NCBI GenBank assembly: GCA_012735195.1
Contig: JAAYIC010000097.1
Location: forward strand, 1 to 53,683
DNA: 53,683 bases
Direction: 5' to 3'
Source: Bacillota bacterium
GTDB taxonomy: Bacteria; Bacillota; UBA4882; UBA10575
Positions 1 to 53,683 of the stretch are shown in pieces. Numbering within the stretch: the stretch's first letter is position 1; each line of letters starts with the position of its first letter. The notes under the pieces are model-generated. The model was not told the DNA's origin and searched no databases. It saw nothing but the letters and a program-made list of their open reading frames with translations. The position numbers and the translations under genes are program-made.

Positions 1-24
1 ATGCTGTAGGGAACCAGCTCAACA

Positions 25-44
25 AATCAAGAATTCTCTTGATT
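25..44 (-). terminator. weak hairpin at the 3' end of the rhamnose-type operon
   Basis: An 8-bp perfect inverted repeat (AATCAAGA / TCTTGATT, 4-nt loop) overlaps the stop codon of the binding-protein gene. On the minus strand it is followed only by TTTGTTG, so it is a poor intrinsic terminator and may instead be an mRNA 3'-end structure. Confidence 0.3.
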
Positions 45-1044
45 AAAAATCAAACTCATCGATATTTTCGGGGAGGAAGTCTACCGGTTCACCCATAATA
101 ATAGTTTTGCCGTCAGCCTTAACTTCGATCTTGCCTACCTTGGGAACTACCATACCATCATATATCTTGTTACCAACCAATTTTTGATAAGCCATGTAAA
201 CAGTGAAGTATCCAAGTACTGCCGGGTTCCACAGAGTTGCCCCTTTTAGGTCTCCAGATTTGATATAAGGCCTGGCTTCACTGGGAAGGGTAATACCGAC
301 AAGTGTTACGCGATTCTTTACACCTTTTTCTCTTATTGCCTGTGCCGCCCCGATAGGAGCTGGGCTGCTTAAAGCAATAATTCCATCAAGATCCGGATAG
401 GCCTTTAATAAGTTGAGGGTCTTTACATAAGCTTCCTGCTGGTTTTCATTGGTCGGTATCCTTTCAGTTACCAGCTTAAGTCCGGGATAATTCTTTTTGG
501 CATGAGCCAGTCCATAATCGATCCAGGTGTTTAAATTCTCTGCTTCGATTCCTCCTGTAAGTACCGCATATTTACCCTCTTTCCTGCCCAGCCGCTGTAC
601 AAAAAGATCCCAAATATGCTCGCCATAAACCTTATCATCAATTTGGTGTAATGACAGATCAACAACCGACTTGTCTGCCGGAGTATCCCAGTCCAAAACG
701 ATTATCCCTTTTTGTCTGGCTTTTCTCAGAACCGGTGTTAAAGCTGCGGGATCATTTGGGGCTATAGCAATGGCATCAACACCCCTGCTGATATAGTCTT
801 CAATCATTTTGACTTGAGCGGCGGCATCAGCTTCAGTGGGACCGGCATAAATAACTTTTATACCAAGATCTTTGGCAGCTTGTTTGGCTCCCTCTTCTGA
901 AGAATTGAAATAGGGAATCCCAACTAATTTGGGCATTACTAATACTGTTAAGTCCGAGTGATCTTTGGCGGCAAAAACATTACCTGCACCCAAAACTGCA
1001 ATAACGGTTGCGATTAAGAAAATAGTGACTAGTGTTTTCCGCAT
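43..1044 (-). CDS. rhaS: rhamnose/AI-2-type ABC transporter substrate-binding protein
   Basis: Extracytoplasmic sugar-binding protein of the periplasmic-binding-protein I fold (RhaS/LsrB type), 333 aa, a normal length. Residues 1 to about 25 form a signal peptide ending NVFA-AKD; no lipobox cysteine is visible, which is unusual for a Gram-positive binding protein. Typical family motifs are present, such as GVDAIAIAPNDPAALTPVL and the late EARPYIKSGDLKGATLW stretch. The ATG follows AGGAGG by 8 nt. It is the last gene of the minus-strand cassette after two permeases, an ATPase, rhamnulokinase and aldolase, so rhamnose or a related 6-deoxysugar is the likely ligand. The ligand is inferred from context; autoinducer-2-type binding proteins look similar. 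Confidence 0.85.
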   Translation of the reverse strand: MRKTLVTIFLIATVIAVLGAGNVFAAKDHSDLTVLVMPKLVGIPYFNSSEEGAKQAAKDLGIKVIYAGPTEADAAAQVKMIEDYISRGVDAIAIAPNDPAALTPVLRKARQKGIIVLDWDTPADKSVVDLSLHQIDDKVYGEHIWDLFVQRLGRKEGKYAVLTGGIEAENLNTWIDYGLAHAKKNYPGLKLVTERIPTNENQQEAYVKTLNLLKAYPDLDGIIALSSPAPIGAAQAIREKGVKNRVTLVGITLPSEARPYIKSGDLKGATLWNPAVLGYFTVYMAYQKLVGNKIYDGMVVPKVGKIEVKADGKTIIMGEPVDFLPENIDEFDF

Positions 1045-1160
1045 TATTTTGTAACCTCCTAAATTTTAAAGATTAACTTCCCTTCCTCTTTTACCTCTTT
1101 ACCTACCTCTTCTTTCTTAACTTTTGTTTTATCCCCCCCCTCTAGTTTTTATTTGCTCAA

Positions 1161-2144
1161 TCAACTTCCAACTTTTTTCCGGAAGCTAAATAATGATGAT
1201 AATTGGTGATTATTCTGAAAACTGTTTATTAGTAAAACTACGATTAAAATTAATCCCATAATTGAATCAGTTATAAACCTGTTCACATTAAGGATATTTA
1301 GCCCGCTTGAAATTATTTGAATAATACCGATAGCTATTACTGTGCCGAAAACACTCCCCTTACCACCGGCAATATTAGTACCACCCAGGACTGATGCTGC
1401 TATACTCTGAAGTAAATAGGAAGATCCCAGGTTCGCCTTGACTGAATTATAACGAGACATCATAATTATGGCAGCTGCTGCGCTCAAAATAGAAGAGATA
1501 ATATATACCTGCATTTTGATTTTTCTTACATTAATACCTGAAAAATTGGCGGCTGTTTCGTTACTGCCGATAAAATAAACCTTAGTTCCCCAAGAAGTTT
1601 TTTCTAGGAGGATATATAGGAATATAACAATGAGGGCAAAAATCACAAATGGTACGGGGATGCCAAAGATGGTACCGCTTCCAAGGTAAAAAAACTCCTC
1701 AGGATAATTTGATATTCCCCCACCCTTGGTAAATCTAATACAGATACCCTCCAGCAAAATCTTGGTTCCCAAGGTTACGATAATTGGCGTAACACCGATA
1801 TAAGCAATTATAGTTCCATTTAAAACTCCGGTAAAAATAGCAGCCAGAATAGCTATGATAACAGTCGCCAATATAATAAGAAAAATATTAAAATCACTGT
1901 GGCCATATTTGACCAGAAAAGAGGCGGCCATGATTCCTGAAAAGGCAGAAGCCGAAGTGATGGAAAGATTAATACCACCTGTTAAAATTACAATCATCAT
2001 TCCCAACGTTATAATCCCAAACTCTGGCACCTGCGCTAACATGGTTTGCAGGTTATTAAGACTCAAAAATCTGCTTGGGGACAGCAAAGACAATAATATA
2101 AAAATCGCTATAAAAACTATAAACAAGTGCTTATACTTTTTCAT
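1161..2144 (-). CDS. sugar ABC transporter permease (RhaQ/RhaP type)
   Basis: Integral membrane permease of the ribose/rhamnose ABC family (BPD_transp_2), 327 aa with about 8-10 hydrophobic segments. The family signature GGINLSITSASAF lies near residue 57 and the cytoplasmic loop ANFSGINVRKIK near residue 200, followed by LGGTNIAGGKGSVFGT. It would pair with the adjacent permease to form the translocation channel energised by the upstream-encoded ATPase. It sits 14 nt after the preceding permease and 116 nt before the binding-protein gene; that spacer is pyrimidine-rich on the plus strand and holds no gene. Assignment as RhaQ rather than RhaP is arbitrary. Confidence 0.85.
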   Translation of the reverse strand: MKKYKHLFIVFIAIFILLSLLSPSRFLSLNNLQTMLAQVPEFGIITLGMMIVILTGGINLSITSASAFSGIMAASFLVKYGHSDFNIFLIILATVIIAILAAIFTGVLNGTIIAYIGVTPIIVTLGTKILLEGICIRFTKGGGISNYPEEFFYLGSGTIFGIPVPFVIFALIVIFLYILLEKTSWGTKVYFIGSNETAANFSGINVRKIKMQVYIISSILSAAAAIIMMSRYNSVKANLGSSYLLQSIAASVLGGTNIAGGKGSVFGTVIAIGIIQIISSGLNILNVNRFITDSIMGLILIVVLLINSFQNNHQLSSLFSFRKKVGS

Positions 2145-2158
2145 TTATATAAGCCCCC

Positions 2159-3124
2159 TCATTCTACATCTATTTTTAACATTGATCTTTCAATACGCTT
2201 CCGTTGCAAAACATCAAAACTGACTGCAGCAAGGATAATAAAACCAACTATTATCTGCTGCCAATATGTGGGTATCCTGGCCAATATTAAGCCGTTATTT
2301 ATTATCCCTAACATTAGCACACCAAGCAAAGCTCCGCCAACAGAACCTTCCCCCCCCAAAATATTTGCGCCGCCGAGAACAACCGCTGCTACAACTTCCA
2401 TTTCAAAACCGGAAAGGGCGCCGGGGTCAACCATTTTAACTATGGAGCTGTGTACAACTGCAGCAATTCCGGAAACAAACCCAATATAAGAATAGATAAA
2501 CAACTCTATCCTTTCCTTTTTGAAACCAACCCTATTAGTTGCCTCCGGGTTGCCGCCGATGGCATAAATACCCCTTCCTAAAATGGTATAATTCAAAATA
2601 ATATGACTTAATAAGGCAACCCCCAGCAGGAAATATAATTGAATAGGTAAGCCAAGCGGTTTTATGTCACCAAAATCCTGAAACCAAAGGGGAATATTTG
2701 TAATCCACCTGCCGTTGGTGAAAAAGAGAGTCAAGCCCCGGTAAATGCTTAAAGTGCCCAGAGTTACAACAATAGGGGGGATCCGGAACTTTGATATAAA
2801 AAACCCATTTATTGCTCCTAATATTATTCCGCAAACAGCTGCAGTAATAATTACTGTGACTATATTCATATCAAAATTAACCATTAACTTGCCTGTTATT
2901 ACGGTGACCGCAACAGTCGTTGCCGCAATGGAAACATCAATACCACCGGTGATAATCGCCATAAGCATACCCATGGACAATATCGCTAGAACTGTATTGC
3001 TTTTAAAAATATCAATGAAGTTTTCTACGGAAAAATATGCCTCACTGCGCAGGGAAATCAAAATCGAGAGTACGATCATGACCAGGATTATGTTTGCTTC
3101 TTTCTTCTTAAAAATACTCCCCAT
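2159..3124 (-). CDS. sugar ABC transporter permease (RhaP/RhaQ type)
   Basis: Second permease of the rhamnose-type importer, about 321 aa, same family as its neighbour with the GGIDVSIAATTVAV and LGGANILGGEGSVGGALLG motifs. A longer reading begins with GTG at 3145 and overlaps the ATPase stop. I prefer the ATG at 3124 because AAGGAG lies 9 nt before it, giving an N-terminus MGSIFKKKEANIILVM. About 9-10 membrane segments are apparent. Heterodimeric permease pairs are usual for rhamnose (RhaP/RhaQ) and AI-2 (LsrC/LsrD) importers, consistent with two non-identical copies here. Confidence 0.85.
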   Translation of the reverse strand: MGSIFKKKEANIILVMIVLSILISLRSEAYFSVENFIDIFKSNTVLAILSMGMLMAIITGGIDVSIAATTVAVTVITGKLMVNFDMNIVTVIITAAVCGIILGAINGFFISKFRIPPIVVTLGTLSIYRGLTLFFTNGRWITNIPLWFQDFGDIKPLGLPIQLYFLLGVALLSHIILNYTILGRGIYAIGGNPEATNRVGFKKERIELFIYSYIGFVSGIAAVVHSSIVKMVDPGALSGFEMEVVAAVVLGGANILGGEGSVGGALLGVLMLGIINNGLILARIPTYWQQIIVGFIILAAVSFDVLQRKRIERSMLKIDVE

Positions 3125-3141
3125 TTTTAAACACTCCTTAC

Positions 3142-4632
3142 TCACTTTCCTACACCCATTGCCTTATTTAATATCTCTTTCTGGGTATACTCATTGCCTT
3201 TCAGTTCGCAAACAATCCGCCCTCTCCTCATTACCAAAATCCTGTCGCATATTGCTAGAATTTCAGGAATTTCTGAGGAGACCACAATAATGCCCATACC
3301 ATCATTGGCTAATTCCCTTAACAAACTGTGGATTTCACTCTTTGCCCCAACGTCTATCCCACTTGTCGGTTCATCAACAATCAACAATTTGGGGTTGCGA
3401 GCCAACCATTTGGCAATAACTGCTTTCTGTTGATTGCCCCCTGAAAACTGGCCAACATCCATCTCCGGGTAGGGCGGGTTTATACCCATTACCTCTATCC
3501 ATTTCTTAACTGTCTTTCTGGTTTTCTTTTTGTCAATCGTCTTTACTTTGCCAATAAGCTCCTCTAAAATAGTGACACTGATGTTGGTTTCAAGGCTCTT
3601 GTCAAGGACCAAACCTTCGGTTTGCCGGTTTTCCGGTACATAACCAATCCCATACTCCAGGGCCTTACTTGTAGAGGTCAAGTCGACCTTTTTCCCTTCA
3701 AGAAGAATCTCGCCGCTTTCGGGAAGGTTATTACCAAATATGGTTTGCGCGACTTCAGTTCTACCCGAACCTACAAGTCCGGTAATTCCCAAAACCTCAC
3801 CCTTATGAAGATTAAAACTTATATTTTTGTAATTGCCTCTTTTACTAATATTCCTAACTTCCAGTAGTACTTCTCCCGCCTCTCTTGCCTCATACTTCTT
3901 ATAATGCACTTTCCTCCCGACCATATATGAAATCAACTCTTCTTTTGTTACATCTTCCACAGCATAGGTTCCCATATATTTGCCATTGCGCAGTACACTG
4001 ATCCTGTCCGATATTTCAAATATTTCATCAAGTTTGTGGCTGACAAAGATAATGGCTATTCCCTTTTTCTTCAACACATTTATTGCCTTGAATAAATTCT
4101 CAACATCCTTTTTTGCTAAAGAAGCTGTTGGTTCATCCAAAATAAGTATCTTGGCATCGTGAATCATCGCCCGGGCAATAGCTACAAGCTGTTGGTTGGC
4201 TATAGATAAATAGCCAAGTTTCTGATTGACATCAAGCTCCACCCCCAGCTCATTTACTACATCCCGGGCTTTTTGGATAATGTTTTTCCAATTTATAAAT
4301 AGCTTGCCTGTTTCAATCTGTTGGCTGAGGCCAATATTTTCGGCAATAGAAAGATTGGGGAACAAATTCAAATCCTGATAAGTAACGGCTATACCTTTCT
4401 GCAGTGATTCCAGGGGGTGTGAAAATACCACAGATTCACCTTCAATAATGATTTCTCCCGCATCAGGTTTGACTACACCGGCCAAAATCTTTATCAATGT
4501 TGACTTTCCGGCACCATTTTCACCAACAAGGGCATGAACCTCTCCGGTATTTAAACTAAAACTAACCTTGTCTAGCGCGAGTACCCCCGGGTATTTCTTT
4601 GTCAAATTTCTAATCTCTAAAATTTCTCCCAT
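3142..4632 (-). CDS. rhaT: sugar ABC transporter ATP-binding protein (two nucleotide-binding domains)
   Basis: Cytoplasmic ATPase of a carbohydrate ABC importer (CUT2 class), about 496 aa, with two fused ABC domains. The N-terminal half carries Walker [10 protein letters not shown] and Walker [10 protein letters not shown]. The C-terminal half has the degenerate Walker A GSGRTE, signature SGGNQQK and Walker B LLIVDEPTSGIDVG, the pattern typical of RbsA/RhaT/LsrA proteins. The first in-frame ATG (4641) abuts a GAGG sequence; the ATG at 4632 has correct spacing and gives MGEILEIRNLTKKYPG. It lies 26 nt after rhamnulokinase and just before the permeases. The rhamnose assignment rests on context. 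Confidence 0.88.
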   Translation of the reverse strand: MGEILEIRNLTKKYPGVLALDKVSFSLNTGEVHALVGENGAGKSTLIKILAGVVKPDAGEIIIEGESVVFSHPLESLQKGIAVTYQDLNLFPNLSIAENIGLSQQIETGKLFINWKNIIQKARDVVNELGVELDVNQKLGYLSIANQQLVAIARAMIHDAKILILDEPTASLAKKDVENLFKAINVLKKKGIAIIFVSHKLDEIFEISDRISVLRNGKYMGTYAVEDVTKEELISYMVGRKVHYKKYEAREAGEVLLEVRNISKRGNYKNISFNLHKGEVLGITGLVGSGRTEVAQTIFGNNLPESGEILLEGKKVDLTSTSKALEYGIGYVPENRQTEGLVLDKSLETNISVTILEELIGKVKTIDKKKTRKTVKKWIEVMGINPPYPEMDVGQFSGGNQQKAVIAKWLARNPKLLIVDEPTSGIDVGAKSEIHSLLRELANDGMGIIVVSSEIPEILAICDRILVMRRGRIVCELKGNEYTQKEILNKAMGVGK

Positions 4633-4658
4633 TGCTAACATCCTCTTTCTACCTTTTG

Positions 4659-6071
4659 TTATGGGTAAAAAACATTTAAATCTTCGGATTCCTTTACCAG
4701 CTTACGGGCAGAATCTAAATCCTTTATTTCACCCAAAGCCATTAGCTGTACAAGGCAGTTCCCCATGGCTGTTGCCTCGACGGGGCCGGTTACGACTTTT
4801 TTGCCCGTGACTTTTGCCGTTAAATTTGAGAGCAGATCAACATTTGAACCCCCGCCAACTATGTGGATTGTCTCAATATCTTTTTTCAAAATGCTTTCCA
4901 GACTATTGATCTCTTTTTTATAGGTCCAGGCAAGGCTGTTATATATACAGTAAGCTATCTCTCCAATTGTTTCAGGAACTGGCTGATTATGCTCCATACA
5001 ATACTTCTTAATGGCACGAGGCATGTTGTCCGGGTTTAAGAACAGAGAAGAATCCAGATCAATTCGGTAATCGGTTTTTATATCTTCAGCCAGTTCACTG
5101 ATTTCTTTGTAACCAATATCAATTCCCTCATTATTCCATATTCTCTTACATTCCTGTATCATCCACATTCCCGGTACGTTTTTTAAAAGCCTTACTCTTC
5201 CTTCAACCCCCAATTCGTTCGAGAAGTTTTCTTCCAACGAACGTGCATTGATAACCGGGCTATCCTCTTCAGTTCCCAGCAGTGACCATGTACCACTACT
5301 AATATAAGCGCTTTTCTCATCCTCCAGCGGCACAGCAGCCACTGCTGATGCCGTATCATGGGAGCCGACTGCTATTACTTTGATTTCAGTTTTTATGCCG
5401 CATTCATCACAAATCTCTTTTTTTAACAGACCATATTCATTGCCTGGATAGATAATTGGCTTAAACAAACTATCCGGGATATTCAATTTATTTAAAATTG
5501 ACGCTTCCCACTTTCTTTCAACGGGGTTAAAGATCTGTGTCGTCGAGGCATTTGTAAATTCATTAAACATCTCGCCTGTTAAGAAAAAGTTTAATAAATC
5601 GGGGATCATCAAGAAACTCTTGGCATTTTCCAATGCCCAAGGCCGGTATTTTTTATCGGCAAACAATTGCACCAGTGTATTTATCTCCATAAACTGAACC
5701 CCGGTTTTTTCATATATTTCATCTTTGGAGCATATTGCGAATATCTCCGGATAAAGCCCCTCAACCCGCTTATCCCGATAATTATAGGGAAAAGAGATTA
5801 AATTGTCTCTATTATCCAGCAGCCCGTAATCTATACCCCAGGTATCAATGGCAATACTGGCAATACGATCCGTTAATTTTACGGCTTTCTTAATCCCTTC
5901 CTTAATTTCTTCATACAACTTTAAAATATCCCAATAGAAATTATCATTTACCCTTACTCCGCCATTGACAAATCTGTGCACTTCTTTGAGCTCCAGTTTC
6001 TTGCCATCATAGCTCCCTAACATAGCTCTTCCATGTGAGTTGCCGATATCAAATGCAAGCACATTTACCAT
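4659..6071 (-). CDS. rhaB: rhamnulokinase
   Basis: FGGY-family sugar kinase phosphorylating L-rhamnulose to L-rhamnulose 1-phosphate with ATP, about 470 aa (family about 480-490). The N-terminal ATPase motif is MVNVLAFDIGNSHGRAML; IDTWGIDYGLLD, the GSHDTASAVAAVP loop, SSGTWSLLGTE and the late IHIVGGGSNVDLLSNLTA adenosine motif are all present. The reading frame extends to a GTG at 6086, but the ATG at 6071 follows GGAGG by 8 nt and gives the canonical start. It sits between the aldolase and the transporter ATPase, matching the order of steps after isomerisation. No rhamnose isomerase gene is in the window. Confidence 0.9.
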   Translation of the reverse strand: MVNVLAFDIGNSHGRAMLGSYDGKKLELKEVHRFVNGGVRVNDNFYWDILKLYEEIKEGIKKAVKLTDRIASIAIDTWGIDYGLLDNRDNLISFPYNYRDKRVEGLYPEIFAICSKDEIYEKTGVQFMEINTLVQLFADKKYRPWALENAKSFLMIPDLLNFFLTGEMFNEFTNASTTQIFNPVERKWEASILNKLNIPDSLFKPIIYPGNEYGLLKKEICDECGIKTEIKVIAVGSHDTASAVAAVPLEDEKSAYISSGTWSLLGTEEDSPVINARSLEENFSNELGVEGRVRLLKNVPGMWMIQECKRIWNNEGIDIGYKEISELAEDIKTDYRIDLDSSLFLNPDNMPRAIKKYCMEHNQPVPETIGEIAYCIYNSLAWTYKKEINSLESILKKDIETIHIVGGGSNVDLLSNLTAKVTGKKVVTGPVEATAMGNCLVQLMALGEIKDLDSARKLVKESEDLNVFYP

Positions 6072-6091
6072 GGCAAAAACCTCCACGATAT

Positions 6092-6724
6092 TTAAGAGCC
6101 CATTATGCTCTTGAGTTTAGCCAGATTTTCACCGGACAATTCCTTAACGCCTTCAAGATTTCTTGTAATCATCATTAATTTAGCATAAAACTCCAGTCTC
6201 TCCGTGACAAAATACGCTTCCTCCAAAGTTTTCCCCCAGCTCAATGTCCCATGATTCTCCAGTAAAACCGCTTTGTAATCCTTCAAGTATTTTTCTACAG
6301 CATCGGGAATTTCTCTTGTTCCTGGAGTTCCATATTTAGCCACCGGTACCGGTCCAAGAAAAACAACGACTTCCGGCATTAATTTCTTATCAAGAGCCTT
6401 TCCCGCTATGGCAAAAGCCGTGGAATATACCGGGTGAGCATGAACGACAGCTCTAATATCCTTGTTTTTCTTATAAACTTGAATATGCAATTCTTTTTCA
6501 GATGAAGGTTTCATATTGCCCTCTAATACGTTTCCCTCAAAATCTACCCTGAGGATCATATCAGGAGTCATAAATCCTTTGCTAACACCAGTGGGTGTAA
6601 TAAGTATCTCATTATCATTGATTTTGCAGGAAATGTTTCCATCATTGGCGGCAACAAACTCCCTGTCATACATCCTTTTACCAATATCACACATTTTCTC
6701 TTTCAGTTCTAATACTTCATTCAT
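6092..6724 (-). CDS. class II aldolase (rhamnulose/fuculose-1-phosphate aldolase type)
   Basis: Zn-dependent class II aldolase of the FucA/AraD fold, 210 aa, expected to cleave a 1-phosphoketose such as L-rhamnulose 1-phosphate to dihydroxyacetone phosphate and lactaldehyde. Visible active-site elements are AANDGNISCKI and LITPTGVSKG near the N-terminus, the HAHPVYSTAFA zinc-histidine motif near residue 96, and ENHGTLSWG near residue 155. SSEKELHIQVYKKN carries the catalytic acidic residue. It is the first enzyme gene of the minus-strand operon, with AAGGAG 9 nt before its ATG. It is closer in size to FucA (about 215 aa) than to E. coli RhaD (about 274 aa), so fuculose phosphate remains possible. 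Confidence 0.85.
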   Translation of the reverse strand: MNEVLELKEKMCDIGKRMYDREFVAANDGNISCKINDNEILITPTGVSKGFMTPDMILRVDFEGNVLEGNMKPSSEKELHIQVYKKNKDIRAVVHAHPVYSTAFAIAGKALDKKLMPEVVVFLGPVPVAKYGTPGTREIPDAVEKYLKDYKAVLLENHGTLSWGKTLEEAYFVTERLEFYAKLMMITRNLEGVKELSGENLAKLKSIMGS

Positions 6725-6795
6725 TGTTTAACATCTCCTTAATCTGAATTTATATTATTTTTTGTTGTTTTTTATTGTTTTTTTGTAGGATTTTA

Positions 6796-6849
6796 TTACC
6801 AGCATTGCGTCACAATGAATAGCCCGTTTATTGTCGTAATTTTTGTCAT
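6796..6849 (-). CDS. possible 17-residue leader peptide of the rhamnose-type operon
   Basis: A short ORF, MTKITTINGLFIVTQCW, lies between the putative operon promoter and the aldolase gene. It begins with ATG 5-6 nt after a strong GAGGAGG sequence (complement of 6854-6860), a better ribosome site than many annotated genes here have, and ends in TAA about 70 nt before the aldolase start. It has no known homologue that I recognise. It could be a regulatory upstream ORF or a chance ORF; there is no obvious attenuator hairpin in the A/T-rich stretch that follows. Confidence 0.3.
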   Translation of the reverse strand: MTKITTINGLFIVTQCW

Positions 6850-6951
6850 GAATTCCTCCTCTTTAAAGCTTTTGGAATTTATCTGTAATTTTCTTCAATT
6901 TAACCGGATTTGCAGCATTTTTTTAACCTGTCAAGACCTGGCCAGTGACAT

Positions 6952-6988
6952 TTTTCATATTATATATATTAGATATACAATATGAAAA
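6952..6988. promoter_or_regulatory. perfect 10-bp inverted repeat, candidate DeoR operator overlapping the operon promoter
   Basis: TTTTCATATT (6952-6961) and AATATGAAAA (6979-6988) form a perfect inverted repeat with a 17-bp spacer in the 640-bp divergent gap. A minus-strand -10 element TATAAT (6964-6959) lies at the edge of one arm and a weak -35 (TTTTCA/TTTCAT) in the other. Upstream of it (6990-7040) is an A-rich tract on the minus strand that could act as an UP element. Binding by the adjacent DeoR protein would therefore block transcription. The regulator-operator pairing is inferred. Confidence 0.5.
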
Positions 6989-7298
6989 TCCTCCTTTTCT
7001 TTTTAATTTTTTTTTCTTTTTCTTTTTTTTATTTTTATTTGACCATTAAAACCACATATTGCAACATAAAATTTGTTGGTTTTTAGATACTTTTAACCTC
7101 TATATTTGTCATAATTTAAGCTAATTTATTGTTTTGTCTTGGGTTTTTATCAGGCTAAGATCCATTAAATTATTCCTCAAATCCTCGAATTTCTTGTATA
7201 GAGTTAAATAAACCTTAGTATCTTGGTATATCTACAATCTTTGAAGTTAAAAGTTCACACAGGGACTTTCCGCGAAAAAATTCTTATAAAAAACCACT

Positions 7299-7327
7299 CT
7301 TCAAAAAAGAAATAACTATGATATAAT
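7299..7327 (+). promoter_or_regulatory. probable promoter of the deoR-type gene
   Basis: A consensus -10 TATAAT at 7322-7327 lies 38 nt before the regulator start; 17 bp upstream is a weak -35 (CTTCAA). The rest of the 6725-7364 gap is AT-rich and shows only the inverted repeat and short leader ORF described separately. Confidence 0.45.
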
Positions 7328-7364
7328 AAAAAAAACAGGTAAAATCAATAAGGAGATATGGTGT

Positions 7365-8117
7365 ATGCTGGCAGAAGAAAGAAGACAAAAAATATTGGCT
7401 TTATTAAATAGTAAAGGCAGTATTCAAGTTGCCGATCTAAGCAAACGTCTGAAGGTAACGGAAGAAACGATAAGACGTGACCTGGAAGTACTAAAAAACA
7501 GAAACTTGTTAAAGAGGATTCATGGTGGTGCAATAGCAATACAAAACCAACAAGAAATCCCTTTTAACATTAGAAAGCAAAAAAACGTAGAAGAAAAACA
7601 AATAATTGCTGAAAAAGCTGTAAAATTGATAAAGCCCGGTGACACAATCTTTTTAGATATCAGTAGCACAGTCATGTTTCTAGCAAAAAAGCTTGCCGAG
7701 TTAAGTGATATAACAATAATAACCAACTCAACAAAAGTTGTGCTTGAGTTTGCCAATAATAAAAACATCACCGTCATTTCTACAGGAGGAATTCTTAGAG
7801 CAAATTCCTATTCCCTTGTGGGTCCTCTTGCCAATAAAGCCTTAAGTAATTATTTTGCTGATAAATTCTTCTCTTCCTGTAATGGAGTATCAGTAAAATA
7901 TGGTGCTACTGAATCAAACGAACTGGAAAAAGAGGTTAAAATAAACATGCTTAAGCGAGCAAAGCAGCATATACTACTTGTCGATCATTCAAAATTCAAT
8001 AAAGTTGGCCTTTCTCAATTTGCTTCTCTGGATGATATAGATATAATAGTAAGTGATAACTCAGTAAATAAACCAATAAAAGACGAATTTGAAGCAAAAG
8101 GCATAATCTTCTTATAA
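7365..8117 (+). CDS. DeoR-family transcriptional regulator
   Basis: DNA-binding sugar-phosphate-responsive repressor, 250 aa, the standard DeoR length. Residues 1-56 form the winged HTH (RRQKILALLNSKGSIQVADLSKRL then VTEETIRRDLEVL), followed by the family hallmark RIHGGAI. Residues about 75-235 are the DeoRC sensor domain with DTIFLDISSTVMFLAKKL, ISTGGILRANSYSLVGPLA and the VDHSKFNKVG segment. Its ATG follows AGGAGA by 8 nt. It is divergent from the rhamnose-type operon and is the natural candidate to bind the inverted repeat at 6952-6988, with a phosphorylated intermediate such as rhamnulose 1-phosphate as the likely inducer. A canonical hairpin terminator follows. Confidence 0.88.
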   Translation: MLAEERRQKILALLNSKGSIQVADLSKRLKVTEETIRRDLEVLKNRNLLKRIHGGAIAIQNQQEIPFNIRKQKNVEEKQIIAEKAVKLIKPGDTIFLDISSTVMFLAKKLAELSDITIITNSTKVVLEFANNKNITVISTGGILRANSYSLVGPLANKALSNYFADKFFSSCNGVSVKYGATESNELEKEVKINMLKRAKQHILLVDHSKFNKVGLSQFASLDDIDIIVSDNSVNKPIKDEFEAKGIIFL

Positions 8118-8227
8118 CCCTTCGGTCATTGCGTCGACCTTTTTCCGATTAATTCTGCGCCGGCCCTTTGAGCTTCGTCTTTGGCGAATACCCGGAGAAA
8201 ATCCTCTTGAGAAAGGGGAAAATGAGA

Positions 8228-8270
8228 AGAAAGACCTTCCTCCAGCTAAATGGAGAAGGTCTTTCTTTTT
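8228..8270 (+). terminator. intrinsic terminator after the DeoR gene
   Basis: A 12-bp perfect stem, AGAAAGACCTTC (8228-8239) with GAAGGTCTTTCT (8255-8266), extended by TCC/GGA, ends in a run of T. It closes the AT-rich cassette on its right side. Confidence 0.85.
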
Positions 8271-8576
8271 AAACTGGTCTCTATCTCTTTTCTTTCCCCA
8301 TTGTCTCACAGCATTTTCTTCAATGCCTCCCAGAGCGCATCACAAAGGCAACCGCTCGCAAAATACCACCGTCAAACCGGCCATGGTCAAGTTGATATTT
8401 GAAGAACTTCATGCCGTAGTGAAGGAAGGATTAAGAGAAGAAAAAGAGAAATGTTTTCAGCATTGGTCTTCTTATATAGGGCTTTTCCGAGGAAGCCCCA
8501 ATCCAGGACAATATCTTCTACAGGAAAGCATAAGGAAAAGCTCTTATAGATACCTGTAAGGACCGGAGGAGATTCT
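8271..8576. other. gap without a convincing gene
   Basis: Between the terminator and the GNAT gene there is a 78-codon open frame (8323-8559, plus) with no good ribosome site and no recognisable motif. Base composition shifts here from the AT-rich cassette to more GC-rich DNA. I see no promoter strong enough to name. Confidence 0.4.
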
Positions 8577-9023
8577 ATGGAATTCACAATCAAGCGTTTT
8601 GAAGAGTTAACGCCCACCGAGTTATATGAGATAATAAAAGAGCGGATTGACGTCTTTATTGTTGAGCAAAACTGTGTTTATCATGAGTGTGACGGGAAGG
8701 ATTACAAAGCCTGGCATCTCCTGGCCAGAGAAGGCCCCAGGTTAATCGGGTATTTGCGAATCCTGCCTCCCGGGGTCTCTTTTCCCGAAGCATCGATCGG
8801 CAGGGTATTGGTGGTAAAAGATTTCCGCCACAGAGGTGTGGGCAGATCCTTAATGAACCTGGCCATCGAGTATATTTTTATGAAATTAAGAGAAAAACGG
8901 ATCCGCATCTCCGCCCAGGCACGCCTGGAAGAATTCTACACCGGCCTCGGTTTTCAAAGGGTCTCCAATGCCTATTTGGAAGATGGTATTCCCCATATTG
9001 AGATGTTGTACGAACGATCATGA
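8577..9023 (+). CDS. GNAT-family N-acetyltransferase (ElaA-like)
   Basis: Acetyl-CoA-dependent N-acetyltransferase, 148 aa, cytosolic. The N-terminal part (LYEIIKERIDVFIVEQNCVYHECDGKD) is characteristic of the ElaA branch. The acetyl-CoA pyrophosphate loop appears as VLVVKDFRHRGVGRSLM near residues 82-98, and the C-terminal EEFYTGLGFQRVSNAYLEDGIPHIEM completes the fold. A GGAGGAG ribosome site precedes the ATG. The next gene starts 12 nt downstream, so the two are probably cotranscribed. The acceptor substrate of ElaA-type proteins is not established and cannot be read from the sequence. Confidence 0.85.
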   Translation: MEFTIKRFEELTPTELYEIIKERIDVFIVEQNCVYHECDGKDYKAWHLLAREGPRLIGYLRILPPGVSFPEASIGRVLVVKDFRHRGVGRSLMNLAIEYIFMKLREKRIRISAQARLEEFYTGLGFQRVSNAYLEDGIPHIEMLYERS

Positions 9024-9035
9024 AGGAGTGGTTTC

Positions 9036-9461
9036 GTGTTTATGTACGTCTTTTCCATCGCACTAATTGTGACCAGCAACATTGTGTATAATATTTGCCA
9101 GAAATCAACGCCGCAAAAAGCCAACCCTTTCTCCGCCCTTTTCCTCACATACTTGGTGGCGGGAATCCTGACTGTGATCGCCTTTTATCTGAGTAAACCG
9201 GAGAAAACATTTATCCAATCCTTCAGGGGGTTAAATTGGACCAGCCCTCTCCTGGGCCTGGCCATTGTCGGGCTGGAGTTCGGCTATATCATGGCCTACC
9301 GGGCGGGATGGAACATCAGCGTGGGGTCACTGGTGGCCAATATCCTTTTGGCACTCGCCCTCATCCCCGTTGGAATCCTCTTTTACCAAGAAGGCTTCGG
9401 TCTTAACAAAATCCTAGGGGCAATCCTGTGTATTGCCGGGTTGATCTTGATCAATAAGTGA
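9036..9461 (+). CDS. half-size DMT-superfamily membrane protein (EamA/SMR-like)
   Basis: Small integral membrane protein of 141 aa with four hydrophobic segments (about residues 3-20, 34-52, 68-90 and 95-140), the size of a single EamA repeat. It resembles the 4-TM drug/metabolite transporters that work as dimers; the end KILGAILCIAGLILINK is typical. I chose GTG at 9036 because AAGGAG lies 7 nt before it; an ATG two codons later is the alternative. It follows the GNAT gene closely. The substrate is unknown. Confidence 0.7.
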   Translation: MFMYVFSIALIVTSNIVYNICQKSTPQKANPFSALFLTYLVAGILTVIAFYLSKPEKTFIQSFRGLNWTSPLLGLAIVGLEFGYIMAYRAGWNISVGSLVANILLALALIPVGILFYQEGFGLNKILGAILCIAGLILINK

Positions 9462-9746
9462 CTCTCTGAACGCCCTTTATATACTGGAGTAGCCATCCGG
9501 GATCGTCATGGATATTGAGCATGAAACCTAAAGAGCCCGAGCGATTGTGAGAATCCGCCAGACTTAACCATCTCACAGACCATATTGCCCCGATCGGTGG
9601 TTTGTTCAGGGATTCCATCCGCTGGCGTCCAGGCATTTCCCATACCGTCCGGGTTCCAAAGCCGCAGGGGCTTTGCCGCGCTTGGCAAGCCCCTGCCTTG
9701 CAAGAAGTGATATTTTTCCACATGCCCAACATCGCACCGCCATATC
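9462..9746. other. 285-bp gap with a hairpin, no convincing gene
   Basis: Open frames exist on the minus strand (9451-9750 and 9506-10054) but none has a ribosome site or family motif, and the longer one lies across the DUF2935 gene. An imperfect inverted repeat around 9664-9693 (AGGGGCTTTGCC / GGCAAGCCCCT, one bulged T) lacks a U-tract in either direction. It may be decayed sequence between the converging genes. Confidence 0.35.
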
Positions 9747-10730
9747 TCACCGGTCACGCCAATCGGTTTCATACGGCCTAGGGTGCGGGAAATGGTCGCT
9801 CCGGGGCGGTTGCCCGGTTGCTGCCAGGATCCGGTGCATGGCATCGATGAGGTAATCGGCTTCCCTGCGAATGTGGTCGCCGAGTAAAGGCCAGAAATTT
9901 GCCTGCCCGCTGGGGATGGTGCAGGAGACCTGTTGCCGCACGATTGCGGCCATGACATCTCTAAATTCTTTGGTAACTGCGATAACTTCGTTAATCCAAT
10001 TAACAATGGCAGGGGTGAGGGGGTGGTGGTCTCTATCTTCTCCTCTGGTGTCAATCACACCGTCCCGGGCAAAAACCATTTTTCCGAGATCAAGCACTTC
10101 CTGAAACTTCTTTTCATAGCGGAGCATTAATCTTGTGTACTCTTCCTGGATCCCCGGGCGGAAAAAGAGGGCAAGGACGGCTGCATGTTCCATATGACGT
10201 TGGGTCCAGAACATGCCATATTCAAAGGCGAGGGTTCCCAACATATTCCGGTGATCCACAAACGACAACCGCGGGTAAAGCAAAGCCCGTTTATTTCCAT
10301 TGGGAAGCTCCAATTCACTCCGGAATGGCGTCGGCAGCCCCTCAACCCGCTTCAAAATGCCGAGAAAGAAAACGGTCTCAACGGCAAGGTGGCGTACCAG
10401 GTCAGCGGGGGTTATAGCCAGCAAACGGCAGGCGGCAATCGCAGCGGCAGCGTCGGCCTCAAATTCCTGAAAGGGGGTGATCACCCGCAAATTCTCCCGG
10501 ATCAAGGCTTCTATCTTTTCATCAGATGCCGTCGCCGGTGTGGCCATCACCCGTTCCCATAGTTCCCGTATGACTACGGCAAACCGGTCGGCTTCTCTGA
10601 AAGCCGCTTCTTCAGTCGGATCGACACCGGCGCGCATGAATTGGGCATGTTCATACATAATCCGGTCAAAAAAGCGTTTTTCTTCAAGCGCCCCAACCAA
10701 TTCACGGCGCTCGGCCAAAAAATCGTTCAC
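9747..10730 (-). CDS. DUF2935 domain-containing protein
   Basis: Soluble helical protein of 327 aa that I recognise as the duplicated DUF2935 family, common in Bacillus and Clostridia. Two related halves are visible, each beginning with a histidine-bearing segment: EKRFFDRIMYEHAQFMRAGVDP near residue 18 and AFEYGMFWTQRHMEHAAVLALFFRPG near residue 168, with further acidic and His residues (READYLIDAMHRI) that could form a ferritin-like metal site. GTG start with GGAGG 7 nt upstream. The biological role of the family is not established; metal binding is inferred from the residues. Confidence 0.8.
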   Translation of the reverse strand: MNDFLAERRELVGALEEKRFFDRIMYEHAQFMRAGVDPTEEAAFREADRFAVVIRELWERVMATPATASDEKIEALIRENLRVITPFQEFEADAAAAIAACRLLAITPADLVRHLAVETVFFLGILKRVEGLPTPFRSELELPNGNKRALLYPRLSFVDHRNMLGTLAFEYGMFWTQRHMEHAAVLALFFRPGIQEEYTRLMLRYEKKFQEVLDLGKMVFARDGVIDTRGEDRDHHPLTPAIVNWINEVIAVTKEFRDVMAAIVRQQVSCTIPSGQANFWPLLGDHIRREADYLIDAMHRILAATGQPPRSDHFPHPRPYETDWRDR

Positions 10731-10849
10731 GGTTATGCCTCCATTCTAACTAAAGTTGATAAAAAACTATGATTTCCATCAATAATACAGTTTATCTCTT
10801 TCCCGGCAGAACCGGAACAAGATGGAGGCATGAAGACAATCTTCTTTTG

Positions 10850-11350
10850 TTACAATTTTTCTGCCAGGAGTTTCTGTAAGACTTCATGACTAATCAGATT
10901 GGTCCTGTTCTCCACCATCTCCTTACCTTCTTTGTTCCCACTGGCAATTCCGTTCTTCAATATGACCGGGAAAAAACCTTCTTCCACAGCACCTTTGTAT
11001 GTAGAAAGCACACAGTATTCAGCAGAAAAGCCCGTAACCACCACGATGTCGGTTTTGCTCTCCCTTAAGATCTGCGCACATTCGGTTTTAACAAAGCTAT
11101 TCACGTGTTCTTTATGGATCCGGTAATCGCCGGGTTCCGGTTTTAACCGGTCAATAAGTTCAAAACCGGTTGTCCCCGGAAGCACGCCCTCTTTTTCCCC
11201 TTTTTGCTGAATCCACAGAACCGGGCTGTTTGTTTTCCGGAAAAAAGGGAGCACCGCATTTATGGATTCACAGGCCGCATCCATTGACTCTTTTGCGTAA
11301 CCGCCGTAAAATGCTTTTTGCAGATCAATAACAAGCAAAGCATAATTCAT
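10850..11350 (-). CDS. cysteine hydrolase (isochorismatase superfamily)
   Basis: Isochorismatase-like hydrolase (nicotinamidase/amidase fold), 166 aa, cytosolic. The catalytic triad is visible: Asp in LLVIDLQKAF near residue 8, Lys in the DYRIHKEHVNSF region near 79, and Cys in VTGFSAEYCVLSTYKGAVEEGF near 114. The ATG at 11350 is preferred over a TTG two codons upstream because GGGAGGGG then sits 9 nt away. It is a single gene between DUF2935 and the AI-2E-like gene. The substrate is open; many members hydrolyse amides such as nicotinamide or ureidoacrylate. Confidence 0.82.
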   Translation of the reverse strand: MNYALLVIDLQKAFYGGYAKESMDAACESINAVLPFFRKTNSPVLWIQQKGEKEGVLPGTTGFELIDRLKPEPGDYRIHKEHVNSFVKTECAQILRESKTDIVVVTGFSAEYCVLSTYKGAVEEGFFPVILKNGIASGNKEGKEMVENRTNLISHEVLQKLLAEKL

Positions 11351-11417
11351 GGGCAAAAACCCCTCCCGGTCAAATAGTATTGATTAATCACGCCGGTATG
11401 GATAAAATGGAATTAAT

Positions 11418-11431
11418 CGCGCGCACGCGCG
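11418..11431. repeat. alternating purine-pyrimidine CG island
   Basis: CGCGCGCACGCGCG in the divergent gap between the cysteine hydrolase and the AI-2E-like gene. Near-identical islands occur at 41870-41883, and shorter ones at 33279-33287 and 38364-38374. Confidence 0.5.
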
Positions 11432-11459
11432 GTAAAGACAAAGGAGGCCAGTAGGAGCG

Positions 11460-11939
11460 ATGACTGAGAAAAAGAAGATTGGCCGGGATACAGTCGACTA
11501 TATTAAAGAAGCAATTTATATCTTAAGAACATATTTTACCGGCAGGCTCAAAATCTCATTTTTACTGGGAGTAATCTGCTATATCCTCCTGCATCTTATG
11601 GGAATAAGGTTTAAGGGCCTGATCAGTATAATTGTCGCAGTTGCCAACCTCCTTCCCTACCTGGGACCGGTTATCGGCATGATCCTCTCCGCCTTGATTG
11701 TGGTCTTTCAAGAGCCGGTCTTTGCGGTATGGGTAATCCTGTTGAATCTGGGGTTACAGCTCCTGGACTCATTTGTCTTTTCCCCTGTTATCCTAGGCAA
11801 AAGCCTGGGGCTGCCTCCTATTATCGTCTTGGCAGTGGCTCTCATCGGCGGCGCCTTTTTTAATGTCTGGGGAGTTATTTTTGCCGTTCCCGTTGCCGCC
11901 TTAATAAACCTGCTACTAAAAAGGGTAATTAAGGAATAA
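11460..11939 (+). CDS. half-length AI-2E/PerM-family transporter
   Basis: Membrane protein of 159 aa matching only the C-terminal half of the AI-2E (PerM) permease family, whose members are usually about 330-380 aa. Recognisable are GLISIIVAVANLLPYLGPVIG near residue 55, LDSFVFSPVILGKSLGLPPIIVLAVALIGG near 98, and the terminal FAVPVAALINLLLKRV. AGGAG sits just before the ATG and AAGGAGG 12 nt before it, so it seems translated as it stands. There is room for only 110 bp upstream of it, with no trace of the N-terminal half. It is a natural short version or a truncated gene kept open. Confidence 0.65.
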   Translation: MTEKKKIGRDTVDYIKEAIYILRTYFTGRLKISFLLGVICYILLHLMGIRFKGLISIIVAVANLLPYLGPVIGMILSALIVVFQEPVFAVWVILLNLGLQLLDSFVFSPVILGKSLGLPPIIVLAVALIGGAFFNVWGVIFAVPVAALINLLLKRVIKE

Positions 11940-12011
11940 CCGGCATCAAACCACGCATTCGATAGTTTTTATAATAACCGCTCTTGACATGTAATTATGG
12001 AATAACTGACC

Positions 12012-12938
12012 TCAAACCACAGCGGAAGTCTTCGTTTTATAGATGGAAAGGACGGTGACTGCCCCAAGGACAACCATCCCTCCCACCAGGGCCCATGGAC
12101 CGGGCGTCTCGCCCAGCAACAGGAAAACCCAGACAGGATTCAGAATGGGTTCGATGACCGGAATGAGGATGGCCTCCAAGGCCGTCACTTTTTTGATGGC
12201 GATGGTATAAAGGATATAGGAAACACCCAACTGGAAAAGGCCCAGGAAAACCAGGGCGCCCCATTCAAAAACTGTGGGCAAGGCGTGAAAGTAAAAGGGC
12301 AACCCCACCAGCGCCGTGATGATATTCCCAAGCATCACTGATTCCGCTGGCGAACCGTCTTTCTGTTTTCTGAGTAACAGGGTAAAAGCGGCAAAAAAAA
12401 CTCCGCTTAAAACACTAAAGATATTACCAACCAGGTTTCCGGGGGCCAGGTCATCCAAGAAGAAAAGGAGCATTCCGCCGAGGACCACCCCGACAGTTAC
12501 CCAATCGGCTACAGTGATCCGTTCGCGCAGTACACAGTAGCTGAAGAGCGCTACATAAACTGGGGCGGTGTACTGCAAAAGGATGGCATTGGCGGCGGTG
12601 GTCATCTTATTGGCGATGGTGAAGAGGATCACCACACCGGCATAGCAAAAAGCCGTCCCAATCTGCAACGCCGACCATTGCAACCTGGGAAGACGCTTGT
12701 CGCGTATATAAATATAGAAAAATATGACGAGGGCGGCGATCCCGCTGCGGGCGCCGGCAATGGCCAGCGGACCCCAAGAGACAATCGACTTGATCAGAAG
12801 CCCGCCCGCGCTCCACAGGATAGCAGCTAGAACCAGAAAAAGTATGGCCTTGTTTCGCTCTGTAACAGGAGCCGTTTCTTTCTTCAATCTCTTTCCTTCC
12901 TTGTCCCAGTTATTATGTGTACTTGTTCCAATTATCAT
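12012..12938 (-). CDS. EamA-family drug/metabolite transporter
   Basis: Ten-TM DMT permease of about 308 aa with two EamA domains (residues about 30-165 and 175-305). Visible motifs are LFLVLAAILWSAGGLLIKSI at the N-terminal domain and LGLFQLGVSYILYTIAIKKV followed by ALEAILIPVIEPILNPVWVFLLLGE in the second. The start is uncertain. The frame extends to a TTG at 12953; ATG at 12938 follows GGAGAAGG by about 5 nt, and a TTG before KKETAPVTE follows AAGGAAGG. The N-terminal 12 codons are made of the 22-bp tandem repeat described next. The exported substrate is unknown. Confidence 0.75.
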   Translation of the reverse strand: MIIGTSTHNNWDKEGKRLKKETAPVTERNKAILFLVLAAILWSAGGLLIKSIVSWGPLAIAGARSGIAALVIFFYIYIRDKRLPRLQWSALQIGTAFCYAGVVILFTIANKMTTAANAILLQYTAPVYVALFSYCVLRERITVADWVTVGVVLGGMLLFFLDDLAPGNLVGNIFSVLSGVFFAAFTLLLRKQKDGSPAESVMLGNIITALVGLPFYFHALPTVFEWGALVFLGLFQLGVSYILYTIAIKKVTALEAILIPVIEPILNPVWVFLLLGETPGPWALVGGMVVLGAVTVLSIYKTKTSAVV

Positions 12939-13003
12939 ATGTCCTTCTCCCAACTGTCATGTCCCGATTGTCATATATCCTTATCCCAACTGCTATATCT
13001 GCC
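12901..13003. repeat. degenerate 22-bp tandem repeat, about 4.6 copies
   Basis: Units begin at 12901, 12923, 12945 (a 14-bp short copy), 12959 and 12981. On the minus strand the consensus resembles GGACATATGACAATTGGGACAA. The array lies upstream of, and runs into, the 5' end of the EamA gene and supplies one of its candidate starts and ribosome sites. Confidence 0.65.
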
Positions 13004-13297
13004 CTTATGTCATTCTTTTGCTCAATATCGTATTCGCTGTTAATCCAGAATTACCTGCTTAGCGGCAACCTTCGCTTTGTTCCCGGCAATCCCCCATACC
13101 AACGGGCATGCCCTTTGTTTCCCTTTGTTAAGGCAATTTTAAAGATGTCACCGGGAAATGCCGAATAGATTACCACGGGAAATAATTCCTGTACTTGCCG
13201 TAATCTCCGGCCTGTTTTTGCCGCAATCTCTCTCCTGTTCTTAACGGTGCAGAAGACCCGGCCGGAAATGGTTTCGAAAGGAGTGGGCTGGTGTCCC

Positions 13298-14581
13298 GTG
13301 GTGAAAAGGCAAATACATAAGGTTGTCTTCATCTTAACCCTGGGCCTGGCAATGCCGGTCTTTCCCGGCCCGGTCAGCGCTCCGGACCGAACCGCTGCAG
13401 GTATTCCTTTATATACCGAAGTTACCATCGCCGCCGTTGGCGATGTAATGGTGCACAGCCCGCAGTTTAGGGCGCAATACCGGGAGGAAACGGGCAGTTA
13501 CGACTTTACGAATAATTTCCGGTTTGTCAAACCCTATCTCCTCCGGGCCGATGTCGCCCTGGCCAATCTGGAGACGACCTTTGGCGGGGAGGCCGTCGGC
13601 TACTCGGGGTTTCCCAGGTTCAACACTCCGGACAGCCTGGCCGATGCTCTAAAGGACACAGGGTTTGACATCATTATTACCGCCAATAACCATACTTTCG
13701 ATACAGGAATCAACGGTCTCTTTAGGACCATTGATATCCTCCGGGAGCAGGGTCTGCAGGTGATCGGGACCAGAAAGACGGAAGAGGAAGCAAGTTATAT
13801 AGTGAAGGAGATCAACGGGATAAAAATTGGCTTTTCCGCCCATACCTTCGAAACCTCCAGGGTTTCAGGGAAGAAAACCATAAACGGGATTATTGTTCCT
13901 CCGGAGTATGAGGATCTGGTTGACAGCTTTTCCTATCAACACTTGGACGCCGGGCTGCCGGAGATCAAGGAGCGTATCGAAGCCATGCGGGAAGAAGGGG
14001 CGGAGTTCATCGTCTTATACCTGCATTGGGGTGAGGAGTACCAGCGCGAGCCCAATAGGATCCAAAGGAGAATTGCAGGCATCCTGGCAAACTACGGGGT
14101 AGACCTGATCTTCGGCAGCCATTCCCATGTTTTGCAGCCCATTGAATATGTATGGTCCGATGACGGCAAGAATGGCGCTTTGGTCTTTTATTCCCTGGGC
14201 AACTTTCTCTCCAACCAAAGGTACGAGTTGTTGAAGAAAAAGTATACGGAGGACGGGGTCATTGTCTATGTGGAGATTAAGAAGGATTTGCATACTGGTG
14301 ATCTCTTCATCGCCGGTCTCTCCTATTTGCCCACCTGGGTTCATAAATATACAGAAAATCGACGGCAGGTATATGAGATCCTCCCCTTAAACGATACCCT
14401 GGGTAATTATGAATACTATAACCTCCTGACAGGCGAGAGCATCCGACGGGCAATCAATTCCAAACGCAATACGGTAAGCCTCTTCAAAAAGCCGCCTCTT
14501 CCCGTTGCGCCGCAGGCGCATATGCTCCCCGCTGCCGGTGTGGAGGACTTTTCAACCCAACCACCGGATACCGCTGATTAA
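13298..14581 (+). CDS. CapA-like (poly-gamma-glutamate synthesis type) exported metallophosphatase-fold protein
   Basis: Secreted or membrane-anchored CapA/PGA_cap family protein, about 427 aa. From the GTG at 13298 the N-terminus is VVKRQIHKVVF plus a hydrophobic stretch ending near PVSA, a good signal peptide; a longer frame from 13247 would put extra residues before it. Calcineurin-like metal motifs are clear: AAVGDVMVHSPQ, LANLETTF, ITANNHTFDTG, LYLHWGEEYQ and IFGSHSHVLQPIEY. CapA proteins take part in poly-gamma-glutamate export or anchoring, but no capB or capC is nearby, so its role here is open. A strong terminator follows. Confidence 0.82.
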   Translation: MVKRQIHKVVFILTLGLAMPVFPGPVSAPDRTAAGIPLYTEVTIAAVGDVMVHSPQFRAQYREETGSYDFTNNFRFVKPYLLRADVALANLETTFGGEAVGYSGFPRFNTPDSLADALKDTGFDIIITANNHTFDTGINGLFRTIDILREQGLQVIGTRKTEEEASYIVKEINGIKIGFSAHTFETSRVSGKKTINGIIVPPEYEDLVDSFSYQHLDAGLPEIKERIEAMREEGAEFIVLYLHWGEEYQREPNRIQRRIAGILANYGVDLIFGSHSHVLQPIEYVWSDDGKNGALVFYSLGNFLSNQRYELLKKKYTEDGVIVYVEIKKDLHTGDLFIAGLSYLPTWVHKYTENRRQVYEILPLNDTLGNYEYYNLLTGESIRRAINSKRNTVSLFKKPPLPVAPQAHMLPAAGVEDFSTQPPDTAD

Positions 14582-14611
14582 GGGTGCGCTGCGTACGCCC
14601 GATAATGAAGA

Positions 14612-14647
14612 CCAAAAAGGACGGGGGTTGTTTCCCCGTCCTTTTTG
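14612..14647 (+). terminator. intrinsic terminator after the CapA-like gene
   Basis: CCAAAAAGGACGGGG and CCCCGTCCTTTTTGG form a perfect 15-bp stem with a 6-7 nt loop. The A and T runs make it bidirectional in principle. The following stretch to 14820 holds no recognisable gene. Confidence 0.85.
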
Positions 14648-14820
14648 GCTATAGGAAATGAGGGGCGTCTTTTATATCCGGCTTAACCGGCCCGAGATCC
14701 ACGCCGCCATCTCCATTCCATGCTGGTAAGCAGGTGGAAGCCATTGGCGGCTTCGCCGGCAACGACATTGCCACAAGCTGTGGCGTTGGTTGAACGGGTA
14801 TCGCGAACGGTTTGACCGTC

Positions 14821-16479
14821 TTACTCGCTTTGGTCCCTCTCCCTGATCTCCACCCGCCGGATCTTGCCGCTGATTGTCTTGGGGAGTTCGGTGGTGAACT
14901 CTATAATCCTCGGGTACTTATAGGGGGCGGTGACTTTCTTTACATGCTCCTGTAATTCCTTTACCAGAACATCGCTGGGCTCGTACCCGGCGGCCAGCAC
15001 CACCGTGGCTTTGACCACCTGACCGCGCAACTCATCCGGGACGCCGGTGACCGCGCATTCCAGCACCGCCGGGTGCTCCAGGAGGGCGCTTTCCACCTCA
15101 AAGGGGCCGATCCGGTAACCGGAGCTCTTGATGATATCGTCGGTACGCCCCACGAACCAGTAATAGCCGTCCTCATCACGCCAGGCGGTATCGCCCGTGT
15201 GGTACAAGCCGTCATGCCAAACTTTCCTGGTCAGTTCCTCGTCGCGGTAGTACCCCTTGAACATCCCTACGGGAATGCGCCGGTCCGTGCGGACCACGAT
15301 CTCGCCGACCTCACCGACCTCGCAGGAACGGCCGTTTTCATCCACAATGTCCATGTCAAAACCGGGGGAAGGTTTGCCCATGGAGCCCGGCTTCGGCTCC
15401 ATCCAAGGGTAGGTGGCCACCATAACGACGGATTCGGTCTGGCCGTAACCTTCCATCAATTTGCAGCCGGTCATCTTGAGAAACTGGTTATAGACCTCAG
15501 GGTTTAGCGGTTCGCCCGCCACAACGCAATACTCCAATTTCTCCAGGTTATACTGGGTAAGATCCTCTTTAATCAGATAACGGTAGATCGTCGGCGGCGC
15601 ACAGAAAGTGGTCACCCCGTTTTCAACGATCACACGCAACAGGTCTTGAGGTACAAACCGGTCGTAGTCGTAGACAAAAACCGCCGCCCCCGCCAGCCAC
15701 TGACCGTAAATCTTTCCCCAGGCGGATTTGGCCCAACCGGTGTCGGAAACAGTCAGATGCAAACCGTTATTCTGCACGTTCTGCCAATAGGCCGCCGTCA
15801 GGATATGTCCCAGGGGGTAAGTCTGGTCGTGGCGCACCATCTTTGGATAACCGGTGGTGCCGGAGGTGAAATAGAGCAGGAGCGTATCATCATTGCTAGT
15901 GGCCGCGGCCCCTGTCGGCCTGGCAAACTCCGCCGGGGCCTCGGCGATCCCCGCGTCAAAACTGTGCCATCCTTCGCGCTCCCCGCCGACGATGACCTTT
16001 AGAGCCAGGGTCGGCGAATCGGGCTGCGCGGCGTCGATGCAATCCTGGATCTTCGCGTCGGCCACCGCCACAATGGCCTTGATACCCGCGGCATTATTAC
16101 GGTAGACAATATCCTTGGTGGTCAAGAGGTGGGTGGCGGGAATGGCGACCGCGCCCAATTTATGCAGGGCCAGGAGGGAGAACCAGAACTCGTACCGGCG
16201 CTTAAGGATCAGCATTACCGGATCGCCCTTGCCAATCCCGAGTCCCCGGAAGAAATTGGCCGCCTTGTCGCTATAGAGCTTTAATTCGCCAAAGTTAAAG
16301 GTGGCTTTTTCTCCCCGCTCGTTACACCAAACCAATGCGGTCTTCTCCGGTTCAAGCCGGGCCCATTCATCAACCACATCATAGGCAAAATTGAAGTTCT
16401 CCTGGATCCTAACTGCGTATCCTTGGTAAAAATCTTCATAGGAATCAAATTTTACACGTGACAGGTATTTTTCCAGCAT
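14821..16479 (-). CDS. AMP-forming acyl-CoA synthetase
   Basis: Adenylate-forming enzyme activating a carboxylic acid to its CoA thioester via an acyl-AMP, 552 aa. The ATP P-loop [15 protein letters not shown] lies near residues 201-215, EGYGQTE near 340, the [40 protein letters not shown] hinge block near 425-465, and the C-terminal [11 protein letters not shown] carries the catalytic lysine. The N-terminal [20 protein letters not shown] resembles the medium-chain/acetyl-CoA-synthetase-like branch (MACS type). It lies 9 nt after the XRE-cupin regulator gene in one operon. The acid could be acetate, propionate, branched or aromatic; the sequence alone does not decide. Confidence 0.85.
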
Positions 16480-16488
16480 TATTCATCA

Positions 16489-17058
16489 TCACTCTCCCAC
16501 TATAACAGCGAGGAACTTGGCTTGCCGGCCGCCCATCGCTTTCATGCCATGTTCTGCACTGGAATCGAAGAAAAGGGCATCCCCCTCGTTCAAGATCACC
16601 TCATAACCGTTGAGGATCACCTTGAGGGTGCCTTCCAGGACATAATTGAATTCCTGGCCCGGGTGACTGTTGAAGTTGACCGGCGCCGGTTCTGTTTCCG
16701 GTTCAACGGTCACCAGGAACGGCTCGGCTTTTTTGTTGATGAAATTATAGGCCAGGCTCTGGTATTTATAGTCCCGGCGCCGCTCGACCGAGACCCCCTT
16801 GCCTTTCCGGGTCACGGCATAAGTGCGCAACCTGGGCTCTTCCCCGGTCAGCAGGGAGGAGAGCTCAACCCCGAAACGCTTGGCTATCTTGAAGAGGACA
16901 CCTACGGGGATATCAGTTTCGCCGCTTTCGTACTCCAAAAGCAGGGCCTTTGTCACCCCCAACTCCTTGGCCAGCGTCTCCACGGACACGCCGTTAATCT
17001 CCCGCAGGCCCTTGATCCTTGCCGCCAGCATTTTTAACTCCTCCGGCACATTTTTCAC
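16489..17058 (-). CDS. XRE-family regulator with C-terminal cupin sensor
   Basis: Transcription regulator of 189 aa. Residues about 8-62 are a helix-turn-helix (IKGLREINGVSVETLAKELGVTKALLLEYESGETDIPVGVLFKIAKRF); residues about 115-188 are a cupin_2 domain (SHPGQEFNYVLEGTLKVILNGYEVILNEGDALFFDSSAEHGMKAMG) with His/Glu positions suited to a metal or small ligand. It heads the operon with the acyl-CoA synthetase, an arrangement often seen in Clostridia, so it probably controls that gene in response to the acid or its CoA ester. A strong sigma-A-like promoter and a GC-rich inverted repeat lie upstream. Confidence 0.85.
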   Translation of the reverse strand: MKNVPEELKMLAARIKGLREINGVSVETLAKELGVTKALLLEYESGETDIPVGVLFKIAKRFGVELSSLLTGEEPRLRTYAVTRKGKGVSVERRRDYKYQSLAYNFINKKAEPFLVTVEPETEPAPVNFNSHPGQEFNYVLEGTLKVILNGYEVILNEGDALFFDSSAEHGMKAMGGRQAKFLAVIVGE

Positions 17059-17140
17059 CCCTCTTAAAAAATATCTCTACAAACCCTTCATGGCGCAGGC
17101 CTTTTTCCAGTAACATAAGACCAGGTATACACTGTTGAAC

Positions 17141-17155
17141 GCGGCACATGGCCGC
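17141..17155. promoter_or_regulatory. GCGGC-N5-GCCGC inverted repeat at the transcription start
   Basis: GCGGCACATGGCCGC lies just downstream of the promoter of the XRE-cupin operon, where a bound repressor would block transcription. Autoregulation by the XRE protein is inferred. Confidence 0.4.
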
Positions 17156-17166
17156 AATTTATGGTA

Positions 17167-17195
17167 AGTATAGCGCGCTGCAAGGAAAAAGTCAA
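17167..17195 (-). promoter_or_regulatory. promoter of the XRE-cupin/acyl-CoA synthetase operon
   Basis: On the minus strand TTGACT (17195-17190) is followed after exactly 17 bp by TATACT (17172-17167), about 110 nt before the regulator start. Confidence 0.7.
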
Positions 17196-17234
17196 GCAAT
17201 ATCAAGTAATATACCGGTCCGGCCTGAAAACATA

Positions 17235-17264
17235 CCAACCCGGGGTTAGTCCCGGGTTGGTTTT
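17235..17264 (+). terminator. GC-rich hairpin between two minus-strand genes
   Basis: CCAACCCGGG (17235-17244) and CCCGGGTTGG (17251-17260) form a perfect 10-bp stem with T4 after it on the plus strand and TATGTTTT on the minus strand. It probably ends transcription of the minus-strand membrane-protein gene (stop at 17297). Confidence 0.6.
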
Positions 17265-17296
17265 AGCCTATCCCTTCTTTACCCCTTTTTTCTTTC

Positions 17297-17965
17297 TCAT
17301 TCTCCCGCCGGCAACTCCTTTTTCCCCTGCAAACGGCCGGCAATATCCACTAAAACAATGGTCATTTCCGATAAGAAGTATAACCCGACCAGCGCCAGCA
17401 GGCCAATGCCTAAACCCATAAGGAGCGAAATAAGCCCGGCAAAGAAACCGCGGCCCGGCTCAATGAAGGGCAATATATATGCTGCTGTTTCCCCTGTAAA
17501 CCAAATAAGGACGGCGCTGGCAAGGCCGAGAAAAACGGAGATGACGGCGTAAAGGTCTCCCGCAAGTTTAAAGGAAGTGGCGATTATGGGGATAACGGCA
17601 TAGCCCGTTTCCGGCAGGTTCTCAATTTCCACCGCACGCAACCATAAAGTATGAACGCAGGCATACAAGAAGATGATCAACAAGACCTCGACAATAAAAC
17701 CGCCAATGATTATGCCGGCAGCCTCGCTATACCTGCTCATTTCAGAGATTAATACCCAGCCCCGCACCCAAAGGACCGCTCCGGTGATGGCCGTTGCAAC
17801 AGCAATGACCTTTAAAAACACCCCGTAGACCTTTTTAAAGAAGATCCCTTGCGAAAAGATCCTGATAATGTGGCGCATAAAGAGATACTTCTGCGCCTTT
17901 TCCCAGAATGTCACCGCCCGCTTGCCGAATTTCTCCACATTCTCTTTAGGTTGCAGATCACTCAT
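17297..17965 (-). CDS. integral membrane protein of unknown function
   Basis: Protein of 222 aa that I do not recognise. The first 40 residues are polar and basic (EKFGKRAVTFWEKAQKYLFMRHIIRIF), followed by about four hydrophobic segments: residues 45-70, 80-108, 125-158 and 172-205. The C-terminus is polar (DIAGRLQGKKELPAGE). It contains no metal-binding or catalytic motif that I can name. It stands alone, divergent from the Yej/Opp-type transporter, and could share its promoter region. It could be a stress-related or accessory membrane protein, but nothing supports a specific function. Confidence 0.65.
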   Translation of the reverse strand: MSDLQPKENVEKFGKRAVTFWEKAQKYLFMRHIIRIFSQGIFFKKVYGVFLKVIAVATAITGAVLWVRGWVLISEMSRYSEAAGIIIGGFIVEVLLIIFLYACVHTLWLRAVEIENLPETGYAVIPIIATSFKLAGDLYAVISVFLGLASAVLIWFTGETAAYILPFIEPGRGFFAGLISLLMGLGIGLLALVGLYFLSEMTIVLVDIAGRLQGKKELPAGE

Positions 17966-18128
17966 AACCTACCTCCATTTCCCAAGTTTTTATAGATTTA
18001 TAACATTATACCTGATCTCCCCGGCCATTGCAATCAACCAAGAGCGGTTGCCGGCGCCAACACCCTGCCTCTTTCCTCTCTTTGAAAAGGGTTTTCCCCA
18101 CTTCTGTCGAAAATATCTGAAAGTCTCT

Positions 18129-18156
18129 TTCTGTTCTGAAAGTTCTGTTCTGAAAG
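18129..18156. repeat. exact 14-bp tandem direct repeat upstream of the peptide-binding protein
   Basis: TTCTGTTCTGAAAG occurs twice head to tail (18129-18142, 18143-18156), with a partial third match (CTGAAAG) near 18117-18123. It ends about 22 nt before the start of the first transporter gene, so it lies in the 5' leader or promoter. Confidence 0.6.
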
Positions 18157-18178
18157 TTTTTGTGTTGGAGGGGATGGC

Positions 18179-19927
18179 ATGAAAAATAAAAGAGTTCTGC
18201 TCCTGATTGGCCTGCTGGTGGTAATTGCCGTAACCATATATATTTTGGCTTCCAAAGAACTCTTTGTTGCAAAACCCGGACCCGGCTCCGTAAAAACCGA
18301 TGAATTGACCTTGCACACCTCGGAGTTTCCCAAATCTTTCAACTACTATGTGAATAACTCAGTCGATGCCGCCCAGGTCTTTGACCTGGTTTATGCCACT
18401 CTGATGGAATTGGACGACAAAACCCTGGAATACCAACCGTTGATCGCGGAGTCCTGGAGTATCTCACCGGACCAAAAGGAGATTACAGTAAAAATAAACC
18501 CCGCCGCCGAATGGTCCGACGGCACCCCGATCACTGCCGAAGATGTGAAATTCACCTACGACGTGATCATGAACCCGGAGAACCTCACCTCAGTAATACG
18601 TATGTACTTGGGGCGGTTAAACCCTCCGGAGATCATCGACGAACGTACAGTTAAGTTTACTGCAAAGACGGTGCACTACAAGAACCTGGAGGTTGTCGCC
18701 GGGTTTAATATCCTGCCCAAGCATTTGATGGAGGGGAAGGACTTTAACAAGGAGTTTAATATGAGTCTCCCCGGGGGCAGCGGCCCTTATGACTTGACGG
18801 AAATAAAAGAAGGAAGGTATTATGTGCTGACCCGGAAGGAGAATTACTGGGCCGACCAGTTGCCCCACAGGCAGGGAACTTACAACTTCAAACGTATCCG
18901 GTTCCGGGTGATGAACCCGGTGGTGGCCTTTGAGGCTTTTAAGAAAGGCGAGTTTGATATATATACCGAGATCACCGCCAAGCGCTGGGTGAACGATACC
19001 GATAGCGAACACTTTGAGAAAAACTGGCTTGTCAAGCAGAAGATCTATAATTACGCCCCCCGGGGCTTTCAAGGACTGGCTTTGAACATGCGCCGGCCGT
19101 TGTTTCAAGATCTCCGGGTGCGCCGCGCCATAGCCCACCTCCTGAATAGAGAGTTGATCCTGGAGAAGATTATGTACGGTGAATATAAGCCTTTAACCTC
19201 GTACTGGCCTTATCTTTACGAAAAGGGCGAAAAGTCCAACCCGCTGATTGAATTCAACCCGGAACAGGCGAAAAGTTTGTTGCGGGAAGCCGGGTATGAC
19301 CGCCTGGACCAAACTGGCTATTTGGTGAACGAGACCGGCAGGCGCTTGGAGTTTTCCGTTGCCTATGTTAGTGAAGAATCGGAGAAGTTTTTAACCGTCT
19401 TTGTAGAAGACTGTAAAAATGCCGGTGTCAAAGTAAATCTGGAAAGGTACTCCTGGGCCACCCTCATCAAGAAGATGGATCAATACGACTTTGATGCGGT
19501 GATGATTGGCTGGAGCGGCACCCTTTTCCCCGATCCGGAACAGCTCTGGCATTCCCGCCACATCAATGAACCCGGCGGCAGCAACCTTCCGGCCTACCAA
19601 AACCCTGAAGTCGACCGGTTGATCGATTCCCTGCCGCCCATATATGACCCGGCAAAAAGGGCGGAGATCATCAAGAAGATTGACCGCATCATCTATCAGG
19701 ATGTGCCTTACCTCTTATTCTGGGAAGCCGATTACAGCAGGATTTTCTATAAGAACATCTTCGGCCGGCCGGAAACGGTCTTCTCCAAATACGGTTCGGG
19801 GATTATTAAGTATTGGTGGATTGACCCGGAAAAAGCTGAAAGATACCAGCGGGCTGTAAAAAGCCGGCAGGCCCTCCCAGCCGAACCGGTGGAAATCCAC
19901 TACCATGATTACGCAGGTGAGAATTGA
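18179..19927 (+). CDS. Yej/Opp-type oligopeptide ABC transporter substrate-binding protein
   Basis: SBP_bac_5 family binding protein of 582 aa for peptides or peptide-like compounds. Residues 1-25 form a single hydrophobic N-terminal segment without a lipobox, so it is anchored by an uncleaved helix or secreted. Family motifs include PLIAESWSISPDQKEITVKI, EWSDGTPITAEDVKFTYDVIM, GSGPYDLTEIKEG, RVMNPVVAFEAFKKGEFDIYTE and LRVRRAIAHLLNRELI. The FEAFKKGEFDIYTE pattern and the nature of the next permeases place it nearer YejA than OppA. First gene of a five-gene operon; its stop overlaps the next start (TGATG). Confidence 0.83.
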   Translation: MKNKRVLLLIGLLVVIAVTIYILASKELFVAKPGPGSVKTDELTLHTSEFPKSFNYYVNNSVDAAQVFDLVYATLMELDDKTLEYQPLIAESWSISPDQKEITVKINPAAEWSDGTPITAEDVKFTYDVIMNPENLTSVIRMYLGRLNPPEIIDERTVKFTAKTVHYKNLEVVAGFNILPKHLMEGKDFNKEFNMSLPGGSGPYDLTEIKEGRYYVLTRKENYWADQLPHRQGTYNFKRIRFRVMNPVVAFEAFKKGEFDIYTEITAKRWVNDTDSEHFEKNWLVKQKIYNYAPRGFQGLALNMRRPLFQDLRVRRAIAHLLNRELILEKIMYGEYKPLTSYWPYLYEKGEKSNPLIEFNPEQAKSLLREAGYDRLDQTGYLVNETGRRLEFSVAYVSEESEKFLTVFVEDCKNAGVKVNLERYSWATLIKKMDQYDFDAVMIGWSGTLFPDPEQLWHSRHINEPGGSNLPAYQNPEVDRLIDSLPPIYDPAKRAEIIKKIDRIIYQDVPYLLFWEADYSRIFYKNIFGRPETVFSKYGSGIIKYWWIDPEKAERYQRAVKSRQALPAEPVEIHYHDYAGEN

Positions 19928-20955
19928 TGTGGGCCTATTTTCTCAAACGCACGTTTTTGATTCTCCCGACCCTCATCGGGATCACCCTGGTTTCTTTCTT
20001 AATCATGCAGATGGTCCCGGGAGGACCGGTGGAACAGGCCTTGCAGCGCATGAAGATGGCGGCGCAAAGCGAAGGCGGGCCGGGTTTCGGCGGCGCCCTG
20101 CAAACAGCCATCACCAGCGCGGAATTGGAGAACATCAAGAAATATTACGGTTTTGACCAACCGGTGTTGACCAGGTATTTCCGGTGGTTTAAGAACCTGC
20201 TCCGCTTTGACCTGGGAACATCCTACACCTACGAAAAGCCGGTACTGGAAGTGATTGCCAGCCGGATCCCGGTCTCTTTGACCTTTGGCATAACAGGGCT
20301 CTTCCTGACTTATCTCGTCTGCATCCCGCTGGGGATAAAAAAAGCCCTCAAACACGGAGAAGCCTACGACCACTGGACCAGTCTCCTGGTTTTCTTGGGC
20401 TACTCCATCCCTGCTTTTGCCTTGGGTGTGCTCTTAATCGTTTTTCTGGCGGGCGGCAGCTTTTTGGCGCTCTTCCCCACAAGCGGGTTTATCTCCGATG
20501 ATTTCGAGAGCCTGACTTTCCTCGGGAAGGTCCTGGACATCCTCCACCACATGTTTTTGCCGCTGGTCTGCTATACAATCGGCGGATTTGCCACTTTGAC
20601 GCTGCTGATGAAGAACTCTTTAATGGAAGAATTGAACAAGGATTATATCCGGACCGCCCTGGCCAAAGGCCTCACTTACCGCCAGGCGGTCTTCAGGCAC
20701 GGTTTGCGTAATGCCCTGATCCCGATTGCCACCAATATCGGGATGATTATTGGGGTGATCCTTTCCGGGTCTTTCTTGATCGAAACAATCTTCACCATTG
20801 ACGGGATGGGGCTTCTGGGTTACCAGTCCATTGTGAACCGGGATTATCCGGTGGCCCTGGGGTTGCTGGTCATCTCCAGCCTGCTGATGCTGGTCGGGCG
20901 GATCATTTCCGACTTCTGCCTGGTCCTGGTTGACCCCAGGATCCGGTTTAGATAA
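19927..20955 (+). CDS. Yej/Opp-type peptide ABC transporter permease (first)
   Basis: Inner channel subunit of 342 aa, DppB/OppB/YejB class. It starts MWAYFLKRTFLILPTLIGITLVSFLIMQMVPGGPVEQ, has an insert with a Gln/Gly-rich stretch near residue 50 typical of YejB, and carries the cytoplasmic EAA-loop sequence YIRTALAKGLTYRQAVFRHGLRNALIPI. The C-terminus LVGRIISDFCLVLVDPRIRF is canonical. ATG 19927 overlaps the preceding stop. A 124-bp spacer, unusually long for this operon, separates it from the next permease and contains a short GGCC hairpin. Confidence 0.87.
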   Translation: MWAYFLKRTFLILPTLIGITLVSFLIMQMVPGGPVEQALQRMKMAAQSEGGPGFGGALQTAITSAELENIKKYYGFDQPVLTRYFRWFKNLLRFDLGTSYTYEKPVLEVIASRIPVSLTFGITGLFLTYLVCIPLGIKKALKHGEAYDHWTSLLVFLGYSIPAFALGVLLIVFLAGGSFLALFPTSGFISDDFESLTFLGKVLDILHHMFLPLVCYTIGGFATLTLLMKNSLMEELNKDYIRTALAKGLTYRQAVFRHGLRNALIPIATNIGMIIGVILSGSFLIETIFTIDGMGLLGYQSIVNRDYPVALGLLVISSLLMLVGRIISDFCLVLVDPRIRFR

Positions 20956-21079
20956 ACCTTGTTTTCTGCAAACCGCGGTACAGGGTCCCGCCTGGAATGA
21001 CGAGACCGGTCATACCCGTACATCAATATGCGCCTGATTTACCACAGCCGGCCATTCCGGCCATTGGAGGTGGCAGAAA

Positions 21080-22120
21080 ATTTTCCGGTTTTCTCCAGTT
21101 ACGCGCAGGCGAATACAGAAATTTAAGCAAATAAAACGGGCCTACTATTCCCTGATCATCCTTTTGGTGACCTATTTCATCTCCCTTTTTGCCAATTTTA
21201 TCGCCAATGACCAACCGCTTTTAGTCAGGTACGAAGGGAAATATTTCTTTCCGGTACTCCGTTTTTATGACGGAAGTCATTTTGGGATGGACCCGGCTGA
21301 AAAGCCCAATTATAAAGAGATGAACCGGTCGCCCGCCTTTGCGAAAGGCACCGGCAATTTCATGGTCTTTCCCCTGGTTCCTTACGGCCCCAACGAAACC
21401 ATCCGCGATTTGCCGGGCAACCCGCCGACGCCGCCCACGGCCAAAAACATCCTTGGCACCGATGACCGGGGGCGGGATATCTTCACCCGGTTGCTTTACG
21501 GATACCGGATCAGTTTCAGTTTCGCCCTTCTGATCACTGTCTGCAGTATGACCCTGGGGGTGATCATCGGCGGGCTCCAAGGTTATATCCGGGGCTGGTT
21601 CGACCTGACCATGCAGCGGGTAATCGAGATCTTTTCCACCATGCCCTTTCTCTATATTGTCATTATTATCGGCAGCTCTTTGGGTACGGGCTTTTTAACC
21701 CTGCTCTTGATCTTTATCGTCTTTGACTGGATTGGAATCTCCTATTTCATGCGTGCTGAATTCTTGCGCCTGCGGGAGGTCCAGTTTATTGAAGCCGCCC
21801 GGGCGCTGGGGGTCAGTGATTGGCAGATCATGTTCCGGCATATGCTACCCAACGCCCTGACACCGATTATTACTTTTTTCCCTTTCAACTTAATCGGGGG
21901 CATCGGTTCCCTGTCGGCCCTGGACTTTTTGGGGTTCGGTCTCCCGGCGCCAACCCCCAGTTGGGGCGAGCTGATGCGGCAAGGAATGAACAATATCTTC
22001 TCCTACTGGCTTTCCCTCTTTCCGGTACTGGCCTTATCCCTGGTTTTGCTCTTGATTGCCTTCGTGGGGGAAGGGGTGCGGCAGGCCTTTGACCCCAAAG
22101 AATACCAGAGGATGGAGTAA
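21080..22120 (+). CDS. Yej/Opp-type peptide ABC transporter permease (second), probable ATT start
   Basis: YejE/DppC-class permease. The first standard start in frame is a TTG at 21164, which would delete half of the first membrane helix. The frame is open back to 21038, and family alignment from memory (YejE begins with an LSPVNQARW-like segment) fits IFRFSPVTRRRIQKF, encoded from an ATT at 21080. That ATT lies 7 nt after GGAGGTGG (21066-21073), and no ATG/GTG/TTG lies between. From ATT the protein is 346 aa. Motifs: IANDQPLLVRYEGKYFFP, LGTDDRGRDIFTRLLYG, the EAA loop FIEAARALGVSDWQIMFRHMLPNAL, and the FDPKEY end. The gene ends 2 nt before the ATPase gene. Confidence 0.85.
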   Translation: MFRFSPVTRRRIQKFKQIKRAYYSLIILLVTYFISLFANFIANDQPLLVRYEGKYFFPVLRFYDGSHFGMDPAEKPNYKEMNRSPAFAKGTGNFMVFPLVPYGPNETIRDLPGNPPTPPTAKNILGTDDRGRDIFTRLLYGYRISFSFALLITVCSMTLGVIIGGLQGYIRGWFDLTMQRVIEIFSTMPFLYIVIIIGSSLGTGFLTLLLIFIVFDWIGISYFMRAEFLRLREVQFIEAARALGVSDWQIMFRHMLPNALTPIITFFPFNLIGGIGSLSALDFLGFGLPAPTPSWGELMRQGMNNIFSYWLSLFPVLALSLVLLLIAFVGEGVRQAFDPKEYQRME

Positions 22121-22122
22121 AG

Positions 22123-23136
22123 ATGGAAACAGCGCTTTTGGAAGTGAAGAACCTGGCGGTACATTTCCAGACCCCCGGTTCCTCCGGGGGCCCCGGTGGG
22201 GTAAACAAGGCCGTCGACGGCGTTTCTTTCCAGGTCTTTCCCGGCGAAACCTTCGGGCTGGTGGGCGAGTCGGGCTGCGGGAAATCGGTTACCGCCTTGT
22301 CCCTTTTAAAACTCCTACCCACGCCGCCTGCGATCCTGGCGGGCGGGGAAGTAATCTACCGGCCGGAAGGGAGACGACCGGAAAAGGACCTCTGGCAACT
22401 TGACCATGAGGACTTGATTAAACTCCGCGGAAAAGAGATCAGCCTGATCTTTCAGGAACCGATGACCAGTCTTAACCCGGTGATGAAGATCGGCCGGCAG
22501 ATCGGTGAAGTGTTGCGCATCCATTCCGCAGAAAAAGCGCCAACCCCGGAAGAAATCCGCCGGGAGGTCCTGGCAATGCTGGACCGGGTGGGCATCCACC
22601 ACCCGGAGCGGGCTTATGAGGCTTATCCCCATGAGCTCTCCGGCGGGATGCGGCAGCGGGCGATGATCGCCATGGCCCTGATTTGCCAGCCAAAGCTGGT
22701 GATTGCCGACGAGCCCACCACCGCGTTGGATGTGACGATTCAAGCACAGATCTTAGAATTGCTGAAAGAACTCCAGATCTCCTACCACCTGTCGCTTCTT
22801 CTCATCACCCATAATTTGGGGATCATCGCCGAAACCGCCCATCGCGTGGCTGTGATGTACATGGGCCGCATCGTGGAGTTGGCTCCGGTCAAAGAGTTAT
22901 TCCATAACCCCCTGCACCCGTATACCCTGGGTCTGCTTTCCTCCATCCCCCGGTTGGACAGGGAAGGGGAGTTAAAGGCGATCCCGGGGATGGTTCCCAA
23001 TCCCTTGCACCTTCCCGCCGGCTGTTACTTCGCTCCGCGTTGCCCCAGGGTGATGGAGGTTTGTCATAAAGAATACCCTTTGCCACGGGAAGCCGCCCCC
23101 GGTCATACCGTCGCTTGTTGGCTGCAGGAGAAGTAA
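22123..23136 (+). CDS. peptide ABC transporter ATP-binding protein, OppD/DppD type
   Basis: Nucleotide-binding subunit of 337 aa. Walker [17 protein letters not shown] is near residue 45, the Q-loop [14 protein letters not shown] near 110, the ABC signature [15 protein letters not shown] near 170, and Walker [19 protein letters not shown] near 190. The C-terminal oligopeptide extension contains the cysteine cluster [20 protein letters not shown], which in DppD-type proteins can hold a [4Fe-4S] cluster. Start 2 nt after the permease stop. In proteobacterial Yej systems the two ATPases are fused into one YejF; here they are separate genes. Confidence 0.9.
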
Positions 23137-23139
23137 AGG

Positions 23140-24114
23140 ATGGTTATAGAAATGGCGAATCTCCTTGAAGTCAAGGATCTGAAGAAATATTTCCCGGTCC
23201 GCTCCGGCATGCCGGGGTTCGGGCAGAAATGGCTGAAGGCCGTTGACCGGGTGAGTTTTACCATTGCCCCTGGAGAAACCCTCGGCCTGGTGGGTGAGTC
23301 CGGCTGCGGCAAGACCACTGTCGGCCGGAGTATTTTACGGTTGACCAAACCCACAGGCGGCCGGGTCTTTTTCCGCGGTACGGAGCTTACTGCTTTAAAC
23401 GGGAGGAAACTCCGGCCCTTCCGGCCGAAAATGCAAATTGTCTTCCAGGACCCTTACTCCTCCCTTAACCCCCGGATGATAGTCCTGGATCTGGTGGGCG
23501 AGGGCCTGCAGGGCGTAAACCCGCAAAAGAAAAAGGATTTGGTAGTTGCGGTTTTGGAGCGGGTCGGTCTCTCCCCGGAGATCTTATACCACTACCCCCA
23601 TGAATTCTCCGGGGGCCAACGGCAGAGAATCGCCATTGCCCGGGCGATTGTCCTCCAGCCGGAACTGCTCGTCTGTGATGAAGCCGTCTCCGCGCTGGAT
23701 GTCTCCATCCAGGCCCAGATCATCAACCTCTTGATAAAATTACGCCAGGAAATGAAGATAGCCTACCTCTTTATCTCCCATGACCTGGCGGTGGTGAAGC
23801 ATATCTCCCACCGGGTCGCCGTAATGTATCTGGGCCAGATCATGGAGATTGCCCCCACCGGGAGGTTATTTGCCAATCCCCTGCACCCCTACACCAAAGC
23901 CTTATTGGCGGCCGTCCCTGTTCCGGATCCGGAGTTTAAACGGGAACGCCTGCTTTTATCCGGTGAAGCCAGAAGGGGGACAGATATGGATGAAGGTTGC
24001 CGTTTTGCCCCGCGTTGCCCCTATGCGGAGAACCGTTGCCACCGGGAGGAGCCGCCGTTGGTTGCCGTCGGCGACGGGCGCCAGGTAAAGTGTTTCCTGG
24101 TGAAGAGCAAATAA
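23140..24114 (+). CDS. peptide ABC transporter ATP-binding protein, OppF/DppF type
   Basis: Second nucleotide-binding subunit, 324 aa, starting 3 nt after the OppD-type gene. Walker [17 protein letters not shown] near residue 51, Q-loop IVFQDPYSSLNPRM near 105, signature FSGGQRQRIAIARAI near 155, Walker B LLVCDEAVSALDVSIQAQ near 175, and the C-terminal CRFAPRCPYAENRCHREEPPL cysteine cluster are all present. An ATG four codons in (MANLLEVKDLKKYFPV) is an alternative start. It completes the importer; a 27-nt palindrome lies 80 nt downstream. Confidence 0.9.
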   Translation: MVIEMANLLEVKDLKKYFPVRSGMPGFGQKWLKAVDRVSFTIAPGETLGLVGESGCGKTTVGRSILRLTKPTGGRVFFRGTELTALNGRKLRPFRPKMQIVFQDPYSSLNPRMIVLDLVGEGLQGVNPQKKKDLVVAVLERVGLSPEILYHYPHEFSGGQRQRIAIARAIVLQPELLVCDEAVSALDVSIQAQIINLLIKLRQEMKIAYLFISHDLAVVKHISHRVAVMYLGQIMEIAPTGRLFANPLHPYTKALLAAVPVPDPEFKRERLLLSGEARRGTDMDEGCRFAPRCPYAENRCHREEPPLVAVGDGRQVKCFLVKSK

Positions 24115-24193
24115 CAGACTAGTGCGGTTTCTGGCTTGCCGTGTAGCAGCCTCCGGCCTCCAGCCCGCCGGATTCAGACCCACTTGCTATAGG

Positions 24194-24220
24194 CAAGAAT
24201 GCTCAGACTGAGCATTCTTG
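24194..24220. terminator. 27-nt palindrome after the peptide transporter operon
   Basis: CAAGAATGCTCAG and CTGAGCATTCTTG flank a single central A. The tight stem would end the plus-strand operon or stabilise its 3' end, but the T-run is poor (TATAAAG on plus), so a protein-binding palindrome is the alternative. Confidence 0.5.
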
Positions 24221-24247
24221 TATAAAGATTCATGCTTGGCAAAATTT

Positions 24248-24442
24248 CTAAGCGATCCAGCCGATCTTATTCCCGTGCGCATCGATGATATAACCGTTAT
24301 TTGCCTCTCCGATTAAGCTGCCCGAGTATGTCAGGATTTTACCGTCCGTGTAATACCCCACCTTTGACCCGTTGACATCTATAATTATGCCGGAACTGCT
24401 GATCTCGCCAAAAAGCTGGTTGTTAATATAGACCTTTTTCAT
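24248..24442 (-). CDS. small beta-repeat protein (possible 4-fold beta-flower type)
   Basis: Small protein of 64 aa from an ATG following GGTGGGAG; a longer in-frame reading to 24613 would cover an unlikely N-terminus. It is made of short repeated strands with a pattern of Ile/Gly-turn-Gly-Tyr: YINNQLFGEISSSG, IIIDVNGSKVGYYTDG, KILTYSGSLIGEANNG and YIIDAHGNKIGWIA, each about 15 residues. That four-unit layout suggests a small symmetric beta-fold like the 4-fold beta-flower family; this is a judgement by eye. It has no signal peptide or cysteine. Function unknown. Confidence 0.55.
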   Translation of the reverse strand: MKKVYINNQLFGEISSSGIIIDVNGSKVGYYTDGKILTYSGSLIGEANNGYIIDAHGNKIGWIA

Positions 24443-24573
24443 CTCCCACCGCTCACCCCTTTTCTCCTTATTCGCGGTCGTGCAGGAGAAGGGCTTTCTA
24501 TCTCTTGACGCTTTCCCTATTTTTTTCATTAATAGTATACTATTACCACAAAGAAAAGTAAAGGGTTCCAGGA

Positions 24574-24603
24574 AAAACAAAAAAACGGCTTTTCGCCGTT
24601 TTT
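24574..24603 (-). terminator. intrinsic terminator of the sugar-kinase gene
   Basis: AAAAAACGGC (24579-24588) and GCCGTTTTTT (24594-24603) form a hairpin with A and T runs. On the minus strand it lies about 28 nt after the kinase stop and ends in a U-run. Confidence 0.8.
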
Positions 24604-24630
24604 TCAATTTCATCCGGTACCGGGGTCTTA

Positions 24631-25710
24631 TTAACGCTTGACGCGGGCATTTCCCTCCCAGATACTCCAGACTTGCTCTTCATCGGCAGGCTGGATATAA
24701 TCGGTGAGGAAGGTGGTGGCCATGGCCCCGGTCGCCCAGGCAAACTGGACCCACTTCTCCGCTTCCCAACCCCTTAAGATGGCATAGAGTAATCCACCGA
24801 CAAAGGCATCGCCGCCCCCGATCCGGTCGAGCACAGTAATCGGCCGGGGTTCCACAATATGCCAGTTATCCCCTTCCGACAGAATGGCCCCCCAAAGGTG
24901 GCTGTTGACGCTGATGACCTCACGGAGGGTATTGGCAAAGACAGATGTGTGGGGGAAAGCCTTTTTCGCCCGGCCGATCATCTCCTTAAAGCTCTCAATC
25001 TTTGCGGCCAGATCCTTTCCGCCGGCTTCCGGTCCTTCCAAGCCCAAGGCCAGTTGGAAATCTTCTTCATTGCCGATGAGGATATCGGCGTTCCCGGCAA
25101 TCTCTGTAAAGACTTGGCGCAGTTCCTCCTCGCGATTCTCCCAGAAAGATGCCCGGTAGTTAAGATCAAAGGAGATCCGGGTCTCGTATTTCTTGGCGGC
25201 GCGCGCCAGTTCCAGGCAGAAAGTGCTGGTTTCCGGGGACAAAGCGGCGATCAGACCGGAGATGTGCACGATCTGCGCGCCTTCCTGCCCAAAAATCCGC
25301 TCAAGATCAAAATCTTTCACACTAAGGGTACGGCCGACTTCCCCCGCACGGTCATTATATACTCTGGGACCCCGGAGGCCGTAGCCGCTATCGGCGATAT
25401 TGAACTGATGGCGGTAACCCCAGGGACCCCCTTGCGGTACTTCCGGCCCCTCATACTCCATATTCCTGCTTCTCAGGTTGCTCTTGATCATTTGGGCAAT
25501 GGGGCTTCCTTTCACAAAAGTCGTCAAGACTTTAACCGGAAGACCAAGATAAGAAGAGACGCTGGCAACATTGGTTTCAGCGCTGGTAACGTGCATGAGG
25601 AAAGTATCACTGCAATGCACCGGCTGCCCATAAAGGGGAGTAATGCGCACCCCCATGCTGGTCGGAACAACCAGTGCGTATTTGGCATCTTTGCGTAGTT
25701 TTATCCCCAT
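24631..25710 (-). CDS. PfkB-family sugar kinase (2-keto-3-deoxygluconate kinase type)
   Basis: Ribokinase-fold kinase of 359 aa. The C-terminal PfkB signature DRIGGGDAFVGGLLYAIL begins near residue 295, with Asp301 the catalytic base and the GGGD anion hole. The N-terminal part, with TFLMHVTSAETNVASVSSYLG and the SFDLNYRASFWEN motif near residue 178, resembles KDG kinases, which phosphorylate 2-keto-3-deoxygluconate in uronate and pectin breakdown. No KDPG aldolase or uronate gene is adjacent, so the substrate is uncertain. It is divergent from the redox operon and followed by its own terminator. Confidence 0.8.
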   Translation of the reverse strand: MGIKLRKDAKYALVVPTSMGVRITPLYGQPVHCSDTFLMHVTSAETNVASVSSYLGLPVKVLTTFVKGSPIAQMIKSNLRSRNMEYEGPEVPQGGPWGYRHQFNIADSGYGLRGPRVYNDRAGEVGRTLSVKDFDLERIFGQEGAQIVHISGLIAALSPETSTFCLELARAAKKYETRISFDLNYRASFWENREEELRQVFTEIAGNADILIGNEEDFQLALGLEGPEAGGKDLAAKIESFKEMIGRAKKAFPHTSVFANTLREVISVNSHLWGAILSEGDNWHIVEPRPITVLDRIGGGDAFVGGLLYAILRGWEAEKWVQFAWATGAMATTFLTDYIQPADEEQVWSIWEGNARVKR

Positions 25711-25807
25711 GAAGAAATCCTCCTTCTCCGTTGTTCTTCATTAATGTGATGTTTTTCCTCTTATATCTTAATACATTTTCATTACAAAATCCATAGAAAA
25801 ACCGGAA

Positions 25808-25837
25808 TTGACAGGTTTCTCATTTTTCTGATATATT
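25808..25837 (+). promoter_or_regulatory. promoter of the redox operon
   Basis: Consensus -35 TTGACA (25808-25813) and -10 TATATT (25832-25837) with an 18-bp spacer lie about 125 nt before the histidine-kinase gene. No other promoter of this quality is seen before the end of the thioredoxin-reductase gene. Confidence 0.7.
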
Positions 25838-25962
25838 TAACATAAATAATATATTTAGCATTATAAGATTCATGAAGATGCCGGTGGCGACGAAGATCCT
25901 TTACAAGTTGACCGGAGGGTGGGATATGCTTGCGTCGCCCATCTTTTAGCAGGAGAAAAAAA

Positions 25963-27519
25963 GTGAGTAAAAAAAAGGCTCTTCCCCGGGCGGAGCGGTT
26001 GACGGTTGATGAATTTTTTCAGAGCCTCCCGGTGCCGGTTTTCCTCCTTAATGAGAACCGGCGTGTGGAAAAGATGACCCCTGCCGCCGCCGCTATTTTT
26101 TCCGGCTTTTCCACAGCAGCCGGCGGTGACGAATGCACCTTCGGCCGGGTGGTCAATTGTATCCACTCTTTGGATGATCCGCGGGGTTGCGGCCAGACTC
26201 CCTCTTGCGAAGAGTGCCCGGTAAGAGCAACCATTCTGGAGATTTACGCAACCGGCCAACCCTGCCGCCAAAAAGAGGTGAAACTGACACTCGGCCCGGA
26301 CGGGCACGATTGTTACCTGGTAATCTCCGCGGAACTGTTGGCCTTGCCTTCCGGCTGTAAAATTTTGTTGCATTTTGAGGATATCACCGCACGGAAAAAA
26401 GCCGAAGAAAAACTGGCGCTTACCAAAGACATCCTGGACAGGGCGCAAAAGGTGGCCCGTGTCGGCAGTTGGAACCTGGACCTTGCGACCAACATCATGC
26501 TTTGGACAGATGAGACTTACCGTATATTCGGGCTACAGCCGGGAACCCCGGTCAATTATGACCGGTTTCTGCAGAAAATTCATCCCGGAGACCGGGAGTA
26601 TGTCGAGAGGAAATGGCGGGCGGCGCTGGCGGGAAAGCCTTACGAAATCGAACACCGGATTATCGTCAACGGCCAGGTTAAATGGGTCCGAGAAAAGGCT
26701 GAAGTAGAAACGGACAAAAGAGGCAATCCGCTGCGGGCTATCGGTACGGTGCAGGATATCACCGTCTATAAACAGCAGGAGACGGATAAAGCCCGCCTGC
26801 AAAGGGAGTTGCTCCATGTCTCACGGGTAACGGCCATGGGTGAACTCACCGCCGCCCTGGCCCATGAATTGAACCAGCCGCTTATGGCGATCATGGGCAA
26901 TGTCCAGGCCGCCCAGAGGTTCTTAACCCCGGCCACCCATGGCCAAGACCCGGACTATGAGGAAATCCGGGAGATCCTTGCCGATGTGGTCGAAGACAGC
27001 AAACGTGCGGCTGAAACCATCCGGAAGATCCGGGTATATTTAAAGAAATCCTTGCATAAACCGGCCCCCCTGGATCTCAATACGGCTATCCGGGAGATTC
27101 TCCCCCTGATCCGGAGTAATGCGGTGATCAAGAATATTTCCTTAAAAATTGAGCTTGCTCCGGACCTGCCGCCGGTCAAGGGCGACCGGGTCCAGCTCCA
27201 ACAGGTCATCGTCAACCTGGTCCTCAACGGTTTTGAGGCCATGACCGGGGAAGGGGAGAAAGAACTGACCATCCGGACCGCCGGCGACGGGAAAACGGTT
27301 GCCGTCAGTGCAATAGATACCGGGACGGGAATTGCCGTGGATAACCCGGAAGACCTCTTTAGACCGTTCTTTACCACAAAAAATGCGGGCATGGGCATGG
27401 GGCTCGCCGTCAGCAAAAGCATTATTGAAGCGCATGGCGGGTCTTTAAAAGTGGAAAACAACCGCGGCGGGCCCGGGGCCGCCTTCTCTTTTATCCTGCC
27501 CGTCTATGAGGGGGATTAA
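25963..27519 (+). CDS. PAS sensor histidine kinase (FixL-like) with a cysteine-rich PAS
   Basis: Soluble kinase of about 518 aa with no membrane segment. I place the start at GTG 25963, 7 nt after AGGAG, not at the upstream TTG. Residues about 15-135 form a PAS domain containing the motif NCIHSLDDPRGCGQTPSCEEC; cysteines at 58, 66, 76, 82, 85 and 101 could bind an Fe-S cluster or metal. Residues about 150-270 are a PAS_3 fold (GSWNLDLATNIMLWTDETYRIFG, VQDITVYKQQE). The HisKA region has phosphoacceptor His301 in AHELNQPLMAIMGN, and the ATPase has N, G1 and G2 boxes (LFRPFFTTKNAGMGMGLAVSK). It feeds the FixJ-type regulator 4 nt downstream. Confidence 0.87.
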   Translation: MSKKKALPRAERLTVDEFFQSLPVPVFLLNENRRVEKMTPAAAAIFSGFSTAAGGDECTFGRVVNCIHSLDDPRGCGQTPSCEECPVRATILEIYATGQPCRQKEVKLTLGPDGHDCYLVISAELLALPSGCKILLHFEDITARKKAEEKLALTKDILDRAQKVARVGSWNLDLATNIMLWTDETYRIFGLQPGTPVNYDRFLQKIHPGDREYVERKWRAALAGKPYEIEHRIIVNGQVKWVREKAEVETDKRGNPLRAIGTVQDITVYKQQETDKARLQRELLHVSRVTAMGELTAALAHELNQPLMAIMGNVQAAQRFLTPATHGQDPDYEEIREILADVVEDSKRAAETIRKIRVYLKKSLHKPAPLDLNTAIREILPLIRSNAVIKNISLKIELAPDLPPVKGDRVQLQQVIVNLVLNGFEAMTGEGEKELTIRTAGDGKTVAVSAIDTGTGIAVDNPEDLFRPFFTTKNAGMGMGLAVSKSIIEAHGGSLKVENNRGGPGAAFSFILPVYEGD

Positions 27520-27523
27520 AGAT

Positions 27524-28150
27524 ATGCCGCCGGCAATCTTCATTGTTGACGATGACCCTTCGGTCCGTAAGAGTCTGGAGCGGTTACTCCGGGCGTCCGG
27601 ATATAAAACGCAGGCTTTCGCCTCGGCGGAAGATTTTTTGGCCTGCCGTCCTTGTCAAAACCCAAAGGAACCCGCCTGCCTGGTGCTGGATGTGCGGATG
27701 CCGGGGATCAGCGGGATCAACCTCCAGCAGGAACTGGTCAAGGCCGGGGTCATTTTGCCCATCGTTTTCATCTCCGGACACGGGAACATACCCATGAGTG
27801 TGCAGGCCATGAAGAACGGAGCAGTCGACTTTTTACCCAAACCCTTTGCCGAAGAGGAACTGCTGGCCGCGGTTGAACAGGCCCTCACTAAAGCCGCCCG
27901 CCTGCAAAAAGAGACGGTGGAGAAGGCGGAGATCCGCCGCCGGGTCAAGACCCTCACCCCGCGGGAATACGAGGTCTTCCGCTGGGTGATCACGGGAATG
28001 CTCAACAAAGAGATCGCCGCCGAACTCAAAGTCACAGAGAAGACCATCAAGGTCCACCGCGCCAGGGTGATGCAGAAGATGAAAGCCGCCTCCATCGCCG
28101 ATTTGGTCCGCCTGGCCGAAAAAATCGGTATCAGAAGTCCCCTCCGCTAA
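27524..28150 (+). CDS. FixJ-type response regulator (receiver plus LuxR HTH)
   Basis: Two-domain regulator of 208 aa from ATG 27524; an upstream frame to 27506 overlaps the kinase gene. The receiver (residues 1-125) has the acidic pair DDD near residue 10, phosphoacceptor Asp56 in CLVLDVRMPG, ISGHGNIPMSVQAMKNGAVDF and Lys of FLPKPF. The C-terminal LuxR/GerE HTH reads LTPREYEVFRWVITGMLNKEIAAELKVTEKTIKVHRARVMQKM near 143-187. The GHG...GAVDF stretch is the FixJ/NarL-like subclass that pairs with PAS kinases such as FixL. Its likely targets include its own operon, perhaps via the TTGGACC palindrome just downstream. Confidence 0.9.
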   Translation: MPPAIFIVDDDPSVRKSLERLLRASGYKTQAFASAEDFLACRPCQNPKEPACLVLDVRMPGISGINLQQELVKAGVILPIVFISGHGNIPMSVQAMKNGAVDFLPKPFAEEELLAAVEQALTKAARLQKETVEKAEIRRRVKTLTPREYEVFRWVITGMLNKEIAAELKVTEKTIKVHRARVMQKMKAASIADLVRLAEKIGIRSPLR

Positions 28151-28157
28151 AAAGGTA

Positions 28158-28173
28158 TTGGACCAAGGTCCAA
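28158..28173. promoter_or_regulatory. TTGGACC-AA-GGTCCAA palindrome between the two regulator genes
   Basis: A perfect 7-bp inverted repeat with a 2-nt centre, about 38 nt upstream of the single-domain receiver gene. It is not followed by a T-run, so an operator for the LuxR-type HTH is more likely than a terminator. Confidence 0.45.
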
Positions 28174-28210
28174 TTTACAAGACCCTCTCCCCTTTGGTAT
28201 ATTTTTCTTG

Positions 28211-28606
28211 ATGAAAAGAGCAACAGTCAAACCCAAAATTTACTTGGTTGATGATGACAAGGCAGTACGTAAAGCCCTTAGTCGCCTGCTCAAAGCCGCC
28301 GGCTATGCGGGAGAAGCATTTGCGTCGGCTGAAGATTTTCTGGCGGTGCTCCCGGAGGTGAGCGACGGTGTCCTCCTCTTAGACCTGCGGATGCCGGGGA
28401 TCGACGGCTTTACACTGCAAAAAAAGTTGCAAACCCTCCGCCCGCAGCTGCCGGTGATTTTCATCACCGGCCACTCCCAGCCCGGCGACAGGGAGCGGGC
28501 ATTGGCCGCCGGAGCCAAGGGTTTTTTGACCAAACCTTTTGATGGTGAAATCCTTTTAAAGCTGTTGGAAGCAATAACCGGAAAAAATAAAAGAGAGGAG
28601 GGATAA
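28211..28606 (+). CDS. single-domain response regulator
   Basis: Stand-alone receiver domain of 131 aa with no output domain. Acidic residues DDD near 14-16, phosphoacceptor Asp58 in VLLLDLRMPGIDGF, Thr/Ser of FITGHSQPGDRE and Lys of GFLTKPFDGE are all in place. It is closely similar in pattern to the receiver of the preceding FixJ-type protein (EAFASAEDFLAVLPE), suggesting a duplication. It may act as a phosphate sink or divert phosphate from the shared kinase, or act through protein contacts. It ends 2 nt before the superoxide-reductase gene. Confidence 0.88.
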   Translation: MKRATVKPKIYLVDDDKAVRKALSRLLKAAGYAGEAFASAEDFLAVLPEVSDGVLLLDLRMPGIDGFTLQKKLQTLRPQLPVIFITGHSQPGDRERALAAGAKGFLTKPFDGEILLKLLEAITGKNKREEG

Positions 28607-28608
28607 GA

Positions 28609-28992
28609 GTGGAAAGGCGGTGGACCTGTGAAGACGATATTTTATGCGGTATCAACACCCCAAAAGACTGGGAAAACCTTACAGACCTTGAGAAGAAACA
28701 CGTGCCGGTGATCGAAGCACCAGACCGCGTTAAAAAGGACGAGCCGTTCACTGTAAAAGTAATGGTTGGCAAGTTACTGGCTCATCCCAACGAACCGGCC
28801 CACTTCATAGAATGGATTGATCTTTATTGCGGCGATACCTATCTGGGCCGGGCAGCTTTCAGTGCCGGGATGAGCTACCCGGAAGCCGTCTTTATTGTCA
28901 AACTCTCCCATGCCCACGGGCCGCTCAGGGCACGGGAGAAATGCAACCTCCACGGTCTCTGGGAAGTAAGCAAACCGATTGAGATCGAATAA
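28609..28992 (+). CDS. superoxide reductase (neelaredoxin/desulfoferrodoxin class II)
   Basis: Non-haem iron enzyme reducing superoxide to hydrogen peroxide without making oxygen, 127 aa, cytosolic, GTG start. The Fe(His)4Cys centre is fully readable: His31 in EKKHVPVIE (with the catalytic Lys), His59 and His65 in LLAHPNEPAHFIEWI, Cys112 and His115 in KCNLHGLWE. The N-terminal desulforedoxin domain of class I enzymes is absent, but a separate desulforedoxin gene lies 2.8 kb downstream in the same operon. It overlaps almost directly with the receiver gene, tying it to the two-component system. Electron supply probably comes from the rubredoxin-like protein. Confidence 0.93.
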   Translation: MERRWTCEDDILCGINTPKDWENLTDLEKKHVPVIEAPDRVKKDEPFTVKVMVGKLLAHPNEPAHFIEWIDLYCGDTYLGRAAFSAGMSYPEAVFIVKLSHAHGPLRAREKCNLHGLWEVSKPIEIE

Positions 28993-29122
28993 GCCATACC
29001 ATTGGCAAACCAAGCGAAGGCGGCCGGGACAAAAAACCGGAAAAGCAGGCGCATCTCTGAGCGGACTGCAGTTGCATACAGAGATACGCGGTACGAAAAA
29101 TAAGGGATTCTGTGAGGTGCTG

Positions 29123-30847
29123 ATGATGAAAGAAACACCGACCAAAGGTGGACCCGATACTTTATCTGTCCTGGTGGGGGGGAAGGCCGGCGCCGGGGTT
29201 GATCGTTCCGGTACGATTCTGGGGAAGCTCCTGAACCGGTTGGGTTACCGGACTTTTATCCACCGGGATTATCCCTCGATCATCAGGGGCGGCCATACCT
29301 TCTCCATAATCAGAGCGGCTAAAGACCGGATCGCCGCCCACCGGGAAGAGGTCGATGTCATCCTGGCGCTGGACCGGGAGACCTTCACCCTCCATCAGCA
29401 CCGGCTGAAAGAAGAGGGCATTTGTCTTTGCGATGCCCGGGAAAAAACGGTCCTTCCCCATCCCCGGGCTTTTGGAATCCCCCTGGCCGAGATTTTACGC
29501 GAGGAGAAAGCCCCAGCCGTCATGACTAACACCTGTATGATCGGGGCATTTGCCAAAACCATCGGGATCGACTTTACTCTATTGGAAACAATCTTGCGGC
29601 AGGAACTCCGTAAAGAAACGGAGCTCAATGTGAAAGTTGCGAAACGTGGTTATGAAACAGTGAAAGAAGTGCTAACCATCGAACCTTTGCGCCAGGAGAT
29701 CCTGCCGCTTATTACCGGCAACCAGGCAATCGCCCTCGGGCTGGTCAAGGGTGGTTTGGACGCATATGTCTCTTATCCGATGACCCCGACCACCCCGATC
29801 TTGCATTATCTTGCCGGTGTAAGCGGGGATTTTGGATTGGATATCCTTCACCTGGAAAATGAGATCAGCGTGATCTTGACCGCCCTGGGATATGCCTACG
29901 CCGGGAAAAGGGCGGCTGTTGGTACTTCCGGCGGTGGTTTTTGCCTGATGACCGAAGGTCTGAGCCTGGCTGGGATGGCCGAATTACCAATCCTGATTGT
30001 CATGGGGCAAAGGCCCGGACCTTCCACCGGCCTTCCTACCTATTCGGCGCAAACAGAACTCCTTTTTGCCTTGCATGCAGGTCAGGGCGAGTTCCCCCGT
30101 TTTCTGGCGGCGCCGGGAGATGCGGAAGAAGCCTATTACTGGTCGGCGTTGGGCTTGAGGATCAGCTGGGAGTTCCAGATCCCCGCCATCATCCTCTCCG
30201 ACAAGGATCTGGGAGAGAGTTTCTATAATTTTGACCGGGGGCTGGCAGGGGATCCGGAAGCCTTAAACCTGCTACCGGAGAAGGAAGGCCGGAATTCCAG
30301 CGCGAATACCGGCCAAGACCTTCCTTACCGGCGGTATACCCTGACCGGGGCAGGTATTTCGCCTTTGGCCTTTCCCCCACTTGCCGGCGGCATTATCAAA
30401 GTCAACAGCTATGAACATGATGAAGCAGGGATCACCACGGAGGATCCCCGCCAGACAATGGTGATGCAGGAAAAACGCCTGCGCAAGGCAGAGTATTTGG
30501 CCCGGGCCCTGGAGGCGGTAAAAACGGTAAATACTTATGAAGGCGAGAATCAGGAGATGGCCCTCCTTTGCTGGGGCTCCAACAAAGGTCCTTGTTTTGA
30601 GGTGGGACGGCGGCTGGGGCTCAAAGTGATTCAACCGGTTGTCCTCAACCCCTTCCCAACCCGCCAGTTTCAACAGGCCCTCACCGGGGTGAAGAAACTC
30701 ATCACCGTAGAGAACAATGCCACTGCCCAGCTTGGCAGGTTAATCAGGAATTACGGTTTCCAGGCCTGCGGGCAGATCCTGAAAACAGACGGGCGGCCGT
30801 TTAGCCTTGAAGAATTAGAGGAAAAAGTAAAGGGGGCGATAGCATGA
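29123..30847 (+). CDS. 2-oxoacid:ferredoxin oxidoreductase, gamma-alpha fusion subunit
   Basis: Alpha subunit with an N-terminal gamma domain, about 574 aa from ATG 29123 (or 29126; GAGGTG precedes); the frame to 28979 is not credible. The gamma domain covers residues 10-195 (LVGGKAGAGVDRSGTILGKLLN, YPSIIRGGHTFSII). The alpha TPP-binding and pyrimidine domain follows (GNQAIALGLVKGGLDAYVSYPMTPTTPILHYLA, GTSGGGFCLMTEGLSLAGMAELPILIVMGQRPGPSTGLPT) plus a C-terminal domain. The two-gene layout matches KorAB and similar enzymes that oxidatively decarboxylate 2-oxoglutarate or branched oxoacids; the substrate is not determined. Its 3' end overlaps the beta gene by 4 nt. Confidence 0.88.
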   Translation: MMKETPTKGGPDTLSVLVGGKAGAGVDRSGTILGKLLNRLGYRTFIHRDYPSIIRGGHTFSIIRAAKDRIAAHREEVDVILALDRETFTLHQHRLKEEGICLCDAREKTVLPHPRAFGIPLAEILREEKAPAVMTNTCMIGAFAKTIGIDFTLLETILRQELRKETELNVKVAKRGYETVKEVLTIEPLRQEILPLITGNQAIALGLVKGGLDAYVSYPMTPTTPILHYLAGVSGDFGLDILHLENEISVILTALGYAYAGKRAAVGTSGGGFCLMTEGLSLAGMAELPILIVMGQRPGPSTGLPTYSAQTELLFALHAGQGEFPRFLAAPGDAEEAYYWSALGLRISWEFQIPAIILSDKDLGESFYNFDRGLAGDPEALNLLPEKEGRNSSANTGQDLPYRRYTLTGAGISPLAFPPLAGGIIKVNSYEHDEAGITTEDPRQTMVMQEKRLRKAEYLARALEAVKTVNTYEGENQEMALLCWGSNKGPCFEVGRRLGLKVIQPVVLNPFPTRQFQQALTGVKKLITVENNATAQLGRLIRNYGFQACGQILKTDGRPFSLEELEEKVKGAIA

Positions 30848-31746
30848 CCGCCCACAATTTTGAAACCTCTGTGCTGAATACCTGGTGTCCGGGGTGTGGG
30901 AACTTTCCTCTCCTAAACACCGTAAAAACAGTCCTGCAGGAGCTCGGTGAAGGAGAATCACCCACGCGTCCTGAAAACCTGGTTTTGGTTGCCGGGATTG
31001 GCTGTCACGGCAAGATCGTTGATTACCTTAACCTCAACAGTTTTTACAGTATCCACGGGCGGGTGCTCCCGGTCGCCACCGGGATCAAACTGGCCAATCC
31101 GGACCTGGAAGTCATCGGCTTCGCGGGCGACGGCGACGCCTATGGTGAAGGCCTGGAACACCTGATTTATGCGGCCAAAAGAAATATTGACATCACTGTT
31201 ATCATCCATAACAACCGGGTCTACAGCCTTACCACCGGCCAGTTTTCGCCCACCTCGCCGCTGGGTTTTCCGGGGCGTTCCACTCCGGCGGGAAGCCCGG
31301 AACCGCCCCTGAACCCGCTGGAACTTCTATTGGCCGGCGGCGCGACCTTTCTCGCCCGGGGGTTTTCATCCGAACCGGAACAGATGAAGCAAATCTTCAG
31401 GGAAGCCATAGACCACCGGGGTTTTGCTTTAGTCGATATTCTCCAGGTCTGTGTCACCTTTAATAATCTCCACAAGTACTACGCAGAACGGGTCTATACA
31501 GTGACAGACCACGACCCGGCCGACTATCTCCAGGCCCTTAATAAGATCAAGGAATGGGATTATGGCGCCGGAACCGGCGGCGCCGGTTCCGGGGAAGAAA
31601 AGGAGAGAATCCCCCTGGGAATCCTTTACAAGAGAGAGGCCCCCACCTTTGACCGGAGGTTATCACCGGGCGGCGGGAGGAGCCGGGCTGCCACTCAGGA
31701 GCACCGGGAAGCGCTTATTGAAAAAATCCTGGCAAACAGTAAATAA
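30844..31746 (+). CDS. 2-oxoacid:ferredoxin oxidoreductase, beta subunit
   Basis: Beta subunit of 300 aa that binds thiamine pyrophosphate and a [4Fe-4S] cluster. Cluster cysteines Cys15 and Cys18 lie in TWCPGCGN, Cys54 in GIGCHGK and Cys203 in LQVCVTFNN. The TPP motif is GDGDAYGEGLEHLIYAAKRNIDITVIIHNN near residues 96-124, followed by TTGQFSPTSPLG. The C-terminus is unusually Gly-rich (GAGTGGAGSGEE near 230-245). With the fused alpha-gamma protein it transfers electrons from an oxoacid to ferredoxin or directly to another carrier; no delta (2[4Fe-4S]) subunit is encoded here. Confidence 0.9.
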   Translation: MTAHNFETSVLNTWCPGCGNFPLLNTVKTVLQELGEGESPTRPENLVLVAGIGCHGKIVDYLNLNSFYSIHGRVLPVATGIKLANPDLEVIGFAGDGDAYGEGLEHLIYAAKRNIDITVIIHNNRVYSLTTGQFSPTSPLGFPGRSTPAGSPEPPLNPLELLLAGGATFLARGFSSEPEQMKQIFREAIDHRGFALVDILQVCVTFNNLHKYYAERVYTVTDHDPADYLQALNKIKEWDYGAGTGGAGSGEEKERIPLGILYKREAPTFDRRLSPGGGRSRAATQEHREALIEKILANSK

Positions 31747-31818
31747 GACCACGGCGTTAGATAAGAACTGTTTATGTTATGATAAAAGCAGGGTTTTCGT
31801 TGAAAGGAGGTGCTAAAG

Positions 31819-31947
31819 ATGAATGTCCAAAACGTCGGTGAACGCTATTACTGCACCATCTGCGGAAATGAAGTCACCGTGACCAAAGTCGGCGGGGGCG
31901 AACTGGTCTGCTGCAACCAGCCGATGGAGCTGGTAGAGGAAGAATAA
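31819..31947 (+). CDS. desulforedoxin-type rubredoxin-like protein
   Basis: A 42-residue protein with the pattern YYCTICGNEV...VCCNQPMELV, the four-cysteine rubredoxin-type iron site of desulforedoxin (Cys12, Cys15, and the adjacent pair Cys31-Cys32), matching the N-terminal domain of desulfoferrodoxin. It follows a very strong GAAAGGAGGTG ribosome site by 7 nt. In the same operon as superoxide reductase it is a good candidate for its electron donor. Families of this type are also called DUF1667 or zinc-ribbon by software, but the spacing fits desulforedoxin. Confidence 0.85.
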   Translation: MNVQNVGERYYCTICGNEVTVTKVGGGELVCCNQPMELVEEE

Positions 31948-32005
31948 GAGAGTATAGGGTTGTTTCTGTAAAACCAATAATAGGAGTGAAAAGGAGGGAA
32001 CCGGG

Positions 32006-32245
32006 ATGGCAAAGGTGAAAATTTATTCACTCCCCACCTGCCCTTATTGTGACAAAGCCAAGGCCTTCTTGGATGCCTATAACATCAATTACGAGGAGGT
32101 AAACGTGGCTGCGGATAAGGAAAGCATGGAGGAAATGATCGACAAAACCGGTCAAATGGGCGTACCTGTCCTGGAGATTGACGACCAAATAGTCATTGGT
32201 TTCGACCGGAGAAAAATCAGTGAACTACTGGGGTTGGCGGAATGA
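32006..32245 (+). CDS. glutaredoxin-like (NrdH-type) redox protein
   Basis: Thioredoxin-fold protein of 79 aa with the active-site pair Cys12-Pro-Tyr-Cys15 at the end of the first strand, a cis-proline segment GVPVLEID, and the usual end FDRRKISELLGL. It is preceded by AAGGAGG and overlaps the thioredoxin-reductase gene by 4 nt, so it is probably the protein partner of that reductase. NrdH-type proteins deliver electrons to ribonucleotide reductase or other disulfide targets; here the neighbouring genes suggest peroxide or superoxide defence. Confidence 0.88.
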   Translation: MAKVKIYSLPTCPYCDKAKAFLDAYNINYEEVNVAADKESMEEMIDKTGQMGVPVLEIDDQIVIGFDRRKISELLGLAE

Positions 32246-33168
32246 ATAAGGAAAAGATCTACGACCTTGTCATCGCCGGGGCAGGTCCTGCCGGGATCAG
32301 CGCTGCGATTTACGGGGTACGTAAAGGCCTGGATCTGTTGGTGGTGACTGAAGATATCGGCGGCCAAACCAACTGGACCGGGGATGTAGAGAATTATACG
32401 GGTTTTATGATGATCACCGGCGCCGAATTGGCTGATAAATTTGCAGAGCACACAAAAAAATACGGGATACCAATAAAAGAACAGGAACCACTGGTTGAAC
32501 TAAAAAACGAAGGCCGCCTGCTGGCGGTGAAAACCACAGACGGCGCCTACACCGCCAGGTCGGTGATTGTCGCCACCGGTAAAACCTACAAGAAACTTGG
32601 GGTTCCCGGTGAAGAGGAATTCCAAAGGAGAGGGGTTGCCTATTGCGCCACTTGTGATGCGCCGTTTTTTGCCGGGAAAACCGTGGCGGTCGCCGGCGGC
32701 GGCAACTCCGCCTTTGAATACGCCCAACAGTTGCTAGGGATCACCCGTAAGACCTATATTATCAACTTGGGCAAAGAACCGACAGCCGATCAGATCCTCC
32801 AGGAAAGAGTGCTTGGGGCGGATAACGTAGAACTCATGAACTCTTCGATGATTGCAGAGATAACCGGGGACCGGTTTGTCCAGGGCATTAAAGTCCGCAG
32901 CCAAGACGGGGTCCCCGGCAGCGAGCGTTATTTGTCGGTAGAGGGCGTCTTCGTGGCGATCGGTCTTACTCCCAATTCCTCCTTCTCCAGCGAATTACAG
33001 AAGAATGAAAATGGCGAGATCCTTGTGGACAATTGTAACCGCACCAATATCCCGGGGGTTTTTGCCGCCGGCGACGTTACCGATGTCCCGCATAAACAGA
33101 TTATTGTCGCCGCCGGCGAAGGAGCCAAAGCAGCGCTCTCAGCCTATTTGTATCTGGTCCGCAACTAA
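32242..33168 (+). CDS. trxB: thioredoxin reductase
   Basis: FAD-dependent disulfide reductase of 308 aa. The FAD-binding GAGPAGISAAIYGVRKG lies near residue 13, the redox-active pair Cys135-Ala-Thr-Cys138 in GVAYCATCDAPFF near 131-143, the NAD(P)H motif AVAGGGNSAFEYAQQLL near 155, and the C-terminal FAD loop VFAAGDVTDVPHKQIIVAAGEGAKAALSAY near 275. The pyridine-nucleotide loop differs from the common GGGDSAVEEA, so the donor could be NADH, NADPH or ferredoxin; ferredoxin-linked enzymes of this fold exist in Clostridia. It is the last gene of the redox operon. Confidence 0.9.
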   Translation: MNKEKIYDLVIAGAGPAGISAAIYGVRKGLDLLVVTEDIGGQTNWTGDVENYTGFMMITGAELADKFAEHTKKYGIPIKEQEPLVELKNEGRLLAVKTTDGAYTARSVIVATGKTYKKLGVPGEEEFQRRGVAYCATCDAPFFAGKTVAVAGGGNSAFEYAQQLLGITRKTYIINLGKEPTADQILQERVLGADNVELMNSSMIAEITGDRFVQGIKVRSQDGVPGSERYLSVEGVFVAIGLTPNSSFSSELQKNENGEILVDNCNRTNIPGVFAAGDVTDVPHKQIIVAAGEGAKAALSAYLYLVRN

Positions 33169-33239
33169 GCCGTTCTGAACCCGGGCCGCGCCTGCCTCCC
33201 GGTGGAAACGCGCACCATGTGTAATCTTGACTTTTCTCC

Positions 33240-33276
33240 ACCAAGAGGATGGCGCGTACCACTCTTGGTCTGTTTT
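33240..33276 (+). terminator. terminator of the redox operon
   Basis: ACCAAGAG and CTCTTGGT (8-bp stem, long loop) are followed by TGTTTTTT at 33271-33278, about 70 nt past the thioredoxin-reductase stop. Confidence 0.6.
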
Positions 33277-33377
33277 TTCGCGCGCACAATCCAGTTCCGG
33301 CGCCCGGCCACCCCTCCGTTTCCAACCGGTTTCTTTCCTTAATATGGACGGACACCCACATGCCCCGTTCCGGGGTT

Positions 33378-33411
33378 CCGGCGGAGAAGTTACCTTCTCC
33401 GCCGGAGTTTT
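33378..33411 (+). terminator. second strong terminator before the oligopeptidase gene
   Basis: CCGGCGGAGAAG (33378-33389) and CTTCTCCGCCGG (33394-33405) form a perfect 12-bp stem with a TTAC loop and AGTTTTTC after it. The gap 33169-33490 otherwise holds only a CG island at about 33279-33287. Confidence 0.85.
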
Positions 33412-33490
33412 TCTTGCAACTCCATGGGTTTTATAATAAAATCAACTCAAGGCTTAATGCGGATTTCATCTCAGACCGGGAGGTTAAGTG

Positions 33491-35188
33491 ATGGAGACCT
33501 TTAAAGACTACGAATACCACAGGCCGTTACTGGAAGAGGTTGAGGCCGAATTCAACCGGCTGCTCAAGGAGTTCACCACGGCAAGATCCTTTGCCGCTCA
33601 AGATGCGGCCATGAAGCAGATTAATGCCCTGCGTAATGAGTTAGAGTCCATGGCCGCCCTGGTGACGATTAGGCATGCGATCGATACCACCGACCCCTTC
33701 TACGAAGTGGAGAATGATTATTTTGACGAGGTTTCTCCTGTCTATGAGGGGCTAATCTTCAAATATTACCAGGCACTGGTGCAGTCGAAAAACCGTCCTC
33801 AGCTGGAAGAGAAATGGGGGCGGCAGCTTTTCCGGATCGCCGAAACCCGGCTAAAGACCTTTACCCCGGAAATCATCCCCGACCTGCAAACCGAGAACAA
33901 GCTGGCCAGCCAGTACACGAAACTCCGGGCTTCCGCCCGGATCCCCTTTGCCGGGGAGGAGAGGAATCTGGCCCAGATGGCCCCCTTCATGGAGGCAAAG
34001 GAACAACCGGTGCGCAAGGAAGCCCACGAGGCCTATACCGATTTTTTTGCCGCCCATGAGGAGCAATTTGACGAGATTTATGACCAGTTGGTAAAGGTCC
34101 GCGACAGGATCGCAAAAAAACTGGGGTTTAAAAACTTTGTCGACCTCGGTTACGCCCGCCTGTCCCGGACCGACTATGACGCGGCCATGGTCGCCGGCTA
34201 CCGGCGGCAGATCCTTGAACATATTGTCCCCCTGGCCGTCGCCTTAAGGAGGCGGCAGGCCGGGAGGTTGGGGCTGGCCACTTTGAAATATTATGACGAA
34301 CCGCTTACCTTCCCCACGGGAAACGCCGTGCCTAAAGGCGGTCCGGAATGGATCGTCAGGCAGGGGCAGAAGATGTATGATGAGCTTTCCCCGGAGACCG
34401 GCGAATTCTTTACCTTCATGGCGGAAAAGGAGTTGTTTGACCTCATCGCCAAGAAAGGCAAGGCCGGCGGAGGGTTTGCCACCTATATCCCCAAGTTCCA
34501 GTCACCGTTCATCTTTGCCAATTTCAACGGGACCTCTGGTGATATTGACGTTTTAACCCATGAATTCGGCCATACCTTTCAGGTCTATTGCAGCAGGGAC
34601 TTTGCGGTCCCGGAATATCTCTGGCCGACCCTGGAAGCCTGTGAGATCCATTCCATGAGCATGGAGTTTTTGACCTGGCCCTGGATGCGTCTGTTTTTTG
34701 GTGAAGACGAAGGGAAGTATAAATTTGCCCATTTGAGCGGAGCGATCCTCTTCATCCCCTACGGCGCGGCTGTCGACGAATTCCAACACCGGGTCTACGA
34801 ACACCCGGAAGCCACACCGGAGGAACGTAAACGGACCTGGCGGGCGATTGAAGAGAAATACCTGCCCCACCGGGATTATGAAGGGAACGACCTCTTGCAG
34901 CGGGGCGGCTACTGGTTCCGGCAGGGTCATATCTTTACCAGCCCCTTTTACTACATCGATTATACCCTGGCCCAGGTCTGTGCCTTACAGTTCTGGCAGA
35001 AAGCCAATACCGGCCGGGAAGAAGCCTGGCGGGACTATCTCCGCCTCTGCCGGGCCGGCGGCAGCAGGCCCTTCTTGGAACTGGTCGCCTTGGCCAACCT
35101 GAAAAACCCGTTTGCCGGCGGCACTCTGGAAGCAATCGTCCCCCCGGTCCGGCAGTGGTTGGATGCACAGGCCGAAGGGAAATTTTAA
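33491..35188 (+). CDS. M3-family oligoendopeptidase (PepF type)
   Basis: Cytosolic zinc metallopeptidase degrading short peptides, 565 aa from ATG 33491 (a GTG three nt upstream is possible; GGGAGG precedes). The catalytic site is the HEFGHTFQ motif near residues 357-364, with the third ligand in LEACEIHSMSMEFLTWP about 26 residues on. The N-terminal part is helical, and the family mark GGGFATYIPKFQSPFIFANFNGTSGDIDVLTHEF precedes the site. It fits the pepF clostridial branch that cleaves imported peptides, complementing the peptide importer at 18-24 kb. A strong bidirectional hairpin follows. Confidence 0.9.
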   Translation: METFKDYEYHRPLLEEVEAEFNRLLKEFTTARSFAAQDAAMKQINALRNELESMAALVTIRHAIDTTDPFYEVENDYFDEVSPVYEGLIFKYYQALVQSKNRPQLEEKWGRQLFRIAETRLKTFTPEIIPDLQTENKLASQYTKLRASARIPFAGEERNLAQMAPFMEAKEQPVRKEAHEAYTDFFAAHEEQFDEIYDQLVKVRDRIAKKLGFKNFVDLGYARLSRTDYDAAMVAGYRRQILEHIVPLAVALRRRQAGRLGLATLKYYDEPLTFPTGNAVPKGGPEWIVRQGQKMYDELSPETGEFFTFMAEKELFDLIAKKGKAGGGFATYIPKFQSPFIFANFNGTSGDIDVLTHEFGHTFQVYCSRDFAVPEYLWPTLEACEIHSMSMEFLTWPWMRLFFGEDEGKYKFAHLSGAILFIPYGAAVDEFQHRVYEHPEATPEERKRTWRAIEEKYLPHRDYEGNDLLQRGGYWFRQGHIFTSPFYYIDYTLAQVCALQFWQKANTGREEAWRDYLRLCRAGGSRPFLELVALANLKNPFAGGTLEAIVPPVRQWLDAQAEGKF

Positions 35189-35234
35189 CGCCCATAGCCC
35201 TTAACTGGAAAGATAATCACCATCATAGAAAGAT

Positions 35235-35259
35235 CAGGCGGCCGGATTCCGGCCGCCTG
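35235..35259. terminator. bidirectional hairpin between converging genes
   Basis: CAGGCGGCCGG-ATT-CCGGCCGCCTG, a perfect 11-bp stem, lies between the oligopeptidase (plus) and the GH10-like gene (minus). T-runs are weak on both sides. Confidence 0.65.
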
Positions 35260-35297
35260 TAAGCTTCAACCCATATCCAAACAATATACATCCGGTT

Positions 35298-37157
35298 CTA
35301 TTTAATCTCCAGCTGGACCGTGGTTCCGCCGTCGCCGAGTTCAATCTCTGCCCCGGCCGTCCGCCCGTTGGCGGCGGCGGTTATCGTATACTCCCCTTTA
35401 AAACCGTACAGCCCGGCCTTGCCGTCTTCATCCGTGGTCAGGGCCTCATTTGTCCACCACTCGCCAAAGACCAGATCCATATAAGCCCGGCCGTGGGGGC
35501 GGAGGTTCCATTCCTTATCATAAAAGGCGGCCTCCGGCTTCCAGTGCTGCCCGGCCCAAAAGCCCCAACTCAAAAAGGAGTCGACCGCGGGGTGGCTGAA
35601 AACCGCGATGAGAAAATCGCGGGTAAAATCAGCTTGTAATTGCACTTCCTCGGGGTGGCGGTCATCGATGTCCATGTCAAACTCGGTAATTACCAAAGGC
35701 AGGCCAAATTTGGCAAATTCGTCAAGGATCTCCCAGATCCGCTCCGGCGGGGTCACCGTAGTAGTGGAAAAATGGGACATAAAGCCGATGGCTTCCACCG
35801 GTGCCCCCTTCGCCAAAAGCCAGGAAATACGCTTCTTGTACTTCTCCATCAATTGGTGGGGGAAGGGAAGGATGGAGCCTTCGTTAATCGCCAGTCTGGT
35901 CTGGGGATCCAGTTCCCGTGCGAGCCGCCAAAAATCAAGAGTCGCCTCCCAGCCAATATAATCCGTAATCTCCGTAAACATCTCCGGGTGGTTATGGACA
36001 TCCCATTCCACCAGCCTCCCCGCAACCGTGGTCAGCCGGTCCCGGATCCGTGCCTCCACGGTGCTTTTGACTTCCCGCCCCAGCATGCCAGTATCGGTCA
36101 ACATATGTTCATGCGTTGCCCAGAAAAGGGTATGACCGCGGGCGGGAATCCCTTGCTCATCCAGCCAGTCCAGGGCTTTCAGAACCTTCTCCTTGCCGTA
36201 GTTCTTCCCCCACCGGCCGAACCAGGGTGGGGTCTTTAGATCGTTCTCAAAGACCACCCGGTTAAAGCGTTCTTTCACCACTTGCCGGTATTTTTCATCA
36301 TCCGGCTGGTTCCCGGTGAGCCTCTGCGCGGTAACCGCCGTCCCAAACGGGAAGGCGTGCCGCTTCATCTCCACCTTTACCTCGGCGCCGGGAAGGGGCC
36401 TGCCCTCCCCGTCAACCACTTCCACCACGAGCTTTGCCATGCGGATCTCCCGTATCCGCTCTTCGGCCACTTGCCGCCAGGGCGCGTCCGCCTCCTGCCC
36501 GGGGTAGGTAAGGGCGTTTTCTGTCTCCGTTACCGGCAGTAGCGAGAGGTCGACCCCTGCGCGCGCGGCATTCCCCAGGTTCACGATCTCCACGCCGCCA
36601 ACCTCAAACTCCTGTTCATAATAGCCGATGTGAAACTCCAGGTACCAGTCGCGGGAAGCGGCGGGCATCACCGCGTAATAATAGTAAGGATGCCATTCCT
36701 CCGTAACCGGCCGGTGGCGGCCTTTCTGCAGGGCCTGACCTGTGTCTTCCTTCCTCTTAATCAGCAGGTTGGTAATGGGCGCCCGCTGGATATCCCCTTT
36801 CAGGCTGCTCCGGAGCCACAAACGGGCAAAGATCAGCTCCCCTTTCTTAACCGGCTGCTGCGCATCCCACCTGATCTGGGCATGCCAGGGCAGTTCCGTA
36901 GCGGCAAGGGTCTTTACCCGCATCGCCTTACGGAAGGGGAGGTCCGGTTCATCCACGGTAAAATACGTAACCTCAACCGGTCCCACCGTCCGGAAATTCG
37001 CCCTTACCCGGCGGATATCACGGGGATTGAAACCTCTTGCCATTAAAAGTTCTTTTAAACCGGCGGGACTTGCCTGCTCCCCGGAGAAAACCACCCCGGA
37101 AAAAACCCCGAACAATGCTGCGAATAAAAAAAACCTCGCAATTCTTCTCTTCTTCAT
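35298..37157 (-). CDS. secreted GH10-like endo-xylanase family protein with altered acid/base site
   Basis: Extracellular protein of 619 aa from ATG 37157 (AGGAGG 7 nt upstream). Residues 1-26 form a signal peptide (MKKRRIARFFLFAALFGVFS). Residues about 45-205 are a carbohydrate-binding-like beta region, then a short VVEVVDGEGRPLPGAEVKVEMKRH domain, then a GH10 barrel near 270-555. The nucleophile appears as ITEFDMD near Glu492 and the barrel has GHTLFWATHEHML. At the usual WDVVNE acid/base site the sequence is WDVHNHPEMF (385-394): His replaces the glutamate and PE follows. A C-terminal beta domain (GKAGLYGFKGEYTITAAANG) follows. Plant-type GH10 layout is the closest match; activity is uncertain. 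Confidence 0.82.
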   Translation of the reverse strand: MKKRRIARFFLFAALFGVFSGVVFSGEQASPAGLKELLMARGFNPRDIRRVRANFRTVGPVEVTYFTVDEPDLPFRKAMRVKTLAATELPWHAQIRWDAQQPVKKGELIFARLWLRSSLKGDIQRAPITNLLIKRKEDTGQALQKGRHRPVTEEWHPYYYYAVMPAASRDWYLEFHIGYYEQEFEVGGVEIVNLGNAARAGVDLSLLPVTETENALTYPGQEADAPWRQVAEERIREIRMAKLVVEVVDGEGRPLPGAEVKVEMKRHAFPFGTAVTAQRLTGNQPDDEKYRQVVKERFNRVVFENDLKTPPWFGRWGKNYGKEKVLKALDWLDEQGIPARGHTLFWATHEHMLTDTGMLGREVKSTVEARIRDRLTTVAGRLVEWDVHNHPEMFTEITDYIGWEATLDFWRLARELDPQTRLAINEGSILPFPHQLMEKYKKRISWLLAKGAPVEAIGFMSHFSTTTVTPPERIWEILDEFAKFGLPLVITEFDMDIDDRHPEEVQLQADFTRDFLIAVFSHPAVDSFLSWGFWAGQHWKPEAAFYDKEWNLRPHGRAYMDLVFGEWWTNEALTTDEDGKAGLYGFKGEYTITAAANGRTAGAEIELGDGGTTVQLEIK

Positions 37158-37420
37158 TATGTAACCTCCTGTTGTCAAAGATCTTCACAAAACCGCCAAA
37201 AGCCTTCTGTCTGCGGTCTCCAGGGCGCAGTGCGCCTCGCATTTACGCTAAATCATACATGAGCTGGACTTTTTCTTATTTCTCCCTCCGGCCTCTTTAT
37301 TCCTGCCTCTTAGTGGATAAATCCCAATCCTCCGCCCCTGCAGTGTAAATTGTTGCAGGGGAAAATCCACTGCGCGGTGCAGGGGTGCAGGCGCCGGATA
37401 TTCTCAAACAGGTGCAACCC

Positions 37421-38320
37421 CTATTCATAAAAAGCCAGGGCTTTTCTGAGGCGTTCTTTAATGATCTCCCTGATATGAGGCGGTTCGATCACTTCCGCAT
37501 ACATACCGAAAGAGAGGATAAGACCATATACCCACTCATCTTCAGGGTAGGAGAAGCGGACCGTAAAACTGCCATCCGCGTGCGGGGTGATCTGGGATTC
37601 CTCAAACTCATCATAGACCCGGTAGGCCTGTGTGGCGTGGATTTTCATGGTTATCTCGACCACGGGAACCATGCGCCCATGGGCGGAGACAGGTGGGGGT
37701 TCCTTTTCCGGATGGCACATAAAACCCTCCGGAAGCAGGCGGATGCTTTTGATCCGGTTGAGCTTGAAAAGGCGTTCGTCCTGCTTGTTGCGGCAAAAGG
37801 CCCGGAGATACCAAGCCCTGCTTTTGAACCACAATTGCAAAGGCTCAACGGTCCGAATGGTTTTTTCACCGTAGCTGTTGTAATAGGTAAAAGAGAGCAG
37901 TTTCCGGTTGATGATCGCCTCTTTAATCTTGGCCAGGGTATCTTCTTTGGCCGGGCCCCAACCGGAAAAATCCACCGTAATCCAGTCCGTTAATTTTCCC
38001 CCAAAAATAGCGCTTAATTTTGTCAGCACCTTTTCCGCCTGGGGATAATGGACGGCGTTCAACCCGTGCAAAGCCGCAAGGATCTCATTTTGTTCTTCTT
38101 GAGAAAGGAGCGCCTTGTTCAGGACAAAGCTGTCGACCAGTTTGATGCCGCCATTCCGACCTTGACAGGTATAAATGGGGATGCCGGCCTGGCATAAGGC
38201 ATCAAGGTCGCGGTAGATGGTCCGGGGCGATACTTCCAACTCGGCACTCAATTCACCTGCTGTCACCATCTTTTTATTGAGCAGGATAAAGAGGATCCGG
38301 AGCATCCGGTCGATCTGCAT
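37421..38320 (-). CDS. YafY-type WYL-domain transcriptional regulator
   Basis: Regulator of about 299 aa. Residues 1-60 are an HTH (MQIDRMLRILFILLNKKMVTAGELSAELEVSPRTIYRDLDALCQAGIPI); residues about 130-215 are a WYL domain (LLSFTYYNSYGEKTIRTVEPLQLWFKSRAWYLRAFCRNKQDERLFKLNRIKS), and a C-terminal WCX segment follows. I take the ATG at 38320 after GGAAAGGATGGGG rather than the longer 312-residue reading. WYL domains sense small ligands or nucleic-acid ends. Two matching palindromes (38407 and 38875) are candidates for its binding sites. Confidence 0.88.
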   Translation of the reverse strand: MQIDRMLRILFILLNKKMVTAGELSAELEVSPRTIYRDLDALCQAGIPIYTCQGRNGGIKLVDSFVLNKALLSQEEQNEILAALHGLNAVHYPQAEKVLTKLSAIFGGKLTDWITVDFSGWGPAKEDTLAKIKEAIINRKLLSFTYYNSYGEKTIRTVEPLQLWFKSRAWYLRAFCRNKQDERLFKLNRIKSIRLLPEGFMCHPEKEPPPVSAHGRMVPVVEITMKIHATQAYRVYDEFEESQITPHADGSFTVRFSYPEDEWVYGLILSFGMYAEVIEPPHIREIIKERLRKALAFYE

Positions 38321-38363
38321 GGCAACCCCATCCTTTCCGGGTGGCTGTTTTGCGGTCACGTGT

Positions 38364-38374
38364 ACGCGCGCGCA
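38364..38374. repeat. CG alternating tract
   Basis: ACGCGCGCGCA upstream of the WYL regulator gene; one of several similar alternating purine-pyrimidine islands in intergenic DNA of this window. Confidence 0.4.
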
Positions 38375-38406
38375 AACCCAGTCTATACCAATACTATACC
38401 ATAAAA

Positions 38407-38426
38407 TAAGACAGGTTTATGTCATA
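38407..38426. promoter_or_regulatory. candidate WYL-regulator operator 1
   Basis: TAAGACA-N6-TGTCATA, matching at 13 of 14 arm positions a second site at 38875-38894 with the same 6-bp spacer. It lies about 90 bp upstream of the regulator start on the minus strand, near a TATAGT -10-like sequence, and would fit autoregulation. Confidence 0.5.
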
Positions 38427-38491
38427 TTTGATTTTCATATCTAATTTCCCGTCAGGAAGGGTGCAAAAGAAAACAGATGATTGTCATTGCA

Positions 38492-38521
38492 ATGAAAAAT
38501 TTCCCCCGCCAGCGGGGGAAA
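38492..38521 (-). terminator. intrinsic terminator of the zinc-ribbon gene
   Basis: GTTTCCCCCGCTGGCGGGGG on the minus strand forms a GC stem followed by AAATTTTTC. It lies about 40 nt after the stop at 38561. Confidence 0.75.
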
Positions 38522-38560
38522 CAATATGTGGGCTGCTTTGAAAAGAAAAATAAAATGGAC

Positions 38561-38827
38561 TTACCTTTTCTGCCAGCGTTTCAGTTTGGGGAAATATTCG
38601 CGCATTGCCGCCCGGGCCGTGTTCTCATCGGAATAGACCCCCGCCTGCAGCGTGTGGGGGATGCAGATCTCGATCATCTCTTCCATTGTCATCTCGGAAG
38701 TGAAGGCGCCGTCTTTATAGCAATAGATGCAGTACTCCTCATTTTTTGTGCCGTCGGCGTTCGTTCCGAAATGAGACTCTTCAGTTAAAGGCATCGCGCA
38801 GCTTTGACAGAATTGTTCTCCGGTCAT
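38561..38827 (-). CDS. putative zinc-ribbon protein
   Basis: Cytosolic protein of 88 aa from ATG 38827 with AAGGAGG 6 nt upstream; the longer reading is not needed. Residues 1-40 hold the zinc-ribbon pattern FCQSCAMPLTEESHFGTNADGTKNEEYCIYCYKDGAF, with Cys7, Cys10 and the later Cys-x-x-Cys pair as likely Zn ligands. The rest is a short helical tail (MTMEEMIEICIPHTL, AAMREYFPKLKRWQ). It matches the small DUF/Zn_ribbon family common next to regulators in Clostridia. The function is unknown; context suggests control by the WYL protein. Confidence 0.75.
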   Translation of the reverse strand: MTGEQFCQSCAMPLTEESHFGTNADGTKNEEYCIYCYKDGAFTSEMTMEEMIEICIPHTLQAGVYSDENTARAAMREYFPKLKRWQKR

Positions 38828-38874
38828 CTTTAGCCCTCCTTTTTCTTTTGTTAACTGCATTATATAACCGATAA

Positions 38875-38894
38875 TATGACAACTGCCTGTCATA
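38875..38894. promoter_or_regulatory. candidate WYL-regulator operator 2
   Basis: TATGACA-N6-TGTCATA, a perfect inverted repeat in the divergent gap between the zinc-ribbon gene and the plus-strand membrane-protein gene. It overlaps the minus-strand promoter zone (TATAAT-like sequence near 38861-38866) and lies upstream of the plus-strand promoter. Confidence 0.55.
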
Positions 38895-38917
38895 ATTTAA
38901 AGAAGTTTCGCCACCGA

Positions 38918-38946
38918 TTGACGAGATAAATTAACTGTGGTAATAT
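38918..38946 (+). promoter_or_regulatory. promoter of the membrane-protein/toroid gene pair
   Basis: TTGACG (38918-38923) and TAATAT (38941-38946) with exactly 17 bp between, about 50 nt before the TTG start at 38995. Confidence 0.7.
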
Positions 38947-38994
38947 GTAGAAAATTTCAGGCCGCTAAGGTGACGAAAAACTGGGGGGGTAGAC

Positions 38995-39792
38995 TTGCAA
39001 GCCAAGATGAAGATCCATAACAGGCTAGAGGCAATCACAAGAAAATGGTGGTTTACGCTGCTTATTATCATTTTGATGTGTATGCCGTCTTACAGCACGA
39101 AAGCAATTCCGCCCGAAGAAAGGGCCAATATTGTCCTGACAGTTTTTGCCGAGGCTTTAGTTTACCGTATACCAAAGCTCTTCCCCATCTTCAAACTCAT
39201 CCCGCTCCTCCTTCTCCTCCTTCTTGTTCTTTACCGGAATAAGGTGCGCAAGGTTTTCAGCGCCTATGTCTCCTTGAACCTTTTCCTCGTTGCCATTTTT
39301 CAAAATATGGCCTATACCCGGGAGTATGGATTCACCGTGTTAACAGGGAACATCCTGATCTCCCTGATGGTCGCCCTGGCCTGGTTCTGGGAGACCATCG
39401 CGGTCCGCAATGATTTCTCGGTTTACCGGCTTGGCGCCGGACAAATCTTCATGATGTTTCTGGCCTTTTTTGCTTTCTGGTACCCGATTGACCTGCAGAC
39501 TTTAACCCCCGATTTTAAGCTGCACCACCTCTTCACCTCCGAAGCGGGGCTCACCTTTTGCATGCTGGTCCCTTTTTATCTGGCTGTTCTCTTTGTGATC
39601 TATCCACGGGTTAATCCGGTGACACTAAAAGTAACAGCGCTTGCCGGGTTCATCACAGGCATCTTGACAGTCATCCAGTTCTTCATCCTAAACCCGGCTT
39701 ACTGGTGGATGGGGATCCTACATTTGCCTTTGTTCTTAAGTTCCCTCTATGGATTGGTGTTGGCGAAAAGAATCCTATCTGCAGGGGGGTGA
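38995..39792 (+). CDS. integral membrane protein of unknown function
   Basis: Protein of 265 aa (261 from the ATG at 39007) that I do not recognise. About seven hydrophobic segments are visible, e.g. residues 17-35, 57-80 (IPLLLLLLLVLYRN), 85-105, 112-132, 150-165, 180-200 and 215-258. Polar features include EEKAIPPEER-like residues after the first helix and YWW/WETIAVRND loops. No signal for enzyme, transporter or sensor family is evident. It is cotranscribed with the next gene, which starts 6 nt downstream, and the two probably work together. Confidence 0.6.
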   Translation: MQAKMKIHNRLEAITRKWWFTLLIIILMCMPSYSTKAIPPEERANIVLTVFAEALVYRIPKLFPIFKLIPLLLLLLLVLYRNKVRKVFSAYVSLNLFLVAIFQNMAYTREYGFTVLTGNILISLMVALAWFWETIAVRNDFSVYRLGAGQIFMMFLAFFAFWYPIDLQTLTPDFKLHHLFTSEAGLTFCMLVPFYLAVLFVIYPRVNPVTLKVTALAGFITGILTVIQFFILNPAYWWMGILHLPLFLSSLYGLVLAKRILSAGG

Positions 39793-39798
39793 CGGTCC

Positions 39799-40776
39799 TT
39801 GGCCGGTTTATTGTTTACGACAAAAGAGATCGAAAATATTATTGATGAATTATTAAACATGGATCCAGACCCCATTCCCCGCTTCATCCTTCTTAAAGAA
39901 GGCAAAGGGTTGAAACCGTCCGACCGTGAGTATCAAAATGCTTATGCCCAAGTCTTGGCCCATCCCTTTACCCGGCAGATCGTCCAGGCGCAAACGCCGG
40001 GTGGATACTGGGGAGCTTTTCACGGCGATTCAGAAGCGGTTATCCGGCAGGCTTTGTGGATAGGCTTGACGCCCGACCATCCATCTTTGCAAAAGGTCAT
40101 CTTCTTTCTTGAGAAGGTCCTCCTGGGTGAAGAGATCTTTCACCAGCGGTGCGAAAAGCATGACAACCCCCGCTGGTGGCTGGAGATCTTTATGCCCCTG
40201 TGCGCCGCGGCGACCCTGGGTTTGCTGGCGCCTGAAGATCCTTTGCTGGAAAAACATATTTCTTTATGGAGGTGTTTTGCGGAAGCGGCCTTTGCCGGGG
40301 GGCAGTATGACCCAGAGGCCGAATGGAAAGCCCAGTACAGGCATTTCCAGGTGAAAACGAAAAGAAAAACTCCTTTTTATGGCTATTATAGCGTTCTCCT
40401 GCTTACCGCCCAAAAAGGGCTTTTACCGCCTGCCCTGGAACAAAAAATTCTGGCCTATTGCTTGCATAGGGAAGAAGGGATGTATTATATCTACGACAAA
40501 AATCCTTCCCGCTTGGTACCGATCATGGCAACCAAAGATTTCTACAACTGGCTGCGCACCTTAACAGTTTTATCCCGCTTTGCCGGTTGGGAGCAATATA
40601 AAAGCCCTTACTACAACTGGGTTTGGCAGCAACGGGATGCTGACGGTTTTTGGGATCTAATGAAAAAACCCCGGGGCCATCTGCAACTCTCCGATTCCTG
40701 GCGCACCCGGAAGAACCGGATCATCGACAGTTCCATCTTTATCTTAAGATTTCTCACCAACAAGCCGGGGTATTAG
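39799..40776 (+). CDS. unrecognised soluble protein, possibly an alpha/alpha-toroid fold
   Basis: Cytosolic protein of 325 aa, TTG start with GGGGGG just upstream, cotranscribed with the preceding membrane protein. I recognise no named family. Repeated helix pairs with aromatic turns (TPGGYWGAFHGDSEAVIRQALWIGLTPDHP, NPRWWLEIFMPLCAAATLGLLAPEDP, QRDADGFWDLMKKPRGHLQLSDSW, IIDSSIFILRFL) suggest the prenyltransferase/terpene-cyclase-like alpha-alpha toroid, but the QXXDGSW and DXDD motifs of cyclases are absent. It is probably not an active cyclase. It could bind or process a lipid or peptide with its membrane partner. Confidence 0.5.
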   Translation: MAGLLFTTKEIENIIDELLNMDPDPIPRFILLKEGKGLKPSDREYQNAYAQVLAHPFTRQIVQAQTPGGYWGAFHGDSEAVIRQALWIGLTPDHPSLQKVIFFLEKVLLGEEIFHQRCEKHDNPRWWLEIFMPLCAAATLGLLAPEDPLLEKHISLWRCFAEAAFAGGQYDPEAEWKAQYRHFQVKTKRKTPFYGYYSVLLLTAQKGLLPPALEQKILAYCLHREEGMYYIYDKNPSRLVPIMATKDFYNWLRTLTVLSRFAGWEQYKSPYYNWVWQQRDADGFWDLMKKPRGHLQLSDSWRTRKNRIIDSSIFILRFLTNKPGY

Positions 40777-40800
40777 TTACTTTACGCCGCCCCTTGTAAA

Positions 40801-40829
40801 TTGCATACCTGGAAAAGATGTGCTAAAAT
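40801..40829 (+). promoter_or_regulatory. promoter of the ferritin-like/VIT fusion gene
   Basis: TTGCAT (40801-40806) and TAAAAT (40824-40829) with a 17-bp spacer, about 50 nt upstream of the start at 40880. Confidence 0.65.
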
Positions 40830-40879
40830 AGACAAAGCCGCCCGGTTGTAAGCAGCGGCAAAGAAACGGAGGTGGGGTC

Positions 40880-41776
40880 ATGAACCGCACGCCTGCAACT
40901 GTGCCCCTTAGGGAAGAGACCTGCAAAAAACTCCTGGTCTTTCAGAGGAACGAACTCACCGAGTATCATATATACAGCCTGCTTGCGGTAAAGGCTAAGA
41001 ACGAAGCGAACCGGAAGCTATTGAAGGAGATCGCCGGGGATGAACTGGCGCATCATGATTTTTACCGGGAACTTACCAAAAAAGACCTTAACCCGCAGTG
41101 GTGGAAGGTTTTCGTCTTTTACTGGGCGGCACGGATCTTCGGGTTGACTTTCACTCTGAAGCTGATGGAAAAGGGTGAAGAGCGGGCACAAAATGCCTAT
41201 ATGGAAATATACGAAGAACTGCCGGAAGTGCGGAAAATTGCGGAAGAGGAAGAAGAGCACGAGCACGAACTCCTCAATCTTATCGCCGAGGAACACCTTG
41301 ATTACGTGGGTTCGATAGTCCTTGGGCTCAACGACGCCCTGGTGGAACTCACCGGAACCCTGGCCGGATTGACTTTTGCCCTCCAAAACACCCGGCTGAT
41401 TGCGTTGGCCGGTCTGATCACCGGTATCGCGGCTTCGTTTTCCATGGGAGCTTCGGAATATCTCTCCACCAAAGCGGAGGGAACCGGTGAGCAGGAGCCG
41501 TTCAAATCCGCCGTGTACACCTGGATCGCTTACCTGATCACAGTGGCCGCCTTGATCCTTCCCTATTTATTGCTGACGAATTACCTTCTCAGCCTGGGCA
41601 TTACTTTGCTGGTGGGGATCCTGATCATCCTCTTCTTTAATTTTTATATCTCCGTCGTCAAAGATCTCCCTTTCCGCAGGCGGTTCCTGGAAATGACCGG
41701 AATCAGCCTGGGGGTGGCGGTTTTGAGTTTCAGCATCGGCTATATTATCCGTCTTCTCCTGGGGGTGGACCTCTAA
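40880..41776 (+). CDS. ferritin-like/VIT1-CCC1 fusion membrane protein
   Basis: Protein of 298 aa combining a di-iron ferritin-like domain and a VIT1/CCC1-type iron/manganese transporter. In residues about 10-135, helices carry Glu/His metal positions (QRNELTEYHIY, AGDELAHHDFYREL, KGEERAQNAY, EEEEEHEHELLNL). Residues about 140-298 form about five membrane helices with the VIT signature GSIVLGLNDALVELTGTLAGLTFALQN and GITGIAASFSMGASEYLSTKAEG. Known members load metal into or out of membranes using the cytosolic domain as a binding or oxidising site. It could help keep free iron low in an organism exposed to oxygen. A GGAGGTGGG site precedes the ATG. Confidence 0.88.
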   Translation: MNRTPATVPLREETCKKLLVFQRNELTEYHIYSLLAVKAKNEANRKLLKEIAGDELAHHDFYRELTKKDLNPQWWKVFVFYWAARIFGLTFTLKLMEKGEERAQNAYMEIYEELPEVRKIAEEEEEHEHELLNLIAEEHLDYVGSIVLGLNDALVELTGTLAGLTFALQNTRLIALAGLITGIAASFSMGASEYLSTKAEGTGEQEPFKSAVYTWIAYLITVAALILPYLLLTNYLLSLGITLLVGILIILFFNFYISVVKDLPFRRRFLEMTGISLGVAVLSFSIGYIIRLLLGVDL

Positions 41777-41867
41777 ATACAAGCAACCGAAGGTTATATA
41801 GTTGCCAACTTTGCGCGACTCGTCTCGCCGGCGATCATCACAATTTCCCTGACTTTAGGCGCCAATT

Positions 41868-41885
41868 TTGCGCGCGCACGCGCAA
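41868..41885. repeat. CG island with inverted-repeat arms
   Basis: TTGCGCG-CGCA-CGCGCAA, containing CGCGCGCACGCGC identical over 13 bases to the island at 11418-11430, in the gap before the MATE gene. Confidence 0.5.
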
Positions 41886-41958
41886 CCCGTCCCTGGGTCC
41901 CTGGCTAACAGGCTGAGACTTAACCAAAACTAAATCCTGCAGGAGTCGGTGGTTTACG

Positions 41959-43317
41959 ATGACGCAAAAGACCAACAAAGACAGAACCCATAGCCTGGGA
42001 GAGGAGAAAATCATCCGGCTTTTACTGCGCTTTTCCCTCCCGGCCACCCTGGCGATGGCCGTCAATGCCTCTTACAATATTATCGATACGATCTTTATCG
42101 GACGGCTGGGGGCCGGGGCCATCGCCGCCCTCTCCATCTGTTTTCCTGCGCAGATGCTCTTGGGCGCCGTTGCCATTGGTACGGGGATCGGCGCCGGGTC
42201 TCTGATCTCCCGTTCTTTTGGGGCGAAAGACCCAAAGAAGGCTTCGGTTGTGGCAGGACAGGTTTTTCTTTTAAGTATCATTTTTGGCCTGGCGGCAACT
42301 TTAGCCGGTCTTTTCTATCTCCGGCCTTTGCTTGTCTTATTCGGCGCCACCCCGGAGATCCTCGAAGCGGCCGTAGAGTATATGTCAGTAATCGCCAATG
42401 GCGCCTTTTTTCTTTTCCTTATTATGGTAATGAACCATGTAACGCGGGCAGAGGGCAATCCCACTTTTTCCATGACGGTTATGATCTCTTCCGCAGTCAT
42501 AAACATCATCCTGGATCCTGTTTTCATCTTCGGTCTGGAGATGGGGATCAAAGGCGCCGCGGTGGCCACGGTCATCGCGAAAATAGCGGGGGTTATCATT
42601 CATTTATTGTACTTTCTCACGGGGCGCAGTGGGTTGACTATCTCCTGGAAGTCTCTTCGCCCCAATTTCCGGATTATTTGGGATATTTATAAAGTAGGCT
42701 TGCCTTCGCTGTTAATCCAGATCTCCGGTAACCTTGCCCTAATCATCGCCAACCAGGTTCTCGGGGGTTTTGGCTATATCCCCATCGCGGTGATGGGGAT
42801 CATCCTCCGCATGCAGATGTTGGCCTTCATGCCTGTGATCGGTATCTCCCAGGGGTTGCTCCCGATTGTCGGGTACAACTTTGGCGCAAAAAAATACCGG
42901 CGGATCCGGGAGGCTTTATACAAAGGGGCCGGCGCCGGCAGCCTTTTCTCCACTTTGGTCGGGATCGCCTTTTTCTTCTTCCCCGGCTTTTTCCTGAAAA
43001 TCTTCACCTCCGACCCGGGGGTATTGGCTGTTGGTACCAAAGCCTTACGGATCATGGCATTAATCTACCCGCTCCTGGGCCCGCAAACCGTTTCCATCAC
43101 TTTCTTCCAGGCAATCGGCAAAGGCCTTCCTTCCCTTTTCCTCTCCGCACTGCGCCAGTTCATCCTTTATGTCCCCTTGCTCCTTTTCTTACCGCGTTTC
43201 TTTGGCCTCACCGGGATCTGGACCGCCACTCCCGTCGCGGATCTGCTGGCTTTTATCATCACCCTCGCCCTTGTCATCCGCGAATTCCGGGCCCATGGGA
43301 TTCCCCTTTCCCGTTAA
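41959..43317 (+). CDS. MATE-family multidrug/Na+ exporter (plus strand)
   Basis: Twelve-TM exporter of 452 aa, MATE family (NorM/DinF-like branch). It opens RLLLRFSLPATLAMAVNASYNIIDTIFIGRLGAGAIAALSICFPAQML, the family start, and has the pseudo-repeat GLPSLLIQISGNLALIIANQVLGGFGYIPIAVMGIILRMQ near residue 253, with a third MATE motif NHVTRAEGNPTFSMTVMISSAVINIILDPVFIFG near 155. It exports drugs or metabolites in exchange for H+ or Na+. Its last 44 nt overlap the 3' end of the opposite MATE gene. Confidence 0.9.
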   Translation: MTQKTNKDRTHSLGEEKIIRLLLRFSLPATLAMAVNASYNIIDTIFIGRLGAGAIAALSICFPAQMLLGAVAIGTGIGAGSLISRSFGAKDPKKASVVAGQVFLLSIIFGLAATLAGLFYLRPLLVLFGATPEILEAAVEYMSVIANGAFFLFLIMVMNHVTRAEGNPTFSMTVMISSAVINIILDPVFIFGLEMGIKGAAVATVIAKIAGVIIHLLYFLTGRSGLTISWKSLRPNFRIIWDIYKVGLPSLLIQISGNLALIIANQVLGGFGYIPIAVMGIILRMQMLAFMPVIGISQGLLPIVGYNFGAKKYRRIREALYKGAGAGSLFSTLVGIAFFFFPGFFLKIFTSDPGVLAVGTKALRIMALIYPLLGPQTVSITFFQAIGKGLPSLFLSALRQFILYVPLLLFLPRFFGLTGIWTATPVADLLAFIITLALVIREFRAHGIPLSR

Positions 43318-44692
43318 CACCCCGTCTCCTGAGGGCTTTTGACAGTTCCGGCAATTTCCTTAAGGGGTTGACACCAAAATAGAAACGGAGGAAATTGATG
43401 ATTCCCCGGGTAAGCTCATCAAACATAGTGGTAAGGTATAACCCGAGCAATCCCCATTCCAGATAAAAAATGGCGTAGGCGGAGAAACCGACAACAAAAA
43501 TTGTTCCGTAAATTTGTGAATAAAGCATCCATTTGGTATCCCCGGTGGCGCGGATGGCATGGCCCGAGACAATATTGGAAGATTGAAAAACCAGCAGGAT
43601 CCCGGAGATGCGAAGGAGTTGGCCGGCTCTCGCCAGAACCTCCGGGTCCGAGGTGAAGATCCGGATTAAAGTCCCAGGAATGAGCGCAAAAATTGCCCCC
43701 ATTAATGCACAGGTAGTGACCGAGATCTTCTGCGCATAGAGGGTAATTTTTTTGGCGTCGGCAAACCTTTCTTCACCCCAGTACTGGCCGACCATTGTTG
43801 TGGTGGCTTTGGCAAAACCCATATAAATCAAAACCGGGATCGTCTGCAAACTGGTGACCAGCGAATAAATGACGATGGCCATCCCATCAATCTGGTTTAA
43901 AAACCGGACCAAAACCAGGTTCCCTGATTGGTAAAGGAAGATCTCCACGCCGCTGGGTATGCCGCGGCGGGTAATCTCCCGGAACGGCTGCCACTCCGGT
44001 TTAAACAAAGCCTTTCGCTCAAGAGAAAAAGGTAAATTGCCCTGAAGGAAGAGGCTGGAGAAGAGAATGGCGCAACCAATCAAGTTGGCGATTAAAGTAG
44101 CCAGCGCGGCGCCCTGCAACCCCAGGGCGGGAAGACCCCAGTGCCCAAAGATCAGGAGCCAGTCCAGGAAGATATTGAGAACACTCCTTATTACCCCCAC
44201 CATCATAATCGGACGGGTGGTACCTACCCCTTCCAGGATCGAAGCAGCCGCAACCTCGATCCCGAAGAAAATCATATAAACCGCTATAATGCGGACGTAA
44301 ACCGTAGAAAACTGGAGAACATCACCGGTGGCGCCGAATAAAGAAAAAACACTTTCAGCGCCGATAAACCAGAGGAGGAAAAGACCGGTGGAGATGAGAG
44401 TAAGATAAAAAAAGGCCGACTGGCTCAACTCTTGCGCCCGCTGGTAATCCTTTCTGCCGACGTTTTGGGCGACCAAAACAGTCAAGCCGGTGGCAATAGC
44501 AAAAAAGATAAAGGTCATGGCGTTGTAGGGGATCATGACATTCCCTATGGCCGATAAGTAACGGGCATCCAGATTGCCGACAAAAGCCCGGTCGATTAAG
44601 AGCATAAGGTGATGGGTTATCCGCTGGATCATAATGGGCAAGGCAATGGAGAACATCATCCGCTTCTCTGCTGTTCTTCTCTTCTTCCACAT
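43274..44692 (-). CDS. MATE-family multidrug/Na+ exporter (minus strand)
   Basis: Exporter of 472 aa. It shares the family start RMMFSIALPIMIQRITHHLMLLIDRAFVGNLDARYLSAIGNVMIPYNAMTFIF and later LEGVGTTRPIMMVGVIRSVLNIFLDWLLIFG near residue 148. It differs from the convergent MATE protein, so this is not a recent duplication. The C-terminal tail (KALRRRGVNGKGESHGPGIRG) is encoded within the 44-nt overlap with the other gene and is not typical. A good promoter lies upstream (44740-44767). Confidence 0.88.
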   Translation of the reverse strand: MWKKRRTAEKRMMFSIALPIMIQRITHHLMLLIDRAFVGNLDARYLSAIGNVMIPYNAMTFIFFAIATGLTVLVAQNVGRKDYQRAQELSQSAFFYLTLISTGLFLLWFIGAESVFSLFGATGDVLQFSTVYVRIIAVYMIFFGIEVAAASILEGVGTTRPIMMVGVIRSVLNIFLDWLLIFGHWGLPALGLQGAALATLIANLIGCAILFSSLFLQGNLPFSLERKALFKPEWQPFREITRRGIPSGVEIFLYQSGNLVLVRFLNQIDGMAIVIYSLVTSLQTIPVLIYMGFAKATTTMVGQYWGEERFADAKKITLYAQKISVTTCALMGAIFALIPGTLIRIFTSDPEVLARAGQLLRISGILLVFQSSNIVSGHAIRATGDTKWMLYSQIYGTIFVVGFSAYAIFYLEWGLLGLYLTTMFDELTRGIINFLRFYFGVNPLRKLPELSKALRRRGVNGKGESHGPGIRG

Positions 44693-44739
44693 TCCCTGTG
44701 AAATCCTTTCCGCAAATACTATAATACTGTTTCTTTACC

Positions 44740-44767
44740 ATATTATCTTAATCTGGTAAAAAGTCAA
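44740..44767 (-). promoter_or_regulatory. promoter of the minus-strand MATE gene
   Basis: TTGACT (44767-44762) and TAATAT (44745-44740) with a 16-bp spacer, about 50 nt before the gene. Confidence 0.6.
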
Positions 44768-44775
44768 GAGAAAAA

Positions 44776-45477
44776 TCAACGGTTCCATCCTTCCCAATCG
44801 GACCTTTTATCCACATACAGCTTGCCTGTGGTATCCAGTTGTGCCACCATCACTTCGGAAAGGTCATTAATCCCCAGGTTACGAAGTTGTTCCCATAGCC
44901 AGTCCTCGTCCAGTTTCAGCTCGGAGAGCCGGTGCCGGGCGATATTGCCGTCCACCACCAGGATCTGTGGCATCCCCTCATATTGGGTATCCAGTTTCAA
45001 GTCTGCAGGAGTCACCGGCCGGTATTGGGATTTGACCAAAACGCTCAACTGGCCATTGGTCTCAAGTACCGCCTCCTCCACCTGGGATATGTCGAAAATC
45101 CCCCTATTCCGCAATTGGGTCATTAGTTCCTCCAGATCATAATTGGCCCTGGCCATTGCCTCCTCCATCAGCTTCCCGTTTTTTATGATCACACTGGGCT
45201 CCCCTTCAATAATTTTACTCGCATAAAGACTTTTCAGAGTAAGGCGGTCGATGGCCATGGCCAGCCCGGCCCAGACCAAAATGCTGGTCACACCGGCAAT
45301 AACCGGCGTCTCCGTATTGGTTGCCAGTGTGGATGCGGTGGAGCCGATGGTAATACCAACGGCATAATCGAAGAAATTCAACTGTGAAAGCTGGGTTTTC
45401 CCCATTAAGCGGGTCATAATTAAGAGAAGAAAAAAGGCGATGGTCGCCCTGATGAACACGGCAATTATCTCCGGCAC
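44776..45477 (-). CDS. DUF421/YetF-type membrane protein
   Basis: Membrane protein of 233 aa in the YetF/DUF421 family found in Bacilli and Clostridia. Three hydrophobic helices (residues about 5-25, 38-55 and 60-80) precede a cytosolic alpha/beta region with the family marks LMTRLMGKTQLSQLNFFDYAVGITIGSTASTLATN, a KIIEGEPSVIIKNGKLMEEAMARANYDLEELMTQLRNRGIFDISQVEEAVLETNGQLSVL block near 90-148, and a C-terminal DLSEVMVAQLDTTGKLYVDKR. YetF-type proteins support spore or membrane functions whose mechanism is unknown. It stands alone. Confidence 0.87.
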   Translation of the reverse strand: MPEIIAVFIRATIAFFLLLIMTRLMGKTQLSQLNFFDYAVGITIGSTASTLATNTETPVIAGVTSILVWAGLAMAIDRLTLKSLYASKIIEGEPSVIIKNGKLMEEAMARANYDLEELMTQLRNRGIFDISQVEEAVLETNGQLSVLVKSQYRPVTPADLKLDTQYEGMPQILVVDGNIARHRLSELKLDEDWLWEQLRNLGINDLSEVMVAQLDTTGKLYVDKRSDWEGWNR

Positions 45478-45736
45478 CGGTCAATATCCCCTTCACCACA
45501 GTTTACTCTGATCTTGCCCGCGGAAAACTCTTTTATGCCGATCCCTGTCTATAAATCTTAAGTCAGGAAAATTTTCTCTCTTTCGTCATATTAATTAATT
45601 AGTACAACTTATACGATCTATTCTTCAGTAGCGTACTGCACCTTCAAACAAGGTTGTCAGTACGGCTAATTTCATAGCGGAAATGGGGTGATCGGCGGAA
45701 AAATGCAGCGTTAAATACATCTTCCCATTGCAAAGA

Positions 45737-45754
45737 TTTAAGGAAATCCTTAAA
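45737..45754. promoter_or_regulatory. TTTAAGGA-AA-TCCTTAAA palindrome before the ChvE-type gene
   Basis: A perfect 8-bp inverted repeat with 2-nt centre, directly upstream of the GAAAGGAG ribosome site and 18 nt before the start. It could be an operator or hide the ribosome site in the mRNA. The 45478-45736 gap shows no other clear element. Confidence 0.5.
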
Positions 45755-45771
45755 CGAAAGGAGTAGAAAGA

Positions 45772-46851
45772 ATGAAAAGACTCATTTCTTTACTGCTGGT
45801 CCTTGCTTTGGCCGGTAGTTTTGCCGGCTGCGGCAAAAAGGCCGATGAAAAGGCCGATGAGAACCTGATTGGGGTGGCCATGCCCACGCAATCATTGCAA
45901 CGCTGGAACCAGGATGGCGCCAACATGAAGATGATGCTGGAAGAGAAGGGTTACAAGGTGGACCTGCAATACGCCAATAATGACGTGAACACCCAGATTC
46001 AGCAGTTGGAGAATATGATTACAAAAAAATGTAAAATCCTCGTCATTGCTTCCATTGACGGCTCAGCCCTGACCGAGGTCCTACGCAAGGCTGCGGAGAA
46101 TGATATTAAAGTAATTGCTTATGACCGCCTCCTTATGAACTCGGAACATGTGGACTATTACGCAACCTTTGACAATTTTAAGGTTGGGGTCATCCAAGGC
46201 CAATATATCGAAGAAAAGCTTGGCCTGAAGGAGAATCCGGGGCCATTCAACATCGAATTGTTTGCCGGGTCCCCCGATGATAATAACGCCCTCTTCTTCA
46301 ATGGTGGCGCCATGAGTATTCTCCAGCCGTATATTGATGAAGGGAAACTGGTGGTCCCCAGCGGGCAAACGGAGTTTTCGATCATCGCGATCCACGCCTG
46401 GAATTCCGCTACTGCACAGGCGCGGATGGATAACCTCATTACCGCCCATTATGCCGACGGCAAAAAACTGGATGCGGTTTTATCCCCCAACGACAGCCTG
46501 GCGATTGGGATCATAACCTCGCTGACGAACGCCGGTTACGGGACTCCGGAGAAACCCTATCCAATCATCACCGGCCAGGATTGTGATAAAGCCAATGTCA
46601 AAGCCATGATCAAAGGCCAGCAGTCGATGTCGATTTTTAAGGATACAAGGACCCTTGCGGCCAAGGTTGTGGAGATGGTAGAGGCGATCATGAAAGGTGA
46701 AGAAGCGCCGGTTAATGATACGGAAACTTATTATAACGGCGTCAAGCTCGTCCCGTCCTACCTCTGCGAGCCGGTTTATGCGGATATAAACAACTACAAA
46801 GAACTCTTAATTGACAGCGGGTATTATACAGAAGAAGATCTCCAGATCTGA
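45772..46851 (+). CDS. sugar ABC transporter substrate-binding lipoprotein (ChvE type)
   Basis: Periplasmic-binding-fold protein of 359 aa with a lipoprotein signal (MKRLISLLLVLALAGSFAGC; Cys20 the lipidation site). The mature part opens DENLIGVAMPTQSLQRWNQDGANMKMMLEEKGYKVDLQYANND, with QIQQLENMITKKCKILVIASIDGSALTEVL, IKVIAYDRLLMNSEHVDYYATFDNFKVG and GQDCDKANVKAMIKGQQSMSIFKDTRTLAAKVVEMVEAIMKG. This pattern fits the multiple-sugar-binding ChvE family, which takes arabinose, galactose, glucose or xylose. It heads the operon with a GguA-type ATPase and GguB-type permease. Strong RBS (AAAGGAG). Confidence 0.88.
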   Translation: MKRLISLLLVLALAGSFAGCGKKADEKADENLIGVAMPTQSLQRWNQDGANMKMMLEEKGYKVDLQYANNDVNTQIQQLENMITKKCKILVIASIDGSALTEVLRKAAENDIKVIAYDRLLMNSEHVDYYATFDNFKVGVIQGQYIEEKLGLKENPGPFNIELFAGSPDDNNALFFNGGAMSILQPYIDEGKLVVPSGQTEFSIIAIHAWNSATAQARMDNLITAHYADGKKLDAVLSPNDSLAIGIITSLTNAGYGTPEKPYPIITGQDCDKANVKAMIKGQQSMSIFKDTRTLAAKVVEMVEAIMKGEEAPVNDTETYYNGVKLVPSYLCEPVYADINNYKELLIDSGYYTEEDLQI

Positions 46852-47011
46852 ACTTACTGTCAGTTAATTCCCCACTCTTTAGTACCAGGCAATATAACCG
46901 GCAAGATAAGAAGTAATACTGATACATGCCTGCAAAATCAATAGACATTTTATAGTATACCCGGTAGTATACATGCATTTTGCTGTGCTGCTGATAACAG
47001 GGGAAAAGTGT

Positions 47012-47066
47012 GCTTCCGGGCGGATTTCCTTAACACGGTTGCCAAAGGATGATATTGCCCGGAAGC
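47012..47066 (+). promoter_or_regulatory. long stem-loop between binding protein and ATPase
   Basis: GCTTCCGGGC (47012-47021) and GCCCGGAAGC (47057-47066) pair perfectly with a 35-nt loop that contains an inner CCTT/AAGG match. It lies in the 253-bp gap before the ATPase, which also holds two copies of TAGTATAC (about 46954-46973). It may stabilise the binding-protein mRNA or adjust the ratio of subunits. Confidence 0.45.
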
Positions 47067-47104
47067 GCCCTATAATTTTATCTATTACCAAAGGACGGGA
47101 TAGG

Positions 47105-48646
47105 ATGGTTATTCTTGAAATGAGAAATATCTCGAAATATTTCGGCACGGTCAAAGCCCTGGACAATGTCAGCCTTAAGGTGGCCGCCGGCGAAATCCAT
47201 GCCCTTGTCGGCGAGAATGGGGCGGGCAAATCCACGCTCATGAATATCCTCAGCGGCGTTTATCCCTACGGTACATACAGCGGCGAGATTGTCTTCCAAG
47301 GCGAAAAATGCGCCTTCAGGGGTATCCGTGAGAGTGAAAAGAAGGGGATCGCCATTATTCACCAGGATCTTGCCCTCATCCCCTACCTTTCCATCGCGGA
47401 AAATATTTATCTCGGGAATGAAAGGGCAAAATGGGGCGTGATTAATTGGGAGAAGACCCGTCAAGATGCGGCTGTCCTCCTGAAAAAAGTGGGCTTAAGA
47501 GAAAACCCCGACGTGTTCATTAAGGATCTGGGCGTCGGCAAACAGCAACTGGTGGAAATTGCAAAAGCCTTGGCAAAAAACGCTAAACTCCTTATTCTCG
47601 ATGAACCCACAGCCGCGCTCAATGAAGAGGACTCCGATAATCTTCTCCAGTTATTGCTGGAGTTAAAAAAATCCGGTATTACTGCGATTTTAATCTCCCA
47701 CAAATTAAATGAAGTGATCCGGGTGGCCGATGCCATTACCATTCTCCGGGACGGAGCCACCATCGAAACCATCAACGTAAGCGAAGGCCGGGTCAATGAG
47801 GACCGGATCATCAGAGGAATGGTCGGCCGGGAATTGACGGACCGGTTTCCAAAACGCCGGCCGAAAATCGGCGGGGTGTACCTGGAGATAAAAAACTGGA
47901 CCGTCTTTGACCCAAAAATTGAAGGGAGAAAAATCATTAAGGACGTCAGTATTCGCGTCCACCGGGGGGAGATTGTCGGGATCTCGGGGTTGATGGGAGC
48001 CGGGCGTACCGAATTTGCCATGAGCGTCTTCGGAAAGGCCTACGGCCGGCAGATCAGTGGTGAGATTCGCAAAGACGGTGAAAAAATTATGATTAATACC
48101 ATTAAAAAGGCTATCCAGAACGGTTTGGCCTATGTCACCGAAGACCGGAAAAATGCCGGGTTAATCCTGATCGGAGATCTCCGGCAAAATATATCCTTAT
48201 CCAGTCTCGATAAAATCAGTAAGAGATGGATAATCAATGATGAGAAAGAAACCCGCGTGGCTACGGATTACCGGGAAAAGTTGAAGATTCGGTCGTCAAG
48301 CATCTATCAGAAAGTACAAAACCTTTCCGGCGGCAACCAACAAAAGGTGATGCTGGCCAAATGGATCTTTGCCGCACCGGATATTTTAATCCTGGATGAA
48401 CCCACCCGTGGCATTGATGTGGGGGCAAAATACGAGATCTATACTATCATCAATCAACTGGCTGAAGAGGGGAAAGCAATTATTTTTATCTCTTCCGAGC
48501 TCCCCGAGGTCCTTGGCATTTGCGACCGGATCTATGTTATGAACGAGGGGCGGATCGTCGGTGAACTCAATAGGGAAGAGGCCTCTCAGGAAAGGATAAT
48601 GCGCTGCATTATGCAGAGTATGCAGAGGAATAGGGGGCGTTTATGA
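47105..48646 (+). CDS. sugar ABC transporter ATP-binding protein (GguA type)
   Basis: ATPase of 513 aa with two ABC domains, CUT2 class. The frame extends to 46973, but the ATG at 47105 with AAAGGA upstream gives [25 protein letters not shown], the standard start. Domain 1 has Walker [17 protein letters not shown] and Walker [16 protein letters not shown]. Domain 2 has degenerate [16 protein letters not shown], signature [14 protein letters not shown] and [20 protein letters not shown]. The [14 protein letters not shown] insertion in domain 1 is typical of GguA/MglA/XylG ATPases. Its 3' end overlaps the permease start (ATGA). Confidence 0.9.
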
Positions 48647-49860
48647 TGGAGACTGTAAAGGTAAAATCCGTGGAAATCACAACAACCGCGCGCGTGAGCG
48701 CGAGTTATGCTTTGAAGGCCAATATCCGCCAATATGCTATGTTAATCGCTTTAGTGTTTATTATGATCTTTTTTCAGATCGCAACCGGCGGTATTCTCCT
48801 TGTACCGATGAATGTAACCAACCTGATCCTGCAAAACAGCTATGTACTTATCCTTGCCATTGGCATGACCCTTTGTATCCTGACCGGCGGCAATATCGAT
48901 CTTTCCGTTGGTTCAGTGGCCGCTTTTATCGCCGCGATCATGGGCACCCTGATCATTGAAGAAAAAATGGATGTCACAGCCGCCATCATTATCGGCCTGT
49001 TAATGGGTGTGATCATCGGTATCTGGCAAGGTTTTTGGATCGCCTATGTGCGCATCCCCGCGTTCATCGTCACCCTGGCCGGAATGCTTTTATTCCGCGG
49101 CCTGACCAATACCATCCTCAAAGGGCTGACGTTATCGCCGTTTCCCCGGTCTTTCCAACGCATCAGTTCGGGGTATCTCCCGGATCTCTTTCCTGTCATT
49201 GACGGCTTCAACCTGACACCCATCGTTTTTTCGGCTATCTTCTCCATACTCCTTATTATTACCCAGCTAAGAAAACGCCGGGCTAAAATCAGAAGCAACA
49301 CCGGGGTTATCCCGGCCTTCCTCTTCATCGGCCAGCTTCTTCTCATTATCGCTGCGGTCAACCTTTTTGCCTACGCCTTGGCTACGTACAAAGGTATCCC
49401 CATTGTCTTGGTGATTCTGGCGGCGCTCATCTCCGGTTATCACTTTTTCACCACTAAAACCGTACCAGGGCGTTATATCTATGCCATGGGCGGAAATGAA
49501 AGGGCCGCCCGGCTCTCGGGGATCGACACCAACCGGGTACTTTTCTTCGTCTATCTGAATATGGCGGTTTTATCAGCGGTGGCGGGGATCGTTTTTGCCG
49601 CCCGGACCGATTCGGCCTTTCCTCTTCTGGGTAACGGTTTTGAACTGGACGCCATCGCTGCCTGTTTCATCGGCGGCGCCTCCGCCACCGGCGGGATCGG
49701 CACGGTGATCGGGGCGATTGTCGGCGCCCTAGTGATGGGCGTACTCAACAACGGCATGTCCATCATGGGCATCGGCAGCGACTGGCAGATGACGATTAAG
49801 GGCTTTGTCCTCCTGATGGCAGTGGCTTTCGATGTCTTATCGAAAAACCGGGCAAAATAG
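48643..49860 (+). CDS. sugar ABC transporter permease (GguB/XylH type)
   Basis: Permease of 405 aa with about ten membrane segments. The N-terminus (48 residues) is polar, then [17 protein letters not shown] begins the first helix. Family motifs are [20 protein letters not shown] near residue 85, [20 protein letters not shown] near 134, [19 protein letters not shown] near 284, and [34 protein letters not shown] near 340. The length, longer than RbsC-type permeases (about 320 aa), fits the GguB/XylH class. The 5' end contains a CGCGCGCGTGAGCGCG stretch in the coding sequence. Confidence 0.9.
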
Positions 49861-49929
49861 GGGGGAGGAGTCTCTGCTCCCTGTGGGAGCGCTTCTGAGG
49901 TAAACGGGGAAGTTATGAAAAACGGGATA

Positions 49930-50460
49930 TTATGGCCGGTTGGTCAGAGGCGGCGTCTTTTTTAACTGTTTAAACAGTTCCACGGCATAAGTGCAGAACG
50001 CCAGAACCGAGACGGCCAGACCGGCAAGGACCACGTAAAATCCGTACTTCGGGGAGAACAAATAAAGAAAAAAGCCGGTGAAAAATAGGGTCGTACCTGC
50101 TTTGCCCCATAGATTACTGGGTAAGGTCATCCGTTGCCGCCGGAAGAAAAGCAGGCCGCCAAAAAGCTGAAGCGTCTCTTTAACCAGGTAAACCAAGCCC
50201 ACCCAAAGAGGCAGGTTATAACGGTAAATCAAACCGGCCAAGGAAAACCCGAGGACAAGTTTGTCGGCAACCGGATCCAGTATTTTCCCAAGTTCGGTAA
50301 TTTCCCCGCGCTTTCTGGCCACCCACCCGTCCAGGAGATCGGTAAGACCGGTCACCAACCAGAGCAGGAGGATGAACCTGCGCCGGGAAAAGGCAAAGGC
50401 CCAAAAGATCAATGGTGACAAGAGTAATCGTAAAATGGACAAACCATTGGCGATGGTCAT
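49930..50460 (-). CDS. pgsA: CDP-diacylglycerol-glycerol-3-phosphate 3-phosphatidyltransferase-type enzyme
   Basis: CDP-alcohol phosphatidyltransferase of about 176 aa from ATG 50460 (GGAG 8 nt upstream; a longer reading to 50517 is less likely). The catalytic motif D-x2-D-G-x2-A-R-x8-G-x3-D-x3-D is complete: DLLDGWVARKRGEITELGKILDPVADK near residues 41-67. About five membrane helices follow the usual pattern. PgsA makes phosphatidylglycerol phosphate, but cardiolipin synthase-like and other CDP-alcohol enzymes share the motif, so the head group is inferred from length and the N-terminus (MTIANGLSILRLLLSP). Confidence 0.85.
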   Translation of the reverse strand: MTIANGLSILRLLLSPLIFWAFAFSRRRFILLLWLVTGLTDLLDGWVARKRGEITELGKILDPVADKLVLGFSLAGLIYRYNLPLWVGLVYLVKETLQLFGGLLFFRRQRMTLPSNLWGKAGTTLFFTGFFLYLFSPKYGFYVVLAGLAVSVLAFCTYAVELFKQLKKTPPLTNRP

Positions 50461-50497
50461 CTTCTTCACTCCGCTTCGCCATTTTCCTGTTGCTTCA

Positions 50498-50699
50498 TCG
50501 CGTATTGATTCGCGCATCCGTTATTGCGTATACGCTATTGCGCTCGCGTTTCCGCGCGTGTGTTATTACGTTTGCATTATGCGCGCCGGCGCGCCTCAGG
50601 TGTAAAAGTACAAATGCTAGCCTACGTGCCGATGCGCGTGTGCTTTAGCACACGTTTTCGCATATTGCAACGCTTTTACGCATGCACTATAGCGCATAC
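50498..50699. repeat. alternating purine-pyrimidine tract with related imperfect repeats
   Basis: The spacer between pgsA and guaB is rich in CG/GC, TA and CA/TG steps. It has a perfect 14-bp palindrome GCGCGCCGGCGCGC near 50581-50594, GCGTATACGC near 50526-50535, and a 23-nt unit at 50624-50646 that recurs at 50712-50734 with 20 of 23 bases equal. The first unit folds as CGTGTGC-TTTA-GCACACG. It may form Z-DNA or cruciforms. Confidence 0.6.
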
Positions 50700-50754
50700 A
50701 CAAAAACGCCCACGTGCTGATGCACGTATGCTTTCACATACATGCATCAGCACG
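50700..50754 (-). terminator. intrinsic terminator of guaB
   Basis: An 18-bp stem with one mismatch (CGTGCTGATGCA at 50713-50724 with TGCATCAGCACG at 50743-50754, plus GTATG/CATAC inside) starts 1 nt after the guaB stop and is followed on the minus strand by GTTTTTG. Confidence 0.8.
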
Positions 50755-50755
50755 C

Positions 50756-52222
<1,467 letters not shown>

Positions 52223-52239
52223 TTATAAATATTTATAAT

Positions 52240-52268
52240 ATTCTACCATAATAAAGTTTTTTTGCAAA
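52240..52268 (-). promoter_or_regulatory. probable guaB promoter
   Basis: TTTGCA (52268-52263) and TAGAAT (52245-52240) with a 17-bp spacer on the minus strand, about 30 nt before the guaB start. No purine riboswitch-like structure is visible in the short leader. Confidence 0.5.
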
Positions 52269-52291
52269 GGTCGTTTTTCTTGGTCCTTGTG

Positions 52292-52335
52292 AAAAAAAGA
52301 CCGTCCAATACCTGCAAAATGCGGACGACGGTCCT
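52292..52335 (-). terminator. intrinsic terminator of the chemoreceptor gene
   Basis: GACCGTCGTCC and GGACGGTC on the minus strand pair around a loop of about 16 nt and are followed by TTTTTTT. It lies about 25 nt past the stop. Confidence 0.75.
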
Positions 52336-52357
52336 CTTCCCTACTTGGTTTTACCTG

Positions 52358-53611
52358 CTACTTAATGGCCGATAGTTTTTGCGAAAGCTCTTCGGCTCTG
52401 CCGGCCTGTTTTTCCACAACACCGGTGAAGGTTCTCAACGTGGCCATCAAGGTGTTATTATTCTGGAAGATCCGGGTCAGTTGATTGTATAATGACTCCA
52501 AAGTTGTCACATTTCGCCTGATCTCGTCGCCTGTCTGTTGCAACCGGTCCAGTTCACCGCCGGCCTGCCCCATTCCGGTTTCCTGCTGGGCGACGGCCTG
52601 CCCCACCAGGTCCGCATTCCTCTTTACCTGTTCATAAAGTTCTTGCAGCTTCTGGAAGAATGTCTCCATCCATTCCGCCTGTTCCGGAAGGTTTTCAATC
52701 TCCTTTTGCATTGTGTAGAAACTATCATGCATTTCACTGCTGGCCTGGCGGATAGCGTTGACAATTACCATAATTTGATCCGCCGCCTCGCCGCTGGCTT
52801 CAGAAAGCTTTTTCACCTGGGAGGCAACAACTCCGAAACTCCGGCCGCGTTCACCGGCACGCGCGGCTTCAATGGCGGCATTAAGGGCCAACAGGTTCGT
52901 CTGTTCGTTAATCTGCAAAATCGACTCCAATACCTGGTCAATCTTTTTAATTTCCTCTTCCATCCGGGTAAACATGGTTGTCATCCCGAAGAAAATCTTG
53001 GATTGCTCTTTGATCGTCCGGAAACTGGTCCCAACCTCTTCAATATTATCCTTAATCTCACCGGAAATCTGCTGAACTTGCTCCTGGACCTGCCGGATAG
53101 TATCATTGATCCTTAGGTTCCAGTCGGCCAATTGCCGGAAGATCCCTTGCAGCCGGTTAATGGTCTCCGTAATCAATTCACCGGCGGTCAACGAATCACC
53201 GGTTTTCAAACCTTCCAGTGTGGCGATGGTTTCAGTAAAACTCCCTTTTATATGCTCTAAAATACTGTCGATCTCTTGTGAAGTCTCACTGATCGCCTCA
53301 TTACTGCTCAGGTTGTCCCGGGAAATAAGAGCGGCTTCCTGTAGTTGTTGAAAAACCAGGGTAATCGAATACCTTAAATACGAGCGGATTAACCTGACCG
53401 TCAGGAGCAGCAGAAAAAATATAATAATTGGCCAAACCACTGAACCATGGGCAATTATGAGAATAATCCCGCCGATAAAAAGAAGAATCGAAATAAGATC
53501 CAGAAGAAAAAGGACCTGTTCTTTTAAGGGCTTGTCCAAAAGCCCCGGGAGCAAAAGGATTAAAAAGGGCCTTTCTTGCCGGGAGGCCTTTTCCTGCTTC
53601 TCTTGGGACAT
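52358..53611 (-). CDS. minimal methyl-accepting chemotaxis-like protein
   Basis: Protein of 417 aa with two N-terminal membrane helices (residues about 30-53 and 56-78) separated by only a few residues, so it has no external sensor domain. It goes straight into a long coiled coil without a clear HAMP domain. The signalling tip is readable near 240-295 ([45 protein letters not shown]), the MCP signature that contacts CheA/CheW. Two pairs of Glu/Gln-rich segments that might be methylated flank it. ATG after GGAGGGG. It may sense membrane or cytoplasmic signals, or act in another Che-like pathway. Confidence 0.82.
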
Positions 53612-53683
53612 CTAGGTTCCCCTCCATTTATTCTGAGATAATCAACCATTCAATAACTTAAATATTCTTCTTCCGGCAGAGAA

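Follow-up and report, generated by a model that had tools for sequence, protein, structure and literature searches.

The main finding is a soluble sensor histidine kinase whose N-terminal PAS domain (PAS1) holds four cysteines, C66, C76, C82, and C85, which, together with one glycine, are the only invariant columns in a 31-row PAS1 alignment spanning 18–88% identity. The kinase is probably a sensor of oxygen or redox state, in which these four residues would hold a metal centre, most likely an oxygen-labile [4Fe-4S] cluster. The gene lies in the window, i.e., the whole stretch of DNA analysed here (53,683 nucleotides; contig JAAYIC010000097.1 of the Bacillota assembly GCA_012735195.1). The PAS fold (as a model), the four invariant cysteines, the intact kinase and regulators, and a recurring gene order are observed; we infer the metal bound, the cluster type, the signal, the direction in which the kinase switches, and the target genes. 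The four-cysteine PAS appears to be unstudied and to recur in many mostly anaerobic bacterial groups.

The kinase and its cysteines

The kinase gene comprises the following features.

25963–27519, plus strand: soluble sensor histidine kinase, 519 aa, GTG start, arranged as PAS1 (Cys4), PAS2 (PAS_3), HisKA, and HATPase_c (Pfam/NCBIfam)
25993–26402, plus strand: PAS1, the N-terminal four-cysteine PAS (AF2 model, Foldseek, 31-row alignment)
26134–26136, plus strand: C58, variable, cysteine in 3 of 31 rows (31-row alignment)
26158–26217, plus strand: Cys4 motif C66-x9-C76-x5-C82-x2-C85, in 31 of 31 homologues and in 99 of 101 domains with the Cys-masked profile
26263–26265, plus strand: C101, variable, cysteine in 4 of 31 rows (31-row alignment)
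26455–26760, plus strand: PAS2, PAS_3 type, without the cysteine cluster (Pfam, solved-structure comparison)
26836–27504, plus strand: HisKA and HATPase_c kinase core, FixL-like (Pfam/NCBIfam)

The GTG start at 25963 is sound because the relatives L009 and L010 begin at the same point. A divergent promoter region (25711–25962) separates the kinase from a PfkB-family sugar kinase gene on the minus strand (24631–25710). The HisKA phospho-acceptor sits in ALAHELNQPL, and the kinase core aligns with FixL over residues 261–515. Among solved structures, those closest to PAS2 include a LOV kinase PAS and a two-PAS FixL, the latter matched over its residues 26–134. However, the kinase scores 258 bits against the FixL equivalog cut-off of 850, and its N-terminus carries the Cys4 PAS, with no haem PAS identified.

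Translation from the GTG places cysteines at residues 58, 66, 76, 82, 85, and 101, and also at 117 and 132; the first six, spanning 26134–26265, lie where the preliminary description had put them. Cysteine makes up 0.81% of the window's long open reading frames, giving a probability of 1.5e-6 for at least six within 44 residues, and the kinase alone among these frames reaches at least five, so that the cluster exceeds chance. The residues of the earlier pattern, NC-x9-GCG-x4-C-x2-C, are correct, while its first gap becomes NC-x8-GCG-x4-C-x2-C, the x9 being the distance from C66 to C76 with the glycine included. The proposal of a metal-site-like cluster, for which conservation among homologues was now checked, stands for C66, C76, C82, and C85 and falls for C58 and C101. 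As the latter two vary while the other four are invariant, the meaningful set is four cysteines, and a site of six is rejected.

The x9-x5-x2 spacing is found in 27 of the 31 rows, the first gap being x7 or x8 in the other four. A cysteine-rich profile favours cysteine-bearing matches; hence, the four columns were hidden in a masked profile. Among the 101 distinct domains found with it, 99 keep C-x(7-11)-C-x5-C-x2-C with constant x5 and x2 gaps, which counters profile circularity as the source of the conservation, although most of these domains come from loci retrieved by means of the unmasked profile. The cleanest control is therefore the masked rescan, which covered the window's phylum. In that rescan, the matches read down to 1.4e-10 are four-cysteine PAS domains except for G047, G334, and G187, the last of which is a truncated frame; the weaker matches, of those read, are ordinary PAS fragments. 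The rare relatives L103 (G047) and L106 (G334) have three cysteines each and are naturally occurring variants on which the putative metal site could be probed.

This conservation bears on a metal-free thiol switch, in which two cysteine pairs would form disulfides upon oxidation and thereby change kinase activity. Such a switch would suit the redox neighbourhood of the kinase, and cysteine-based kinase switches are known, ArcB and SrrB among them (PMC8534201). However, one or two cysteines would suffice for this purpose, and single cysteines should then come and go more often among homologues; instead, the four occur as a set with constant x5 and x2 gaps, and one is lost in only 2 of 101 domains. 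We regard a thiol switch as quite improbable.

Fold of PAS1 and the candidate metal site

No Pfam PAS model scores PAS1 above its cut-off. In its AlphaFold model (five sequences; pLDDT 77, pTM 0.71), with secondary structure E-E-H-H-H-E-E-E, PAS1 is a PAS fold, with a five-stranded sheet and helices between strands 2 and 3. Foldseek places the model with LOV and haem PAS domains, such as DosP and PpSB1-LOV (E about 1e-5, TM about 0.5), so that the earlier assignment of a PAS domain to the kinase is borne out by model and structural comparison. PAS1 differs from these domains in sequence, with 11–17% identity, and in its four-cysteine loop, with no haem or flavin signature identified. In the PAS1 F helix (RATILEIYATG), read by itself, no candidate haem-ligand histidine is evident.

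The model is weak around the cysteine loop (pLDDT 44 for residues 41–50 and 59 for residues 61–70). In it, one helix has C66 close to its end, the loop carries C76 and C82, and C85 directly precedes the F helix. In a profile search of solved structures, PAS chains are matched mainly in the end segments of PAS1 (about 2–45 and 91–132), no solved PAS chain aligns across the cysteine segment, and no solved structure carrying the Cys4 motif was found. The four putative ligands are set on a helix–loop segment that runs up to the F helix, a region in which haem or flavin is bound by other PAS domains.

That some metal occupies the four cysteines is highly probable. An iron-sulfur centre is the identity that we favour, with somewhat better than even chances, and zinc is rather unlikely; a C-x9-C-x5-C-x2-C spacing does not by itself identify an iron-sulfur site.

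Relation to NreB and distribution of the four-cysteine PAS

To our knowledge, iron-sulfur PAS sensors are known essentially from NreB, whose cysteines are arranged as C-x2-C-x11-C-x2-C. The kinship with NreB suggested in the preliminary description receives no support from the C-x9-C-x5-C-x2-C spacing of the kinase, the feature compared. The window kinase further differs in its FixL-like core, in its second PAS, and in adjoining a superoxide reductase gene, whereas NreB is tied to nitrate respiration. The two share a soluble kinase, an N-terminal four-cysteine PAS, a two-component regulator partner, and a plausible anaerobic or oxygen switch; on the favoured reading, the window kinase would work like NreB, but no relationship is claimed. 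In Staphylococcus, NreB/NreC comprises an oxygen-sensing kinase with a [4Fe-4S] PAS (PMC4601167, PMC8774646). A large 2023 survey of PAS domains mentions just nine that carry a putative Fe-S cysteine motif, in its cluster 3 (PMC10468136). Our literature search, mostly outside subscription journals, found no paper that names the Cys4 PAS motif, so that a description in those journals is possible.

A genome scan for relatives of the kinase returned two near ones (83–84%), one from Omnitrophota (54%), and one from Bacteroidales (31%). With a profile built from those relatives, 41 four-cysteine PAS domains were found in 40 of 398 genomes (~10%) of the window's phylum. Elsewhere, the four-cysteine PAS is present in 46 of 198 genomes (23%) of the Deltaproteobacteria phylum, in 18 of 198 (9%) of the Bacteroidales phylum, and, with a narrower profile and stricter cut-off, in 12 of 193 (6%) of Omnitrophota; in the Neptuniibacter phylum it is far rarer than in the Deltaproteobacteria phylum (2 of 200, 1%). 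No more than about 21 candidates were scored in any genome of the phylum scans. With phylum taken as a proxy for lifestyle, this bias suggests an anaerobe-linked function. On plasmids, the single match was a weak one to a GGDEF protein of Ilyobacter, and a search with a hand-made motif consensus gave no match.

The four-cysteine PAS is attached to histidine kinases, GGDEF proteins with and without HD, sigma-54 activators, and SpoIIE phosphatases, and also occurs in stand-alone proteins of ~205 aa; so many output modules are as expected of a sensor input. The loci L024, L025, L027, L028, L031, L057, L065, L076, and L078 encode mostly stand-alone proteins of about 200–240 aa (the L057 frame has 321), which combine the four-cysteine PAS with a C-terminal CxxC...CxxC knuckle. 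In one stand-alone protein, scanned in full, Pfam matched nothing and an output domain was not evident. In addition, the Omnitrophota kinase of L011 (6001–7905) contains an extra PAS with another cysteine set (KRCFEYLFGRSEPCQPCP), three cysteines in all, which is absent from the window kinase.

The knuckle of the stand-alone relatives resembles a zinc ribbon and so lends some weight to zinc, which in this case would only stabilise the PAS loop as a zinc knuckle, the signal being something else, e.g., a small molecule bound in the PAS cavity. Four cysteines with a CxxC are equally compatible with zinc, and a precedent exists in WalK, a zinc-binding PAS kinase (PMC6624279, PMC8534201). The rarity in the Neptuniibacter phylum and the superoxide reductase, ferritin-like, hemerythrin, and rubredoxin-like neighbours described below point instead to oxygen chemistry, though both are compatible with zinc. 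A structural zinc site keeps a minor share of the probability, and the oxygen-labile iron-sulfur centre remains the preferred reading.

In the PAS1 tree, the window's genus, L011, and G771 form one clade (99/93) with L011 inside it, and G746 lies elsewhere. Within the window's family, a close full-length kinase occurs in the window's genus only (three genomes), and the closest relatives outside the genus are from Omnitrophota. Judging from these sequences, transfer of the kinase between phyla is possible.

The superoxide reductase neighbourhood and the proposed signalling route

Downstream of the kinase, the window contains, in order, the following genes.

27506–28150, plus strand: FixJ-like response regulator, receiver and LuxR HTH (PF00072, PF00196; NF006900 FixJ 217 bits against a cut-off of 255)
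28208–28606, plus strand: lone receiver without an output domain (PF00072; same place in L011 and G771)
28609–28992, plus strand: desulfoferrodoxin/neelaredoxin-type superoxide reductase (PF01880 105 bits against 22.2; TIGR00332 82 against 61.9 bits)
29123–30847, plus strand: 2-oxoacid:ferredoxin oxidoreductase, fused POR and POR_N (Pfam; 37% identical to the G746 copy)
30844–31746, plus strand: 2-oxoacid:ferredoxin oxidoreductase beta subunit (40% identical to the G746 copy)

The true start of the regulator may be the ATG at 27524. Its protein matches FixJ over nearly its full length but scores below the equivalog cut-off, and is hence called FixJ-like, not FixJ. The fused POR and POR_N protein would start at 29123, inside the reading frame 28979–30847.

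The superoxide reductase gene begins 2 bases past the lone receiver, and also lies downstream of the kinase in the two other species of the genus (three species in total). In G771 of Omnitrophota, the order is kinase, regulator, receiver, second receiver, superoxide reductase, ferritin-like, and hemerythrin, with identities to the window proteins of 52% for the kinase, 60% for the regulator, 52% for the receiver, and 70% for the superoxide reductase. In L011, the kinase–regulator–receiver trio is followed by a rubredoxin-like gene. In G746, a receiver, a superoxide reductase, a ferritin-like gene, and an oxidoreductase pair lie near a four-cysteine kinase. The oxidoreductase pair is thus found near a superoxide reductase both in the window (28979–31746) and in G746 (L094, 84–2698), which belong to different phyla, at 37–40% identity.

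When the fetched stretches, up to roughly 10 kb on each side, were scanned, a superoxide reductase was found at 4 of the 67 four-cysteine PAS loci outside the window, two of the four being from the window's genus; with the window itself, the adjacency occurs at five loci in three lineages, and about 60 other loci have no superoxide reductase in the fetched stretch. The gene is present in 53 of 74 carrier genomes. Taking ~0.9 superoxide reductase genes per genome, a genome size of around 3 Mb, and roughly 20 kb at each locus, we estimate that chance would place the gene beside ~0.4 loci. The excess is suggestive, the comparison having been made after the window was seen. Because the adjacency is confined to three lineages, we reject a general partnership between superoxide reductase and the four-cysteine PAS.

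Since most four-cysteine PAS loci lie away from a superoxide reductase, the general signal of the domain need not be oxygen; it might be NO, sulfide, a metal ion, or the cell's iron-sulfur supply, with the superoxide reductase nearby but not a target. Against this stand the trio and superoxide reductase in the same order in two phyla and the receiver and superoxide reductase beside the more distant four-cysteine kinase of G746, and we give such a signal little credence. In the favoured reading, with an oxygen-labile centre in PAS1, the superoxide reductase is a likely target of the kinase and regulator. Oxygen or reactive oxygen would cause the cluster to be lost or oxidised, changing the state of PAS1–PAS2 and with it the kinase activity, on which the phosphorylation level of the FixJ-like regulator would depend; the lone receiver may serve as a sink or relay for phosphate. 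The regulator would likely control its own operon, including the superoxide reductase and the 2-oxoacid:ferredoxin oxidoreductase. Because sensor, regulator, and superoxide reductase lie together, the window operon is a directly testable case.

More tentatively, and at slightly less than even chances, the four-cysteine PAS could constitute a widespread, undescribed class of iron-sulfur sensor, chiefly of anaerobes, which evolved apart from NreB, serves kinases, cyclases, sigma-54 activators, and phosphatases, and controls superoxide reductase in the window lineage and in Omnitrophota. If true, this would be a second cysteine arrangement for such sensors, one that hardly varies among the five phyla sampled or between the many output types, and a common but overlooked route by which anaerobes sense oxygen or redox state. 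In the window lineage and in Omnitrophota, it would amount to a two-component response of strict anaerobes to oxygen or superoxide.
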